DNA of 64,000 nucleotides from Nevskiaceae bacterium (GTDB lineage: Bacteria; Pseudomonadota; Gammaproteobacteria; Nevskiales; Nevskiaceae): NCBI GenBank assembly GCA_004297005.1, contig SCVA01000013.1, positions 12,501 through 76,500 of the forward strand, given 5' to 3'. Shown here piece after piece: positions 1-64,000 of this stretch. Under the pieces are notes generated by a model. The model was not told where the DNA came from. It did no database searches and saw only the letters and a program-made list of their open reading frames with translations. Numbering within the stretch: the stretch's first letter is position 1; every line of letters begins with the position of its first letter. The translations under genes and the position numbers were made by a program.

Positions 1-548
<548 letters not shown>

Positions 549-688
549 ATTTAAAACTGGAAACGCACTAGAACTGGCTAGAGTCCTTTGTGCTTTTGAG
601 TTTCGATCTGGCTATGAGCCATCTCGATACTCTCGTGTTGCTGGCTTAACCAGCACCGGGAGCATCCACTCAAACTACTTGTCTTTAA

Positions 689-701
689 CTTTTAATGAGC
701 T
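689..701 (-). promoter_or_regulatory. boxA-like antitermination motif in the rrn leader (AGCTCATTAAAAG)
   Basis: Minus-strand AGCTCATTAAAAG resembles the TGCTCTTTAA boxA consensus and lies between the rrn promoter and 16S. Confidence 0.4.
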
Positions 702-758
702 TTGCTGAGGAGGCCGCTTCGCTTCGTTTCGCCGCGTCCCCGTCAGCAGGGGAGGCGA

Positions 759-786
759 ATAATAGCGGGAATTCCCGGAGCGTCAA
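759..786 (-). promoter_or_regulatory. sigma70 rrn promoter TTGACG-N16-TATTAT with AT-rich upstream (UP-like) region and GC-rich discriminator
   Basis: Minus strand reads TTGACGCTCCGGGAATTCCCGCTATTATTCGCCTCCCC; upstream AAATTCTTTAAAAACAG is AT-rich. Confidence 0.7.
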
Positions 787-895
787 CGCACACCCCCAAC
801 AAAATCATCAAGCATCTGTTTTTAAAGAATTTCTTGTCCGTTTTTTCGTTCTTGCCAACGCCAGAATGCGCGCAGACTGGTTATTGGATGAGCAA

Positions 896-926
896 AATTG
901 GCGATTCCGTCGGTCAAAAAATCGCC
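896..926 (-). terminator. possible terminator after tyrS (GGCGATT/AATCGCC stem, weak U tract)
   Basis: 7-bp stem 900-906/920-926 followed on the minus strand by AATTTTG. Confidence 0.35.
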
Positions 927-942
927 GCATGCCTCTCTGCGA

Positions 943-2157
943 CTAGATCGGCGACAGAAACAGGCGGCAAAAGCGCCGGCTACCCACTTGCAGCAAGTAC
1001 TCGCCGGGCGCCGGCAGCACCAAGCCCCGGTCTTCTACTCGCTGCTGATCAACACGCACCGCCTTCTGCTCCACCATGCGACCTGCCTCGGACGCCGAAC
1101 TCACCAGTCCCGCTTCCTTTAAAGCCTTAAGCAGCGGGAGCCCTGCAGCAGGCACCGACATGCGGAGCTCAGGGATGTTTTCAGGCAGCGTCCCGTGGGA
1201 GAACTGCGCGATGAAGGCCTCGCGCGCCAATTCGCCCGCGCCCATTCCATGGAAGCGATTCACCAACTCAACGCCCAGCGCCATCTTGATGTCTCTAGGA
1301 TTGGCACCCGCCTCAACGTCGGCCCGGAGCCCGGCAATCTCCGCCAGCGGACGGAACGACAACAAGTCGAAGTAACGCCACATCAAGGTGTCGGAAATGC
1401 TCATGAGCTTGCCGAACATGTCCTTGGGCGGCTCCGAGACTCCGATGTAGTTGCCCAGGGACTTGGACATCTTGTGGACGCCGTCCAAGCCCTCCAGGAT
1501 CGGCGAGGTCATGATGATCTGCGGCCGCTGGCCATAGGCCGATTGCAGATGACGCCCCATCAGCAAGTTGAACTTCTGGTCGGTGCCACCCAGTTCCACG
1601 TCCGCCTTCAAGGCCACCGAGTCGTAGCCCTGCAGCAAGGGGTAGAGGAACTCGTGGATGGCAATCGGCTGCCCGGAGGCGTAGCGCTTGGTGAAGTCGT
1701 CGCGCTCCAGCATGCGCGCCACCGTGTGTTGGGCGGCCAGCCGGATCATGCCCTCGGCCCCCAGAGGGTCCAGCCAGGCGCTATTGAAGGCGATGGTGGT
1801 CTTTTCCGGGTCCAGAATCTTGAACACCTGTTCCTTATAGGTCTCGGCGTTCTCCTGCACCTGCTCCCGGGTCAACGGCCTGCGGGTTTCGTTCTTGCCC
1901 GTGGGGTCGCCGATCATGCCGGTGAAGTCGCCAATCAGGAACACCGCCTCGTGCCCGGCCTCCTGAAAGGCACGCAACTTGTTTAGCAAAAGCGTATGAC
2001 CGAGGTGCAGATCCTTTGCAGTGGGATCGAACCCGGCCTTGATCCTCAGCGTCTGCGCTTTCGAACTTGCCTCACGGATACGAGCCCGGAAGTCGGTCGC
2101 AGGAATGATTTCATCGGTGCCGCGTTCCAATTCGGCAATCAAGGCATCGAAAGTCAT
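943..2157 (-). CDS. tyrS: tyrosyl-tRNA synthetase
   Basis: 404-aa ORF; HLGHT and KMSKS motifs and C-terminal S4-like region. Confidence 0.97.
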
Positions 2158-2346
2158 GGGAAGGTACTGGAGAGGGTGTTGATATTGGGAGCTAAGTGTG
2201 GCCCGGAACCGCTTGCAAACAAAGGAAAACTATGTTTCCTTAGGTCCAACAACACGCGGAATGCCGATAACCAGCAATAACTAAGAGCATCCGCGCGGAA
2301 GCACGCCCCGGCAGGCGTGCAGAGTTCAGAAATTACGGCTTGAAGC

Positions 2347-3732
2347 ATGAAATTTGATTATATCCCGGGCGCTACACCCGCCCGGCCGCAGCGTCGGCGC
2401 CTAGGTCTGGTCGCGATTCTGGGGCTCTCGGTGACCGCTGGCGTGGTTCAGCTGGGGCTGCGCGACGGCGATGCCGTCGCCGGCGGCCAGCGCCCGATGA
2501 GCTCCGGGCTGCACAGCGCACTTCCGGACGCTGCGTTCACCGCCGCCGGCGGCAGCCAAGGCGAAGACTTCGACGGCATCATCCAGACCGCCGTCAAGGA
2601 CGCCCTGACAGTGCCCGAGGCCAGTCAGTGGACGACCGTCTCAGTCAAATCCGGACAGAGCCTGTCGGTTATCTTCGACGCTCTCGGCTTGGCGCACGAT
2701 GAAGTCTTCAGCCTGCTCTCGTTGGGCGGGGAAGTTCAGCGTTTAAAGAAGCTCAACGCCGGCGACGAGCTGCATATCCGCGTGTCCGATGACCGCCTGG
2801 AAGGCCTCACCTATGCCCTGGACGAGCGCCGCACCTTGGAAGTGCGCCGTGGTGACCGCGGACTTGAGGTCGTAACGCTGACTGCCGAAATCGAACGCCA
2901 CAGCACCGAAGTGGCTGGCGAAATTCGCGACTCACTGTTCCTCGACGGCCGCCGCGCCCAGCTGTCGGACCGCCTGATCATGGAACTGGCCGACATCTTC
3001 GGATACGACATCGACTTCGCTCAGGACCTGCACCCCGGGGACCGCTTCGCCGTGGTCTACGATCAGTTGTACAAAGGCGGTAAGAAGCTGCGTGATGGCG
3101 ACATTCTTGCCGCCGAGTTCACCAACCAGGGTCGCAAGCTGCGCGCCGTACGCTTCACCACCCCCGACGGCAACACCGCCTACTACACGCCGCAGGGACA
3201 ATCGCTGCGCAAAGCCTTTATCCGCACGCCGGTCGACTTCGCGCGCATCTCCTCGCCGTTCAACCTGCGCCGCCTGCACCCGATCCTGCACACCATCCGC
3301 GCCCACAAGGGCACCGACTACGCCGCCGGCACCGGCACGCCGATCAAAGCCACCGGCGATGGCAAGATCAGCTTCCAGGGCAAGAAGAGCGGCTATGGTA
3401 ACGTGGTGATGATCAAGCACGGGTCGGGCGTCGAGACCCTGTACGCCCACATGTCGCGCTTCCGCGCTGGACTGTCTGTCGGCAGCCGGATACGCCAAGG
3501 CCAAGTGATCGGCTATGTCGGAAATTCGGGCCTCGCGACCGCACCGCATCTGCACTACGAGTTCCGCATTGACGGAATCCACAAGAATCCGATGACGGTG
3601 CCGCTGCCGCGCGCCAACCCGGTGGACCCTCGTTATATGGCGCGATTCCGTACCGACTCGGGCACCCTGGTCGCAGCGCTGGAACGCGCCGACACCCGCC
3701 TGGCCAGCCTGACTCCGGCCGACAAGAAGTAG
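2347..3732 (+). CDS. M23 family murein DD-endopeptidase (MepM-like, OapA/LysM-like N-terminal part)
   Basis: HKGTDYAAGTGTPIKA...HLHYEF M23 motifs; 461 aa. Confidence 0.93.
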   Translation: MKFDYIPGATPARPQRRRLGLVAILGLSVTAGVVQLGLRDGDAVAGGQRPMSSGLHSALPDAAFTAAGGSQGEDFDGIIQTAVKDALTVPEASQWTTVSVKSGQSLSVIFDALGLAHDEVFSLLSLGGEVQRLKKLNAGDELHIRVSDDRLEGLTYALDERRTLEVRRGDRGLEVVTLTAEIERHSTEVAGEIRDSLFLDGRRAQLSDRLIMELADIFGYDIDFAQDLHPGDRFAVVYDQLYKGGKKLRDGDILAAEFTNQGRKLRAVRFTTPDGNTAYYTPQGQSLRKAFIRTPVDFARISSPFNLRRLHPILHTIRAHKGTDYAAGTGTPIKATGDGKISFQGKKSGYGNVVMIKHGSGVETLYAHMSRFRAGLSVGSRIRQGQVIGYVGNSGLATAPHLHYEFRIDGIHKNPMTVPLPRANPVDPRYMARFRTDSGTLVAALERADTRLASLTPADKK

Positions 3733-3762
3733 CGTCGGCTCCCGGCTCGGCACAGCCCGACC

Positions 3763-4902
3763 ATGTCTCAGCGCGAGCGTTATATCGGTCTGATGTCCGG
3801 CACCAGTGCCGATGGCGTTGACGCCGTCGTCGCCGTGTTCGAGAACGGTCGGTACTCAGGCCTACAGGGCGCTTTCCATCTCGACTACCCCCCTGCCCTG
3901 CGCGACAGCCTGATCGCGCTCGGACGCGCGGCAAACGCAACCCTGTCTCTAAGGGAATATGCCCGACTCGACGTAGCAGTGGGCGAAGTGTTTGCAGAGG
4001 CGGCCTTGGGGGTATTGCGGAGCGCCGGGCTGGCTGCGGCGGATATTGTCGCGATCGGCAGCCACGGCCAGACGGTGTTCCACGACCCGCGCGGTGCGCA
4101 TAGCAGCCTGCAGATCGGGGACCCCAATCGCATCGCTGCCCGAACCGGCTGCCTCGTTGTCGCCGACTTCCGCCGAGCCGACATTGCCTTGGGCGGCGAA
4201 GGCGCCCCCCTGGTTCCGGCCTTCCATCACGCGGTGTTCGCTGCCTCGGAGCCGCGTACCGTGGTGAACGTCGGAGGCATCGCCAATGTCACCTGGCTCC
4301 CAGGCACCGACAGCAGTGCGGTGCGGGGTTTCGACTGCGGACCCGGCAACGGTTTGATGGACGAGTGGATTTTGCGTGTACAAGGCCGTCCCTACGACGA
4401 GGATGGCCGACTGGCCGCCAGCGGCTGCGTCAACGACAAATTGCTTCAGGCTTGGCTGAGCGATGCCTATTTCGGCGCCCCGCCTCCGAAAAGCACCGGT
4501 CGCGCGCAATTCAACCTGGATTGGGCTCGTCACCTCGCGGGAGAGGCGTTGGAGCGCCTGTCCGCCGCCGATGTGCAGGCCAGCCTTTGCGAACTCACCG
4601 CGCGCAGCATCGTGGACGCCTTGGCCCCCGGTAGCCGGCGGGCCTTGGTGTGCGGAGGGGGGGCTCGCAACCTCTATCTGATGGATCGCCTGCAAACACT
4701 GGCGCCCGCAGTCCGCTTCGAGAGTAGCGCCGCCCACGGCCTGCCTCCGGAATGGGTGGAAGCGGCCGCATTTGCCTGGCTGGCGCGCCGCAGGCTGAAC
4801 AACGAAGCCGGCAATCTGCCTGCGGTCACCGGCGCTCAATGCGCAACGCCGCTGGGGGCGGTTTTCCAGGTCGCGGCAAGCTCTGTCTGCGTGGCGCCCT
4901 AA
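3763..4902 (+). CDS. anmK: anhydro-N-acetylmuramic acid kinase
   Basis: YIGLMSGTSADGVDAV N-terminus, GGIANVTWL, DCGPGNGLMD motifs. Confidence 0.96.
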   Translation: MSQRERYIGLMSGTSADGVDAVVAVFENGRYSGLQGAFHLDYPPALRDSLIALGRAANATLSLREYARLDVAVGEVFAEAALGVLRSAGLAAADIVAIGSHGQTVFHDPRGAHSSLQIGDPNRIAARTGCLVVADFRRADIALGGEGAPLVPAFHHAVFAASEPRTVVNVGGIANVTWLPGTDSSAVRGFDCGPGNGLMDEWILRVQGRPYDEDGRLAASGCVNDKLLQAWLSDAYFGAPPPKSTGRAQFNLDWARHLAGEALERLSAADVQASLCELTARSIVDALAPGSRRALVCGGGARNLYLMDRLQTLAPAVRFESSAAHGLPPEWVEAAAFAWLARRRLNNEAGNLPAVTGAQCATPLGAVFQVAASSVCVAP

Positions 4903-4908
4903 AGGCGA

Positions 4909-5274
4909 CTAAACCGAGAACGAGGAGCCGCAACCGCAGGTGCTGGAGGCGTTCGGATTGCGGATCACGAATTGCGCGCCTTCCGCAGTCTCCTTGTAAT
5001 CGATCTCCGCGCCTTCGAGGTACTGCAGGCTCATCGGATCAACCACCAGGGTCACGCCAGCGTTGGCGACGCAGTAGTCGTCCTCGGCCGGCTTGTCATC
5101 GAAGTTGAAGCCGTACTTGAAACCAGAGCAACCACCACCGGTCACAAAAACCCTCAGCACCTGTTCGGGATTGTCTTCCTCGGCCAGCAGTTCCTTGACC
5201 TTGTAGGCGGCGGAATCGGTGAACACCAGCGTGGTCGAGGTCGCCAGTACGGCGGTGGAATCGTTGAGATCCAT
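4909..5274 (-). CDS. erpA: iron-sulfur cluster insertion protein ErpA (A-type carrier)
   Basis: [11 protein letters not shown] ... CGCGSSFSV cysteine motifs. Confidence 0.95.
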
Positions 5275-5331
5275 GGAAGCACTCCTTCAGATGCAGGCAA
5301 CATCGGGGCGAGCCGCCTGCATTCAATCCTA

Positions 5332-5790
5332 TCAGGCTACTCGCGTCAGCCCGGCCATCCCGGAACCCGTCGCCTTGGCATCGTCCTGACTGGCCTCGCC
5401 CTTTACATGGGTCAATGCCGACATCACTTCAGTGCCTTCGTAGATCAACTGACCGTTGACCAATGCCCCGGCTTCCATCTGCAGCACCCGGTAGCGCACA
5501 TCGCCGACGATGCGTGCTTTCGCCCCAAGAGTGAGCCGCTCGGAGGCGCGAACCTCGCCAACAATGCGGCCGTTGACCAGCACATTGGGCACCCGCACAT
5601 CGCCCTCGATGACCCCCGTCTCCGACAGCGACAGCGCTGCGGCCTTATCCCCCGCAGACTGCACGCCGCCCTTGATGCGGCCGTCGACATGCAAACCACC
5701 GGCAAAGCGTACGTCGCCGAGGATTTCGGTCTGACGGCCGATGAGGGTTTCCATGGCGGCCGGCTTGGCGCCGCCGAGTCCTCTAATCAT
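5332..5790 (-). CDS. bactofilin family protein
   Basis: Repetitive beta-helical DUF583-type sequence (FAGGLHVDGRIKGGV...VNGRIVGEV). Confidence 0.88.
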   Translation of the reverse strand: MIRGLGGAKPAAMETLIGRQTEILGDVRFAGGLHVDGRIKGGVQSAGDKAAALSLSETGVIEGDVRVPNVLVNGRIVGEVRASERLTLGAKARIVGDVRYRVLQMEAGALVNGQLIYEGTEVMSALTHVKGEASQDDAKATGSGMAGLTRVA

Positions 5791-6532
5791 TACTGCGCTC
5801 CTGTAGGGATTCGATGTTGGCCCAGTCGTATTGATCCACCACGCTGGGGCGGTCGTTCGCGGGCTTTAGGGTGACCAGCACCCGGGTGGGCTTGAAGCCC
5901 GCCGGCAACCGGAACTCGCCGCTGAACTCCTCGAAATACTTGAAGGAAAATACCAGATTCTTGTCGCCGCTCGTCACCAGCTCCGAGAGCGGAAGCTGGG
6001 TATTTTTCGCCCCCTGCAGACCTTCGATGCTCAGCTCGACATTGCCGGCGATTCGGCTCTCTTCGCGGACCGACTGGATCAGCACCAGATCGTACTTCCA
6101 GCCGGTAGCGGTCTTGCGCATCTTCAGATCCTGTACCCGTACCCCGGCGCGCGCTTCCTTGGGCGAGACGATGCCGCGGTAAAAAGCCAACTGCTCACGC
6201 AGGGCGGCGGACTCTGCTTCCAGCTTGGCCAGCGAATCCTTCACCGTCTTGCAGGCATCGCCGTCGATGGTCTTGGATTGTTCGGCGTAGGCCAGGGCAT
6301 CGCGCAGATCGCCGATCTCCTTCTTGGCGGCACGCAGCTGCTGGGTCAGCGCCCGGCGCTCGTCCAGCAGGCGATCACGCTCGCTGGTGGCTTTCTCGAA
6401 GTCGGCGACCGCACTCTTCTTCGTGTACCGATACAGGCCCCAACCGGACAGAGCCAGGGCCAGGGCGACAGCAGCTGTCAGCAGCAGCCGCAGGCGCGGC
6501 CGATGCCGTCGGATGATGATGGTATGGCGCAT
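5783..6532 (-). CDS. DUF6776-like membrane/coiled-coil protein
   Basis: 249 aa, N-terminal TM, coiled coil; located between argC and bactofilin. Confidence 0.6.
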   Translation of the reverse strand: MRHTIIIRRHRPRLRLLLTAAVALALALSGWGLYRYTKKSAVADFEKATSERDRLLDERRALTQQLRAAKKEIGDLRDALAYAEQSKTIDGDACKTVKDSLAKLEAESAALREQLAFYRGIVSPKEARAGVRVQDLKMRKTATGWKYDLVLIQSVREESRIAGNVELSIEGLQGAKNTQLPLSELVTSGDKNLVFSFKYFEEFSGEFRLPAGFKPTRVLVTLKPANDRPSVVDQYDWANIESLQERSND

Positions 6533-6547
6533 GACCCGCCCGCCGGC

Positions 6548-7588
6548 TCAGGGAGCCAGGGCCGGCGCGTCCAGCCCCATCGTCTCGGGCAAGCCGAACA
6601 TGAGGTTGAAGCACTGCAAGGCCTGGCCGGAGGCACCCTTCACCAGGTTGTCGATCACCGAAAGCACGACCACAGTTTCGCCATCCGGGCCCAGATGCGG
6701 GCTGATGCGGCAGACATTTGCGCCGCGCACACTGCGGGTTTCCGGGTGATCGCCAGCCGGCAGCACGTCGACGAAGGCTTCGCCGACGTAGCGATGAGCA
6801 TAGAGACCGCGTAGATCCGCCATCGGCTTGCGCAGGCGGGCGTACAGCGTCGCGTGAATCCCGCGACTCATCGGCACCAAGTGCGGCACAAAGGTAATGC
6901 CCACCCGCTCACCGGCGCAGCCGGACAGTCCCTGGGCAATCTCCGGCAGATGCCGATGCCCCGGCACGCCGTAAGCCTTGAAGCTCTCGGTGACCTCGCA
7001 GTACAGCGAGGCGATCTTGGCCTCGCGACCGGCGCCGGAAGTGCCCGACTTGCAGTCGGCCACCAGCCCCTTGGGCTCGATCAGGCCGGCTTCCAGCAGC
7101 GGCGCCAAGCCCAATTGCACGGCCGTCGGGTAGCAGCCCGGGCAAGCCACCAGGCGCGCCTCGCGGATCGCCTCGCGATGCAATTCCGGCAGGCCGTAGA
7201 CCGCTTCGGCGAGCGCCTCCGGGGCGCTGTGCTCCAGCTTGTACCAGCGCTGGAACTCGGCAGCATCCTTCAGACGAAAATCGGCGGACAGGTCGAGCAC
7301 CTTCACGCCGCGCTCGATCAGCGACGGCGCCATCTGCATGGCGGTGCCGTGTGGCGTGGCGAAGAACACCGCGTCGCAGGCGGCTAGACGCTCCAGGTCG
7401 GGGGCCTCGAATACCGCCTCGCAGTGTCCGCGCAGAGCCGGGAACAACGCGTCGGCGCGCTTGCCCGCTTCCTGTCGCGAAGTCAGTACCTGCAACTCCG
7501 CACGTGGGTGCCGCGCCAGCAAGCGCAATAATTCAGCCCCGGTGTAGCCGGTGCCGCCAACGACGCCAATCTTGATACCTTCCGCCAT
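6548..7588 (-). CDS. argC: N-acetyl-gamma-glutamyl-phosphate reductase
   Basis: [39 protein letters not shown] motifs. Confidence 0.96.
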
Positions 7589-7644
7589 GATCCTTCCGCC
7601 TTAACTGACTCCGGCCGCCTTGAGGCGCAGCCGGGCGAACGGCG

Positions 7645-8112
7645 ATGATACGTGTTCACTTCCGCTTCGTGCGCCCCATGCTCTGGCTCAAAGCGCTGCA
7701 CATCGTCTTCGTCATTTCCTGGATGGCCGGCCTGCTGTACCTGCCACGGCTTTTCGTCTACCACACGGAAACAACCGACGAGGTCGGCCACCAGCGCTTC
7801 TGCGTGATGGAGAAGCGCCTGTACACGCTCAGCCTGATCGCGATGATTGGCACCTGGCTGTTTGGCATCGCCACTTTGCTCTCGGCTGACGCCGGATACG
7901 CCAAGGCGACGTACTGGAGCATGGGCTGGCTGCACGCAAAACTGGCTTTGGTGCTGGCGCTGTCCGGCTATCAGGGCTGGCTGAAGGGCCGGCTCCGCGC
8001 CTTCGCCGAACGCAAGAACACGCGTAGCGCCCGCTATTACCGGATCGCCAACGAATTGCCGGCAGTACTGATGGTGGTGATTGTGATCTTGGTGGCGGTC
8101 AAACCGTTCTGA
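7645..8112 (+). CDS. hemJ: HemJ-type protoporphyrinogen IX oxidase (start may be 7678)
   Basis: MLWLKALHIVFVISWMAGLLYLPRLFVYH family signature. Confidence 0.9.
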   Translation: MIRVHFRFVRPMLWLKALHIVFVISWMAGLLYLPRLFVYHTETTDEVGHQRFCVMEKRLYTLSLIAMIGTWLFGIATLLSADAGYAKATYWSMGWLHAKLALVLALSGYQGWLKGRLRAFAERKNTRSARYYRIANELPAVLMVVIVILVAVKPF

Positions 8113-8128
8113 TCGTCGCCCCGGACGC

Positions 8129-8157
8129 AAAAAAAGGCCGCGACAGCGGCCATTTTT
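8129..8157. terminator. bidirectional intrinsic terminator between convergent hemJ and bfr
   Basis: A7-GGCCGC-GACA-GCGGCC-A-T5; perfect 6-bp stem with A/T tracts on both sides. Confidence 0.85.
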
Positions 8158-8172
8158 CATACTCAACCCAAG

Positions 8173-8661
8173 CTACGAGCCGCTCGGCGGCTCCATCTGG
8201 CTCTGACAGTAGTTCTGCAGACCCACCGTCTCGATCAGCTTGAGCTGTTCTTCAATGAAGTCGATGTGCTCCTCCTCGCTTTCCTGGATGCGCACCAGCA
8301 GCTCGCGAGTCACGTAGTCCTTGACGCTCTCGCAGTGGGCGATGGCGGCGGCATAGAGCGGATGCGCCTCCAGTTCCAGCTTGAGATCGCACTCCAGGAT
8401 TTCCTTGACGTCCTCACCGATGTAGAGCTTTCCGAGATCCTGGAGATTGGGAAGGCCTTCGAGAAACAGTATGCGGGCAATGAGCCGGTCCGCATGCTTC
8501 ATCTCGTCGATGGACTCGTGGTACTCGTACTTGCCGAGCTTCTTCAGCCCCCAGTTCTCCAGCATGCGGGCATGCAGGAAGTACTGATTGATGGCCGTCA
8601 GCTCGTTTTTGAGCGCGAGATTGAGGTATTCGAGAACTTTCGCGTCGCCGCGCATGGCCAT
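8173..8661 (-). CDS. bfr: bacterioferritin
   Basis: [26 protein letters not shown]...[13 protein letters not shown]. Confidence 0.95.
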
Positions 8662-8780
8662 GCTCCAGGAGAACCGAGCTGGCAGGTTACGCCCCTCAAA
8701 ATGCTTTCACAACTTATTGTTTATTTTGATATTTAATTGCCTTTGCGTGCGATTCTCAGTCGCTGCTCGGGCAAGCCGAT

Positions 8781-8996
8781 TCAGGCCGCGACCAGCCCGG
8801 CGTCATTGAACAGAGGCTGTTCGGCGGCGCGGCGGGCGGCCGCCTCGACCAAGGTCCGGCGCGCATCCGGCACGCACTTGCCACAGCAGGTTCCCAGCCC
8901 GGTGAGGTTTTTCAGGTCGCGCAGCGATACCGCACCTTCGTTTACCGCTCGGTGGATGTGCTTGTGGCTGACGGCCTTGCAGACGCAGACGTACAT
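8781..8996 (-). CDS. bfd: bacterioferritin-associated ferredoxin
   Basis: MYVCVCKAVSHKHIHRAV...GTCCGKC [2Fe-2S] motif. Confidence 0.93.
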   Translation of the reverse strand: MYVCVCKAVSHKHIHRAVNEGAVSLRDLKNLTGLGTCCGKCVPDARRTLVEAAARRAAEQPLFNDAGLVAA

Positions 8997-9050
8997 GGTG
9001 GCAAAGGACTACGTATTTCCGGACGCAGGCGGGACTGCACTGCGCTTCGC

Positions 9051-9079
9051 AGCCTATTGCCAATGAGAATTGTTGTCAA
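9051..9079 (-). promoter_or_regulatory. bfd promoter (TTGACA-N17-TAGGCT) overlapping a Fur-box-like sequence at 9064-9078
   Basis: TGAGAATTGTTGTCA matches TGATAATNATTATCA at 11/14 defined positions. Confidence 0.55.
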
Positions 9080-9123
9080 ACAAGAACAGGACGCACTGCA
9101 TTTCCTTCGTCACCTCAGCCGAC

Positions 9124-9669
9124 TTAGCCAGCAAGTTCGCCCGGGTCTGGCAACAGCGGCGCGCCGGCAATGCGCGCCAATTCCTCCAGGGCCTGGCGAT
9201 AGACCTCACGCTTGAAGAACACCACGTCCCGCACCGGCTGCCAGTAGTCCACCCATTGCCAGGCATCGAATTCCGGCCGATCACCGGCATCCAGTCGAAC
9301 TTCCGCCTCCGCCGCCAGCAGGCGCAGCACGAACCAGCGTTGCTTCTGGCCGATGCAAACCGGCCGCCGGCCACGACGCACAAGATGCTTGGGCAGGCGA
9401 TAACGCAGCCAGTCTCCAGTCACGCCGAGCACCTCGACGTGCTCAGGCAGTAGACCCAGTTCTTCCTGCAATTCGCGAAAGCAGGCCTGCTCGGGGGTCT
9501 CACCACGCTTGATCCCGCCCTGCGGAAACTGCCAAGCCTGCTGGCCGATGCGCTTCGCCCACAGAACTCGCGCCCGGCCATCAACCGGCATGCCGAGCAC
9601 GATGATGCCGACATTGGGGCGAAAGCCATCGGAGTCAATCACGTGCACGTCCCTATAGTTTGTTCGCAT
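9124..9669 (-). CDS. rppH: RNA pyrophosphohydrolase
   Basis: [20 protein letters not shown]...[27 protein letters not shown] Nudix box. Confidence 0.94.
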
Positions 9670-9762
9670 CTTTTCACAGGCCGTCCGCGAGCGGCAATCA
9701 CAGGCGACGGTGAGTTGCTGTGCACTGGTATCCTGCCGCGCCCCCACCGCACTCTTCCGCTC

Positions 9763-10413
9763 ATGCATCTCGCGGTTTTCGACCTCGACCACACTCTGCT
9801 CGCCGCCGACAGCGATTACCTCTGGGGCCAGTTCCTCTGTGACCAGGGCCTGGTCGACCGCGAGCATTACGAAACCCGTAATCGCCAGTTCTATGCCGAC
9901 TATGCGGCCGGCCAGCTCGACGTGGACGCCTTCTACCGTTTTTCGCTGGCGCCGCTGATGCTGAAGAGCCTGGACGAGTGGGAACCGCTACGGCGGCGCT
10001 TTCTGGAAGAGCAGATCCGCCCCAGTGTGGCCCGGCAGGCACCACAGCTGCTGGCCCGCCACCGCGATCAGGGGGATCTGCTGCTGATCACCACCGCCAC
10101 CCAGCGATTCATCACCGAGCCCATCGCCGAAATGCTCGGCGTCGAGCACCTGCTGGCCTCCGAGCCGGAGATCGCCGAGGGCCGCTTCACCGGTCGGCTC
10201 CGTCGCGCCAACTTCCAGGCAGCCAAGGTCAGTGGTCTGCAGACCTGGCTGAGGGAGCGCGCCATCACCCCGCGCTCGATCACCGCTTATTCCGACTCGC
10301 GCAACGACATCCCTCTGCTGGAGCTGGCCGATCGTCCGGTGGCGGTCGACCCCGACCCGACGCTGCGCGCCCATGCGGAGACCAAGGGCTGGCCGGTCAT
10401 CAGCCTGCGCTGA
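9763..10413 (+). CDS. HAD-superfamily (SerB-like IB) hydrolase
   Basis: [22 protein letters not shown] start and [22 protein letters not shown]. Confidence 0.9.
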
Positions 10414-10434
10414 GCCGGGCGCGGCGCAGCGCGG

Positions 10435-11055
10435 CTAGGGCTCCAGCCGCTCCAGCAGCCAGCTTTCACCTAACCGGCGGTAGCGCAGGCGGTCGTGCAG
10501 CCGGTTGAGCCGCCCCTGCCAGAACTCCACGCGCTCCGGCACCAGCGCGTAGCCGCCCCAGTGCGGCGGCAGCGGCACCTCCCCCTCGAAATAGCGATGC
10601 TCGTTCTCGGCCAGTCGGGCCTCGAGCGGATCTCGGCCCTCTACCACCTGCGATTGCCGCGAGGTCCAGGCCCCGATCTGCGAGCCACGCGGCCGCGAGT
10701 GGAAATACTGCTCGGACAGTGACTCCGGCAACTTCCGAACCCGCCCCTCGAAGCGCACGCTGCGTTCCAGACGGTCCCACCAGAAGGTCGCCGCCGCGCG
10801 CGGATTGGCCGCCAGCGCCTCGCCCTTGCGCGAGTCGTAATTGGTGTAGAAGCAGAGCCCCCCCTCGTACCAACCCTTGTAGAGCAGCACCCGAGCCGAA
10901 GGCTGACCGTCGGCATCAACAGTGGCCAGCACCATCGCCGTCGGCTCGACCAGACCGGCGCCCTCCGCGTCGGCAAACCAGCGCTCGAACTGCGCATAGG
11001 GGTCGGGCTGCACCTCAGCCTCGATCAGCGGCGGATTCTTGGTGTACTGGGCCAT
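10435..11055 (-). CDS. pdxH: pyridoxamine 5'-phosphate oxidase
   Basis: ATVDADGQPSARVLLYKG...SQIGAWTSRQSQVV; C-terminal RLRYRR..ESWLLERLEP. Confidence 0.95.
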   Translation of the reverse strand: MAQYTKNPPLIEAEVQPDPYAQFERWFADAEGAGLVEPTAMVLATVDADGQPSARVLLYKGWYEGGLCFYTNYDSRKGEALAANPRAAATFWWDRLERSVRFEGRVRKLPESLSEQYFHSRPRGSQIGAWTSRQSQVVEGRDPLEARLAENEHRYFEGEVPLPPHWGGYALVPERVEFWQGRLNRLHDRLRYRRLGESWLLERLEP

Positions 11056-11118
11056 GGGGCTCCTCTGGCAGGTTCGGCCGTAAACTCTCGGTCCCCGCCA
11101 TTTTCTCAGGAAATCCGC

Positions 11119-12129
11119 ATGTCGAACGTCCCCGCCAGCTTCCGTGCCCTGCGCGTGCGCAGCGAGGGTGGACATAGCGCGCGCTTTGAAACGCTGGGCA
11201 TCGAGGATCTCAGCGCCGGCGAGGTCGTAGTGCGGGTCGCGTACTCCAGCATCAACTACAAGGATGCCCTGGCGGTGACCGGCAAGGGCAAGATCCTGCG
11301 CGGCTCGCCGCGCACACCGGGCATCGATCTTTCCGGCGTGGTCGCGCAGAGCAGCGACCCGCGCTACCCGCCCGGCACCAAGGTGCTGGTCACCGGCTGC
11401 AACATCGGCGAGCAGCTGGACGGCGGCTACAGCGAGTACGCCCGCCTGCCCGCCGAGGCCATCGTGCCGCTGCCCGAGGGCCTGAGCCTGGCCGAGGCCA
11501 TGGCCATCGGCACCGCCGGCTTCACCGCCGCCTTGGCGCTGCGGCGGATGCTGGAGAACCATCAAACGCCGGCGATGGGCAGCATCCTGGTCACCGGCCC
11601 CACCGGCGGCGTCGGCAGCATCGCCATCGCCCTGCTCAAGCGCGAGGGTTTTCACGTCACCGCGCTCACCGGCAAGCCGGAGGCCGCGCGCGACTACCTG
11701 AACTCGCTCGGCGCCGACGTGATCCTTGATCGCAACAGCCAGGCCATGGGCAGCAAGCCGCTGGAGACCGCGCTCTGGGGCGGCGCCATCGACAACCTCG
11801 GCGGACCCACGCTCAACTGGCTGACCCGCACGGTGAAACCCTGGGGCAACATCGCCAGCATCGGGCTGGCACAGTCGCATACGCTGGAAACCACGGTGAT
11901 GCCTTTCATCCTGCGCGGCGTGTCGCTACTGGGCATCCATTCGGTGGAATGCCCGCGCGCTTGGCGCCTGGCGGTCTGGGACAAGCTGCGCGCCGACTGG
12001 AAGCCGGCCGGCCTGATGGAACGCATGGTCGCCCGCACCATCAGCCTCGACGAGCTGCCCGCCGCCTGCGAGGACCTGATCGCCGGCCGGGTCACCGGCC
12101 GCACCCTGGTGCGCCTCCACGGAGACTGA
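11119..12129 (+). CDS. YhdH/AcuI-type acrylyl-CoA reductase / quinone oxidoreductase
   Basis: MDR family; SINYKDALAVTGKGKILR, GTAGFTAALAL, VTGPTGGVGSIA. Confidence 0.92.
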   Translation: MSNVPASFRALRVRSEGGHSARFETLGIEDLSAGEVVVRVAYSSINYKDALAVTGKGKILRGSPRTPGIDLSGVVAQSSDPRYPPGTKVLVTGCNIGEQLDGGYSEYARLPAEAIVPLPEGLSLAEAMAIGTAGFTAALALRRMLENHQTPAMGSILVTGPTGGVGSIAIALLKREGFHVTALTGKPEAARDYLNSLGADVILDRNSQAMGSKPLETALWGGAIDNLGGPTLNWLTRTVKPWGNIASIGLAQSHTLETTVMPFILRGVSLLGIHSVECPRAWRLAVWDKLRADWKPAGLMERMVARTISLDELPAACEDLIAGRVTGRTLVRLHGD

Positions 12130-12147
12130 ACGCTGGAACACCAGCCT

Positions 12148-13290
12148 TCAGTTGAGTTGCAGTTCGCGCAAGTGATCCAGCTTGGCGGCGTAGAGGTCGC
12201 GGCTACCGGGGGTGGTACTGCTGTCCAGCGCCAGTCGGAGCTCCTGACTGGCCAGACGCGATTCCCCTAGCCGCAGATGGGTCATCGCCAGCGCGAAGTG
12301 GATTTCGTGGGCGTAGGGCATGCGCGCCAGTTCCTTGCGGAACAGACGGCGCGCCTCGCGGTAATCCTTGCGCTGCAGTGCCGCCAGCCCTAGGTCGAAG
12401 TAGTGATAGGGCGGTTCGGCATCGAGGCGCGCCAGTTTGGCGCGATGAGCGGCCGCTTCGGCGACCCGCCCCTGCTCTTCCAGCAGACCCACCAGATTGG
12501 AAAGCGCCTCGGCATCCCCGGGCATGCGTTCCAGAGCGTGGTGCAGGGCGCGCTCGGCCTGCGCCGGCTCGCCGTGCTTCACATAGATCACGCCCAGCGT
12601 GTTGTACGCACTCTGGTAGTCGGGCGCGGTGCCGATTGCCGCCCGCGCCCACCAGTAGGCCTGATCAATCTGTCCCTGCGCGAGACTCTCGGCAGCACGA
12701 TTGTTCATGTACATCGCCAGCACGGTCGCCTCGGGAACCTCCTGGCGATACTGTCCACGCAGTTCCTCTGGCGGCAAGAAATCCACCGTCATCACCGACT
12801 GTTCACCATCGCGCTGCCGGTCACGGCCGCTCGCGCCCAGGCCAATGTTGATGTGCCCGCTGAGCACCATCAGCTCCTCGCCACGGCTCCAGGTGTCCTG
12901 TCCGAACACACTCTGGTAGTGCACCGGAATGCCTAGTTGCCGGGCAAACGCGGCAGTCATGATCACCAGCGAAAGGCAGTTGCCGGCCCGCGCCTCAAAG
13001 GCCTGAGCGGCGTTGCGGGTCATCGTCGCGTCGTACTCCAGGCGCAGGCCGCCGCGCAAAGCCTCGAACAAGCCCCTGCGCGGACCGTGCGCCCGAATCT
13101 GCTCGGCGATCTCGCCGTCGAGGTAGTCCCGCATGGCCGGACTCAACGCAAAAATCTCCCCAGCGTTCGCAGGCTCGGAAGGCGGCTTGAACAGGGCGTC
13201 GGCGAACAGCCGGTCTGGAGCGGGCTGGAACGGCTGCTGGGCGCAGCCGAAAAGGAACAAGACGCTCAACAGCAAGGCGCCGATTCTCAT
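12148..13290 (-). CDS. lipoprotein with transglutaminase-like and TPR regions
   Basis: LFGCAQQ lipobox; EARAGNCLSLVIMTAAFARQLGIPVHYQ; TPR repeats. Confidence 0.75.
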   Translation of the reverse strand: MRIGALLLSVLFLFGCAQQPFQPAPDRLFADALFKPPSEPANAGEIFALSPAMRDYLDGEIAEQIRAHGPRRGLFEALRGGLRLEYDATMTRNAAQAFEARAGNCLSLVIMTAAFARQLGIPVHYQSVFGQDTWSRGEELMVLSGHINIGLGASGRDRQRDGEQSVMTVDFLPPEELRGQYRQEVPEATVLAMYMNNRAAESLAQGQIDQAYWWARAAIGTAPDYQSAYNTLGVIYVKHGEPAQAERALHHALERMPGDAEALSNLVGLLEEQGRVAEAAAHRAKLARLDAEPPYHYFDLGLAALQRKDYREARRLFRKELARMPYAHEIHFALAMTHLRLGESRLASQELRLALDSSTTPGSRDLYAAKLDHLRELQLN

Positions 13291-13422
13291 CCCGGTTCTC
13301 CTTGATCATCACCGGTGGAGGAGCGGGCGGTCATCGACCCGCACCCGTCTGACAACGACGATAAGGGCTGCGGCCGTGAAAGAAAAGCCTCTGCGCCAGG
13401 TCAGACGCAGCGGCCGCGAGCT

Positions 13423-14493
13423 CTAGGACGCCAGGGCCGGATAGTCGGTATAGCCTTTGGGGCCCGGCGTGTAGAGGGTGGCGAAGTCGACCGCGTTGAG
13501 GGCCGCCTCCTTGCCAAAGCGCTGTACCAGATCGGGATTGGCGAGAAAGGCCTTGCCGTAGACGATGGCATCGGCACGACCCTCGCGGATCGCGGCGTTG
13601 CCGCTGTCGGCGTCGAAGCCGCCGTTGAGTAGCAGGGGGCCCTTGAAGTGCGCGCGGGCGATCCGCGCCAGCCCCTGCTCGGCGGGCAGGTCCCACTGCT
13701 CGTGGCGCAGCTCCAGATGGCCGACGCCGCGCTTCTGCAGCTCCTTGGCGACGTATTCCACCAGCGCCTGCGGCTGCGACTCCGCCATGTCGTTGAAGGC
13801 CACCAGCGGCGAGATGCGCACGCCGACCCGACCGGCGCCGAGCACCGAGATGCAGGCGTCGACCACCTCCAGCAGCAAGCGCGCGCGGTTCTCGATGGAG
13901 CCACCGTACAGATCAGTGCGGTCGTTGACCGAATCGCGCAGGAACTGGTCGATCAGATAACCATGCGCGCCGTGGATCTGCACCGCATCGAAGCCGGCGG
14001 CCTTGGCACGCTCGGCAGCCTTGCGGAACAGCTCGACGATGCCGGGGATCTCCTCGGTACGCAGCGGTCGCGGCGTCTCGTAGGGCACCTTGCCCTTGGG
14101 CGTGTGGGTGAGGTCGTTGCGGATCGGCTTGTTGCTGGAGCTGATCGGCTGCACGCCGTTGATGTCGGAATGCGCGGCGCGGCCAGCGTGCCAGAGCTGG
14201 ATGGCGATGCGCCCGCCGGCGGCGTGGACGGCGTCGGTGACGCGCTTCCAGCCGGCCTGCGTCGCCTCGTCAAACAGACCGCCCTCGCCCAGATAGGCGC
14301 TGGCATCCGGGCTGATCAGCGCGCACTCGGTGAAGATCAGGCCGGCACCGGCGCGCTGGCGGTAGTACTCCACCATCAGATCGTTGGGAATGTGGGTCGT
14401 CCCGGCGCGGGTACGGGTGAGCGGCGCCATCAGGATGCGGTTGGGCAACTCGAGCGCACCGAGCTTGAGCGGACTGAAGAGATCGAGGGACAT
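13423..14493 (-). CDS. Old Yellow Enzyme family alkene reductase (NemA-like)
   Basis: MSLDLFSPLKLGALELPNRILMAPLTRTRAG...HGAHGYLIDQFLRDSVNDRTDLYGGS. Confidence 0.94.
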   Translation of the reverse strand: MSLDLFSPLKLGALELPNRILMAPLTRTRAGTTHIPNDLMVEYYRQRAGAGLIFTECALISPDASAYLGEGGLFDEATQAGWKRVTDAVHAAGGRIAIQLWHAGRAAHSDINGVQPISSSNKPIRNDLTHTPKGKVPYETPRPLRTEEIPGIVELFRKAAERAKAAGFDAVQIHGAHGYLIDQFLRDSVNDRTDLYGGSIENRARLLLEVVDACISVLGAGRVGVRISPLVAFNDMAESQPQALVEYVAKELQKRGVGHLELRHEQWDLPAEQGLARIARAHFKGPLLLNGGFDADSGNAAIREGRADAIVYGKAFLANPDLVQRFGKEAALNAVDFATLYTPGPKGYTDYPALAS

Positions 14494-14618
14494 GGGAACT
14501 CCTTTCGGTTTTATTTGGCTACCGGCTCGGTCAGCGACCGACGCCGAGGGAATCGCAGGTTCAGCGAGGATGCCAGGCATCGCGGCATAAAGGGCTTGGA
14601 ACAGGCGTTGCGAATCGC

Positions 14619-16037
14619 TCATGTCGGCGCTCCCTGGGCCGGTTCAAGGCCCCAGCCACCACCCAGCGCCTTGTACAGCGCCACCGCCGAGGTATTGACC
14701 GCGGTCTCGCTGGCGGCGACGGCGTCTTCGGCGGCCAGCAGGCTGCGCTCGGCGTCGAGCAGCACCAGGAAGTCGATCACCCCCGCCTTGTACTGGATGC
14801 GCGCCAGCTCGGCGGCACGGCGCGCGGCGGCGGCCTGGTCCAGCGTGTGCAGCAGACGCTGGCGCGACTGGCTCACCGCCACGAAGGCGTTCTCGGTCTC
14901 TTCCAGCGCAGTCAGCACGGTCTGCTCATAGCGCGCCACCGCGCCGCGGCTGCGAGCATCGGCGGCATCGACGCGGGCGGCGACGCTGCCGAGGTCGAAA
15001 GCGGCCCAGGACAACGTCGGCCCGGCGCTCCAGGCGCGGCTGGCGGCGCCGAGGTCGCCGAAGCTACCGGCACTGAAGCCGGCAAAGCCGCTCAGGCTCA
15101 GGCGCGGGAAGTAGTCGGCGGTCGCCACCCCGACGCGAGCGGTGGCGGCGTGCAGCTCGGCGGCGGCGCGGGCGACGTCCGGCCGGCGGCGCAGCAGCTC
15201 GCCCGCCTCGCCCACCGGCAGCGGCCGGTTGAGCGCGGCGACGGTGGCCGCGGCCGGCGGCTGCCAGACGCCGGGACGCTGCCCGAGCAGCACCGCCAGC
15301 CGATGCTCGGCGCGACGACGCTGGGTTTCCAGCAAGGGCATGTCCGCCTCGGTGGCGGCCAGACGGGCACGGGCGCTGGCGACATCCAGCTCGGTGCCAC
15401 GACCGGCGTCGTAGCGCACCTGGGTCAGGCGCAGCGTCTCCTTCTGGCTGTCGCGATTGCGCTCGGCGACATCCAGCTGCTGGGCACTGCCGCGCCACTC
15501 GAAGTAATTGCGCGCGACCTCGGAGGCCACTAGCACCTGCGCTTCGTGCAGGCTGGCCTGGGCCGCTTCGGCGTCGGCGCGCGCGGCTTCGGTGCCGCGC
15601 CGCACCCGGCCGAACAGATCCAGCTCCCAGGCGGCGTCAAAGCCCAGCCGCAAGCTCTCGGTCTGGCCGCGTGGGCCGGTGCTGTTGGCACCGAGCTGCG
15701 CCGCCTCGCCCTTCTGCGCGCTGCCGCTGGCGGTGACCTGCGGATAGGCGTCGTTGCGCTGGTCGCGGAACAGGGCGCGCGCTTCCTCGACCCGGCTCAA
15801 GGCCAGGGCCAGGTCGCGGTTGGCGAGCAGCGCCTGATCGACCAGACCGCTCAGCGCGGGATCGCCGAGCTGCGTCCACCAGCGCGCTTCCAGACTGCCG
15901 CCGACCACGGTGTCGGCCCCGGCGCGGGTGAAGTTGGCTGGCGCGGTCTCCGGCGCCTGGTAGTCGGGGCCGACCGCGCAGGCGGCGAGTGCGAAGGCCG
16001 ACAGTGCGGCGGCCAGCGGAGCGAGCCGGCTTACCAC
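14619..16037 (-). CDS. RND efflux outer-membrane factor lipoprotein (NodT/OprM family)
   Basis: ALAACAVGPDYQAPE lipobox; OMF family sequence; GTG start. Confidence 0.93.
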   Translation of the reverse strand: MVSRLAPLAAALSAFALAACAVGPDYQAPETAPANFTRAGADTVVGGSLEARWWTQLGDPALSGLVDQALLANRDLALALSRVEEARALFRDQRNDAYPQVTASGSAQKGEAAQLGANSTGPRGQTESLRLGFDAAWELDLFGRVRRGTEAARADAEAAQASLHEAQVLVASEVARNYFEWRGSAQQLDVAERNRDSQKETLRLTQVRYDAGRGTELDVASARARLAATEADMPLLETQRRRAEHRLAVLLGQRPGVWQPPAAATVAALNRPLPVGEAGELLRRRPDVARAAAELHAATARVGVATADYFPRLSLSGFAGFSAGSFGDLGAASRAWSAGPTLSWAAFDLGSVAARVDAADARSRGAVARYEQTVLTALEETENAFVAVSQSRQRLLHTLDQAAAARRAAELARIQYKAGVIDFLVLLDAERSLLAAEDAVAASETAVNTSAVALYKALGGGWGLEPAQGAPT

Positions 16038-16756
16038 GGCAGCGCCTCGCCCTGATGGAAGTAGCCGCCATTCGGGCCGTCGGCCGGCAGTGTCGCCAGC
16101 CAGACGCTGGTCTTGGCGCCGTCGGGAATGCTCATCGGCGCGGCCGCGCCGCCCATGTCGGTCTGTACATGGCCGGGATGCGCGGCATTGACCTTGTGCG
16201 GGGTATCGCGCAGCTCGTAGGCGAGATGCACGGTCCAGGCATTCACCGCGCTCTTGCTGACGTTGTAGGCCGGCACCTTGTAGTCGTAGATCGGCGAGCC
16301 GGGGGTCTGATGCAGGGTGTTGCTGGCGAGGATGCTCGACAGATTGACGATGCGCGCGCCGCTGGACTTCTTCAGCAGCGGCAGAAAGGCCTGGGTGACG
16401 GCGACCAGACCGAAGACATTGGTGTCGAAGGTCTTGCGCCAGGTGTCCAGCGACTGCTCCGAGGGCTTCTTGTCGCCGGCATCGAGCAGCACGCCGGCAT
16501 TGTTGACCAACACGTCGATACGGCCGTGTTTCTGGGCGATCACCGCGACCGCCGCGGCGATGGAGCCGGCATCGGTCACATCCAGCTGTAAGGGCTCGAC
16601 CTCGCTGCCCAGCGAGTTGGCGGCCTCGACCGCCTTGCCGCGGTCACGCGCCGCGAGGATGACGTGATGGCCCAGGGCCGCGAGCTGCCTGGCAGTTTCC
16701 AGGCCGATGCCCTTGTTGGCGCCGGTGATAAGGCTGATGGGTTTGGAATTGCTCAT
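16031..16756 (-). CDS. short-chain dehydrogenase/reductase
   Basis: ITGANKGIGLETARQLA, NNAGV, YNVSKSAVN. Confidence 0.93.
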   Translation of the reverse strand: MSNSKPISLITGANKGIGLETARQLAALGHHVILAARDRGKAVEAANSLGSEVEPLQLDVTDAGSIAAAVAVIAQKHGRIDVLVNNAGVLLDAGDKKPSEQSLDTWRKTFDTNVFGLVAVTQAFLPLLKKSSGARIVNLSSILASNTLHQTPGSPIYDYKVPAYNVSKSAVNAWTVHLAYELRDTPHKVNAAHPGHVQTDMGGAAAPMSIPDGAKTSVWLATLPADGPNGGYFHQGEALPW

Positions 16757-16778
16757 CGGATTTCCTTGATTCTTGGGT

Positions 16779-19700
16779 TTAGTGGGCTTCGAGGCCGGCC
16801 AGGGAATAGGCGGTGACCGGCTTGGGCTTGCGCTGAGCGAGCTTGCGGATGACCAGATAGAACACCGGCGTCATCAGCAGACCGAAGAAGGTGACGCCGA
16901 TCATGCCGGCAAACACCGCCACGCCCATGGCGTGGCGCATCTCGGCGCCGGCGCCGCTGGAATAGACCAGCGGCAGCACGCCCATGACGAAGGCCAGCGA
17001 GGTCATCAGGATCGGCCGCAGACGCAGGCGGCAGGCTTCCAGAACCGCGTCCCAGGTACTGGCGCCGGCTTCTTCCTGCTCCTTGGCAAACTCGACGATC
17101 AAGATCGCGTTCTTGCAGGCCAGGCCCACCAATACGATCAGACCGATCTGCGTGAAGATGTTGTTGTCGCCGCCAGAGAGCCAGACGCCAGTGATCGCCG
17201 AGAACAGGCACATCGGCACGATCAGAATCACCACCAGCGGCAGGCTCCAGCTCTCGTACTGCGCGGCCAGCACCAGAAAGGCCAGCAGCACGCAGAGCGG
17301 GAAGATCAGCAGCGCGGTGTTGCCGGCGAGAATCTGCTGATAGGTCAGCTCGGTCCACTCGTAGGCCATGCCATTGGGCAGCTCGGACTTCACCACCTCC
17401 TCGATGATCTTCTGCGCCTGGCCGCTGGAATAGCCGGCCGCGGGCGCGCCGTTGATCTCGGCGGTGACATAGCCGTTGTAGTGCATCACCCGGTCTGGCC
17501 CGGCGGTCTCGTTGACCTTCAGGAAGGCGCCCAGCGGCACCATCTCGCCGGCGCTGTTGCGCACCTGGAGACGGGTCACGTCCTCCGGTTGCAGGCGGAA
17601 GCGCAGGTCGGCCTGGGCGTTGACCTGGTAGGTGCGGCCGAAGCGGTTGAAGTCGTTGACGTAGAGCGAGCCTAGGTAGATCTGCAAAGTCTCGTTGATC
17701 GCCTGCAGGCTCACGCCCTGGGCCTTGGCCTTCTCGCGGTCGATGTCGGCGTAGATCTGCGGCACGTTGACCTGGTAGCTGCTGAACACGCTGCTCAAGC
17801 CCGGCGTCTGCCGCGCCTTGTGCAGGATGTTCTGGGTCACCGTGTACAGCTCGTCAAAGCCCAGGCCGGCGCGGTCTTCCAGCTGCAGCTTGAAGCCGCC
17901 AATGGTGCCCAGGCCCTGCACCGGCGGCGGCGGGAACACGGCGATGAAGGCCTCCTGGATGCCGCCGAACTTCTCGTTGAGCGAAGAAGCGATCTCCGCC
18001 GCCGACAGCCCCGGCCCCTTGCGCTCGTCGAAACCTTTCAGCGAGGCGAAGACGATGCCGGCATTGGGCGCATTGGTGAAGCCATTGATCGACAGGCCCG
18101 GGAAGGCGACCGCCGAGGCCACGCCCGGCTGCTCCATCATGATCCGGCTCATCTCGCGGATCACCTGCTCGCTGCGGTCCAGCGTCGCTGCGTCCGGCAG
18201 GTTGGCGAAGGCCACCAGGTACTGCTTGTCCTGCTGCGGCACGAAGCCTTCCGGTACCGTCTTGAAGCCCAGCGCGGTCAGGCCCAGCAGGCCGCCGTAG
18301 ACCATCAGCACCACCGCCGCACCACGCAGCAGGCGCTGCACGCCACTGACATAACCACGGCCTGCGCTGGCGAAGAAGCGGTTGAACGGCCGGAACAGCC
18401 AGCCGAAGGCGGCATCGATGCCGCGCTGGAAGCGGTCCTTGGGCGCGTCATGGCCCTTGAGCAGCACTGCGGCGAGCGCCGGCGACAGGGTCAGCGAGTT
18501 GAAGGCGGAGATCACCGTCGAGATGGCGATGGTCAGCGCGAACTGCTTGTAGAACTGGCCGGTCAGCCCGCTGATGAAGGCCGTGGGGATGAACACCGCG
18601 CACAGCACCAGCGCCGTGGCGACGATGGGGCCGGTGACTTCGCGCATGGCCTGCCGCGTCGCCTCCAGCGGCGTCTTGCCCAGCTCGATGTTGCGCTCGA
18701 CGTTTTCGACCACGACGATCGCGTCATCGACCACGATGCCGATCGCCAGCACCAGACCGAACAGCGACAGCGCATTGAGCGAGAAGCCGGCGGCGTGCAT
18801 CACCGCGAAGGTGCCCACCAGCGAAACCGGCACCGCCGCCAGCGGAATGATGCTGGCGCGCCAGGTCTGCAGGAACAGGATCACCACCAGCACCACCAGC
18901 AGCAGCGCCTCGAACAGCGTGTGCACCACCGCCTCGATGGAGCCGCGCACGAACACGGTCGGGTCGTAGACGATTTCGTAGTCGATGCCCTGCGGGAAGT
19001 CCTTCTTCAGTTCCTCCATCTTGGCGCGGACGTCATTGCTGATCTCGATGGCATTGCTGCCCGGCCGCTGGAAGATCGGCAACGCCACCGCCGACTTATT
19101 GTTGAGCAGGGAGCGTAGCGCGTAGTTGGAGGAGCCCAGCTCGACGCGGGCCACGTCCTTGAGCCGGGTGATGGCGCCGTCGGCACCGACGCGGACCACG
19201 ATGTCGCCGAACCCTTCCTCGGTGGTGAGCCGGCCGGCGGCATTGATGTTGAGCTGGAAGTCAGCGGCATTGGGCGCCGGCGGCGCACCGAGCTGGCCGG
19301 CGGCGACCTGCTGGTTCTGCTCGCGGATGGCGGCGATCACCTCGCTGGCCGAAAGCCCACGGCTGGCGACCTTCTCGGGATCGAGCCAGACCCGCATCGA
19401 GTAGGCGCCGGCACCGAACACCTGTACGTCGCCGACGCCGTCGATGCGTGCCAGCTCGTCCTTCACCCGCAGACGGCCGTAGTTGGCGACGTAGAGATCG
19501 TCATAGCGGCCATCGGGCGAGAGCAGGTGCACGACCATGGTCAGGTCGGGCGAGGCCTTCTGGGTGGTGACGCCGAGGCGCTGCACTTCCTGCGGCAGCT
19601 GCGGCAGCGCCTGGGCGACGCGGTTCTGCACCAGCACCTGCGCCTTGTCGATGTCGGAGCCAATGGCGAAGGTGATGGTCAGGGTCATCGCGCCATCGGA

Positions 19701-19955
19701 GGTGGCCTGCGAGAACAGGTACTGCATGCCCTCGACGCCGTTGATGCTCTGCTCCAGCGGGCTGGCGACGGTCTCGGCGATCACCTTGGGATTGGCGCCC
19801 GGGTAGGCGGCGCGCACCACCACGGTTGGCGGCACCACCTCCGGGTACTCGCTGATCGGCAACTGGCTCAGCGACAGCGCGCCGGCGATGAAGACGATGG
19901 CCGACAGCACCGCGGCGAAGATCGGCCGGTTGACGAAGAATTGGGAGAAGTTCAT
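16779..19955 (-). CDS. RND multidrug efflux permease (HAE1, AcrB-like)
   Basis: 1058 aa; MNFSQFFVNRPIFAAVLSAIV...GIVVDDAIVVVENVER. Confidence 0.97.
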   Translation of the reverse strand: MNFSQFFVNRPIFAAVLSAIVFIAGALSLSQLPISEYPEVVPPTVVVRAAYPGANPKVIAETVASPLEQSINGVEGMQYLFSQATSDGAMTLTITFAIGSDIDKAQVLVQNRVAQALPQLPQEVQRLGVTTQKASPDLTMVVHLLSPDGRYDDLYVANYGRLRVKDELARIDGVGDVQVFGAGAYSMRVWLDPEKVASRGLSASEVIAAIREQNQQVAAGQLGAPPAPNAADFQLNINAAGRLTTEEGFGDIVVRVGADGAITRLKDVARVELGSSNYALRSLLNNKSAVALPIFQRPGSNAIEISNDVRAKMEELKKDFPQGIDYEIVYDPTVFVRGSIEAVVHTLFEALLLVVLVVILFLQTWRASIIPLAAVPVSLVGTFAVMHAAGFSLNALSLFGLVLAIGIVVDDAIVVVENVERNIELGKTPLEATRQAMREVTGPIVATALVLCAVFIPTAFISGLTGQFYKQFALTIAISTVISAFNSLTLSPALAAVLLKGHDAPKDRFQRGIDAAFGWLFRPFNRFFASAGRGYVSGVQRLLRGAAVVLMVYGGLLGLTALGFKTVPEGFVPQQDKQYLVAFANLPDAATLDRSEQVIREMSRIMMEQPGVASAVAFPGLSINGFTNAPNAGIVFASLKGFDERKGPGLSAAEIASSLNEKFGGIQEAFIAVFPPPPVQGLGTIGGFKLQLEDRAGLGFDELYTVTQNILHKARQTPGLSSVFSSYQVNVPQIYADIDREKAKAQGVSLQAINETLQIYLGSLYVNDFNRFGRTYQVNAQADLRFRLQPEDVTRLQVRNSAGEMVPLGAFLKVNETAGPDRVMHYNGYVTAEINGAPAAGYSSGQAQKIIEEVVKSELPNGMAYEWTELTYQQILAGNTALLIFPLCVLLAFLVLAAQYESWSLPLVVILIVPMCLFSAITGVWLSGGDNNIFTQIGLIVLVGLACKNAILIVEFAKEQEEAGASTWDAVLEACRLRLRPILMTSLAFVMGVLPLVYSSGAGAEMRHAMGVAVFAGMIGVTFFGLLMTPVFYLVIRKLAQRKPKPVTAYSLAGLEAH

Positions 19956-19968
19956 GTCGGTCTCCGGC

Positions 19969-21180
19969 TTACTGCGCGGCGCGCGCGCTGCTGCCGGCCA
20001 CCGCCAGCTTCACCGATTCGTCGTGGGCAGAAACCTGGGCGACGCCGGTGCCGCTACGGCCCTCGCCCATGGCCACCAGCTGCGGCGCCACCGCCGTGCC
20101 CGGCTTCACCCGCTGCAGGCCGTTGACGACGATGGACTCGCCGGGCTTCAAGCCGCTGCGGATCACCCGCAGGCCGTCGACGCGCGGGCCGGTGCTGACC
20201 TGTCGGTACTGTGCAACCTTGTCGGCGCCGACGGTGAGCACGAACTTGCGGTCGAGATCGGTGCCGATGGCGCGGTCATCGACCAGCGCCGCCTCGAAAC
20301 TCTGGCCGGCGACCAGCTTTACCCGTGCGAACAGCCCGGGCGTGAAACGCCCACCGGCGTCGTCGAGCGTGGCGCGAACGCGGATCAGGCCGTCGTGGCT
20401 GGCGTTGTCGACGAAGTCGAGTCGCGCCGCGTGCGGGGTGCCGGCCTCGTCCATCAGGCCGACGTAGACCTGGGCCGCGTCGTCGCGCGCCAGCGTAGCG
20501 AGGTAGCTCTGCTCGTCGAGGTCGAAGGAGACGTAGACCGGATCGACGCTGACCACCGTGGTCAGCACGCTCTGGGCGCTGACCAGGTTGCCGGCGGTAA
20601 TCAGCGCACGGGAGACGCGGCCGTCCAGCGGTGCGGTGACCCGGGTGTAGGAGAGATCCAGCCGCGCCGCCCGCAGCGCCGCCTGCACCGAGGCGACCTC
20701 GGCGGCGGCCACCGCCTCGCCGGAGCCGAGGCGGTCATGCTCTTCGCGGGAGATCGCGCCCTGCTCGATCAGCAGCGCCGACCGCGCCCGGTTGGCCTGG
20801 GCCAACCGGTACTGCGCCTGGGCGCGGTCGAGTTCCGCTTCCAGGCGCTCGACCTGGGCGGCGAAGGGACGCGGGTCGACCTGGAACAGCAACTGGCCCT
20901 TCTTTACCAGCGCGCCTTCCTGCAAGGGCGCCGACTCGATGAAGCCGGAGACTCGCGGGCGGATCTCCACCTGCTGCACCGCCTCGATACGGCCGGTCAG
21001 CTCGCGCCAATCCTTGAGGGTCTTGAACGGTACTTCCGCGACGCTGACCTGCGGGGCAGAGGGCGACGGGCTTTCCTTGGCTTCGGAGGCCCCGCAGGCG
21101 GCCAAGGTGAACAGGCTGAGTGAGAACAGACCCAGCAGGGCGGCCTTGCGCGCTGTGGGGAAAATGAGGGTGCTGGGCAT
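19969..21180 (-). CDS. RND efflux periplasmic adaptor lipoprotein (AcrA-like)
   Basis: LAACGASEA lipobox; IRPRVSGFIE...GQLLFQVDPRPF. Confidence 0.95.
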   Translation of the reverse strand: MPSTLIFPTARKAALLGLFSLSLFTLAACGASEAKESPSPSAPQVSVAEVPFKTLKDWRELTGRIEAVQQVEIRPRVSGFIESAPLQEGALVKKGQLLFQVDPRPFAAQVERLEAELDRAQAQYRLAQANRARSALLIEQGAISREEHDRLGSGEAVAAAEVASVQAALRAARLDLSYTRVTAPLDGRVSRALITAGNLVSAQSVLTTVVSVDPVYVSFDLDEQSYLATLARDDAAQVYVGLMDEAGTPHAARLDFVDNASHDGLIRVRATLDDAGGRFTPGLFARVKLVAGQSFEAALVDDRAIGTDLDRKFVLTVGADKVAQYRQVSTGPRVDGLRVIRSGLKPGESIVVNGLQRVKPGTAVAPQLVAMGEGRSGTGVAQVSAHDESVKLAVAGSSARAAQ

Positions 21181-21298
21181 GGCGGACTCCCTTGCTAAGG
21201 CCGTAAATGGTCGCCACCGTTGGTGGAGCAGGCCTTGCCGTGCATCTGCCGCGGCTTGACACTGCGCCGTCACACCCCAATGATGCTGATGTGACTAT

Positions 21299-21341
21299 AC
21301 CGTTCGGTAACATCTGGAGAGAATGTTAGTGACCGGTCAGT
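21299..21341. promoter_or_regulatory. paired TetR-family operator candidates in the divergent efflux/tetR intergenic region
   Basis: ACCGTTCGGT (21299-21308) and ACCGGTCAGT within palindrome TGACCGGTCA (21332-21341); 33 bp apart. Confidence 0.55.
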
Positions 21342-21374
21342 ATCATTTCAAGCCAGTTGTGTAAGGAGGGTCCG

Positions 21375-22010
21375 ATGTCTAGCCCAAGTGTTTCAGCCGA
21401 AAAGGAATTTGCCGCCAAAGCAGCGGCGGGCGCCGGCTGCGCCACGACCAAGGTCAGCGCCCGTGACCGCATTTTTGCGGCCGCCCGCGACCTGTTTTAC
21501 CGCCAGGGCATCCGCGCGGTGGGCGTGGAGTCCATCGCGCAGGAAGCCGGCGCCACCAAGATGAGCCTGTACCGCGCCTTCCCCTCCAAGGACGAGTTGG
21601 TGGCCGAGTGCCTCAAGCAGTCGGAACGCGAGTTCTGGGTCTGGTGGGACGAAACCATCGCCCCGCACGCCAAAAATCCGGAAGCGGCGGTGCTGGCGCT
21701 GTTCAAGAGCATGAGCGCCAAGGCCAAGACCTGCGAGAAACGCGGCTGCGCAATCGGCAATGCCTCAGTGGAGCTGACCGAATCCGATCACCCCGGCCGG
21801 CATGTGGTCGAGGCCCACAGCCGCGAGAAGCGCCGCCGTCTGCGCGAGCTGTGCGTGGCAATGAATGCGCGCGACCCCGAGGGTCTGGCCGATGGCCTGC
21901 TGCTGCTGATGGACGGCGGCTATCTCAGCCGCCTCAGCCTGGGACCGGGCGGCCCCACCGCCAGCATGGCCAAGGCCGCGCAGGCGCTGATTCGCGCCCA
22001 CACCGGCTGA
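21375..22010 (+). CDS. TetR/AcrR family transcriptional regulator
   Basis: RDRIFAAARDLFYRQGIRAVGVESIAQEAGATKMSLYRAFPSKDELVAE HTH. Confidence 0.94.
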   Translation: MSSPSVSAEKEFAAKAAAGAGCATTKVSARDRIFAAARDLFYRQGIRAVGVESIAQEAGATKMSLYRAFPSKDELVAECLKQSEREFWVWWDETIAPHAKNPEAAVLALFKSMSAKAKTCEKRGCAIGNASVELTESDHPGRHVVEAHSREKRRRLRELCVAMNARDPEGLADGLLLLMDGGYLSRLSLGPGGPTASMAKAAQALIRAHTG

Positions 22011-22064
22011 GGCCGATCCCACCCACGGCGCGCTCCGCAATGCGGCTCGCACTGTGAGGTCGCG

Positions 22065-22385
22065 CTAAATCTTCAGCCGCTGCACCGGCTCGCCATTGGC
22101 GAGGTGGCGCTCGACGATCTCGTCGACGTCTTCGCGGTTCTGGTAGCGGTACCAGACGCCTTCCGGATACACCACCGCCACCGGTCCCAGCTCGCAGCGG
22201 TCCAGGCAGCCGGCCATGTTCACCCGCACCCGGCCGGTGCCGGCCAGGCCGCGCTTCTTCACCTGCTGCTTGCAGTAGTCGCGCAATTCCACCGCACCCT
22301 TGTCGGCGCAACATTCGCGACCGTCGTCGCGCTGGTTGCAGCAGAAGAAGATGTGGCGCTGGAAGTAAGGCTCGGGCGTGCTCAT
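22065..22385 (-). CDS. (2Fe-2S) ferredoxin domain-containing protein
   Basis: RHIFFCCNQRDDGRECCADKGA...NMAGCLDRCELGPVAVVYPEGVWY. Confidence 0.9.
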   Translation of the reverse strand: MSTPEPYFQRHIFFCCNQRDDGRECCADKGAVELRDYCKQQVKKRGLAGTGRVRVNMAGCLDRCELGPVAVVYPEGVWYRYQNREDVDEIVERHLANGEPVQRLKI

Positions 22386-22404
22386 GGGGGCCTGCGGTCA
22401 GTGG

Positions 22405-23136
22405 CTATTTCTTGGCGCCAAAGCCGTAGCCCAGGCTCACCGAAGTCAGAGTATCGGTCTTGCGGGTGCCGGCCGGCACCTCGGAGTTAAAGCGCAGCTC
22501 GTAGCCCAGGCTGGCGAACAGATTGCCGGCGACGGTCAGCTTCAGCTCCGACACCGGGTTGACGTAGGTGGTGGTGCGCGAACGCTCCACCTTGAGTACC
22601 TGCGAAAGCTTGCTGGTGGCACTGATCTCCCAGACATATTTGGCGTTGAACAAGGCCACCGCCGAGCTCTCGCGGCCGGCCGGTTCGGCCAGCTTGATCT
22701 GGGTGGCACCGGCGCCGATCTCGGCATCGAGGCTGTGCTTTTCCAAGGTCAGCAACCGCCGGCCATAGCCCAGCGCCTCGGTGGTGCGCTCGGCGATGCC
22801 GGCGAAGCGGTCGTTGTCGTAGTCCAGCGTCAGGAAGACGTAGTTGTGGGCATCGAAATCGCGGCTGAGCTTGTAGCCCAGACTGTAGCGCTCGTCGGTG
22901 GTGAGATTGTCCTGCTGGGCGCTGACCGCCGCCGCCTTGCCCTCGTGACTCCAGCGGCCATCGTGATAGCCCAGCTGCAACTTGCCATTGGCGGAGCGGG
23001 TATCGGTATTGCCGGAGGTGCTGAGCACACCCAGAGAGGCCTCGCCGCTGTAGCCATCCGGCCCCGTCTCTGCGGCCCGCAGGCCGGGCGCGACAAGCGC
23101 AAACAATAGGGCGGTGGAGCAGATGCGGAGTGTCAT
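22405..23136 (-). CDS. DUF481 family outer-membrane protein
   Basis: Signal peptide; GYSGEASLGVLSTSGNTDTRSANGKLQLGY. Confidence 0.88.
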   Translation of the reverse strand: MTLRICSTALLFALVAPGLRAAETGPDGYSGEASLGVLSTSGNTDTRSANGKLQLGYHDGRWSHEGKAAAVSAQQDNLTTDERYSLGYKLSRDFDAHNYVFLTLDYDNDRFAGIAERTTEALGYGRRLLTLEKHSLDAEIGAGATQIKLAEPAGRESSAVALFNAKYVWEISATSKLSQVLKVERSRTTTYVNPVSELKLTVAGNLFASLGYELRFNSEVPAGTRKTDTLTSVSLGYGFGAKK

Positions 23137-23209
23137 CGCGGGTCCTCGGCGGATTTTGAAAGGGCGCGAGTATGCCAGCCGCAACCATCCACTCGCGATA
23201 CGATGCCGC

Positions 23210-24400
23210 ATGGATGCCGCAAACCTGCTCGCCGACGCAGACCGCTGCGTAAAGTGCGGTCTCTGCCTCCCCCATTGCCCCACTTATCGCCTCAGCCGCA
23301 ACGAGGCCGAGAGCCCGCGTGGCCGCATCGCGCTGGCGCAGGGCCTGGTCGGCGGCCAGTTGCAGGCCTCGGCGACGCTCGCGGCGCACATCGACAGCTG
23401 CCTGTCCTGCCGCGCCTGCGAGGCGGTGTGCCCGGCCAAGGTGCCCTACGGCCGCATCGCCGACGCCACCCGCGCGCTGCTGGTCACACCCAGGCGCAGC
23501 CGCGCAACCCGCCTGCTGGCCGCGCTGCTGGACTGCGCTCCCGCCCGGGCGCTGCTGCGCACTGGCCTCTGGTTGTTGCAGAGCCTGCTGGGCGCACCGA
23601 GCGGCTCGCCGCGCCTGCCTCGCTGGCTGCGCTACCGCCCGGCGCCGCAGCGGTTGCGCGCGGTACCCGCGCCGGCTAGTGGCAAGGTCGGACTGCTGGT
23701 CGGCTGCGTCGGCGACGTGCTGGAGCGCTCGGTGCTGGCAGACGCCCTGCGCGTGCTGGAGTCGCTGGGCATCGAGGCGGCGGTGCCACCAAGCCAGGGC
23801 TGCTGCGGCGCGCTAAACCAGCATGCCGGCCTCGCCGCCGAAGCCAAACGCCAGGCGGCGCGCAACGCCCTGGCCTTTGCCGGCTGCGAGACCGTGCTGG
23901 CGCTCGCCAGCGGCTGCGGCGCCAGCCTGCGTGATCTCGGCGCCGCCGACGACGAGGCTCCCGCCTTGAGCCCGAAGGTGCGCGATCTGTGCGGCTTTCT
24001 TGCCGATCGTTTGGACGCCAGCCCGATACCGCTGCGCCCGCTACCGCTGCGGGTGGCGATCCACAGCGCCTGCACGCAGAGCAATGTGTTTGCGGCCGGC
24101 GGCGCGATTCGTCGGCTGCTGGCGCAGATCCCGCAACTGGAATTGCTGGATCTCGCCAGCGACAGCGGCTGCTGCGGCGCCGCCGGCACCGGCTTTCTCA
24201 GCGCGCCCGACCAGGCCGACCGCCTGCTGGCGCCGAAGCTGGACGCCGCCGCTGCGCTGAAACCGCAACTGATCGTGTCCGCCAATATTGGCTGCGCCCT
24301 GCACCTCGCCGCCGGCCTGCGTGGACGGGGGCTGGAGGTCGAAGTGCTACACCCGCTCAGCCTGCTGGCGCGGGCGCTGGCTCCAGCGGCACCACGTTAG
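23210..24400 (+). CDS. GlcF-like (Fe-S)-binding protein with two CCG domains
   Basis: CVKCGLCLPHCPTY, CLSCRACEAVCP, SQGCCGALNQH, DSGCCGAAGT. Confidence 0.88.
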   Translation: MDAANLLADADRCVKCGLCLPHCPTYRLSRNEAESPRGRIALAQGLVGGQLQASATLAAHIDSCLSCRACEAVCPAKVPYGRIADATRALLVTPRRSRATRLLAALLDCAPARALLRTGLWLLQSLLGAPSGSPRLPRWLRYRPAPQRLRAVPAPASGKVGLLVGCVGDVLERSVLADALRVLESLGIEAAVPPSQGCCGALNQHAGLAAEAKRQAARNALAFAGCETVLALASGCGASLRDLGAADDEAPALSPKVRDLCGFLADRLDASPIPLRPLPLRVAIHSACTQSNVFAAGGAIRRLLAQIPQLELLDLASDSGCCGAAGTGFLSAPDQADRLLAPKLDAAAALKPQLIVSANIGCALHLAAGLRGRGLEVEVLHPLSLLARALAPAAPR

Positions 24401-24914
24401 CGGGCTCGGGCGGCATCTCGCGCAAGCCCACTTCCAGGCGCAGCAGCAGCAGTTCGGCCATCTCGCCCTGCAGAAACTCGCGCAACTGCGCCTCTTCGGC
24501 CTCCTTGGCGAGGATGCGGTTGGGCTGGAAGCTGTAGTCGCGCGAGGCCGACAGGGTGTCCGCCGGCAGCAACAGCTTGCCGGCGCGGCGCACCTCGTAG
24601 CGCACCGAGATCACCAGCCGGTATTCCAACGCCTTGCCATCGGGGCCCAGCGACAGGGTCTCGCGGCGCTCGACCAGATCCCAGAGCCGCAGCTGCGTCT
24701 CGGCCTGTTCGGCGCGGGTCGCGACGGTGGCGCCACGCTGGCTCAGCCGGGCACGCAGCGCGGTCTCCAGCGGCGGCTCGGAAACCCGGTAAGGCACTTC
24801 GACATCGACGTAGACACGGTCCAGCACCGCGGGCAGCGGCCGGCTGCCGGCGAACTGGAAGCCACAGCCGCTCAGCAGTGTTGTCAGCAACAGTCCCGCC
24901 AGTGCGATGCGCAT
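24357..24914 (-). CDS. lptE: LPS assembly lipoprotein LptE
   Basis: MRIALAGLLLTTLLSGCGFQFAG; follows leuS. Confidence 0.9.
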   Translation of the reverse strand: MRIALAGLLLTTLLSGCGFQFAGSRPLPAVLDRVYVDVEVPYRVSEPPLETALRARLSQRGATVATRAEQAETQLRLWDLVERRETLSLGPDGKALEYRLVISVRYEVRRAGKLLLPADTLSASRDYSFQPNRILAKEAEEAQLREFLQGEMAELLLLRLEVGLREMPPEPANVVPLEPAPAPAG

Positions 24915-24919
24915 GTTGG

Positions 24920-27559
<2,640 letters not shown>

Positions 27560-27689
27560 TCAGGGGCGCAAGTTTAGGGCAAATGCCCAAGGCACCGGCG
27601 CCAATCTTCGCTTGATGCCGCGCCAGCGTGGGCAGGACGACATAGATGGGTTTCGTTACCAATCAGTCCAGGCAATGCGCAACACGAGA

Positions 27690-27704
27690 CCAGTGCTACA
27701 CTGG
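27690..27704. promoter_or_regulatory. putative vapBC operator CCAGTG-CTA-CACTGG
   Basis: Perfect 6-bp inverted repeat, 31 bp upstream of the antitoxin ATG. Confidence 0.45.
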
Positions 27705-27734
27705 CCCAGTAAACCACTCACATGGAGATTCGCC

Positions 27735-27971
27735 ATGTCGAACCTGACCATTGCGCTAGATAAAAATCTCCTGCGCCGCGCCCGCATCAGGGCTCTCCAA
27801 GAGGGCACCTCGGTGAACGCGCTGCTGCGCAAGAAGCTAGAGGAATATGCCGGCGAGCCCCAAGAGCCCGCGCACATCACCGCAACCAGGGAATTTCTTG
27901 CCCTGGCCGAAGCCACCCAGGGCAACAGCCAAGGCCAGCGCTGGAGCCGCGAGGATTTGAATGAGCGCTAG
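27735..27971 (+). CDS. VapB-type antitoxin (ribbon-helix-helix-like)
   Basis: 78 aa, LTIALDKNLLRRARIRALQEGTSVNALLRKKLEEYAG; overlaps the toxin ORF by 11 bp. Confidence 0.82.
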   Translation: MSNLTIALDKNLLRRARIRALQEGTSVNALLRKKLEEYAGEPQEPAHITATREFLALAEATQGNSQGQRWSREDLNER

Positions 27972-28386
27972 GGTGTTCATCGACACCAACGTGTTGATGT
28001 ACTGCATGGACGCCAACGACGCCGCAAAGCGCGCCAAGGCGCTGGAACTCATCAGCAGACTCGGCGCTGCCAACCGGCTGGTGTTCAGCACGCAGGTATT
28101 TCAGGAAGCCTATAGCGCATTGACTCGCAAGCTGGGCGTTTCCGGCTCGGCCGCTGAGCGCCCCTTGCGCGCGCTCAGCGGCCACCCCATGGTTCGCACC
28201 GACCAGCCGTTGCTGTGGGCCGCAATGCAACGCCATCAAAAAGATGGCGTTCCTTGGTACGACGCCCTGATCGTGGAAGCAGCATTGGCCGGGAAGTGCC
28301 ACATTCTTGCCAGCGAAGACTTTCAGCATCACCGGCAGTTTGGAACACTGCGGGTCATCAACCCCTTCACAGAAGATATCGTCTGA
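27961..28386 (+). CDS. VapC-type PIN-domain toxin
   Basis: VFIDTNVLMYCMD...WYDALIVEAAL...ILASEDFQH PIN signatures. Confidence 0.9.
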   Translation: MSARVFIDTNVLMYCMDANDAAKRAKALELISRLGAANRLVFSTQVFQEAYSALTRKLGVSGSAAERPLRALSGHPMVRTDQPLLWAAMQRHQKDGVPWYDALIVEAALAGKCHILASEDFQHHRQFGTLRVINPFTEDIV

Positions 28387-28633
28387 ACACCGGCTCCACC
28401 CAGGTGACGCCGTTCGAATCCGCCCTGCGAGCCGCACATCAGCATCGTCGGCCCGATGGGAAACGACGCGCTTTCGGGCTGGGAAAGCCGTCATCGACTT
28501 CACCCTTGCGACATCACACGATCAGCCAAAACTGATAAAACCCGTCACAAGCTGACAATGATTCGTCCACTCCCGCCCCCTCCCCCCCCCGCACCAGCAT
28601 GCAACTAGTCGGATTTATTGAAGCATGAGCTAC

Positions 28634-28648
28634 GGCACGCCCCTTGCT
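28634..28648 (+). promoter_or_regulatory. sigma54 (RpoN) promoter of pilA: GGCACG-CCCC-TTGCT
   Basis: Correct GG-N10-GC spacing; 61 bp upstream of the pilin start. Confidence 0.8.
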
Positions 28649-28708
28649 CATGCATCCATACGCAGGGGCATCCCCGCGTGATTTGAACCAATCACCATGG
28701 AGATCCAT

Positions 28709-29140
28709 ATGAAGAAGCAACAGGGCTTTACGCTGATCGAACTGATGATCGTCGTTGCGATCATCGGCATTCTGGCCGCTATCGCGATTCCGGCCTATCA
28801 GGACTACATTGTTCGCGCGCGCGTCACTGAGGGCCTTAGCCTCGCGTCCGCGGCAAAGACCACCATCGCCGAAAACGCTGCCGCTGGCGCCACCAACCTT
28901 GCCGCCGGATGGGAAGCCCCGACCGCGACTGCAAATGTCACCAGCGTCGCCGTCGCCAGCACTACAGGCGTAATCACGGTCACCTATACCTCCGCGGCCA
29001 AAAACGTGGTCTTGACACTGACCCCCACTTACGGCACAGCCAACACTGCCTTGGCAGGAGGCACTGTGCCTACCGACGCAATTAAATGGACTTGCGCCAC
29101 GACTACGGCGAGCAAGTACGTGCCCGCCAATTGCCGCTAG
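28709..29140 (+). CDS. pilA: type IV major pilin
   Basis: [34 protein letters not shown]-terminal Cys pair [14 protein letters not shown]. Confidence 0.95.
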
Positions 29141-29156
29141 TTTGGATGCGCGTAAG

Positions 29157-29186
29157 ACCGGCTCCCTAATCGGAGCCGGTTTTTTT
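29157..29186 (+). terminator. intrinsic terminator after pilA
   Basis: ACCGGCTCC-CTAATC-GGAGCCGGT followed by T6; perfect 9-bp stem. Confidence 0.93.
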
Positions 29187-31130
29187 ATGCCCAAGATCCT
29201 TTTTCAACAACGACAGCTACTGCTTCTACTTGCCGTCGGCGCGAGCTGCTTTCTGACGGAGGTAGAACCGCAGCTTTATATTCTGGCGTTGTGTATGGCA
29301 CTCCTACTCGGACTGCTCATACGGAGCGTAGTCGCCGCATCTTCACTGGGGACCCAACTCCGCCTCCCATGGGGCATCCCGGCGCTGCTTGCGACAGTGT
29401 TCGTCGCGCTATGCTTGGCTTCTACCTCAACTAGCGTCATGCCCACAACGAGTTGGTGGTTTGCCTGGATCTTGTCGGCCCAGATGATCGCCTTCCTCGT
29501 CTGGCGCTCTCTTGCCCACGGGTATGCGACATGGCGGACCATCGACAACGGCCTTAGCCTCATTTTGGCAACCCTCTCGATCTGGGCCATCGCCGAGTTT
29601 TTGGAAACCGCGTGGCGAGCGAATGGCCCATTTCTCGACTACAACGCTTTCGGCGCGTTGCTCTACCTGCTCATCGTTCCCCAGATCGCAACGATCATCG
29701 GCGAATCGAAAAACGAAAAGTCCGGCCTCGCTTGGTGTTCCTCCGCTCTCGGGATTCTCGCCCTATTCACGACACAGTCCCGCGGCGCCACCGCTGTTTT
29801 CCTGCTCGCGAGCCTCGTCTTGGCACTCGCCGCACTCCGCTCCAACACATTCAACAAGCGCGCTGCGCTCAAACTGGCAGCGCTGTCTGTTGCTGCATAT
29901 ACATTCTCCAAGCTTTATCCGGCGACACTTTCTTTTCGACCACTAGATCTCGCCTCCGACCCCTCGACTAGCTACCGCCTGATGATGTGGAAGTCAGCAT
30001 GGCAAGCGTTTCTTGACCACCCTTGGACCGGCACCGGACTTGGGACATACAAGCTCGAATACCTGCATTACAGACTACCAACCGAAATCGGATCATCCGG
30101 AGACCTAGCCCACTGCGACTATATCCAGTTGCTAATGGAGGGAGGGCCCATCCTGTTAGCCGCTCTGCTGGCCTGGGGCATTTACGTCGCGGCCCTCGCC
30201 AAGCGCTTGTGGAACAAGCTCAATGAGCCAAACATTGATTCCGAAACCCGCCGCAAAAGCATTAGCGCATTCGCCTTGCTTATCGCGGTTCTAGGGCTTT
30301 TCCTTCATGCGGCCGTCAATTTTATTTTTTATGTTTTGCCGATTTCGATCATTGCCGGGCTCTACATCGCACAAGCACAAACCGCACTAAAAAATACACC
30401 GCCAAAAAAAATTGATCTCGGCATCCATCCCATCTTCGCCGCCGCCATCCCCAGCACGCTCGTCGCCCTATGTACGCTAGGAATGCTAATAGACTGGGGT
30501 GGCAGCATTTCCCTCAATAATGCCTACAAGTTCGATTTCATCGAGAAGCGCCTACAGGATCCAACGACCCGATATCGATTGGCCCGACTAATTCTCGCCG
30601 CGCGCCCAAACCATGTATCTGCACACGAGGTCGCGACCAAAGCAGCTACCGACCTCGCCCTTGAAAACGGCGGTGATGCTTTGGGCGTCGCCTGGGCCGA
30701 GATAGCCCTTGATGAAGCGAAAGACTGGCAAGCGTCAAGCCGGGGGAACCCTTTCGTACTATTCCACACGGGTCAACTGCTATGGCGCTATCCATCGCTC
30801 CAGTCTGCGATGAGCCCGGATTTTCCTGATCGCCCGGACTTGTTGTTTAAAGCCGCAATAGATCGGTATCACAATTTTGCGTCCGCCTACTTGGTGGCAG
30901 CTCGCTACTACGAAGACCAGAATGCCCCACAAGATGCATTCCAGGTTCTGGCCTCAGGCCTGCCATGGATGCGTCTGCCGGTGCCCAATGGAGAAACCGT
31001 TATTGAATGGCAAAAGCTCTTGCGGGAAGGGCGGCGGCTAGCGGAGCTCCTGAAGGAGGCCAAGCTCCCGCCCGAACTGAAAGCGGCGCAGGACGAGTTT
31101 CTGTCCTTGGATTTCAATGCAGGCCACTGA
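29187..31130 (+). CDS. O-antigen ligase / PglL-type O-oligosaccharyltransferase family membrane protein
   Basis: Multi-TM; SYRLMMWKSAWQAFLDHPWTGTGLGTYKLEY...AHCDYIQLLMEGG Wzy_C-type motif; ATG at 29187 (TTG alternative at 29142). Confidence 0.82.
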   Translation: MPKILFQQRQLLLLLAVGASCFLTEVEPQLYILALCMALLLGLLIRSVVAASSLGTQLRLPWGIPALLATVFVALCLASTSTSVMPTTSWWFAWILSAQMIAFLVWRSLAHGYATWRTIDNGLSLILATLSIWAIAEFLETAWRANGPFLDYNAFGALLYLLIVPQIATIIGESKNEKSGLAWCSSALGILALFTTQSRGATAVFLLASLVLALAALRSNTFNKRAALKLAALSVAAYTFSKLYPATLSFRPLDLASDPSTSYRLMMWKSAWQAFLDHPWTGTGLGTYKLEYLHYRLPTEIGSSGDLAHCDYIQLLMEGGPILLAALLAWGIYVAALAKRLWNKLNEPNIDSETRRKSISAFALLIAVLGLFLHAAVNFIFYVLPISIIAGLYIAQAQTALKNTPPKKIDLGIHPIFAAAIPSTLVALCTLGMLIDWGGSISLNNAYKFDFIEKRLQDPTTRYRLARLILAARPNHVSAHEVATKAATDLALENGGDALGVAWAEIALDEAKDWQASSRGNPFVLFHTGQLLWRYPSLQSAMSPDFPDRPDLLFKAAIDRYHNFASAYLVAARYYEDQNAPQDAFQVLASGLPWMRLPVPNGETVIEWQKLLREGRRLAELLKEAKLPPELKAAQDEFLSLDFNAGH

Positions 31131-31310
31131 TATGAGAACGGCTTCTCCTGCGCAAGGTTGGCCGACCTCGGAAGAGTTACTTTATGACCGGGTAGACTCC
31201 TGTCTACACCGTAGTCCAGAGCGGCGTTAGGGCCACAATCGGGTGAGGTCCGCGTTAGTATCCGGCAGGTTGGTCCTATCGACAGGGCCGGAGCCACGAG
31301 GGACTCCACG

Positions 31311-33050
31311 ATGTCCACAGTCAATCCTGCGCAACCCGTCTCACAACCCTACCTTGGCGGTCTTGCCCGACGGCTACTCAATGACAAGTTGATCAGCGAC
31401 GAGCTCGCCCGCGATCTGCAGCAGAAGGCGGTCAAGCAGAGCCGCTCGTTTGTCGAGCTGCTGGTGGAGAGCAAGCAGCTCACCGCCGTGCAGGTGGCGG
31501 ATGTCGCCAGCGGCGAGTTTGGCTCGCCCTTGCTCGACCTGAGCGCCATCGAGCTGGACAGCCAGGCCGCCAAGGATGTCGGCGAAAAGCTGATGCGCAA
31601 GCACCGCGCGCTGCCGCTGTTCAAGCGCGGCAAGAAGCTGTTCGTGGCGATCTCCGACCCGATGAACGTCCAGGCGCTGGATGAGTTCAAGTTCGCCACC
31701 GGCTTCGTCACCGAGGCGATCCTGGTCGAGGACGATAAGTTGGCCAAGGCCATCGAGATCGCCGCCAGCGCCGCCGATACCTCGATGATGATGGGCAGCG
31801 AGGACAGCGACCTCGAAAACCTGGAGGTCGCCGACGAGGACGATGGCAAGGAGCCGGACATTTCCCGCTCCGACGCCGACGACGCCCCCATCGTCCGCTA
31901 CGTGAACAAGATCCTGGTCGATGCCATCAGCCGCGGCGCCTCGGACATCCACTTCGAGCCCTACGAAAAGTTCTACCGCATCCGCTACCGTCAGGACGGC
32001 GAGCTGAAGACCATCGCCCAGCCGCCGGTGAGCCAGGGCAGCCGCATCGCCGCCCGCGTCAAGGTGATGAGCCGCATGGACCTGGCCGAACGCCGGGTGC
32101 CGCAGGACGGCCGCATCAAGCTCAACCTGTCCAAGTCGAAATCCATCGACTTCCGCGTCAACAGCTGCCCGACACTCTGGGGCGAGAAGATCTGCGCCCG
32201 TATCCTCGACGCCTCCAGCGCCATGCTGGGCATTGACGTGCTGGGCTACGAGGCGGAGCAGAAGGCCGCCTACATGAAGGCGCTGGAGCAGCCGCAGGGC
32301 ATGATCCTGGTCACCGGCCCCACCGGCTCCGGCAAGACGGTGTCGCTCTACACCGGCTTGAACATCCTCAACACCGACGACATCAACATCTCCACTGCCG
32401 AGGACCCGGCGGAAATCAACCTGCCCGGCATCAACCAGGTCAACGTCAACCCGAAGACCGGACTGACCTTCGCGGCGGCGCTGAAAGCCTTCCTGCGACA
32501 GGATCCGGACGTGATCATGGTCGGCGAAATCCGCGACCTGGAAACGGCGGAAATCGCCATTAAGGCGGCGCAGACCGGCCACTTGGTGCTCTCCACCCTT
32601 CACACTAACGACGCGCCGCAGACCATCGTCCGCCTGATGAACATGGGCGTGCCGGGCTACAACATCGCCAGCACGCTGTCGCTGGTGATCGCCCAGCGCC
32701 TGGCGCGGCGGCTGTGCAAGAGCTGTAAGCGGCCGGCCAACATCCCGCGCGCCGAACTGATCCGCAACGGCTTCAAGCCCGAGCAGTTGGACGAGCCCGG
32801 AGCACAGATCATGGAAGCGGTGGGTTGCGACCAGTGCGACCGCGGCTACAAGGGCCGCACCGGCATCTACCAGGTCATGCCCTTCTCCGAAGCCATGGGG
32901 CGCATCGTGATGGAGGGCGGCAACGCCATGGACATCGCCGACCAGGCCCGCAAGGAAGGCATCAAGGACCTGCGCGAATCAGCCCTGAAGAAAGTGCTGG
33001 ACGGCCACATCGATCTGCTCGAGGCCAACCGCTGCACGGTTTCGGAATAA
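31311..33050 (+). CDS. pilB: type IV pilus assembly ATPase
   Basis: GPTGSGKTVSLYTGLNILN Walker A, secretion ATPase sequence. Confidence 0.96.
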   Translation: MSTVNPAQPVSQPYLGGLARRLLNDKLISDELARDLQQKAVKQSRSFVELLVESKQLTAVQVADVASGEFGSPLLDLSAIELDSQAAKDVGEKLMRKHRALPLFKRGKKLFVAISDPMNVQALDEFKFATGFVTEAILVEDDKLAKAIEIAASAADTSMMMGSEDSDLENLEVADEDDGKEPDISRSDADDAPIVRYVNKILVDAISRGASDIHFEPYEKFYRIRYRQDGELKTIAQPPVSQGSRIAARVKVMSRMDLAERRVPQDGRIKLNLSKSKSIDFRVNSCPTLWGEKICARILDASSAMLGIDVLGYEAEQKAAYMKALEQPQGMILVTGPTGSGKTVSLYTGLNILNTDDINISTAEDPAEINLPGINQVNVNPKTGLTFAAALKAFLRQDPDVIMVGEIRDLETAEIAIKAAQTGHLVLSTLHTNDAPQTIVRLMNMGVPGYNIASTLSLVIAQRLARRLCKSCKRPANIPRAELIRNGFKPEQLDEPGAQIMEAVGCDQCDRGYKGRTGIYQVMPFSEAMGRIVMEGGNAMDIADQARKEGIKDLRESALKKVLDGHIDLLEANRCTVSE

Positions 33051-33090
33051 GCTGTAGATACAGTCAGCACACCCCATACGGAACAGGCTC

Positions 33091-34338
33091 ATGGCAACCG
33101 CAGCGAACTCCGCCAAGGCAGGCGTCAAGCCGGCCGTAAAGGACTACACCTTTACCTGGGAAGGCACCGACCGTAAGGGCAACAAGCTGAAGGGGCAAAT
33201 GCTCGGCCCGAACGACGGCCATGTGCGCTTCCAGCTGCGCAAGCAGGGCATCAATCCGATCCGGGTCAACAAGAAGTTGGAACTGTTCGGCAGCGGCAAG
33301 AAGCCGATCACCGGCCAGGACATCGCCATCTTCAGCCGCCAGATGGCGACCATGATGAAGGCCGGTGTACCCCTGGTGCAGGCGCTGGAACTGGTCGGCC
33401 GCGGCAACGAGAACAAGTCGATGGCCGAGATGATCATGCAGATCAAGGCCGGCATCGAGGGCGGCCTGTCGCTATCGGAGAGTCTGGCCAAGTTCCCGGT
33501 CCACTTCGACGACTTGTTCGTCAACCTGGTCGAGGCCGGTGAAAAATCGGGCGCGCTGGAGTCGCTGCTCGACAAGATCGCCACCTACAAGGAAAAAACC
33601 GAGCAGATCAAGAAGAAGGTCAAGAAGGCGCTCACCTACCCGGCGGCGGTGGTGGTGGTGGCCTTCGTGGTGACCGGCATCCTGCTGTATTTCGTGATTC
33701 CGCAGTTCGAAGACCTGTTCAAGGGCTTCGGCGCCGATCTGCCGGCGTTCACCCAGATGGTGGTGCAGTTGTCGAAGTTCGTGCAGGCCTACTGGTGGGT
33801 GGTGATCGGCGTGGTCGCCGGCACTGTCTTCGCCTTCAAGCAGGCGCATCTGCGTTCGGAAAATTTCCGGCGCTTCCTAGATCGTGCCTTCCTGAAAGCC
33901 CCGCTGTTCGGCGACATCCTCTACAAGTCGGCGGTGGCCCGTTTCGCCCGCACGCTCTCGACCATGTTCGCCGCCGGCGTGCCGCTGGTCGATGCCATGG
34001 ACTCGGTGGCCAAGGCCGCCGGCAACATCGTCTACACCGAGGGCATCCAGCGCATGAAGGACCAGGTGTCCACCGGCACCCAGCTACAACTGACCATGTC
34101 GCAGTCCAACCTGTTTCCGGCGATGGCGATCCAGATGATCGGCATTGGCGAGGAGTCGGGCTCGCTGGACGCGATGTGCTCCAAGGTCGCCGACTTCTAC
34201 GAGGAGGAGGTCGACAACATGGTCGACAACCTCTCCAGCCTGATGGAACCGATGATCATGGCCTTCCTGGGCGTCATCGTCGGTGGTCTAGTGGTGGCCA
34301 TGTACCTGCCCATCTTCAAACTCGGCCAGGCCATCTAG
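33091..34338 (+). CDS. pilC: type IV pilus inner-membrane platform protein
   Basis: GspF-family; AIFSRQMATMMKAGVPLVQALELVGRG. Confidence 0.95.
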   Translation: MATAANSAKAGVKPAVKDYTFTWEGTDRKGNKLKGQMLGPNDGHVRFQLRKQGINPIRVNKKLELFGSGKKPITGQDIAIFSRQMATMMKAGVPLVQALELVGRGNENKSMAEMIMQIKAGIEGGLSLSESLAKFPVHFDDLFVNLVEAGEKSGALESLLDKIATYKEKTEQIKKKVKKALTYPAAVVVVAFVVTGILLYFVIPQFEDLFKGFGADLPAFTQMVVQLSKFVQAYWWVVIGVVAGTVFAFKQAHLRSENFRRFLDRAFLKAPLFGDILYKSAVARFARTLSTMFAAGVPLVDAMDSVAKAAGNIVYTEGIQRMKDQVSTGTQLQLTMSQSNLFPAMAIQMIGIGEESGSLDAMCSKVADFYEEEVDNMVDNLSSLMEPMIMAFLGVIVGGLVVAMYLPIFKLGQAI

Positions 34339-34353
34339 GAAGGGACGTTCTCC

Positions 34354-35211
34354 ATGCTCGCAGTCCTGGCGGCCGAGCCGCTGCTGTTGATTGGCCTTTG
34401 CGCGGTGCTCGGCCTGCTGGTCGGCAGCTTCCTCAACGTGGTGATCTACCGCCTGCCGGTGATGATGGAGCGTCGCTGGCAGCGTGAGAGCCGAGAGATC
34501 CTCGGCCTGGAGCCTGGAACGGAGCTGCCCCCACTGGGTTTGGCCCGGCCAGGCTCCCGCTGCGGTGCCTGCGGCGCGCCGATCCGCGCCTGGCAGAACA
34601 TCCCGGTGCTGTCCTGGCTGTTGCTGCGAGGCAAGGCCGCCTGCTGCGGCGCGCCAATCGCCCTGCGTTACCCGCTGGTGGAACTGCTCACCGGCCTGCT
34701 CAGCGGCATCTGCGCCTGGCATTTCGGTTACGGCGCCGCGCTGCCGGGCGCGCTACTGCTGAGCTGGGCGCTGATCACCCTCGCCTTCATCGACCTCGAC
34801 ACCCAACTGCTGCCGGACGACCTCACCCTGCCGCTGCTCTGGCTGGGCCTTCTGCTGGTCCTGGTCGGCGCGCCGGTCACCGGCATCGACCTGCCATCGG
34901 CGGTGATCGGCGCGATGGCCGGCTATATGGTGCTCTGGCTGGTGTTCTGGGCATTCAAGCTGGTCACCGGCAAGGAGGGCCTGGGCTACGGCGACTTCAA
35001 GCTGCTGGCCGCGCTGGGCGCCTGGCTGGGCTGGCAGGCGCTGCCGCAGATCATCCTGTTGTCCTCCCTGGTGGGCGCGGTCAGCGGAATCGCCATGATC
35101 GCCATCAAGCGCCAGCAGCGCGGTGCACCCATGCCCTTTGGCCCCTTCCTCGCCGCCGCCGGCTGGCTGGCGCTGGTCGGCGTTGACGTGCTGAGCCTAT
35201 TCGCGCCATGA
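34354..35211 (+). CDS. pilD: prepilin peptidase/N-methyltransferase
   Basis: SRCGACGAPIRAWQNIPVLSWL, GYGDFKLLAALGAWLG. Confidence 0.95.
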   Translation: MLAVLAAEPLLLIGLCAVLGLLVGSFLNVVIYRLPVMMERRWQRESREILGLEPGTELPPLGLARPGSRCGACGAPIRAWQNIPVLSWLLLRGKAACCGAPIALRYPLVELLTGLLSGICAWHFGYGAALPGALLLSWALITLAFIDLDTQLLPDDLTLPLLWLGLLLVLVGAPVTGIDLPSAVIGAMAGYMVLWLVFWAFKLVTGKEGLGYGDFKLLAALGAWLGWQALPQIILLSSLVGAVSGIAMIAIKRQQRGAPMPFGPFLAAAGWLALVGVDVLSLFAP

Positions 35212-35804
35212 GTCTGGCCATCGGCCTGACCGGCGGGGTAGCCAGCGGCAAGAGTTACGTACAGGCTCTGTTCGCGGCACTCGGCGTACCGATCATCGAG
35301 GCCGACGATGTCGGCCGCGCGGTGGTGCAGCCGGGGGAACCTGCACTGGCGGAGATCGCCGCCCGTTTCGGCGCCGACATGCTGCTGAGCGATGGCAACC
35401 TGAACCGGTCTCGCATGCGTGAAAAGGTATTTCTGGACGCCGCCGCACTGCGCCAGCTCGAGGCGATCACCCATCCTCACATCCGCGCCCGCCTGCGTGC
35501 CTGGCGCGACGCCCAGACCGCACCCTATTGCCTGCTCTCGGCCGCCATTCTTCTGGAGAGTGGCATGTCCGCTCTGGTCTCGCGGGTGCTGGTGGTGGAC
35601 GCACCCGAGCAGGACCAACTGAGCCGGCTGATACGCCGCGACGGCATTGCCGAGCCTCTGGCGCAGGCCATGCTGGCCCGACAGTGGACCCGCGCCGAAC
35701 GCCTCGCCCGCGCCGACGACGTGATCGACAACCCGGAACCGGCCGGCGATCTCAAGCCGGCCGTGCTGGCGCTGCACCGGCGCTATCTGGATCTGGCGCG
35801 GTGA
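35208..35804 (+). CDS. coaE: dephospho-CoA kinase
   Basis: IGLTGGVASGKS P-loop; EADDVGRAVVQPG. Confidence 0.95.
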   Translation: MSLAIGLTGGVASGKSYVQALFAALGVPIIEADDVGRAVVQPGEPALAEIAARFGADMLLSDGNLNRSRMREKVFLDAAALRQLEAITHPHIRARLRAWRDAQTAPYCLLSAAILLESGMSALVSRVLVVDAPEQDQLSRLIRRDGIAEPLAQAMLARQWTRAERLARADDVIDNPEPAGDLKPAVLALHRRYLDLAR

Positions 35805-35897
35805 GCGCCGGAAAACTATCCGCGGCCAAGGCCGAAAAGCGGTTGGCGCGAGGACGCGCATCGTCCAGAATGCGAACTGGTTCTCAGTAGCCGCCGC

Positions 35898-36677
35898 GTG
35901 TCCGAGTTCACCGACGCCATCGTTTTCGAACAGCCCCTGAGCGAGCGGGTAAGGACATTGCTGCGCCTGGAATTCCTGTTCCAGCAGCGTCGCCACCATA
36001 CCTTGGACTCCTCGCCCTGGAGTCTGCGTGCCAGTCTGCAGGCCTTGCTCGACATCATCGCGCTGACCGCTCGCTCCGACCTGAAGAGCGAAGTCATCAA
36101 GGAGATTCAGGAGCAACAGATCGCACTCAACCGCCTGCCCGGGGTGCTGGTCGGCCTGGAGGCCGCCAGTGCCCAGCAGCAGTTGCACGACGCCCTGCGC
36201 GGGGTGCAGCGGCTGTCCACGCATTTCGCCGGCTCGGTACTGCGCAGCCACGAGTTTCTCGACGCGGTCGCCAAGCGCAGCGCCATTCCCGGCGGCGCGG
36301 CGCCCTTCGATCTGCCGGCGGTACACCGCTGGCTGGCGGAGCCGCCGCTGCGCGTCCGTGACGACCTCGGCCGCTGGTTCGCGCACTTCGCGCCGTACGA
36401 GACCGCCATCGAGGTCTGCCTCAAGGTGCTGCGTCACTCCGGACGCACCCAGAATCTCACCGCCCAGGGCGGCGTGCATCTGCACATGCCACAGAGCGCC
36501 CACCAGCTCCTGCGAGTCTCGGTGGTCGCCGACGGCGCGCTATATCCGGAAATCAGCGCTGGCCGCCACCGCTACAGCCTGCGCTTCATGCAGCAGCGCG
36601 ACGTCGATACCCGCGCTCAGCAGGCCAGCCGCGACGTACCCTTTCGCCTGCAGTGCTGCTCGCTGCTGATCCCATGA
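35898..36677 (+). CDS. zapD: cell division protein ZapD (DUF1342)
   Basis: [19 protein letters not shown]...; coaE-zapD-yacG context; GTG start. Confidence 0.92.
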
Positions 36678-36868
36678 ATCCGCCCCGCATCGGCGCCTGC
36701 CCGACCTGCCGCAAATCCTCCTCGTTGGAACCCAGCAATCCCTGGCGACCGTTCTGCAGCGAGCGCTGCAAGCTGATCGACCTCGGCGCCTGGGCCAGCG
36801 GCCGCTATTCGATCCCGGCGGTGGAAAACGATGAGGACGAACCGCGTCCGCCTCAGGACGACCAGTAG
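36674..36868 (+). CDS. yacG: DNA gyrase inhibitor YacG
   Basis: [40 protein letters not shown] zinc finger. Confidence 0.94.
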
Positions 36869-37800
36869 GCGCTGATTCCGGCAACCCCCTGGGCGTAATG
36901 CGCCTGTGCCTGTTCAAGCTCGGCCGGCCCCAGGCCGCCTAGCGCATAGACCGGGATCGGCACCAGCCCACGACGCTCGGCGAATCCGCTCCAGCCCAGC
37001 GCCGGGGCTCCAGGGTGACTGGCGGTGGCTTGCACCGACCCAAGGACCGCGGCATCAAAGCCCAGCGCCGCCGCGCGCTCCAGCTCGGCGGCGGCGTGCA
37101 CCGAGGCGACGCACAGTTCCAGACCCGGCGGCCTGGCTTGCAGCTGCATCAGCGCACGGCTGTCGGCATGCCAGCCGGCAGCACCCAGCGCCACCGCCAT
37201 GGCGGGATCGCGGTCCAGCAACAACTGCAAGCCGGAGCTGCGGGTGGCGGCGATCCACTCGGCGGCGTGACGGGCATAGTCACCATCGCTCAAACCCGGC
37301 CAGCGCAGACGCAGCAGCGCGCCGGCCGGCAGCCGCGCCAGCCGCGGCAGCAGCTGGCGCGGTTCGGTCGTCGGCGGCGTGAAGACGTAGTGCGGCGCCA
37401 GGCGCAACGCGCTGGCGATCGGCGCCACCGTCGGTAGCGCCGGCTCCTGCGCCGCCAGGTGCGCCGGCGGCAACCAGGCAAAGGCTTGCCGCTCGCGCGA
37501 CTGCGGCTGCCCTTCGAACGCGGTGACCAGCCAGGTATCGAGCACTACCCGGCGATTGCTGTAGTCGTGGGCGAAGCGGATCAGCGGCCGCGCCGCGCGC
37601 AGCTCCACGCCCAGTTCCTCGTGCAACTCGCGCTTGAGCGCCTGCAAGGGGGTTTCCCCGTCCTCGATCTTGCCGCCCGGGAATTCCCACCAGCCGGCGG
37701 CGATCTTGCCTTCCGGCCGCTGCGCCATCAGCACCTGGCCATCCGGGCGGCAGAGCACCCCGCAGGCGACATGGATAGTAGGCCGGATAAGATCAGACAC
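36853..37800 (-). CDS. Nudix hydrolase fused to ThiE-like (thiamine phosphate synthase-like) domain; GTG start
   Basis: [31 protein letters not shown] Nudix box; C-terminal [25 protein letters not shown]...YALGGL. Confidence 0.88.
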
Positions 37801-37828
37801 GGGAGCTTCAGTCGCCGTTGTGAGTGAA

Positions 37829-37961
37829 GGCAGGCGAGGTGAATAGCAGCGCAGCAACCGCAGCGTCGCAGCGCCGCGTGAGGGCGTTTGGCTTACGAGG
37901 GAGTGACATTAAGTCACTCCCCAGCCCGGCCAAACGCAGCAGCGCCTGAACCTCGCCTGCC
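37829..37961. repeat. nested three-arm inverted-repeat element (MITE/REP-like)
   Basis: Arms GGCAGGCGAGGT/ACCTCGCCTGCC, GCGTTTGGC/GCCAAACGC and GGGAGTGAC-ATTAA-GTCACTCCC are nested in order. Confidence 0.7.
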
Positions 37962-37983
37962 GAGCGCAGCAGGCGAATGAGGC

Positions 37984-39201
37984 TCACGTACGGTACTCGG
38001 CGTTGATCTTCACATAGTCGTAGCTGAAGTCGCAGGTCCAGACCGTCGCACTGGCCTCGCCGCGCGCGAGACCAACGCGGATCAGGAACTCGTTCTGCGC
38101 CACCACCGCCGCGCCCTTGGCCTCGGCGTAATCGGGATGCGGTTGGCCGCCGACGATCACCGGCACCGCGTCGAGCGAAATATCGACGCGGCTGACATCC
38201 AGCCCTTCGACGCCCGCCTTGCCGATCGCCATGGCGATGCGCCCCCAGTTGGCGTCACTGGCGAACAGCGCGGTCTTCACCAGCGGCGAATGTGCGATCG
38301 ACAGCGCGACAGCGCGCGCCTCGGCACGGTTGCGGGCGCCGCCCACTTCGATGCTCACGAACTTGGTGGCGCCCTCGCCGTCGCGGACGATGGCATGCGC
38401 CAGTTCCAGGCAGACCGCCTCGACGGCGGCGGCGATCAGCGGATAGTCGGGATGGCCGGCATCCACTTCCGCGCTACCCACCTGGGCAGTGGCGAACAGT
38501 ACGCAGGCGTCGTTGGTGGAGGTATCGCCATCGACGGTCACGCAGTTGAAGCTGCGGTCGGCGACCTCGGCGATCAGCGCCTGGGTCGCGGCCGGGGTGA
38601 GGCGCGCGTCGGTGCCGATGTAGGCCAGCATGGTCGCCATGTTCGGGTGGATCATGCCCACGCCCTTGGCGATGCCGGTGACGGTCACCTCGCCCTGGCT
38701 GGTGGCGACGCGGCGGCTGGCGCCCTTGCCGACGGTGTCGGTGGTCATGATCGCCCGCATCGCGTCCAGCCAGCCGGCCTCGCGCATGTCGGCGACGGCG
38801 GCCGGCGCGGCGGCGACCATGCGCGCCACCGGCAGCTGCTGGCCAATGACCCCGGTGGAGAACGGCAGCACCTCCTCGGCGCTCAGGCCCAGTGCAGCGG
38901 CGACCGCCGCAGTGGTTTCGCGCGCCGACTGCAGGCCCTGCTCACCGGTCGCGGCATTGGCGTTGCCGCTGTTGACCAGCAGGGCGCGGATCGCGCCGGC
39001 GCCGAGGCGCTGGCGGCAGACCTGCACCGGGGCGGCGGCAAAGGCGTTCTGGGTGAACACGCCGCCGACGCGGCTACCCTCGGCCAGCGCAATCACCAGC
39101 AGATCCTTGCGCCCCGGCTTCTTGATCGCCGCCTCGGCCACCCCCAGGCGGACGCCGACAACCGGCAGCAGTTCGATGGGTTCGCGGTAGTTGACGGGCA
39201 T
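37984..39201 (-). CDS. argJ: bifunctional ornithine acetyltransferase / N-acetylglutamate synthase
   Basis: VATSQGEVTVTGIAKGVGMIHPNMATMLAYIGTDA. Confidence 0.97.
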   Translation of the reverse strand: MPVNYREPIELLPVVGVRLGVAEAAIKKPGRKDLLVIALAEGSRVGGVFTQNAFAAAPVQVCRQRLGAGAIRALLVNSGNANAATGEQGLQSARETTAAVAAALGLSAEEVLPFSTGVIGQQLPVARMVAAAPAAVADMREAGWLDAMRAIMTTDTVGKGASRRVATSQGEVTVTGIAKGVGMIHPNMATMLAYIGTDARLTPAATQALIAEVADRSFNCVTVDGDTSTNDACVLFATAQVGSAEVDAGHPDYPLIAAAVEAVCLELAHAIVRDGEGATKFVSIEVGGARNRAEARAVALSIAHSPLVKTALFASDANWGRIAMAIGKAGVEGLDVSRVDISLDAVPVIVGGQPHPDYAEAKGAAVVAQNEFLIRVGLARGEASATVWTCDFSYDYVKINAEYRT

Positions 39202-39278
39202 GGGTGCGAAAGCGAAAGGAAGAAGGGGGCAGCAAAACCGAAGCCTTCTCGGGCCGAGTCGCCTCGGCCCTCAGGCGC

Positions 39279-42038
<2,760 letters not shown>

Positions 42039-42058
42039 GGCCTGTGGGCTCTGATGCG

Positions 42059-42084
42059 AAAACGCCGCCCGATGGGTGGCGGCG
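42059..42084 (-). terminator. hairpin plus T4 between M23 gene and secA (terminator or attenuator)
   Basis: Minus strand CGCCGCC-ACCCATCG-GGCGGCG-TTTT. Confidence 0.5.
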
Positions 42085-42180
42085 CATCGTGTCAAAAATG
42101 GGTGTCCATTATGACTGATGGGGCGGCTGCGGCCCTATTTCAAGGACCGCGGCAAGGCAGTGGACCGTACCGCGCCGGCC

Positions 42181-43110
42181 TCAGCGTGCCGCCTGGATGT
42201 ACTGCTGGGGATTGACCACCGAGCCGTTTAGCAGCACCTCGAAATGCACGTGCGGACCGGTAGAGCGGCCAGAGCTGCCCATCAGTGCCAGACGCTGGCC
42301 CTTGCGCACGGTTTCGCCCGGCTTCACCAGCACGCGCTGATTGTGACCGTAGCGGGTGACGTAGCCGTTGCCATGATTGACCTCGACTAGGGTGCCGTAA
42401 CCGGCGCGCTCATCAGCGTAGCTGACGATGCCCGCCGCCACCGCCAGCACCGGCGAACCTTCGCGGCCCGCGAAATCGACGCCCTCGTGATAGGCGGCGC
42501 GGCCGCTGAAGGGATCGGTACGGTAGCCAAACAGCGAGCTGATAAAGCCGGAAGCCACCGGCCAGCCGGAGGGCCGCACTTCCTGCTGCAGACGGCTGGC
42601 GAGCAGAAGATCCTCCAGCACCCGCAACTGGCGTTCGCGGTCGCTGAGCTTGGCTTCGAAGCGGTCCAGGGCCTGGAGCAGGGGGTCGCCGGCGGTGGCG
42701 CTCTCGATCACTTCGGTTTCGGGGCCGCCGACGGCTGGCGGCTGGCTGAAATTGAACTCGTCCGCATCGAGGTCGGCAACTTTCACCATCCGTTCGCCGG
42801 CGGCGTCCAGACGCATCATCTGGGCGTTGAGCTGGGCGATGCGGCGTGCCAGGGCACGGGTGTTTTCCTCGGCGGCGTTGCGCGCGGCGGCAAGTTCGGT
42901 GCGCTGAGTCTGAATCTCATGACTCCAGCTCTTGGCCAGCGAGGTCGGCATCAGGCCGGTGTGGCCATTGGCCAGGTACCCGGCACCAAAACCCAGACCC
43001 AACAAAGCCAGGACCACCGCCAGCGCCGGCAGCCAGGAAAACACCTGGGTCAAACCCAGGCGGATCCGCCAAGTCCGGCCCCGTTTGTGACTGACTAGTA
43101 TGATGTCCAT
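42181..43110 (-). CDS. M23 family metallopeptidase
   Basis: YHEGVDFAGREGSPVLAVAAGIV...STGPHVHFEVLLNG. Confidence 0.93.
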   Translation of the reverse strand: MDIILVSHKRGRTWRIRLGLTQVFSWLPALAVVLALLGLGFGAGYLANGHTGLMPTSLAKSWSHEIQTQRTELAAARNAAEENTRALARRIAQLNAQMMRLDAAGERMVKVADLDADEFNFSQPPAVGGPETEVIESATAGDPLLQALDRFEAKLSDRERQLRVLEDLLLASRLQQEVRPSGWPVASGFISSLFGYRTDPFSGRAAYHEGVDFAGREGSPVLAVAAGIVSYADERAGYGTLVEVNHGNGYVTRYGHNQRVLVKPGETVRKGQRLALMGSSGRSTGPHVHFEVLLNGSVVNPQQYIQAAR

Positions 43111-43137
43111 CGACTACCGCAATCCTCGAAAACCTTC

Positions 43138-43464
43138 GTGAGCGCCGAGCGCCTAGACGCCCATCTACATCGTTCCGCCGTGCTGCAGCGGGGCTTGCTG
43201 GCCCGCGCCGCCCGGCTGGCGGACCTGGATCGCGCCTTCCGACAATGGCTGTCTCCGCTGGGCCCTTGGGCCCGGCACGTCCGTCTGGCCAACCTGGAGG
43301 GCGAGCGGGTGGCCTTGCTGGTCACATCCGCGGCTGCCCTGACACCTTTGCGCTACCGTCAGGCCGAACTGCTGGCTTGGTTTAGTGAACGCACCGGCTC
43401 CTCTTGCACCCGGCTGAACATCACCGTCCGATCATCAGCGATGCCCGGACGGGTCGGAGTGTAA
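43138..43464 (+). CDS. DUF721/DciA-like helicase-loader family protein
   Basis: 108 aa, GPWARHVRLANLEGERVALLVTSAAALTPLRYRQAELLAWF; context with secA/lpxC. Confidence 0.75.
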   Translation: MSAERLDAHLHRSAVLQRGLLARAARLADLDRAFRQWLSPLGPWARHVRLANLEGERVALLVTSAAALTPLRYRQAELLAWFSERTGSSCTRLNITVRSSAMPGRVGV

Positions 43465-43560
43465 AAGCAAATTTCAGGCCGTGGCAAGAAAATGACCGCT
43501 CGTCGGGCCGATAAATCAAGACTAATCGGTCACATTCCGGCAACCGGAGCCCTGCAAGTT

Positions 43561-44475
43561 TCAGGCCGCGAGGGCACGCATCGATGCAACGGCGGGCGCG
43601 GCGGTCGCCGCGTCTTCAAAGCTGACGAATTCCCAGGCCTCTTGGTCATTGAGCAGGGCGCAGGCCAACTGATTGTTTAGCGCATGGCCTGACTTGTAGG
43701 CGCTGTAGGCGCCCAGCAGCGGGTGCCCGGCGAGGTAGAGATCGCCCACGGCGTCTAGAATCTTGTGGCGCACGAACTCGTCGTCGTAGCGCAGGCCGTC
43801 GGGATTGACCACCCGGTAGTCGTCGAGCGCCACCGCATTGTCCAACGAAGCGCCCAGAGCCAGGTTGCGGGAGCGCATCAGCTCGAACTCGCGCATGAAG
43901 CCGAAGGTGCGCGCGCGCGAGACTTCCTTGATGTAGCTGGCGGTGGTGAATTCCAGCGTCGCGGTCTGCGCCGAGGTCTTGAACGCCGGATGCTTGAACT
44001 CGATGCCGAACGACAGGCGGAAGCCCTCGTAGGGCTCCAGGCGCGCGTACTTGTCACCCTCACCGACCTGCACCGGTTGCAGGATGCGGATGAATTTACG
44101 GGCGGCGTTCTGCTCCACCACGCCGGCCGATTGCAGCAGGTACATGAACGGCGCTGCGGAGCCGTCCATGATCGGGATTTCCGGGCTGGAGAGTTCCACC
44201 AGCACGTTGTCGATGCCCATGCCGGCCAAGGCCGACATGATGTGCTCGACGGTCGCCACCTTCACGCCATCGCGCACCAGGGTGCTGCACAGCGTGGTCT
44301 CGCCGATCAGCAGGGCGCTGGCGGGGATGTCCACCGCCGGCGAGAGATCGACACGCCGGAAGACGATGCCGTGATTGACCGGCGCCGGCAGGATCGAGAT
44401 GTAGACCTTGCGTCCGCCGTGCAGGCCGATGCCGCTGGCACGTATCGGGGACTTGAGGCTGCGTTGACGGATCAT
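43561..44475 (-). CDS. lpxC: UDP-3-O-acyl-N-acetylglucosamine deacetylase
   Basis: [24 protein letters not shown]...[16 protein letters not shown]. Confidence 0.97.
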
Positions 44476-44709
44476 AGGAGCTAGGTGCGAACGGCGTGCA
44501 TTCATTCAAGAGTCGCGCGCCGTACGCAATCTGAATCGCGAGGATAGGAGCAGTTTATCACGCTGCTCCCAACGCTCCGCCGCTCCACGAGACTGGTGCG
44601 GCACAGGTCCGGGGCGAAGGCCGGCCACAGTCGGCGTCCAGGGCAAGACGCCGACGAAGCAACCTCGGGCGGGGGCTGCCTGCCACCCCGCCACGGACCC
44701 GCCACCGAC

Positions 44710-45969
44710 TCAGTCCGCCTGCGCGCGCAGGAAGGCCGGAATATCGATCACGTCGTCGGACAGCTCCTGCAGCCAGTGCGCGCCGCTGGCGGCGCCCGCC
44801 GCGGCAGCGGCCGGACGGTTGTAGCTGCCCATCTCCGGCATCGGTCGCAGACCCGGCACCCGCGGCGGCAGATTCATCTGCGGCGACGCGTGGTGATTGG
44901 TCGGCGCGCCGTAGGAGCTGGCGGCGTAGGACGGCGTCGCCATCCGGCGCGGCTCGAAGCGCGCGACATGCGGCGGCAGCTCTTCCCGCTTGCTGCTGTT
45001 CAGGCCGGTGGCCACCACCGTCACCCGCAGCTCGCCGTTCAGGCTCGGGTCGATGGAGGTGCCGCACTTGATGTCGGCCTCCTCGCTCGCCACATCGCCG
45101 ACGTGCTGCATGATGTAGTCGTGCTCGTCCAGGGTCAGCGACTCGTCGCAGGTGATGTTGACCAGGATGCCGCGGGCGCCGCGGATCTCGATGTCGTCGA
45201 GCAGCGGGCTGGACAGCGCCGCTTCCACCGCCTTCTTGGCGCGGTCTTCACCGGTGGCCTTGCCGATACCCATCATCGCCATGCCGCGCGCGCCCATGAC
45301 CGTGCGCACGTCGGCGAAGTCGAGGTTGATCTCGCCCGGCCGGGTGATGAGGTCGCTGATGCCCAGCACCGCGTTCTGCAGCACATCGTTGGCGGCCTTG
45401 AAGGCGTTCATCAGGCTCACCGAGCCACCGAGCACGAGCTTGAGCTTTTCGTTGGGAATCACGATCAGCGAGTCGACGTGCTGCTGCAGCTGGGTGATGC
45501 CGTGCATGGCCTGCGCCATGCGCTTCTTGCCTTCGCTGGGGAAGGGCTTGGTCACCACCGCAACGGTGAGGATCTTCAGCTCCTTCGCCACCTCGGCGAT
45601 CACCGGTGCCGCGCCGGTGCCGGTGCCGCCACCCATGCCGCTGGTGATGAACAGCAGATCGGTGCCTTCCAGCATTTCGGCGATGCGCTCGCGGTCCTCT
45701 TCCGCCGCCTGGCGGCCGATTTCCGGATTGCTGCCGGCGCCGAGGCCGCGCGTGATCTCCATGCCCAGCTGCAGCTGGTTGTTGGGGACGCACTTCTCCA
45801 GATGGTCGCGATCAGTATTGGCGCAGATGAACTCCACGCCGTTGATCCCGCTCTGGGACATCTGGTTGACGGTATTGCAGCCGCCACCGCCGACGCCCAT
45901 GACGCGAATCACTGCCGTGGTTCGCAGCCCATCCACCAGTTCAAACGTTTCCTGCATTGCCCCTGCCAT
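44710..45969 (-). CDS. ftsZ: cell division protein FtsZ
   Basis: GVGGGGCNTVNQM, GMGGGTGTGAAPVIAEVAKE, C-terminal DVIDIPAFLRAQ. Confidence 0.98.
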   Translation of the reverse strand: MAGAMQETFELVDGLRTTAVIRVMGVGGGGCNTVNQMSQSGINGVEFICANTDRDHLEKCVPNNQLQLGMEITRGLGAGSNPEIGRQAAEEDRERIAEMLEGTDLLFITSGMGGGTGTGAAPVIAEVAKELKILTVAVVTKPFPSEGKKRMAQAMHGITQLQQHVDSLIVIPNEKLKLVLGGSVSLMNAFKAANDVLQNAVLGISDLITRPGEINLDFADVRTVMGARGMAMMGIGKATGEDRAKKAVEAALSSPLLDDIEIRGARGILVNITCDESLTLDEHDYIMQHVGDVASEEADIKCGTSIDPSLNGELRVTVVATGLNSSKREELPPHVARFEPRRMATPSYAASSYGAPTNHHASPQMNLPPRVPGLRPMPEMGSYNRPAAAAAGAASGAHWLQELSDDVIDIPAFLRAQAD

Positions 45970-46050
45970 GACGACCTCCTCGTATTGCCCTACTGCTGTT
46001 CATGACGGCTTCGTGCCGTCGCCCTGAAACCAAACCCACAAACCAAAAAC

Positions 46051-47289
46051 CTAGAAATTGCCCTTGAACCAGGCCTTCACCCGCGCCAGCACATCGCCGC
46101 CATCACCGGCGTGGCCGGCGGCGCCGCGCGCCAGTTCCGGCTTCATCCGCTTCGCGTAGAGCAGCAAACCCACGCCAGTGGCCAGCCCGGGGTCCCGGGA
46201 CGCCGCCTCGATGCCTTCGACGCCGTGTGGCAGGCCCAAACGCACCGGCACTTCCAGCACTTCCTCCGCCAGCTCGACCACGCCCGGCATCTGCGCCGAG
46301 CCACCGGTGAGCACCACGCCGCCGGGAATGCGGCCGAACATGTCGGCCCGATGCAGCTCCTTGGCGACGTAGCGGAACAATTCCTCGTAGCGCGGCCGGA
46401 TCACCTCGGCGAGCATGTGGCGCGAGAAGGCACGCGGTGGGTTCTCGCCGACGCTGGGAGCCTCGATGACTTCCTCGGCCTGCACCATCCAGGGCTGCGC
46501 GCAGCCGTAGTGGACCTTGATGTCCTCGGCGTTCTGGGTCGGGGTGCGGAAGGCCACGGCGATGTCGTTGGTGACCTGATCGCCGGCGATCGGCAGGACC
46601 GCGGTGTGACGGATCGCGCCGCCCTGGTAGACCGCGATATCACTGGTGCCGCCACCGATGTCGATGCAGCAGATGCCGAGATCCTTTTCGTCCTCGGTAA
46701 GCACCGCGTCGGCGCTGGCGAGATGGCTGATGACCAGCTTCTCCACCGCCAGCCCGCATTTCTCCACGCACTTTTGCAGGTTCTGCGCCGCAGACACCGA
46801 GCCGGTGACGATGTGCACGTTGACGTCCAACCGCACCGCCGACATGCCGACCGGGTCCTGGATGCCCTCCTGGCCGTCGACGATGAACTCCTGCGGCAGC
46901 ACGTGCAGGATCTGCTGGTCAGCCGGCACCGGCACCGCCGAGCCGTTCTCGATCACCGAATCGACATCCTTGTGGCTGACTTCGCGATGCTTGATCGCCA
47001 CCACGCCGGACTTGGTCTGGCTTTTGATGTGAGCGCCGGTGATCGCCACGTGCGCCATGCGCGCGCGGCAGTTGGCCATGTGCTCGGCGTTTTCCACCGC
47101 GCGCTGGATCGCCTGCACGGTGGCGTCGATATTGGTGACCACGCCCTTCTTCAGGCCACGCGCCGCCTGCTGGCCGATGCCGACCACCTGCAGCTTGCCT
47201 TCGGGGCTCACCTCGCCCACCAGGGCGGCCACCTTGGAGGTGCCGACATCCAACGCGAAGAGATAACTGGGTTCGGGACGGCGACTCAT
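46051..47289 (-). CDS. ftsA: cell division protein FtsA
   Basis: LFALDVGTSKVAALVGEV; actin-like ATPase motifs. Confidence 0.97.
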   Translation of the reverse strand: MSRRPEPSYLFALDVGTSKVAALVGEVSPEGKLQVVGIGQQAARGLKKGVVTNIDATVQAIQRAVENAEHMANCRARMAHVAITGAHIKSQTKSGVVAIKHREVSHKDVDSVIENGSAVPVPADQQILHVLPQEFIVDGQEGIQDPVGMSAVRLDVNVHIVTGSVSAAQNLQKCVEKCGLAVEKLVISHLASADAVLTEDEKDLGICCIDIGGGTSDIAVYQGGAIRHTAVLPIAGDQVTNDIAVAFRTPTQNAEDIKVHYGCAQPWMVQAEEVIEAPSVGENPPRAFSRHMLAEVIRPRYEELFRYVAKELHRADMFGRIPGGVVLTGGSAQMPGVVELAEEVLEVPVRLGLPHGVEGIEAASRDPGLATGVGLLLYAKRMKPELARGAAGHAGDGGDVLARVKAWFKGNF

Positions 47290-48101
47290 GGTGAAACTCC
47301 GGGGACGGCAGTAGCGGCGGGCGGGGCGCCGACCGTGGACTTCGCCTGATCGGCGCCGGGCGCGGGGCGCCAGCTCACCGCGAAGCCATTGAGATAGCGG
47401 AGATCCACGGTGTGGACCTCGTTGAGCCGGCTGGCCAGGGCCGGCAGTACGGTGGCCTTCAGGCGCTCGACCGAATCCAGCGGCGAGGCGCGCCCGAAGC
47501 GCAGATGGATGTCGCCGTGGCTAACGGCGACCCAATCGCCACGGGCGTCCTGGCTGAGCGAGGCGAGCGCGAACGGTGTTTCCGCCAGACGGTCGGCGAG
47601 CTGGCGGTACATCGCCATCACCTCGCGCTCGCGGCCCGGCGCGCCGGACAGACGCGGCAGGCTCTCGGGCAAGGTCTCGCCTCCGGGCGCGAAGACGATA
47701 CCCTCGGTGGACAGCGCCTCGGTCTCGCCCCAGCGGGCAAAGGGCACGCGCTCCCAGATGCGCACCACCAGCCGCGCCGGCCACTGGCGATCAACCCGGG
47801 CATGGGCAACCCAGGGCAAGCGCTCGACCGCTAGGCGCACAGCTTCGAGATCGACCTCGAACAACTGACCATCGATGGCGCTGGCGGCGGCGGCACGCAC
47901 CTCGTCGGCGCGCACGTGCTGCAACGGCCCCTGCACCGCCAGCTCGCGGGCCGGCGCATCGACCTTTGCCAGCAGCAGTCGGCCCGCGCCCAGGGTCGCG
48001 GCCAGCGCGCCCAGACTCAGCAGGGCGTTGCGCAGCAGCGGCGGCAGGCCGGCGCTGTTGCCCTGACTGGGATCGAGGCGCTTGGTATAGGGAGCGGACA
48101 T
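47286..48101 (-). CDS. ftsQ: cell division protein FtsQ
   Basis: Position between ftsA and ddl; POTRA/FtsQ sequence VERLPWVAHARVDRQWPARLVVRIWERVPFARW. Confidence 0.94.
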   Translation of the reverse strand: MSAPYTKRLDPSQGNSAGLPPLLRNALLSLGALAATLGAGRLLLAKVDAPARELAVQGPLQHVRADEVRAAAASAIDGQLFEVDLEAVRLAVERLPWVAHARVDRQWPARLVVRIWERVPFARWGETEALSTEGIVFAPGGETLPESLPRLSGAPGREREVMAMYRQLADRLAETPFALASLSQDARGDWVAVSHGDIHLRFGRASPLDSVERLKATVLPALASRLNEVHTVDLRYLNGFAVSWRPAPGADQAKSTVGAPPAATAVPGVSP

Positions 48102-48118
48102 GGGCAGGGCGAGCGCGC

Positions 48119-49060
48119 TCACAACGTCGCTTCCAATAGCCGCCAGCACAGCTCGGCGTAGTCGATGCCCACCGCCTTGGCGGCCATCGGCACCAGCGAG
48201 TGCGAGGTCATGCCCGGCAGGGTGTTGAGCTCCAAGAGCTGCGGCCGGCCGTCCTCGCCCATCAGGAAGTCGACGCGGCCCCAGTGCCGGCACCCGGCGA
48301 GCGCGAAGGCCTTGAGGCAGAGCGCCTGCACTTGCGCCTCGAAGCCGGCTTCCAGTCCCGAGGGGCAGTGATAGCGGGTGTCGTTGCTGATGTACTTGGC
48401 GTTGTAGTCATAGAACTCGCCGTCCGGCTCGATGCGGATCACCGGCAGCGCGCGTCCGAGCAGGATCGGGCAGGTGAACTCGTCGTTCTTGCCTGCACGG
48501 CCGATGAACTGCTCGGCCATCACCACGCGGTCGGCCTCGCCCAGTGCCAGCGCGTACGCGGCGTCGATCTGCTCCGCCGTCTTGACCTTGCTGACGCCGA
48601 CGCTGGAGCCGTCCGCCGCCGGCTTGATGATGAAGGGATAGCCGAAGGCTTCCGCTGCCGCGTGCGCCTCGGCCTGCGAAGCGAGCACGCGGAAGTCCGG
48701 CGTCGGCAAGCCTTCGGCCTTCCAGACCCGCTTGGTGGTGAGCTTGTCCATCGCCAGCGCCGAAGCCAGCACGCCCGAGCCCGGATACGGCAGGCCCAGC
48801 AGGTCAAGGATGGCCTGCACCGTGCCGTCCTCGCCGCCGGTGCCGTGGAGGATGTTGAACACCCGCGCATAGCCCTCGGCCTTGAGCATGAACAACTGCT
48901 CGGGCGAGGAGACGTCCACGCCATGGGCATCGACGCCGCGCGACTGCAAGGCCTTGACGATGCCCTCGCCGCTCCATAGCGAGACCTGGCGCTCGGCGCT
49001 CCAGCCGCCCATCAGCACGGCGACTTTCCCGAAATCGGCGGGACGGGTCGTGGTGCTCAT
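48119..49060 (-). CDS. ddl: D-alanine--D-alanine ligase
   Basis: VLMGGWSAERQVSLWSG, ADGSSVGVSKV, LELNTLPGMTSHSLVP. Confidence 0.97.
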   Translation of the reverse strand: MSTTTRPADFGKVAVLMGGWSAERQVSLWSGEGIVKALQSRGVDAHGVDVSSPEQLFMLKAEGYARVFNILHGTGGEDGTVQAILDLLGLPYPGSGVLASALAMDKLTTKRVWKAEGLPTPDFRVLASQAEAHAAAEAFGYPFIIKPAADGSSVGVSKVKTAEQIDAAYALALGEADRVVMAEQFIGRAGKNDEFTCPILLGRALPVIRIEPDGEFYDYNAKYISNDTRYHCPSGLEAGFEAQVQALCLKAFALAGCRHWGRVDFLMGEDGRPQLLELNTLPGMTSHSLVPMAAKAVGIDYAELCWRLLEATL

Positions 49061-49959
49061 GCGGGTTCTCCAACAACCCGGACTTCGGGATGCAGTTCGA
49101 TGCCGGTCCTGGCCTTGACGGTGCTGCGGATGTGGGCGATCAGCGCCTCGACATCGGCAGCGTTGGCGCCGTCTTCGGTGATCAGGAAGTTGGCGTGCAG
49201 CTGCGACACGTAGGCGCCGCCGACGCGATGGCCCTTGAGGCCGCAGGACTCGATCAGCCGCGCGGCGTGATCGCCCGGCGGGTTGCGGAAGGTGCTGCCG
49301 GCCGAGGGCTTGCCGACCGGCTGGCTGGCCTTGCGCTTGGCGAGGCTGTCCTTGGTCGCGCGGGCATAGCTGCCGTCGGCGTCTTCGCCCACCACGAAAC
49401 GCGCGGCGAGATAGCCAAGCACCTGCTCCGGGGCCTCGACGTGGCGATAACCGGTGACGAAGGCCTGCGGCGTCAACCAGTGAGTCGTGCCGTCACGCAG
49501 GACAACTTCCACCTCTTGGACCACGGGCCAAGTCTCGCCGCCCCAGGCGCCGGCATTCATCGCCAGCGCTCCGCCGACGGTGCCGGGGATGCCGGCCATG
49601 AATCCCAGGCCGGCCTTCTGCTGCGCGGTTGCGAACTTGGCGAGTCGCGCACAGTGGGTGCCGGCCTCGGCATAGACCCGATCCTCGGCTTCCAGGCGGA
49701 TCGCATCGAGCGCGCCGTGCAGGCAGATCACCGTGCCGCGGAAGCCGCCGTCACGCACCAGCAGGTTGCTGCCCAGGCCGATCCACAGCACCGGCTCTTC
49801 GGCCGGCAGGGCGCGGATGAAGCGGAGCAGATCCTCGCGGTCGGCCGGCTCGAAATAGGTGTCGGCCGGGCCACCGACGCGCCAGCTGGTACGCGACGCC
49901 AGACGCTCCTGGTGGCGCAGCAGGCCACGCACGGCGGGCAGCTTCAGCGCGGCGCTCAC
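49057..49959 (-). CDS. murB: UDP-N-acetylenolpyruvoylglucosamine reductase
   Basis: [50 protein letters not shown]. Confidence 0.97.
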
Positions 49960-51377
49960 GGCGCGCTCCCGAAGGTCTGGAGCATCAGCGCCGGCGCCGT
50001 GCCGATGTCGCCGGCCCCCACCGTCAGCAGCACATCGCCGTCCTGCACCAGGCCGCGCAGAGCCTCCGGCAGCTCGGCGACCGCCTTGACGTACACCGGC
50101 TCGACGCGCCCCCGAGCACGGATGCCGCGCGCCAGCGCCTTGCCGTCGTAGCCGGCGATGGCGGTCTCACCGGCGGCATAGACCTCCAGCAGCAGCAGGG
50201 CATCGCAGTGCGAAAGCACCTCGCAGAATTCGTCAAACAGATCCCGCGTGCGGCTATAGCGGTGCGGCTGGAAGGCCACCACGACGCGCCGGCCGGGATG
50301 CGCAGTGCGCACCGCCTCGAAAGTCGCGGCCAGCTCGCGCGGGTGATGGCCGTAGTCGTCGATCAGCTTCAGGCGCCTGCCCTCGACCAGCACCTCGCCG
50401 TGTGACTCGCAGCGGCGGCCGACGCCGGCGAACTCGGCGAAGGCCTTGCGGATGGCGTCGAAGGACACCCCCAGCTCGCGGGCGATCGCCACCGCCACCA
50501 GCGCGTTCTGCACGTTGTGGCGGCCCGGCAGGTTCAGGTGCAGCTCTTCGCGAGCCAAGCCGATCTGCACGGTGAAGCGGCTGCCGCCACGCTCCGGCAC
50601 CACATCCACGGCGCGCACGTCGGCGTCTTCGGCAAAGCCATAGGTCAGCAGCGGCCGGCCGACCGCGGGCAGGATCTCGCGCACCACCGGATCGTCGGCG
50701 CAGAGCACGGCCAGGCCGTAGAACGGCAGCCGGTGCAGGAACTCGACGAAGGTGCGCTTGAGCACCTGGAAATCGCCGCCGTAGGTTTCCAGATGGTCGG
50801 CGTCGATATTGGTGACCGCCGCCATCATCGGCGACAGGTGCAGGAAGCTGGCGTCGGACTCGTCGGCCTCGGCGACCAGATACTGGCCAGCGCCGAGCCG
50901 GGCATTGGCATCCGCGCCCTTCACCTTGCCACCGACCACGAAGGTCGGGTCCAGCCCGCCTTCGGCGAGCACGCTGGCAACCAGGCTGGTGGTGGTGGTC
51001 TTGCCATGGGTGCCGGCGATGGCGAGGCCGTACCGGAAGCGCATCAGCTCGGCCAGCATCTCGGCGCGGCGCACTACCGGAATGCGGTGCGCCTGTGCGT
51101 AGACCAGCTCCGGATTGTCGGCCTTCACCGCCGTCGACACCACGATGGCGTCGGCACCCTGGGCGTTTTCGGCCTGGTGGCCGAAGTAGAGCTTGGTGCC
51201 GAGCTGCTCCAGGCGCTGGGTCGCCGCCGAAGGCTTGAGATCGGTGCCGCTCACCTGGTAGCCGAGGTTGATCAGCACCTCGGCGATGCCGGACATGCCG
51301 GAGCCGCCGATGCCCAGCATGTGGATGCGGCGCACGCGGTGCATGGGCGCCCTGGCCATTTCGCCGGGATTCATCAT
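49956..51377 (-). CDS. murC: UDP-N-acetylmuramate--L-alanine ligase
   Basis: [28 protein letters not shown]. Confidence 0.97.
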
Positions 51378-52432
51378 GAGCGCGCTCCTGCGGCGAGCAG
51401 GCGCTCGACGATGTCTTCGGTGGCGCGCGGATGCGCGGCGGCGCGCGCCTTTTCGGCACGGGCCAGGCAGTCGGCGCGGGTGGCACCGCTCAGCACCGCG
51501 GCCAGGCGCTCGGCGCTGAGTTCGCGCTCCTGGATCAGCTCGGCGGCGCCGACCTTCACCAGCGCGCCGGCATTGGCGGTCTGGTGGTCGTCCACCGCGT
51601 GGGGGAAGGGCACCAGCAGGCTGGCGACACCGGCGGTCGCGAGTTCGGCGACGGTGGAGGCGCCGGCGCGGCAGACCACCAGATCGGCCCAGGCGTAGGC
51701 GCCGGCCATGTCCTGGATGAAAGTCGTCACCTCGGCCTGCACGCCGTGCCGGGCGTAGGCGGCCTGAGCCACCTCGACGGTACGGCCACCCTGGTGGCGG
51801 ACGTTCGGGCGCTCGGCGGCAGGGATCAGCGCCAGCGCCGCCGGCAGCTTCTCGTTGAGCGCCTTCGCACCCTGGCTGCCGCCGACCACCAGCAGATTCA
51901 GCGCGCCGTGGCGCGCGGCGTAGCGCTGCGCCGGCGGCGGTAGCGCGGCGACTTCCGCCCGCACCGGATTGCCGACGGTGATGCCGCCGGCCAGTGCGCC
52001 GTCGAAGCCCTGCAGGGCCTGCCGCGCCAGCTTCGCAAGCTGGCGGTTGGTGAAGCCGGCGGTGGCGTTCTGCTCGTGCACGAACAGCGGGATGCGCTTC
52101 AGCCAAGCGGCGACGCCACCCGGGCCGGCGGCGAAGCCGCCCATGCCCAGCACGGCGTCCGGCCGCACCCGTGACAGCACGCCCAGCGCCTGGCGGATCG
52201 CCCGCAGGATCAGCAGCGGCGCCGTCAGCAGCTTGAGCAGGCCCTTGCCGCGCAGGCCGCTGACCTGCACGTATTCCATGGCGATGCCCTGCGCCGGCAC
52301 CGTGCGCGACTCGAAACTCTCCGGCGCGCCCAGCCAGACCACCTCGTGGCCACGCGCGCGCAGCGCATGGGCGACAGCGAGACCGGGGTAGACGTGGCCG
52401 CCAGTGCCTCCGGCCATCACTAAGATCTTCAT
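51374..52432 (-). CDS. murG: UDP-GlcNAc--MurNAc-pentapeptide-PP-undecaprenol GlcNAc transferase
   Basis: [28 protein letters not shown]. Confidence 0.97.
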
Positions 52433-53676
52433 GCGCCCGCTCTCCCCGCACCCAGGCTGCGGCGCAGGCCGGCCAGCCAGTCGCGCAGGCCCAGCGGCGC
52501 GGTCTGAACCGCCTTGCCGGACAGGGTGCGGCCGCGCGGCTTGGGCAGCATCGCCAGCGCCGCGCGGTTCTCGTAGTCGACGCGCAGGATCAGGCCCAGC
52601 ATCAGGCTCACCGTCACCAGCGAGCTGCCGCCGTAGCTGATCAGCGGCAGGGTCAGGCCCTTGGTCGGCAGGGCGCCCATGTTCACCGCCATGTTGATGA
52701 GTGCCTGCAAACCCAGCCAGCCGGCGAGGCCGTAGCAGAGATAGGCGGCGAAGCGGCGGTCGAGCTGCTCGGCCTGCTGGCCGATCTTGAAGCCGCGCCA
52801 GACCACCACGCCGAACAGGGCGATCAGGCTCAGCACGCCAAGCAGACCAAACTCCTCGGCGAGAATCGCGAAGATGAAGTCGGTGTGCATTTCCGGCAGG
52901 TACATGAGCTTCTGCACGCTGTTGCCCAGGCCGACGCCGAACCACTCGCCACGGCCGACGGCGATCAGCGACTGGGTGAGCTGAAAGCCCGAGCCCAGTG
53001 CGTCTTCCCAGGGATTGGTGAACGACAGCACCCGCTTCATGCGATAGCTGACCGTCATCACCAGCACGCTCAGCACGCCAGCGGCGAGCAGGCCCAGACC
53101 GCCGACGTAAAGCAGGCGGGCGCCGCCCAGGAACAGCATCAGGAAGGTGACGGTGAGCAGGATCACCGTGGCGCCCAAATCGGGTTCGAGCAGGAACAAG
53201 GCCAGGATCGGCAGCAGGAACACCAGCGGATTGAGGAAACCGGCCAGCGAGGTCTGCAATTCCAGTTGCCGCTTCACGATGTAGCCAGCCAGCCAGACGA
53301 TGAAGGCCAGGCGCACCGGCTCGGAAGCCTGCAGGCGGAAGAAGCCGGCGATGTCCAGCCAGCGCTTGGCGCCGTTCACCCGCACGCCGGCGAGCAGCAC
53401 GGTCAGCAGCAGCAGCATCGCGCCCAGCAGCAACCACCAGCGCTGGCGCTCCCAGAATCCGGTGGGCACGCAGAACATGCCCCAGCAGGCGACCAGGCCG
53501 ACGCCGATGAACACCAGCTGGCGCCAGAAGAAATACATCGGGGAGCCACCCAGCTTCTCGCCCACGGCAACGCTGGCCGAGGCCACCATCACTAGGCCCC
53601 AGGCCAGCAGCGCCGCGACGGCGCCACAGAACAGGCCATCGAGGCCGTACTTGGGGTTGGGCAGTTCGAGGTTCAT
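52429..53676 (-). CDS. ftsW: peptidoglycan glycosyltransferase FtsW
   Basis: SEDS family; [29 protein letters not shown]. Confidence 0.97.
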
Positions 53677-55016
53677 TGCCCGGCCATTTCCTTCACCGCC
53701 GCCTCGAACTGCTGGCCGCGGTCCACATAGCTCTTGAACTGATCGAAGCTGGCGCAGGCCGGCGACAGCAGCACCGAGGCACCGGGCACGGTCAGCGAGC
53801 CGGCGCGGCGGAGCGCGGCCTGGAGATTGGCTTCGCGGTACACCGGCAGGGCGCCGTCGATGGCAGCCTCGATCTTGTCGGCGTCTTCGCCGAACAGGAC
53901 GGCGGCACTGCCCTTGGCGGCGAGCGCGCCGGCCAGCGGCGAGAAATCCTGACCCTTGCCCTGCCCACCACCCAGCCAGATCAGCGGCGAAGGCAGGCCG
54001 CGCACCGCTGCCAGCGTCGAGCCGACGTTGGTGCCCTTGCTGTCGTTGTAGTAGCGGGCGCCGGCGATCTCGGCGACGAAGGCACAGCGATGCGGCAGGC
54101 CGCGGAAGTCCTGCAAGGCACGCAGCACCGTGGCGCGCGGAATGTCGGCGGCCTCTACCAATGCCAACGCCGCCAGTGCGTTGGCGGCGTTGTGCAGGCC
54201 GGCGATCTTCAAGGCCGATAGCGGCAGGATGCGGTCGCGGGCGGTGGCCAACCAGAGTTCGCCACGCTGCTCGATCAGACCGTACTCGCCGGGTGCGCGC
54301 GGCGCGTCCAGGCCGAAACTGAGGCGGCGACGGGCGGCGTCGCTGTTGAGCCGGGTGGCGACATCGTCGCGGTTGACCACCGCAACCTGGCAGCCGTTGA
54401 AGATGCGTGCCTTGGCGGCGCCGTAAGCGGCCATCGAGCCATGGCGGTCCAGATGGTCTTCCGACAGGTTCAGCACCGCGGCCGCGCGGCAGCGCAGGGT
54501 GTGCGTGGTCTCCAACTGAAAGCTCGACAGCTCCAGCACGTAGAGCTGGGCGCTGTCGGAGAGCAGGTCCAGCGCCGGCGGCGCCAGATTGCCGCCGACG
54601 CCGACCTTGAGGCCGGCCGCCTTCGCCATCTCGCCGACCAGGGTAGTCACGGTGGACTTGCCGTTGCTGCCGGTGATGCCGATCACCGGTGCCTTGGCGT
54701 GGCGCGCGAACAGCTCGACGTCGCCGATGATCGGCACCCCGGCGGCGCGCAAGGCCTGCACGAAGGGTTCATTCAACGACACGCCGGGCGAGACCACGGC
54801 CTCGCAGAACTGGCTCAGCGGTTCCGGTGCGCCGAACCCACCCAGGCGGAACTCGAAGCGGCCGAACTCGGCGGTAAGCTGCTGATGCCCCGCCGGCTCG
54901 GCGCGGGAATCGGTGACGACCAGGTCCGCGTCCTCGCGCGCGAGGTAGCGCAGCGCCGAGACTCCGGAGAGTCCCAGCCCCACCACCAGCATGCGCTTGC
55001 CCGAGTAGCGGCCCAT
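53673..55016 (-). CDS. murD: UDP-N-acetylmuramoylalanine--D-glutamate ligase
   Basis: GLGLSGVSALRYL, ITGSNGKSTVTTLVGEM. Confidence 0.97.
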   Translation of the reverse strand: MGRYSGKRMLVVGLGLSGVSALRYLAREDADLVVTDSRAEPAGHQQLTAEFGRFEFRLGGFGAPEPLSQFCEAVVSPGVSLNEPFVQALRAAGVPIIGDVELFARHAKAPVIGITGSNGKSTVTTLVGEMAKAAGLKVGVGGNLAPPALDLLSDSAQLYVLELSSFQLETTHTLRCRAAAVLNLSEDHLDRHGSMAAYGAAKARIFNGCQVAVVNRDDVATRLNSDAARRRLSFGLDAPRAPGEYGLIEQRGELWLATARDRILPLSALKIAGLHNAANALAALALVEAADIPRATVLRALQDFRGLPHRCAFVAEIAGARYYNDSKGTNVGSTLAAVRGLPSPLIWLGGGQGKGQDFSPLAGALAAKGSAAVLFGEDADKIEAAIDGALPVYREANLQAALRRAGSLTVPGASVLLSPACASFDQFKSYVDRGQQFEAAVKEMAGQ

Positions 55017-55023
55017 GTTCGCC

Positions 55024-56109
55024 TTACCGAATCTTGAGGGTGGAAAGGCCGACCAGCACCAGGATCAGGGTGATGATCCAGAAGCGGACGATGATCTTGG
55101 GCTCGGCCCAGCCCTTGAGTTCGTAGTGGTGGTGCAGAGGCGCCATGCGGAAGATGCGCTTGCCGCCCGAGTACTTGAAGTAGCCCACCTGCAGCGCCAC
55201 CGACACGGTTTCGGCGACGAACACGCCGCCCATGATCGCCAGCACCAGCTCCTGCCGGACCAGTACCGCGACCACGCCCAGGGCCGCGCCCAGGGCCAGG
55301 GCGCCGACATCACCCATGAACACCTGCGCCGGGTAGGCGTTGAACCACAGGAAGCCCAGACCAGCGCCGGCAATCGCGGTGCAGAACACCGCCAGCTCGC
55401 CGACCCCGGCGATGTAGGGAATGCCCAGGTAGGTGGCGAACTTGACGTTGCCCGTGCAGTAGGCGAACACCGCCAGTGCCGAAGCAACCAGCACGGTTGG
55501 CATGATCGCCAGGCCGTCGAGTCCGTCGGTGAGGTTGACGGCGTTGGAGCTGCCGACGATCACCAGATAGGTCCAGACCACGAAGAACACCCCGAGCGGG
55601 ATCGACACGTCCTTCAGGAAGGGCACGATCAGTGCGGTCTCGGCCGGGGTCCTCGCCGTGAGGTAGATCGCCAGCGATACCGAGAACCCGGTCAGGGACA
55701 GCCAGAAGTACTTCTTGCGCGCAACCAGGCCCTTGGGATTCTTGTGCTTGATCTTGATGTAGTCATCGGCGAAGCCCACCGCCCCGAAAGCGAGCGTGAC
55801 CACCAGGGCGAACCAGACGAACTTGCTGGTGAGGTTGGCCCAGAGCAGGGTCGCCACCGCGATCGCCGCGAGTATCAGCAGGCCACCCATGGTCGGCGTG
55901 CCGGTCTTCTTCAGGTGCGAGGCCGGGCCATCGTCGCGGATCGGCTGGCCGAACTTGAACTGGTAAAGCCGCTCGATCAACAGCGGCCCGAACACGAAGC
56001 TGAAGATCAGCGCGGTGAGGATGCCCAGCACCGCCCGCACGGTGAGGTAATTGAACAGGCGCAGGAAGGAGTAGTCCGCCTGCAGCCATTGCGCGAGGTG
56101 ATAAAGCAT
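55024..56109 (-). CDS. mraY: phospho-N-acetylmuramoyl-pentapeptide transferase
   Basis: [41 protein letters not shown]. Confidence 0.98.
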
Positions 56110-56110
56110 T

Positions 56111-56377
56111 AGGACATGCTCCAGGCAATCCGGTCGCTGCGGCGGAGGTCGTTTCCGCGCAGTGCAAGGAAGAGAGAGCGTGGCTTGGTGGACCCAAGTG
56201 CGCGACCGATGACGCCGCAATGCGCGGAAACGGCCCCGCCCCGAAGGGCTGCGGCCCCCATTGCGCCATGCGTCGTTGCCAGCCCTTGCCGCGGAACCAC
56301 CACGGCGACGGTCTTGCGCCTAGCCTGGCGCAATGGGGACTCGCAGCGCAGCGATCGTATTGCCTGGATCATGTCCT
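56111..56377. repeat. MITE-like foldback element with ~31-bp terminal inverted repeats and two internal hairpin lobes
   Basis: AGGACATGCTCCAGGCAATCCGGTCGCTGCG (56111-56141) vs revcomp of 56347-56377 AGGACATGATCCAGGCAATACGATCGCTGCG: 28/31 identical; internal IRs 56150-56161/56221-56232 (12 bp) and 56256-56268/56326-56338 (13 bp) are perfect. Confidence 0.85.
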
Positions 56378-57751
56378 TTGCGTCTCCGCGGCGTTCTTGG
56401 CGCCGCTGTTGTCTTGTTCCAAGAGGGCGGCGACCACCCGCTCCATGCGGGCCGAGCGGGAGCCTTTGACCAGGGCGGTGCTGCCGGCGCCGAGCCGGCC
56501 GCGCAGCGCGGCGATGAGAGCGTCGAGGTCGTCGTAGGCCTGCGCGCCGGTGCCATAGGCCTTGGCCGCCTCGGCCGACAGCGGCCCCAGCGTCAGCAGG
56601 CCGTCCAGGCCCAGCGCGCGGGCGCGGCGACCCGCCTCGGCATGCAGGCGCGCGGCCTCCGGGCCCAGCTCGGCCATGTCGCCCAGCACCAGCAGGCGCT
56701 CGCCGGGCTCGCGCGCCAGCAGTTCCATCGCCGCGTTCAGCGAGGTGGGGTTGGCGTTGTAGGTGTCGTCGATCAGCCGGGCGCCACTGGCGTGGCGCTT
56801 GATCACCACCCGGCCCTTCGGCGCCTCGACCCCGGCCAGCCCGGCGGCGATGACCGCGGGCTCGAGGCCCAGCGCATAGCCGGCGGCAGCGGCGGCCAAT
56901 GCGTTGGCGACGTTGTGGCGACCGGGCAAGGGCAGCGTCACCGGCGCCGCGCCGGCGGGCGTCAGCAGGGTGAAGCGGCTGCCTTCGGGGCCGGCGGCCA
57001 GATCTTCGGCGCGCACATCGGCGTGGCCGGCAAAGCCGAAGCTGACGATGCGGTTGTCGCCCGCCATCCGGCCCCAGAGCTGGGCGTAGGCATCGTCGGC
57101 GTTGATGATGGCGATGCCGGCATTGAGCGCGGCGAACATCTCGCCCTTGGCGCGCGCCACCCCCTCGCGGGAGCCAAAGCCTTCCAGATGGGCGTCGCCG
57201 GCCTGGGTGACGATGCCGACGCCAGGACGCGCGAGCTTGGCCAGCGCGGCGATCTCGCCGGCGTGGTTGGCGCCCATCTCGATCACCGCCGTGCGGTGCT
57301 CGCGGCGCAGCCGGCACAGCGTCAGCGGCACGCCGATGTGGTTGTTGAGATTGCCCTCGGTGTAAAGCACCGGGCCGCGTGCCGCGAACACCGCCGCCAG
57401 CAGCTGCTTGGTGGTGGTCTTGCCGTTGCTGCCGGTGACGCCGATCACCGGCCCACCGAAGTGCCGCCGCCAGCTCGCTGCATAGCGCTGCAGCGCGGCC
57501 AGGGTGTCGGGCACCAGCAGTTGCGCGATAGGCACATCGACCGGCCGCGACACCAACGCGCCGACCGCGCCCTTGGCGGCGGCTTCGGCGAGGAAGTCAT
57601 GGGCATCGTGATGTTCGCCGACCAGGGCCACAAACAGATCGCCCGGCTTGAGCGCGCGGGTATCGGTGACCACGCGGGAGAACAGCGCGTCTTCGCCCTG
57701 CAAAGGCACGCCAAGGCGGCGGGCGGCGTCGGAGAGGCGCTCCATGCTCAC
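56369..57751 (-). CDS. murF: UDP-N-acetylmuramoyl-tripeptide--D-alanyl-D-alanine ligase
   Basis: ITGSNGKTTTKQLLAAV; LIDDTYNANPTSLNAAMELL. Confidence 0.97.
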   Translation of the reverse strand: MSMERLSDAARRLGVPLQGEDALFSRVVTDTRALKPGDLFVALVGEHHDAHDFLAEAAAKGAVGALVSRPVDVPIAQLLVPDTLAALQRYAASWRRHFGGPVIGVTGSNGKTTTKQLLAAVFAARGPVLYTEGNLNNHIGVPLTLCRLRREHRTAVIEMGANHAGEIAALAKLARPGVGIVTQAGDAHLEGFGSREGVARAKGEMFAALNAGIAIINADDAYAQLWGRMAGDNRIVSFGFAGHADVRAEDLAAGPEGSRFTLLTPAGAAPVTLPLPGRHNVANALAAAAAGYALGLEPAVIAAGLAGVEAPKGRVVIKRHASGARLIDDTYNANPTSLNAAMELLAREPGERLLVLGDMAELGPEAARLHAEAGRRARALGLDGLLTLGPLSAEAAKAYGTGAQAYDDLDALIAALRGRLGAGSTALVKGSRSARMERVVAALLEQDNSGAKNAAETQRT

Positions 57752-59253
57752 GGCGCCACCCCGACAAGTTGCGCGACGAAGGCGCGGTCGCTGAACACAC
57801 GCACGTCCCGGCCGTAGGTCTGGGTGGTCTCGTGGCCCTTGCCGGCGATCACCACCACGTCGTCGGCACCGGCGTCGGCGACGGCGGCACGGACGGCCTC
57901 GGCGCGATCATGGATGACCACCCTGAGACGGGAGGCATTGGGCGTGAGCCGGATGCCGGCCTGGATGTCCTCCGCGATCGCGGCCGGGTCTTCGCTGCGT
58001 GGGTTGTCGTCGGTAACGATCACCGCGTCGGCCAGGCTTACCGCCACGCGTCCCATCAGCGGACGCTTGCCGCGATCACGGTCGCCGCCGCAGCCGAACA
58101 CGCAGATCAGCCGGCCGGCGGTGTGGGCGCGCACGGCCTTGAGGATCTGTTCCAGCGCTTCCGGCGTGTGGGCGTAGTCGACCACCACCAGCGGCTTCGC
58201 TGCCGGCCCACGGTAACCCTCGATGCGGCCCGGCACCGTGCGCACGCTGGACAGCGCGCGGAGTGCCTCGGCCAGGCCGGCGCCACGTTGCAGCAGAGCC
58301 GCGAGAGCGGCGAGCAGGTTGTAGGCGTTGAAGCGGCCAAGCAGGCGCGTTTCCAGTCGGCCCTGGCCCCAACTGCTGTCGATCTCCATCGCCAGGCCCT
58401 GGCTGGAGAGCTGGAGCCGGCGGCCGAGCAGATAGCGCCCGGCCTTGGGCGCCTCGCCTTCCAGGCCGTAGACCGTCACCGCGCGACCCTCGGCGAGCAG
58501 CTCCGCCGCCCAGGCGGCGCCTCGCACGTCGTCGCGATTGAGCACGGCCATGCCGCGGCAGTACTCGCTGAACAGCCGGCGCTTGGCCTCGGCGTAGGCC
58601 TCGACCGTGCCGTGGTAGTCGAGATGGTCGCGGGTGACATTGGTGAGGATGGCAACGTCGTAGCCGATGCCAGAGACCCGCGCCTGATGCAGCGCATGGC
58701 TGGACACTTCCATCGCGCAGGCCTGGACGCCTTCGGCGACGAAGCCGGCCAGCAGTTCCTGCAAGCGGATCGGGTCGGGTGTGGTATGGCTGGCCTCGCG
58801 CAGCGCGCCCAGGCGGCCAAAACCAATCGTGCCCAGATAGGCGCAGCTGTCACCCAGGGCTTCCAGACCCTGCGCGACCAGATAGGCGCTGGAGGTCTTG
58901 CCGTCGGTGCCGGTGACGCCGACGGTAAACAGCCGGCGTGCAGGCTCGTGATGGAAGCGCGCGGCGATCTCGCCAACGCGGCGCGACAGGCCGGGCACTG
59001 CCACCTGCGGCACCGGCAGCTCGTCCGGCTCGGCGATGCCGGGCGCCGGCTCCCAGACCACCGCCGTGGCGCCGCGCGCCAGCGCGGTCTCGACATGCGC
59101 CAGACCATGGCCGGCCACGCCCTTCACCGCCAGGAAGGCGTCGCCCGGCTCGACACGACGGGAGTCGGTCTCGACGCCAGTGACCTCCAGCTCGGGGTTG
59201 TCGCTGGGCGCCGGTGCCAGGCCGACCAGCAGGTCCTTCAGCAGGCGGCTCAT
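57748..59253 (-). CDS. murE: UDP-N-acetylmuramoyl-L-alanyl-D-glutamate--2,6-diaminopimelate ligase
   Basis: VTGTDGKTSSAYLVAQGLEAL; DNPRSEDP meso-DAP motif. Confidence 0.97.
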   Translation of the reverse strand: MSRLLKDLLVGLAPAPSDNPELEVTGVETDSRRVEPGDAFLAVKGVAGHGLAHVETALARGATAVVWEPAPGIAEPDELPVPQVAVPGLSRRVGEIAARFHHEPARRLFTVGVTGTDGKTSSAYLVAQGLEALGDSCAYLGTIGFGRLGALREASHTTPDPIRLQELLAGFVAEGVQACAMEVSSHALHQARVSGIGYDVAILTNVTRDHLDYHGTVEAYAEAKRRLFSEYCRGMAVLNRDDVRGAAWAAELLAEGRAVTVYGLEGEAPKAGRYLLGRRLQLSSQGLAMEIDSSWGQGRLETRLLGRFNAYNLLAALAALLQRGAGLAEALRALSSVRTVPGRIEGYRGPAAKPLVVVDYAHTPEALEQILKAVRAHTAGRLICVFGCGGDRDRGKRPLMGRVAVSLADAVIVTDDNPRSEDPAAIAEDIQAGIRLTPNASRLRVVIHDRAEAVRAAVADAGADDVVVIAGKGHETTQTYGRDVRVFSDRAFVAQLVGVAP

Positions 59254-61016
59254 GCGCGCGGCTCCAGGCCCGCCGGCGAGGCCGGCAGCGAGACGGTCTG
59301 TGGCGCTGCTTCGTCCACCGGCTGGTCCTGCGGAATCTGCAGCAGGCGGGCGGCGCCGCCCATCACCGCCGAGAACACCGGCGCGGCCACCTTGCCGCCG
59401 TAGTACTGCCCGGCTGTCGGTTCGTCGACGAACACTAGCCCGACCAGACGCGGGGACTGCGCCGGCAACATTCCGACGAAGGCCGACCAGTGCCGGCGGT
59501 CTTCGTAGCCGCCGCTGGCCTTGAGCTTGCGCACGGTGCCGGTCTTGCCGGCGACGCTGTAGCCCGGAACCGCCGCCTTGATGGCGGTGCCGTCGATACT
59601 GACCACGCCGCGCAGCATCGCCAGCACCTGATCGGCGCTGCGGGCACTGACCGCCCGGCGCGGCGGCGGCAGGTGATCGCGCTTGAGCAGCGAGAGCTGC
59701 GGCATCAGGCCGCCATTGGCGAGGCCGGCGTAGGCCCGCACCAGATGCAGGGCGCTCATCGACACGCCGTAGCCATAGGCGGCGGCGGCGGTGTCGGACT
59801 GCCGCCACTTCTGCGGCATGCGCAGGGTGCCGGTGACCTCGCCGGGGAAGCCGAGCTGAATCGGCTCGCCGATGCCGAAGTTCTGGTAGCCGGTCCACAG
59901 CGCCTCCGGCCCCATCTTCAGACCCATGATCGCGGCGCCGACATTGCTGGACTTGGCGAGCAGCTTGGCGAGATCGACCACGCCCTCGGCGTGCACGTCG
60001 TGTACGGTCCAGGGGCCGACCGCCAGTTCGCCGTTGCCGGTGTCGATCAGGCTGCTGGCGGTGTAGGCGCCGGTCTCCAGCGCCTGCGCCACCATCAGTG
60101 GCTTGATGGTGGAGCCCGGCTCCAGGCGGTCGGTGATCGCGCGGTTGCGCAGGCCGACCTTGCGGTCTTCCGGATTGTTGGGGTTGTAGGCCGGCTGGGC
60201 GGCGACCGCCAGGATGTCGCCGGTCTGCACGTCGGCGACCACGATCATGCCGCCGCTGGCCTTGTTGCGCTCCACCGCCGCCGCCAGCTCGCGGTAGGCG
60301 AGGTATTGCAGGCGCAGGTCGAGGGTCAGTTGCAGATCAGCACCGGCGCGCGCGGCCTTTTCGCTGCCGCCGTCCTCGACGATGCGACCGTCGCGCGAGC
60401 GGATCACCCGACGGAAGCCCTTTTCGCCTTCCAGCATGCCGTCGTGGGCCTTCTCCAGACCTTCCAGGCCGTGCCCCTCGGTGCCGCAGAAGCCGACCAC
60501 CTGGCCCACGACCTCGCCTGCGGGGTAATAGCGCGAATAGCCGCGCTCGGCGAACACGCCCGGCGCCTTGATCTTCAGCAGGCGCGCGATCACTTCCGGA
60601 TTCTGGTTCTTGAGCAGGTAGACGAACTTCTTTTCGCCCTGCGCCTTGAGGAAGCGCTCGAAGTCCTTGGGCTTGCGCTCCAGCAACTGCGCCAGGGCCT
60701 CTCGGTAGGGCGCGGCCTCGGGCGTGAGCAACTCCGAAGGCACCGCCCACAGCGAGTCCACCGGCGCCGACAGCGCCAGTGGCTGGCCATTTCGGTCGAG
60801 GATGGCGCCGCGATGGCCGATCAGCTCGACCGTGCGGATGTGACGCTTGTCGCCCTCGGTGACCAGGAACTCGCGGTCCAGCACCTGCAGATAGAAGGCG
60901 CGGCCGACCACCGCCAGCGAGGCGACAGCGAGCAGGCCGAGTATTGCCTGGCGCCGCCAGGGCGCAACCGGCTGCACTCCGGGCGGAGTGGGGCGACGGC
61001 TGGCGGTGGTGCTCAC
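59250..61016 (-). CDS. ftsI: peptidoglycan D,D-transpeptidase FtsI (PBP3); GTG start
   Basis: EPGSTIKPLMVAQAL, KSSNVG, KTGT motifs. Confidence 0.96.
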   Translation of the reverse strand: MSTTASRRPTPPGVQPVAPWRRQAILGLLAVASLAVVGRAFYLQVLDREFLVTEGDKRHIRTVELIGHRGAILDRNGQPLALSAPVDSLWAVPSELLTPEAAPYREALAQLLERKPKDFERFLKAQGEKKFVYLLKNQNPEVIARLLKIKAPGVFAERGYSRYYPAGEVVGQVVGFCGTEGHGLEGLEKAHDGMLEGEKGFRRVIRSRDGRIVEDGGSEKAARAGADLQLTLDLRLQYLAYRELAAAVERNKASGGMIVVADVQTGDILAVAAQPAYNPNNPEDRKVGLRNRAITDRLEPGSTIKPLMVAQALETGAYTASSLIDTGNGELAVGPWTVHDVHAEGVVDLAKLLAKSSNVGAAIMGLKMGPEALWTGYQNFGIGEPIQLGFPGEVTGTLRMPQKWRQSDTAAAAYGYGVSMSALHLVRAYAGLANGGLMPQLSLLKRDHLPPPRRAVSARSADQVLAMLRGVVSIDGTAIKAAVPGYSVAGKTGTVRKLKASGGYEDRRHWSAFVGMLPAQSPRLVGLVFVDEPTAGQYYGGKVAAPVFSAVMGGAARLLQIPQDQPVDEAAPQTVSLPASPAGLEPRA

Positions 61017-61348
61017 GGCGCCACTCCGCCCGCCGAAGCGCGCGCCGGCACCATCACCGTCTCGCGCGGCTCGATCATCTTCAACTGCTCGCGGGCAATC
61101 TGCTCGATGCGCGCGTGGCTGCTGTGCGCGGCCTCTTCCAACTGCAACTGCGACCACTCCACTTCCAGGCGGTCGACCTCGTCACGCAGGCGGCTCTGCT
61201 CGGTGGTGAGCGCACGGTTTCCGTGCTTGATCTGGACTACCCAAACCGCCGATACCAGGGCGGCGATGGTCAGCAGCAGCGGCAGCATCAGGCCGCCCCC
61301 GGCCGGGGCATTGCGCGGCGGCAGCCGCCGGGTCATCGGCGCACTCAT
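61013..61348 (-). CDS. ftsL: cell division protein FtsL
   Basis: Small single-TM protein with coiled coil between rsmH and ftsI. Confidence 0.9.
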   Translation of the reverse strand: MSAPMTRRLPPRNAPAGGGLMLPLLLTIAALVSAVWVVQIKHGNRALTTEQSRLRDEVDRLEVEWSQLQLEEAAHSSHARIEQIAREQLKMIEPRETVMVPARASAGGVAP

Positions 61349-62289
61349 ACCGCCGCCTCGGTGCGCTCGGCCAGGCGCAGCACGGCGCTGCGCGCGCGCG
61401 GGTTGCTGGCGCATTCGGCCGTACTCGGGAACACCCGCTCAAGCTCGCGCAGCGGTGCGCTGGAGGCGGCGGGCACTTCCTTGAGGTGCGCGTACTTGTC
61501 ACGCGCCTGGCGCGGGCCGGCGTGGTCACGGATGAACTGCTTGACGATGCGGTCTTCCAGCGAGTGGAAGCTGATCACCGCCAGTCGGCCGCCGGGCGCC
61601 AGCACCGCGAGGCTGGCCTGCAGCACCTGCTGCAGCACTTCCAGCTCGCCGTTGATGTAGATGCGGATAGCCTGGAAGCTGCGCGTCGCCGGATTGATCT
61701 TGTGGCTGCGCGGGCCCGGCACCGAGGCGATCAGGCCGGCGAGCTGGGCGGTGCGGGTGATCGGCGTCTCGGCGCGGGTCTCCACCAGCTTCTTGGCGAT
61801 GCGCCGGCTATTGCGCTCCTCTCCGTAGAGAAACAGTACGTCGGCGATCTCCTCTTCCTTGGCGCGCGCCAGCCATTCCGCAGCCGACAGTCCGGCGCGC
61901 GGATTCATGCGCATGTCCAGCGGGCCGTCGTGGGAAAACGAGAAGCCGCGCTCGGCATCGTCGAACTGCGGACTGGAGACGCCCAGGTCAAGCAGGATGC
62001 CGTCGACCTTGCCAAGAAAACCTTCCGCCGCCGCAACCTCGGCCAGGGCGGAAAAATTACGGGCATGGAAATGAAAGCCGGGACGCGCTGCGAAGTCGGC
62101 ACGCGCGCAGGCCTCGGCCTCCGGATCCTGGTCGAAGGCATGCAGGCTGCCGCCGCGCAGCGCATCGAGGATGGCGCCGGAATGGCCGCCGCGGCCGAAG
62201 GTGCCGTCCACATACAGGCCTTGCGGACGCGCAGCGACGCCGAGGCCGGTGAGCGCCTCGTCGAGCATCACCGGCCGGTGCGCGTACAT
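61345..62289 (-). CDS. rsmH: 16S rRNA (cytosine1402-N4)-methyltransferase
   Basis: HRPVMLDEALTGL, DGTFGRGGHSGAIL, LDLGVSSPQFD. Confidence 0.97.
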   Translation of the reverse strand: MYAHRPVMLDEALTGLGVAARPQGLYVDGTFGRGGHSGAILDALRGGSLHAFDQDPEAEACARADFAARPGFHFHARNFSALAEVAAAEGFLGKVDGILLDLGVSSPQFDDAERGFSFSHDGPLDMRMNPRAGLSAAEWLARAKEEEIADVLFLYGEERNSRRIAKKLVETRAETPITRTAQLAGLIASVPGPRSHKINPATRSFQAIRIYINGELEVLQQVLQASLAVLAPGGRLAVISFHSLEDRIVKQFIRDHAGPRQARDKYAHLKEVPAASSAPLRELERVFPSTAECASNPRARSAVLRLAERTEAAV

Positions 62290-62352
62290 ATCGCTATTGG
62301 CCCCCGGCGTGGTGGTGCGGGGAAAGTGGGCTCCGTCCATGGCGCGCGAGCA

Positions 62353-62784
62353 TCAGATGTCGAGCGCCGCGAACGCGGCGGAGTAATCGTCGGCGATCGC
62401 GCTCTTGCGCGCCGCCCAGTCGGCTTCGCTGTAGAGCGCGAAGTAATCGACCTGACCCACCAGCACCACCGAAGAGCCAAGCTCGGCGCGGTACTGCGCC
62501 GGCACCAGCACGCGCCCCTGGGCATCCAGCTCGACCGCCATCGCTTCGCCGACGAACTGCAGGCGCAGGGCGGCGCGCTGCTTCAGGTCGGGATGGACAG
62601 GGATGACGTTCTTGGCGATGTGCTCGAACACCGGCTGCGGGTACAGCCGCAGGCCTTCGGGGGTGCGCGTCAGGCTGAGCTGGCCCTGCGCCTCGGACTG
62701 CAGCGAGGCACGAAAACGAGCCGGGACGGCCATGCGCCCCTTGTCGTCGATCGTCACCGCGTGGTTGCCCGAAAACATCGTCAT
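62353..62784 (-). CDS. mraZ: transcriptional regulator MraZ
   Basis: MFSGNHAVTIDDKGRMAVPARFR; AbrB-like repeats. Confidence 0.97.
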   Translation of the reverse strand: MTMFSGNHAVTIDDKGRMAVPARFRASLQSEAQGQLSLTRTPEGLRLYPQPVFEHIAKNVIPVHPDLKQRAALRLQFVGEAMAVELDAQGRVLVPAQYRAELGSSVVLVGQVDYFALYSEADWAARKSAIADDYSAAFAALDI

Positions 62785-62814
62785 CGCCCCGGCAGAGAGT
62801 GGAGCCCCGGTAGC

Positions 62815-62867
62815 TCCATTTCACTCCCTTTCATGGGCGATTATCCCACTTTCAACCACTTCCGCAA
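62815..62867 (-). promoter_or_regulatory. mraZ/dcw promoter (TTGCGG-N16-GATAAT) with 10-bp-phased TGG-type repeats (putative MraZ operator)
   Basis: Minus strand AGTGG-N5-AGTGG inside the -35/-10 spacer, then AGGGA and ATGGA in the same 10-bp phase. Confidence 0.6.
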
Positions 62868-63121
62868 GCGATTTACAGCAAAAATTTGTTTGTCGGCAAT
62901 GACTTAGCTCAAGTTCATTGATTGTTTTTTGTAGTCCTTAAAAATCAATATGTTGCAAAACATTTTTAATGTTGATTATTAAAAATAAATCGAAACCTGA
63001 ACGCCCGCTGAGCGGAGTTAGTTTGGATTTTGGCCCCCGGCAGTCATCGGCGAGGCCCCCACCCCGACCAGACCCCGCAGCCGGCCAGGAGATGGCTGAT
63101 TCTTGCCCAAACGGACCGCCG

Positions 63122-63153
63122 CCCGCCCCGACCTTCAACCAGGTCGGGGCGGG
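63122..63153 (-). terminator. strong hairpin downstream of rnpB, no U tract
   Basis: CCCGCCCCGACC-TTCAACCA-GGTCGGGGCGGG, perfect 12-bp stem. Confidence 0.45.
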
Positions 63154-63169
63154 AACGCCATCGAAAAGT

Positions 63170-63564
63170 GGGAGCCGGCCTGTAAGCCGGGTTCTGTCAT
63201 AACCGCCGCCGCTTGCGCGACGACGGCCGGGACAACCATTCCTCTAGACCCACCGTCACCGGTGGGTTCCAGCAGCCTACCCGGAAGGGACGTGGGCCAC
63301 GCCTGCTGCCTTGCGGCAGCTCCTTCCCTATTTGGCCTTGCTCCGTGTGGGGTTTGCCGTGCCGGTCTGTTGCCAGACTCGCGGTGCGCTCTTACCGCAC
63401 CGTTTCACCCTTGCCTGATCCCCTTGCGGGGCCATCGGCGGTTTGCTCTCTGTTGCACTTTCCGTCGGCTCGCGCCGCCCAGCCGTTAACTGGCACACTG
63501 CCCTGCGGAGCCCGGACTTTCCTCCCCCGTGTACATCACGGCGGCGGTTGTCTGACCGGCTCCC
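63170..63564 (-). ncRNA. rnpB: RNase P RNA (bacterial class A)
   Basis: Minus strand GAGGAAAGTCCGGGC core (63510-63524), 3' GAACCCGGCTTACAGGCCGGCTCC, and P1 pairing of the 5' GGGAGCCGG with 3' CCGGCTCCC. Confidence 0.95.
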
Positions 63565-63624
63565 GCAAGCATTATCGCCCATTGGCGCAGACCAAGGGCC
63601 GACAACGATCCGGAGGAGATCCAC

Positions 63625-64000
63625 ATGGGGCAGAAGAAATCCCAGCGCAGCCTGCGCTTCAGCCGTCAATTCTCGGCGCCGCGCAGCAAGGTGTTCGCGC
63701 TGTTCGCCAGCCACGAACGCTTCGGCGCCGCGCTTGGCGGCCCGGCTGGCGTCAAGCTCGGCGCCCTGCGCCGCATCAAGACCAGCGAGGAAGCAGGCAA
63801 TCCGGATGGTCTCGGCTCGGTGCGTCGCATCGGCTTCGGCCCCAGCGCCTTCGAGGAAACCATCGTCGGCTTCGAGCCCGGCAAGCGGATCGAATACCGC
63901 ATCAGCCGCGGCAGCCCGCTGAAGAACCACCTCGGCCAGATCGAGTTCCGCGACGTGCCGGGCGGCACCCAGGTGGACTACTCCATCCGCTTCGAACCGC
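63625..64000 (+). CDS. SRPBCC/polyketide-cyclase-like protein (truncated by window end)
   Basis: MGQKKSQRSLRFSRQFSAPRSKVFALFASHERFGAALGG...FEPGKRIEYRISRG...GGTQVDYSIRFEP open to the window edge. Confidence 0.7.
   Translation, partial: MGQKKSQRSLRFSRQFSAPRSKVFALFASHERFGAALGGPAGVKLGALRRIKTSEEAGNPDGLGSVRRIGFGPSAFEETIVGFEPGKRIEYRISRGSPLKNHLGQIEFRDVPGGTQVDYSIRFEP

What the first reader, a model, noticed from the sequence alone, without database searches (positions are those of the whole stretch)
56111..56377. MITE-like foldback element inserted in the murF/mraY junction of the dcw cluster
Seen directly: 31-bp terminal inverted repeats (28/31 identical; AGGACATGmTCCAGGCAATmCGrTCGCTGCG) enclose two perfect internal inverted repeats, CGTTTCCGCGCA/TGCGCGGAAACG and CCCCATTGCGCCA/TGGCGCAATGGGG. 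The whole can fold as a three-way junction. It has no transposase and is open in more than one frame on both strands. It is the only large gap (259 bp) in an otherwise tightly overlapped cell-wall operon. Inference: a small non-autonomous mobile or structured repeat that the host tolerates in an essential operon.
Basis: partly seen in the sequence, partly recalled or inferred. Interest (0 to 1): 0.85.

Follow-up and report, generated by a model that had tools for sequence, protein, structure and literature searches.

The report
Symmetric two-hairpin bacterial mobile repeat
The 267-base gap in this cell-wall gene cluster is a small mobile DNA element that inserted at a stop codon, one of about two dozen copies in the genome and of a family found in roughly a fifth of sampled Gammaproteobacteria, whose folded shape is conserved while nearly all its letters change.

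Summary
Observation confirmed and extended. 56110-56378 is one copy of a dispersed repeat: about 22-24 copies in its own genome, and 12 to over 30 in each of four congeners. The murF-mraY junction is empty in all four congeners and in every other family member read. Other copies have empty sister sites with a single TA, so insertion duplicates TA. At 22 of 45 gene 3' ends facing a copy, the element's first G completes a TAG stop exactly at the insertion point.
The element is two inverted hairpins between matched outer arms, with an 8-nt mini-stem at the centre, so both strands have the same layout. A covariance model finds full-length relatives of near-constant size (mostly 261-284 bp) in 32 of 157 class-wide genomes. 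Short loop motifs (CAAGGC/AACGC) stay fixed while 66 of 100 pairs co-vary. Both arms change together: 315 two-sided against 11 one-sided changes between near-identical cores.
Ends match IS5-family, IS427-type insertion sequences, clearly in two genomes that carry both, but most carriers have no such IS.
Best reading: a MITE-like passenger moved in trans by IS5-type transposases, its fold maintained mainly at the DNA level. The class-wide fold and concerted arm change look undescribed; how the arms stay matched is inferred.

The parts
56110..56111 (.). TA at the mraY-side border (target-site copy; TA directly before the mraY ATG)
   Evidence: 16 of 21 genome copies have TA at both ends; empty sister sites have a single TA
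56377..56378 (.). degenerate second target-site copy (TT) at the murF side
   Evidence: position equivalent to TA in other copies
56112..56140 (+). outer arm 1 (GGACATGCTCCAGGCAATCCGGTCGCTGC)
   Evidence: inverted repeat I1; arm columns 2-32 of alignment A1
56348..56376 (+). outer arm 2, complement of arm 1
   Evidence: inverted repeat I1; helix 1
56141..56240 (+). hairpin 1; carries interior-loop motif CAAGG (56165) / GACGCCGC (56211)
   Evidence: helices 2-4 of A1; motif positions; conserved CAAGGC/AACGC across the class
56241..56247 (+). central mini-stem CCC(GAA)GGG linker
   Evidence: helix 5; CCC..GGG conserved at >=80% across 61 elements
56248..56347 (+). hairpin 2; inverted counterpart of hairpin 1, motif GTCGTTGC (56272) / GCGCCTAG (56316)
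   Evidence: helices 6-8; conserved GCGTTGC/GCGCCTTG across the class
56369..57751 (-). murF; its stop codon (56369-56371, TGA) now lies 7 bp inside the element, giving a changed C-terminus ...AAETQRT instead of ...AAEAH
55024..56109 (-). mraY; ATG abuts the element, whose arm supplies GGAG 9 nt upstream of the ATG
   Evidence: 90-97.5% protein identity to congeners

Best explanation
This is a non-autonomous transposable element of MITE type belonging to a large structured family. SHOWN: it is one of about two dozen dispersed copies; insertion duplicates TA; copies often insert at the TA of a stop codon, where TA plus the element's first G rebuilds TAG; the unit is two inverted copies of one hairpin motif between matched outer arms, so both strands have the same layout; size and fold are conserved across the class while sequence turns over by paired changes; outer arms of near-identical cores differ as a block, on both sides at once. 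STRONGLY SUGGESTED: it is moved in trans by IS5-family (IS427-type) transposases, whose terminal repeats (TAGGGYSTGTT...) and TA target it shares. INFERRED: a transposase cuts at the two ends; the arms stay matched because one arm is copied from the other when the palindrome folds during replication (template switching) or because transposition selects for matched arms. The fold is therefore maintained mainly at the DNA level, which would let the element adopt a new IS end on both sides at once. In this window it landed in the overlapping murF stop / mraY start (CACTAATG in the relatives G001 and L090), where the host tolerates it, probably because both genes keep a stop, a start and a ribosome-binding-like GGAG.
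For: Copies in own genome and congeners. murF-mraY junction empty (overlapping TGATG/TAATG) in congeners G001-G004 and the rest of the family. Other copies: sister sites in G004/G003 uninterrupted with a single TA (L274, L282, L271, L258, L283). Stop codons at the border: 22 of 45 facing gene ends. Composite (315-414 bp) and deleted (173 bp) versions keep the same ends, which suggests that the ends suffice for movement. Covariation: 97.7% of cells paired, 66 of 100 pairs with two-sided change, score 0.429 against 0.123 in shuffles and <=0.071 when slid. Alternative Watson-Crick cells 625 against 52 G-U and 37 A-C, i.e. few intermediates and little preference for G-U. Arm blocks: 315 two-sided against 11 one-sided changes in copy pairs with >=90% identical cores, while core pairs of the same copies show 201 against 291. 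IS link: IS5-family transposases (NF033580, PF13340 + PF01609, two frames) with ends TAGGGCGTGTTGCC, TAGGGCCTGTTAACACTA, TAGGGAGCGTTGAC. Same-genome matches: G186 17/18, G002 14 of the first 14. IS427-group elements duplicate 2 bp and carry two overlapping frames (PMC3281130).
Against: The window's genome (93.65% complete) and G004 (99%) have no PF13340 or PF01609 transposase, and most class-wide carriers have no PF13340 IS; where other DDE_Tnp_1 elements exist their ends do not match. In G044 the resident IS matches another genome's element better than its own, and G154 is only a partial match. The mechanism that keeps arms matched was not observed; gene conversion between cores could also produce similar cores with different arms. 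The count of stop codons at borders includes some frames that may not be real genes.
Confidence: 0.72

Rival explanations
1. It is mainly a structured RNA: the fold is kept by selection on a transcript (mRNA stability, a 3'-end stabiliser or a small RNA) and mobility is secondary.
For: Very strong covariation and conserved interior-loop motifs, location at gene 3' ends, known RNA effects of ERIC and Correia elements (PMC2229807).
Against: Both strands have the same layout and both match the model, so no strand is preferred. Alternative pairs are almost all Watson-Crick; G-U (52) barely exceeds A-C (37), whereas an RNA tolerates G-U but not A-C. No Rfam family. Copies occur next to 5' ends as well as 3' ends.
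Confidence: 0.2
2. Different arms on near-identical cores come from gene conversion: cores of dispersed copies are homogenised by recombination while old, already matched arms at the edges are left alone.
For: Cores up to 96% identical beside arms 12-25% identical; dispersed copies within one genome offer templates.
Against: Many copies with different arms inserted after the split from G004, since their sites are empty there, leaving little time for conversion of all cores. It does not explain why each arm pair is matched in the first place, nor the length constancy across the class.
Confidence: 0.25
3. The element has its own, unidentified mobilising enzyme that recognises the folded hairpins (as Y1 transposases recognise REP hairpins), and the IS-like ends are convergent.
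For: Element-rich genomes lacking IS5-type transposases; conserved loop motifs inside both hairpins that a protein could read; REP/RAYT precedent (PMC2817692, found).
Against: TA duplication and terminal inverted repeats fit DDE transposition; resident IS427-type ends match in G186 and G002. No candidate enzyme was sought beyond PF13340 and PF01609.
Confidence: 0.2
4. Ordinary non-mobile spacer of the operon.
For: None beyond its position between two genes.
Against: Repeated, absent from the junction in all relatives read, TA-bounded.
Confidence: 0.01

Closest known systems
Bacterial MITEs with TA ends (Correia/NEMIS, ERIC/IRU, RUP)
   Same: Small, non-coding, terminal inverted repeats, 5'-TA-3' at the termini, target duplication, stable stem-loops, sites near genes (PMC2229807)
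   Different: Reported as about 100-200 bp with essentially one end-to-end stem-loop; here about 267 bp, two inverted hairpins plus matched arms, spread over a whole class with conserved size and fold
IS5-family, IS427-group insertion sequences
   Same: End sequence TAGGGYSTGTT..., 2-bp TA target, shared ends in G186, G002 and the G022/G041 elements (PMC3281130)
   Different: The foldback carries no transposase, and the structure model finds nothing inside the IS loci examined
REPINs / REP pairs with RAYT transposases
   Same: Two inverted hairpins acting as one mobile unit (PMC3116915, listed; not read)
   Different: REPs are 20-40 bp (PMC3733652); here arms of 25-30 bp, hairpins of about 100 nt and TA duplication
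QMITE1 of Coxiella burnetii
   Same: Gammaproteobacterial MITE of 300-400 bp, TIRs of 21-28 nt, very stable fold, variable ends with a conserved core, overlaps gene 3' ends (PMC5896051)
   Different: Variable 2-3 nt direct repeats, encodes basic peptides, reported as unique to Coxiella; relationship not tested here
CIR repeats of Caulobacter/Brucella
   Same: Two long inverted-repeat arms joined by a linker (PMC2229807)
   Different: Reported without terminal inverted repeats and with a GANTC motif; other class of bacteria

Membership tests
MITE (non-autonomous DDE-type element) | multiple dispersed copies | tested here: met
   about 22-24 in own genome, 12 to over 30 in congeners
MITE (non-autonomous DDE-type element) | terminal inverted repeats | tested here: met
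MITE (non-autonomous DDE-type element) | target-site duplication shown by empty sites | tested here: met
   TA
MITE (non-autonomous DDE-type element) | no transposase gene inside | tested here: met
   265-267 bp, only short overlapping frames
IS427-group-mobilised element | ends shared with an IS in the same genome | tested here: inconclusive
   met in G186 and G002, partial in G154, not in G044; no such IS in the window's genome
IS427-group-mobilised element | mobilised in trans by that transposase | not testable with these tools
   needs an experiment
ERIC / Correia / RUP | sequence membership in the named family | not tested
   No direct sequence comparison was made. Reported size (about 100-200 bp) and single end-to-end stem-loop differ from this element
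REPIN | short GTAG-tagged REP hairpins and RAYT dependence | not tested
   element is much larger and TA-duplicating; RAYT not searched
Known structured RNA (Rfam 15) | match to a curated covariance model | tested here: not met
   no hit in the window stretch; 13 loci with class relatives gave no significant match overlapping the element

The most novel reading that the evidence does not exclude
The inherited unit is a DNA shape rather than a sequence: a symmetric two-hairpin element whose outer arms are re-copied from each other, so that it can exchange the recognition ends of one insertion sequence for those of another on both sides at once and so persist across a bacterial class while its mobilising enzymes come and go.
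Probability: 0.3. Interest if true: 0.9.

Novelty: new variant of a known kind. Interest (0 to 1): 0.75.

Why it matters
Bacterial MITEs are usually treated as short-lived debris of one insertion sequence. Here one architecture of near-constant size, two hairpin motifs and a mini-stem is kept across a class while almost every paired base has changed, and the ends change in matched pairs. That makes two open questions testable: how palindrome arms stay identical (template switching or selection), and how non-autonomous elements survive the loss of their transposase (by changing ends). It also shows an insertion habit, completing a stop codon at the target TA, that lets a large hairpin sit inside an essential operon.

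Tried and rejected
Ordinary spacer: rejected. Rfam family: no match. Phage record: no match. Autonomous copy with the same ends in the window's genome: end-pattern search found no pair 0.7-2.5 kb apart and no PF01609/PF13340. Other DDE_Tnp_1 elements in carrier genomes: ends do not match. Literature searches for the end sequences or an IS5-type structured MITE found no description; the library holds only open-licence papers. Apparently unpaired ends in G004 and G006 were mostly truncated or internally deleted copies rather than larger elements.

Full report
CHECK. Including the border dinucleotides, the unit is TA + 265 bp + TT at 56110-56378.

REPEATED AND MOBILE. The window is part of a 3.57-Mb, 63-contig genome. 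Its nearest named relative by MurF is a Nevskiaceae bacterium (L090, 73%). BLAST finds copies at about 70% identity to the window copy but up to 95% to each other. Of 21 copies with readable borders, 16 have TA at both ends, most of them exactly TA + 267 + TA. The window copy belongs to a diverged branch: its best matches are 72-80% identical and several lie in other genera. The murF-mraY junction is unoccupied in the four congeners and all other family members read: murF stop and mraY start overlap or nearly abut. G001 and L090 show CACTAATG, and the window keeps TAATG on the mraY side. MurF now ends ...AAETQRT with its stop inside the element, against ...AAEAH or similar in relatives. Joined flanks of 16 copies were searched in the congeners; ten gave uninterrupted matches in G004, several with exactly one TA at the junction. 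So insertion duplicates TA and happened after these species split. Larger composites (315-414 bp between the TAs, with further hairpins nested in the linker or stem) and a 173-bp single-hairpin version keep the same ends.

TARGET. At 22 of 45 gene 3' ends facing a copy, the stop codon is TAG formed by the border TA and the element's first G. Some of those frames may not be genes, but examples such as L066, L074 and L082 are plain. Insertion at the TA of TAA/TAG thus leaves the upstream gene with a stop.

ANATOMY. Alignment A1 (41 copies) gives outer arms, hairpin 1, a CCC..GGG mini-stem and hairpin 2. Hairpin 2 carries the reverse complement of hairpin 1's loop motif, so both strands present the same order, and the covariance model hits each element on both strands. 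Of 100 pairs, 66 have two-sided changes; 97.7% of cells pair; the covariation score is 0.429 against 0.123 for shuffles and at most 0.071 for slid controls.

CLASS-WIDE FAMILY. Model R1 finds matches in 32 of 157 genomes drawn evenly from the class, the window's own genome included, mostly full length and 261-284 bp. The window itself gives one locus at 242 bits and next 12 bits, so the model is specific. Named carriers are Halomonas sp. PA16-9 (210 bits), Azotobacter chroococcum NCIMB 8003 plasmid pAcX50f (201 bits) and a Pseudomonas aeruginosa PA83 plasmid (171 bits). In 61 distinct elements the conserved bits are CAAGGC and AACGC in hairpin 1, CCC..GGG in the centre, and GCGTTGC and GCGCCTTG in hairpin 2, while 84 of 100 pairs show at least three Watson-Crick types. 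The model favours its own motifs, so conservation in low-scoring hits is somewhat biased upward. End sequences differ completely between subfamilies, even within one genome (G126, G186).

DNA OR RNA. In A1, alternative Watson-Crick cells number 625, G-U 52 and A-C 37. An RNA under selection would accept G-U and reject A-C; the near equality and the scarcity of intermediates point to a process on DNA. Among copy pairs with cores at least 90% identical, 54 of 103 differ at four or more of eight arm pairs, with 315 two-sided and 11 one-sided changes; in the core pairs of the same copies the ratio is 201 to 291. These pairwise counts share copies, so they are not independent events. Arms therefore differ as matched blocks. 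Template switching in the stem, selection for matched ends, or core gene conversion with old arms could each explain this. I favour the first two but did not observe any of them.

MOBILISER. PF13340 led to IS5-family elements of about 810-860 bp (NF033580; PF13340 + PF01609 in two frames) with the same ends: L246 TAGGGCGTGTTGCCG, L247 TAGGGCCTGTTAACACTAAC, and L244 TAGGGAGCGTTGACAATT in congener G002. G002 also has a family member starting TAGGGAGCGTTGAC (L234:1988-2308, 196 bits). In complete genome G186 five IS copies end TAGGGCGTGTTAACACTAAT and the foldbacks TAGGGCCTGTTAACACTAC/T. G154 is a partial match and G044 is not one. IS427-group elements make 2-bp duplications and have two overlapping frames (PMC3281130). 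Against this, the window's genome and G004 hold no such transposase and most carriers lack PF13340. The mobiliser is thus likely but unproven for this genome.

COMPARISON. Bacterial MITEs with TA ends are known, reviewed in PMC2229807, so the kind is known. The conserved symmetric architecture, the class-wide spread and the matched-arm replacement are not described in any paper I could reach. QMITE1 of Coxiella (PMC5896051), with variable ends and a conserved core, is the closest described analogue; kinship is untested.

Noticed in passing
L066, L074, L077, L078 (own genome, contigs C58, C56, C4): Composite copies carry a second foldback (GGCTCGCGACACGGTG...GGCGCCGG, about 105 bp) in the linker or a GCACTTGGCCTCGGCGCGGC hairpin in the stem; the linker foldback recurs at the same place in several loci, so the composite seems to move as a unit.
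   Followed up: partly
window 56118-56125: The mraY-side arm reads GGAG 9 nt before the mraY ATG while the opposite arm has GGAT, one of the three arm mismatches; it may be an adapted ribosome-binding site.
   Followed up: no
L360, L365, L366 (G186) and L389, L390 (G126): Copies in two distantly related class members share the same arms (ACTAAGACAAACGATAACAAAGCCTCATTCAG), suggesting horizontal transfer of that subfamily.
   Followed up: no
L360:800-1326, L366:622-1306: Adjacent or neighbouring copies of different subfamilies in G186.
   Followed up: no
L204:1980-2056 region, L226:2048, L232:972-1055: Very short TIR-bounded derivatives (about 65-85 bp) that look like internal deletions of the same element.
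   Followed up: no
L398:1473-1741 (P. aeruginosa PA83 plasmid NZ_CP017294.1): A full-length family member sits 5 bp after an acyl-CoA dehydrogenase gene on a conjugative plasmid, a possible vehicle between species.
   Followed up: partly
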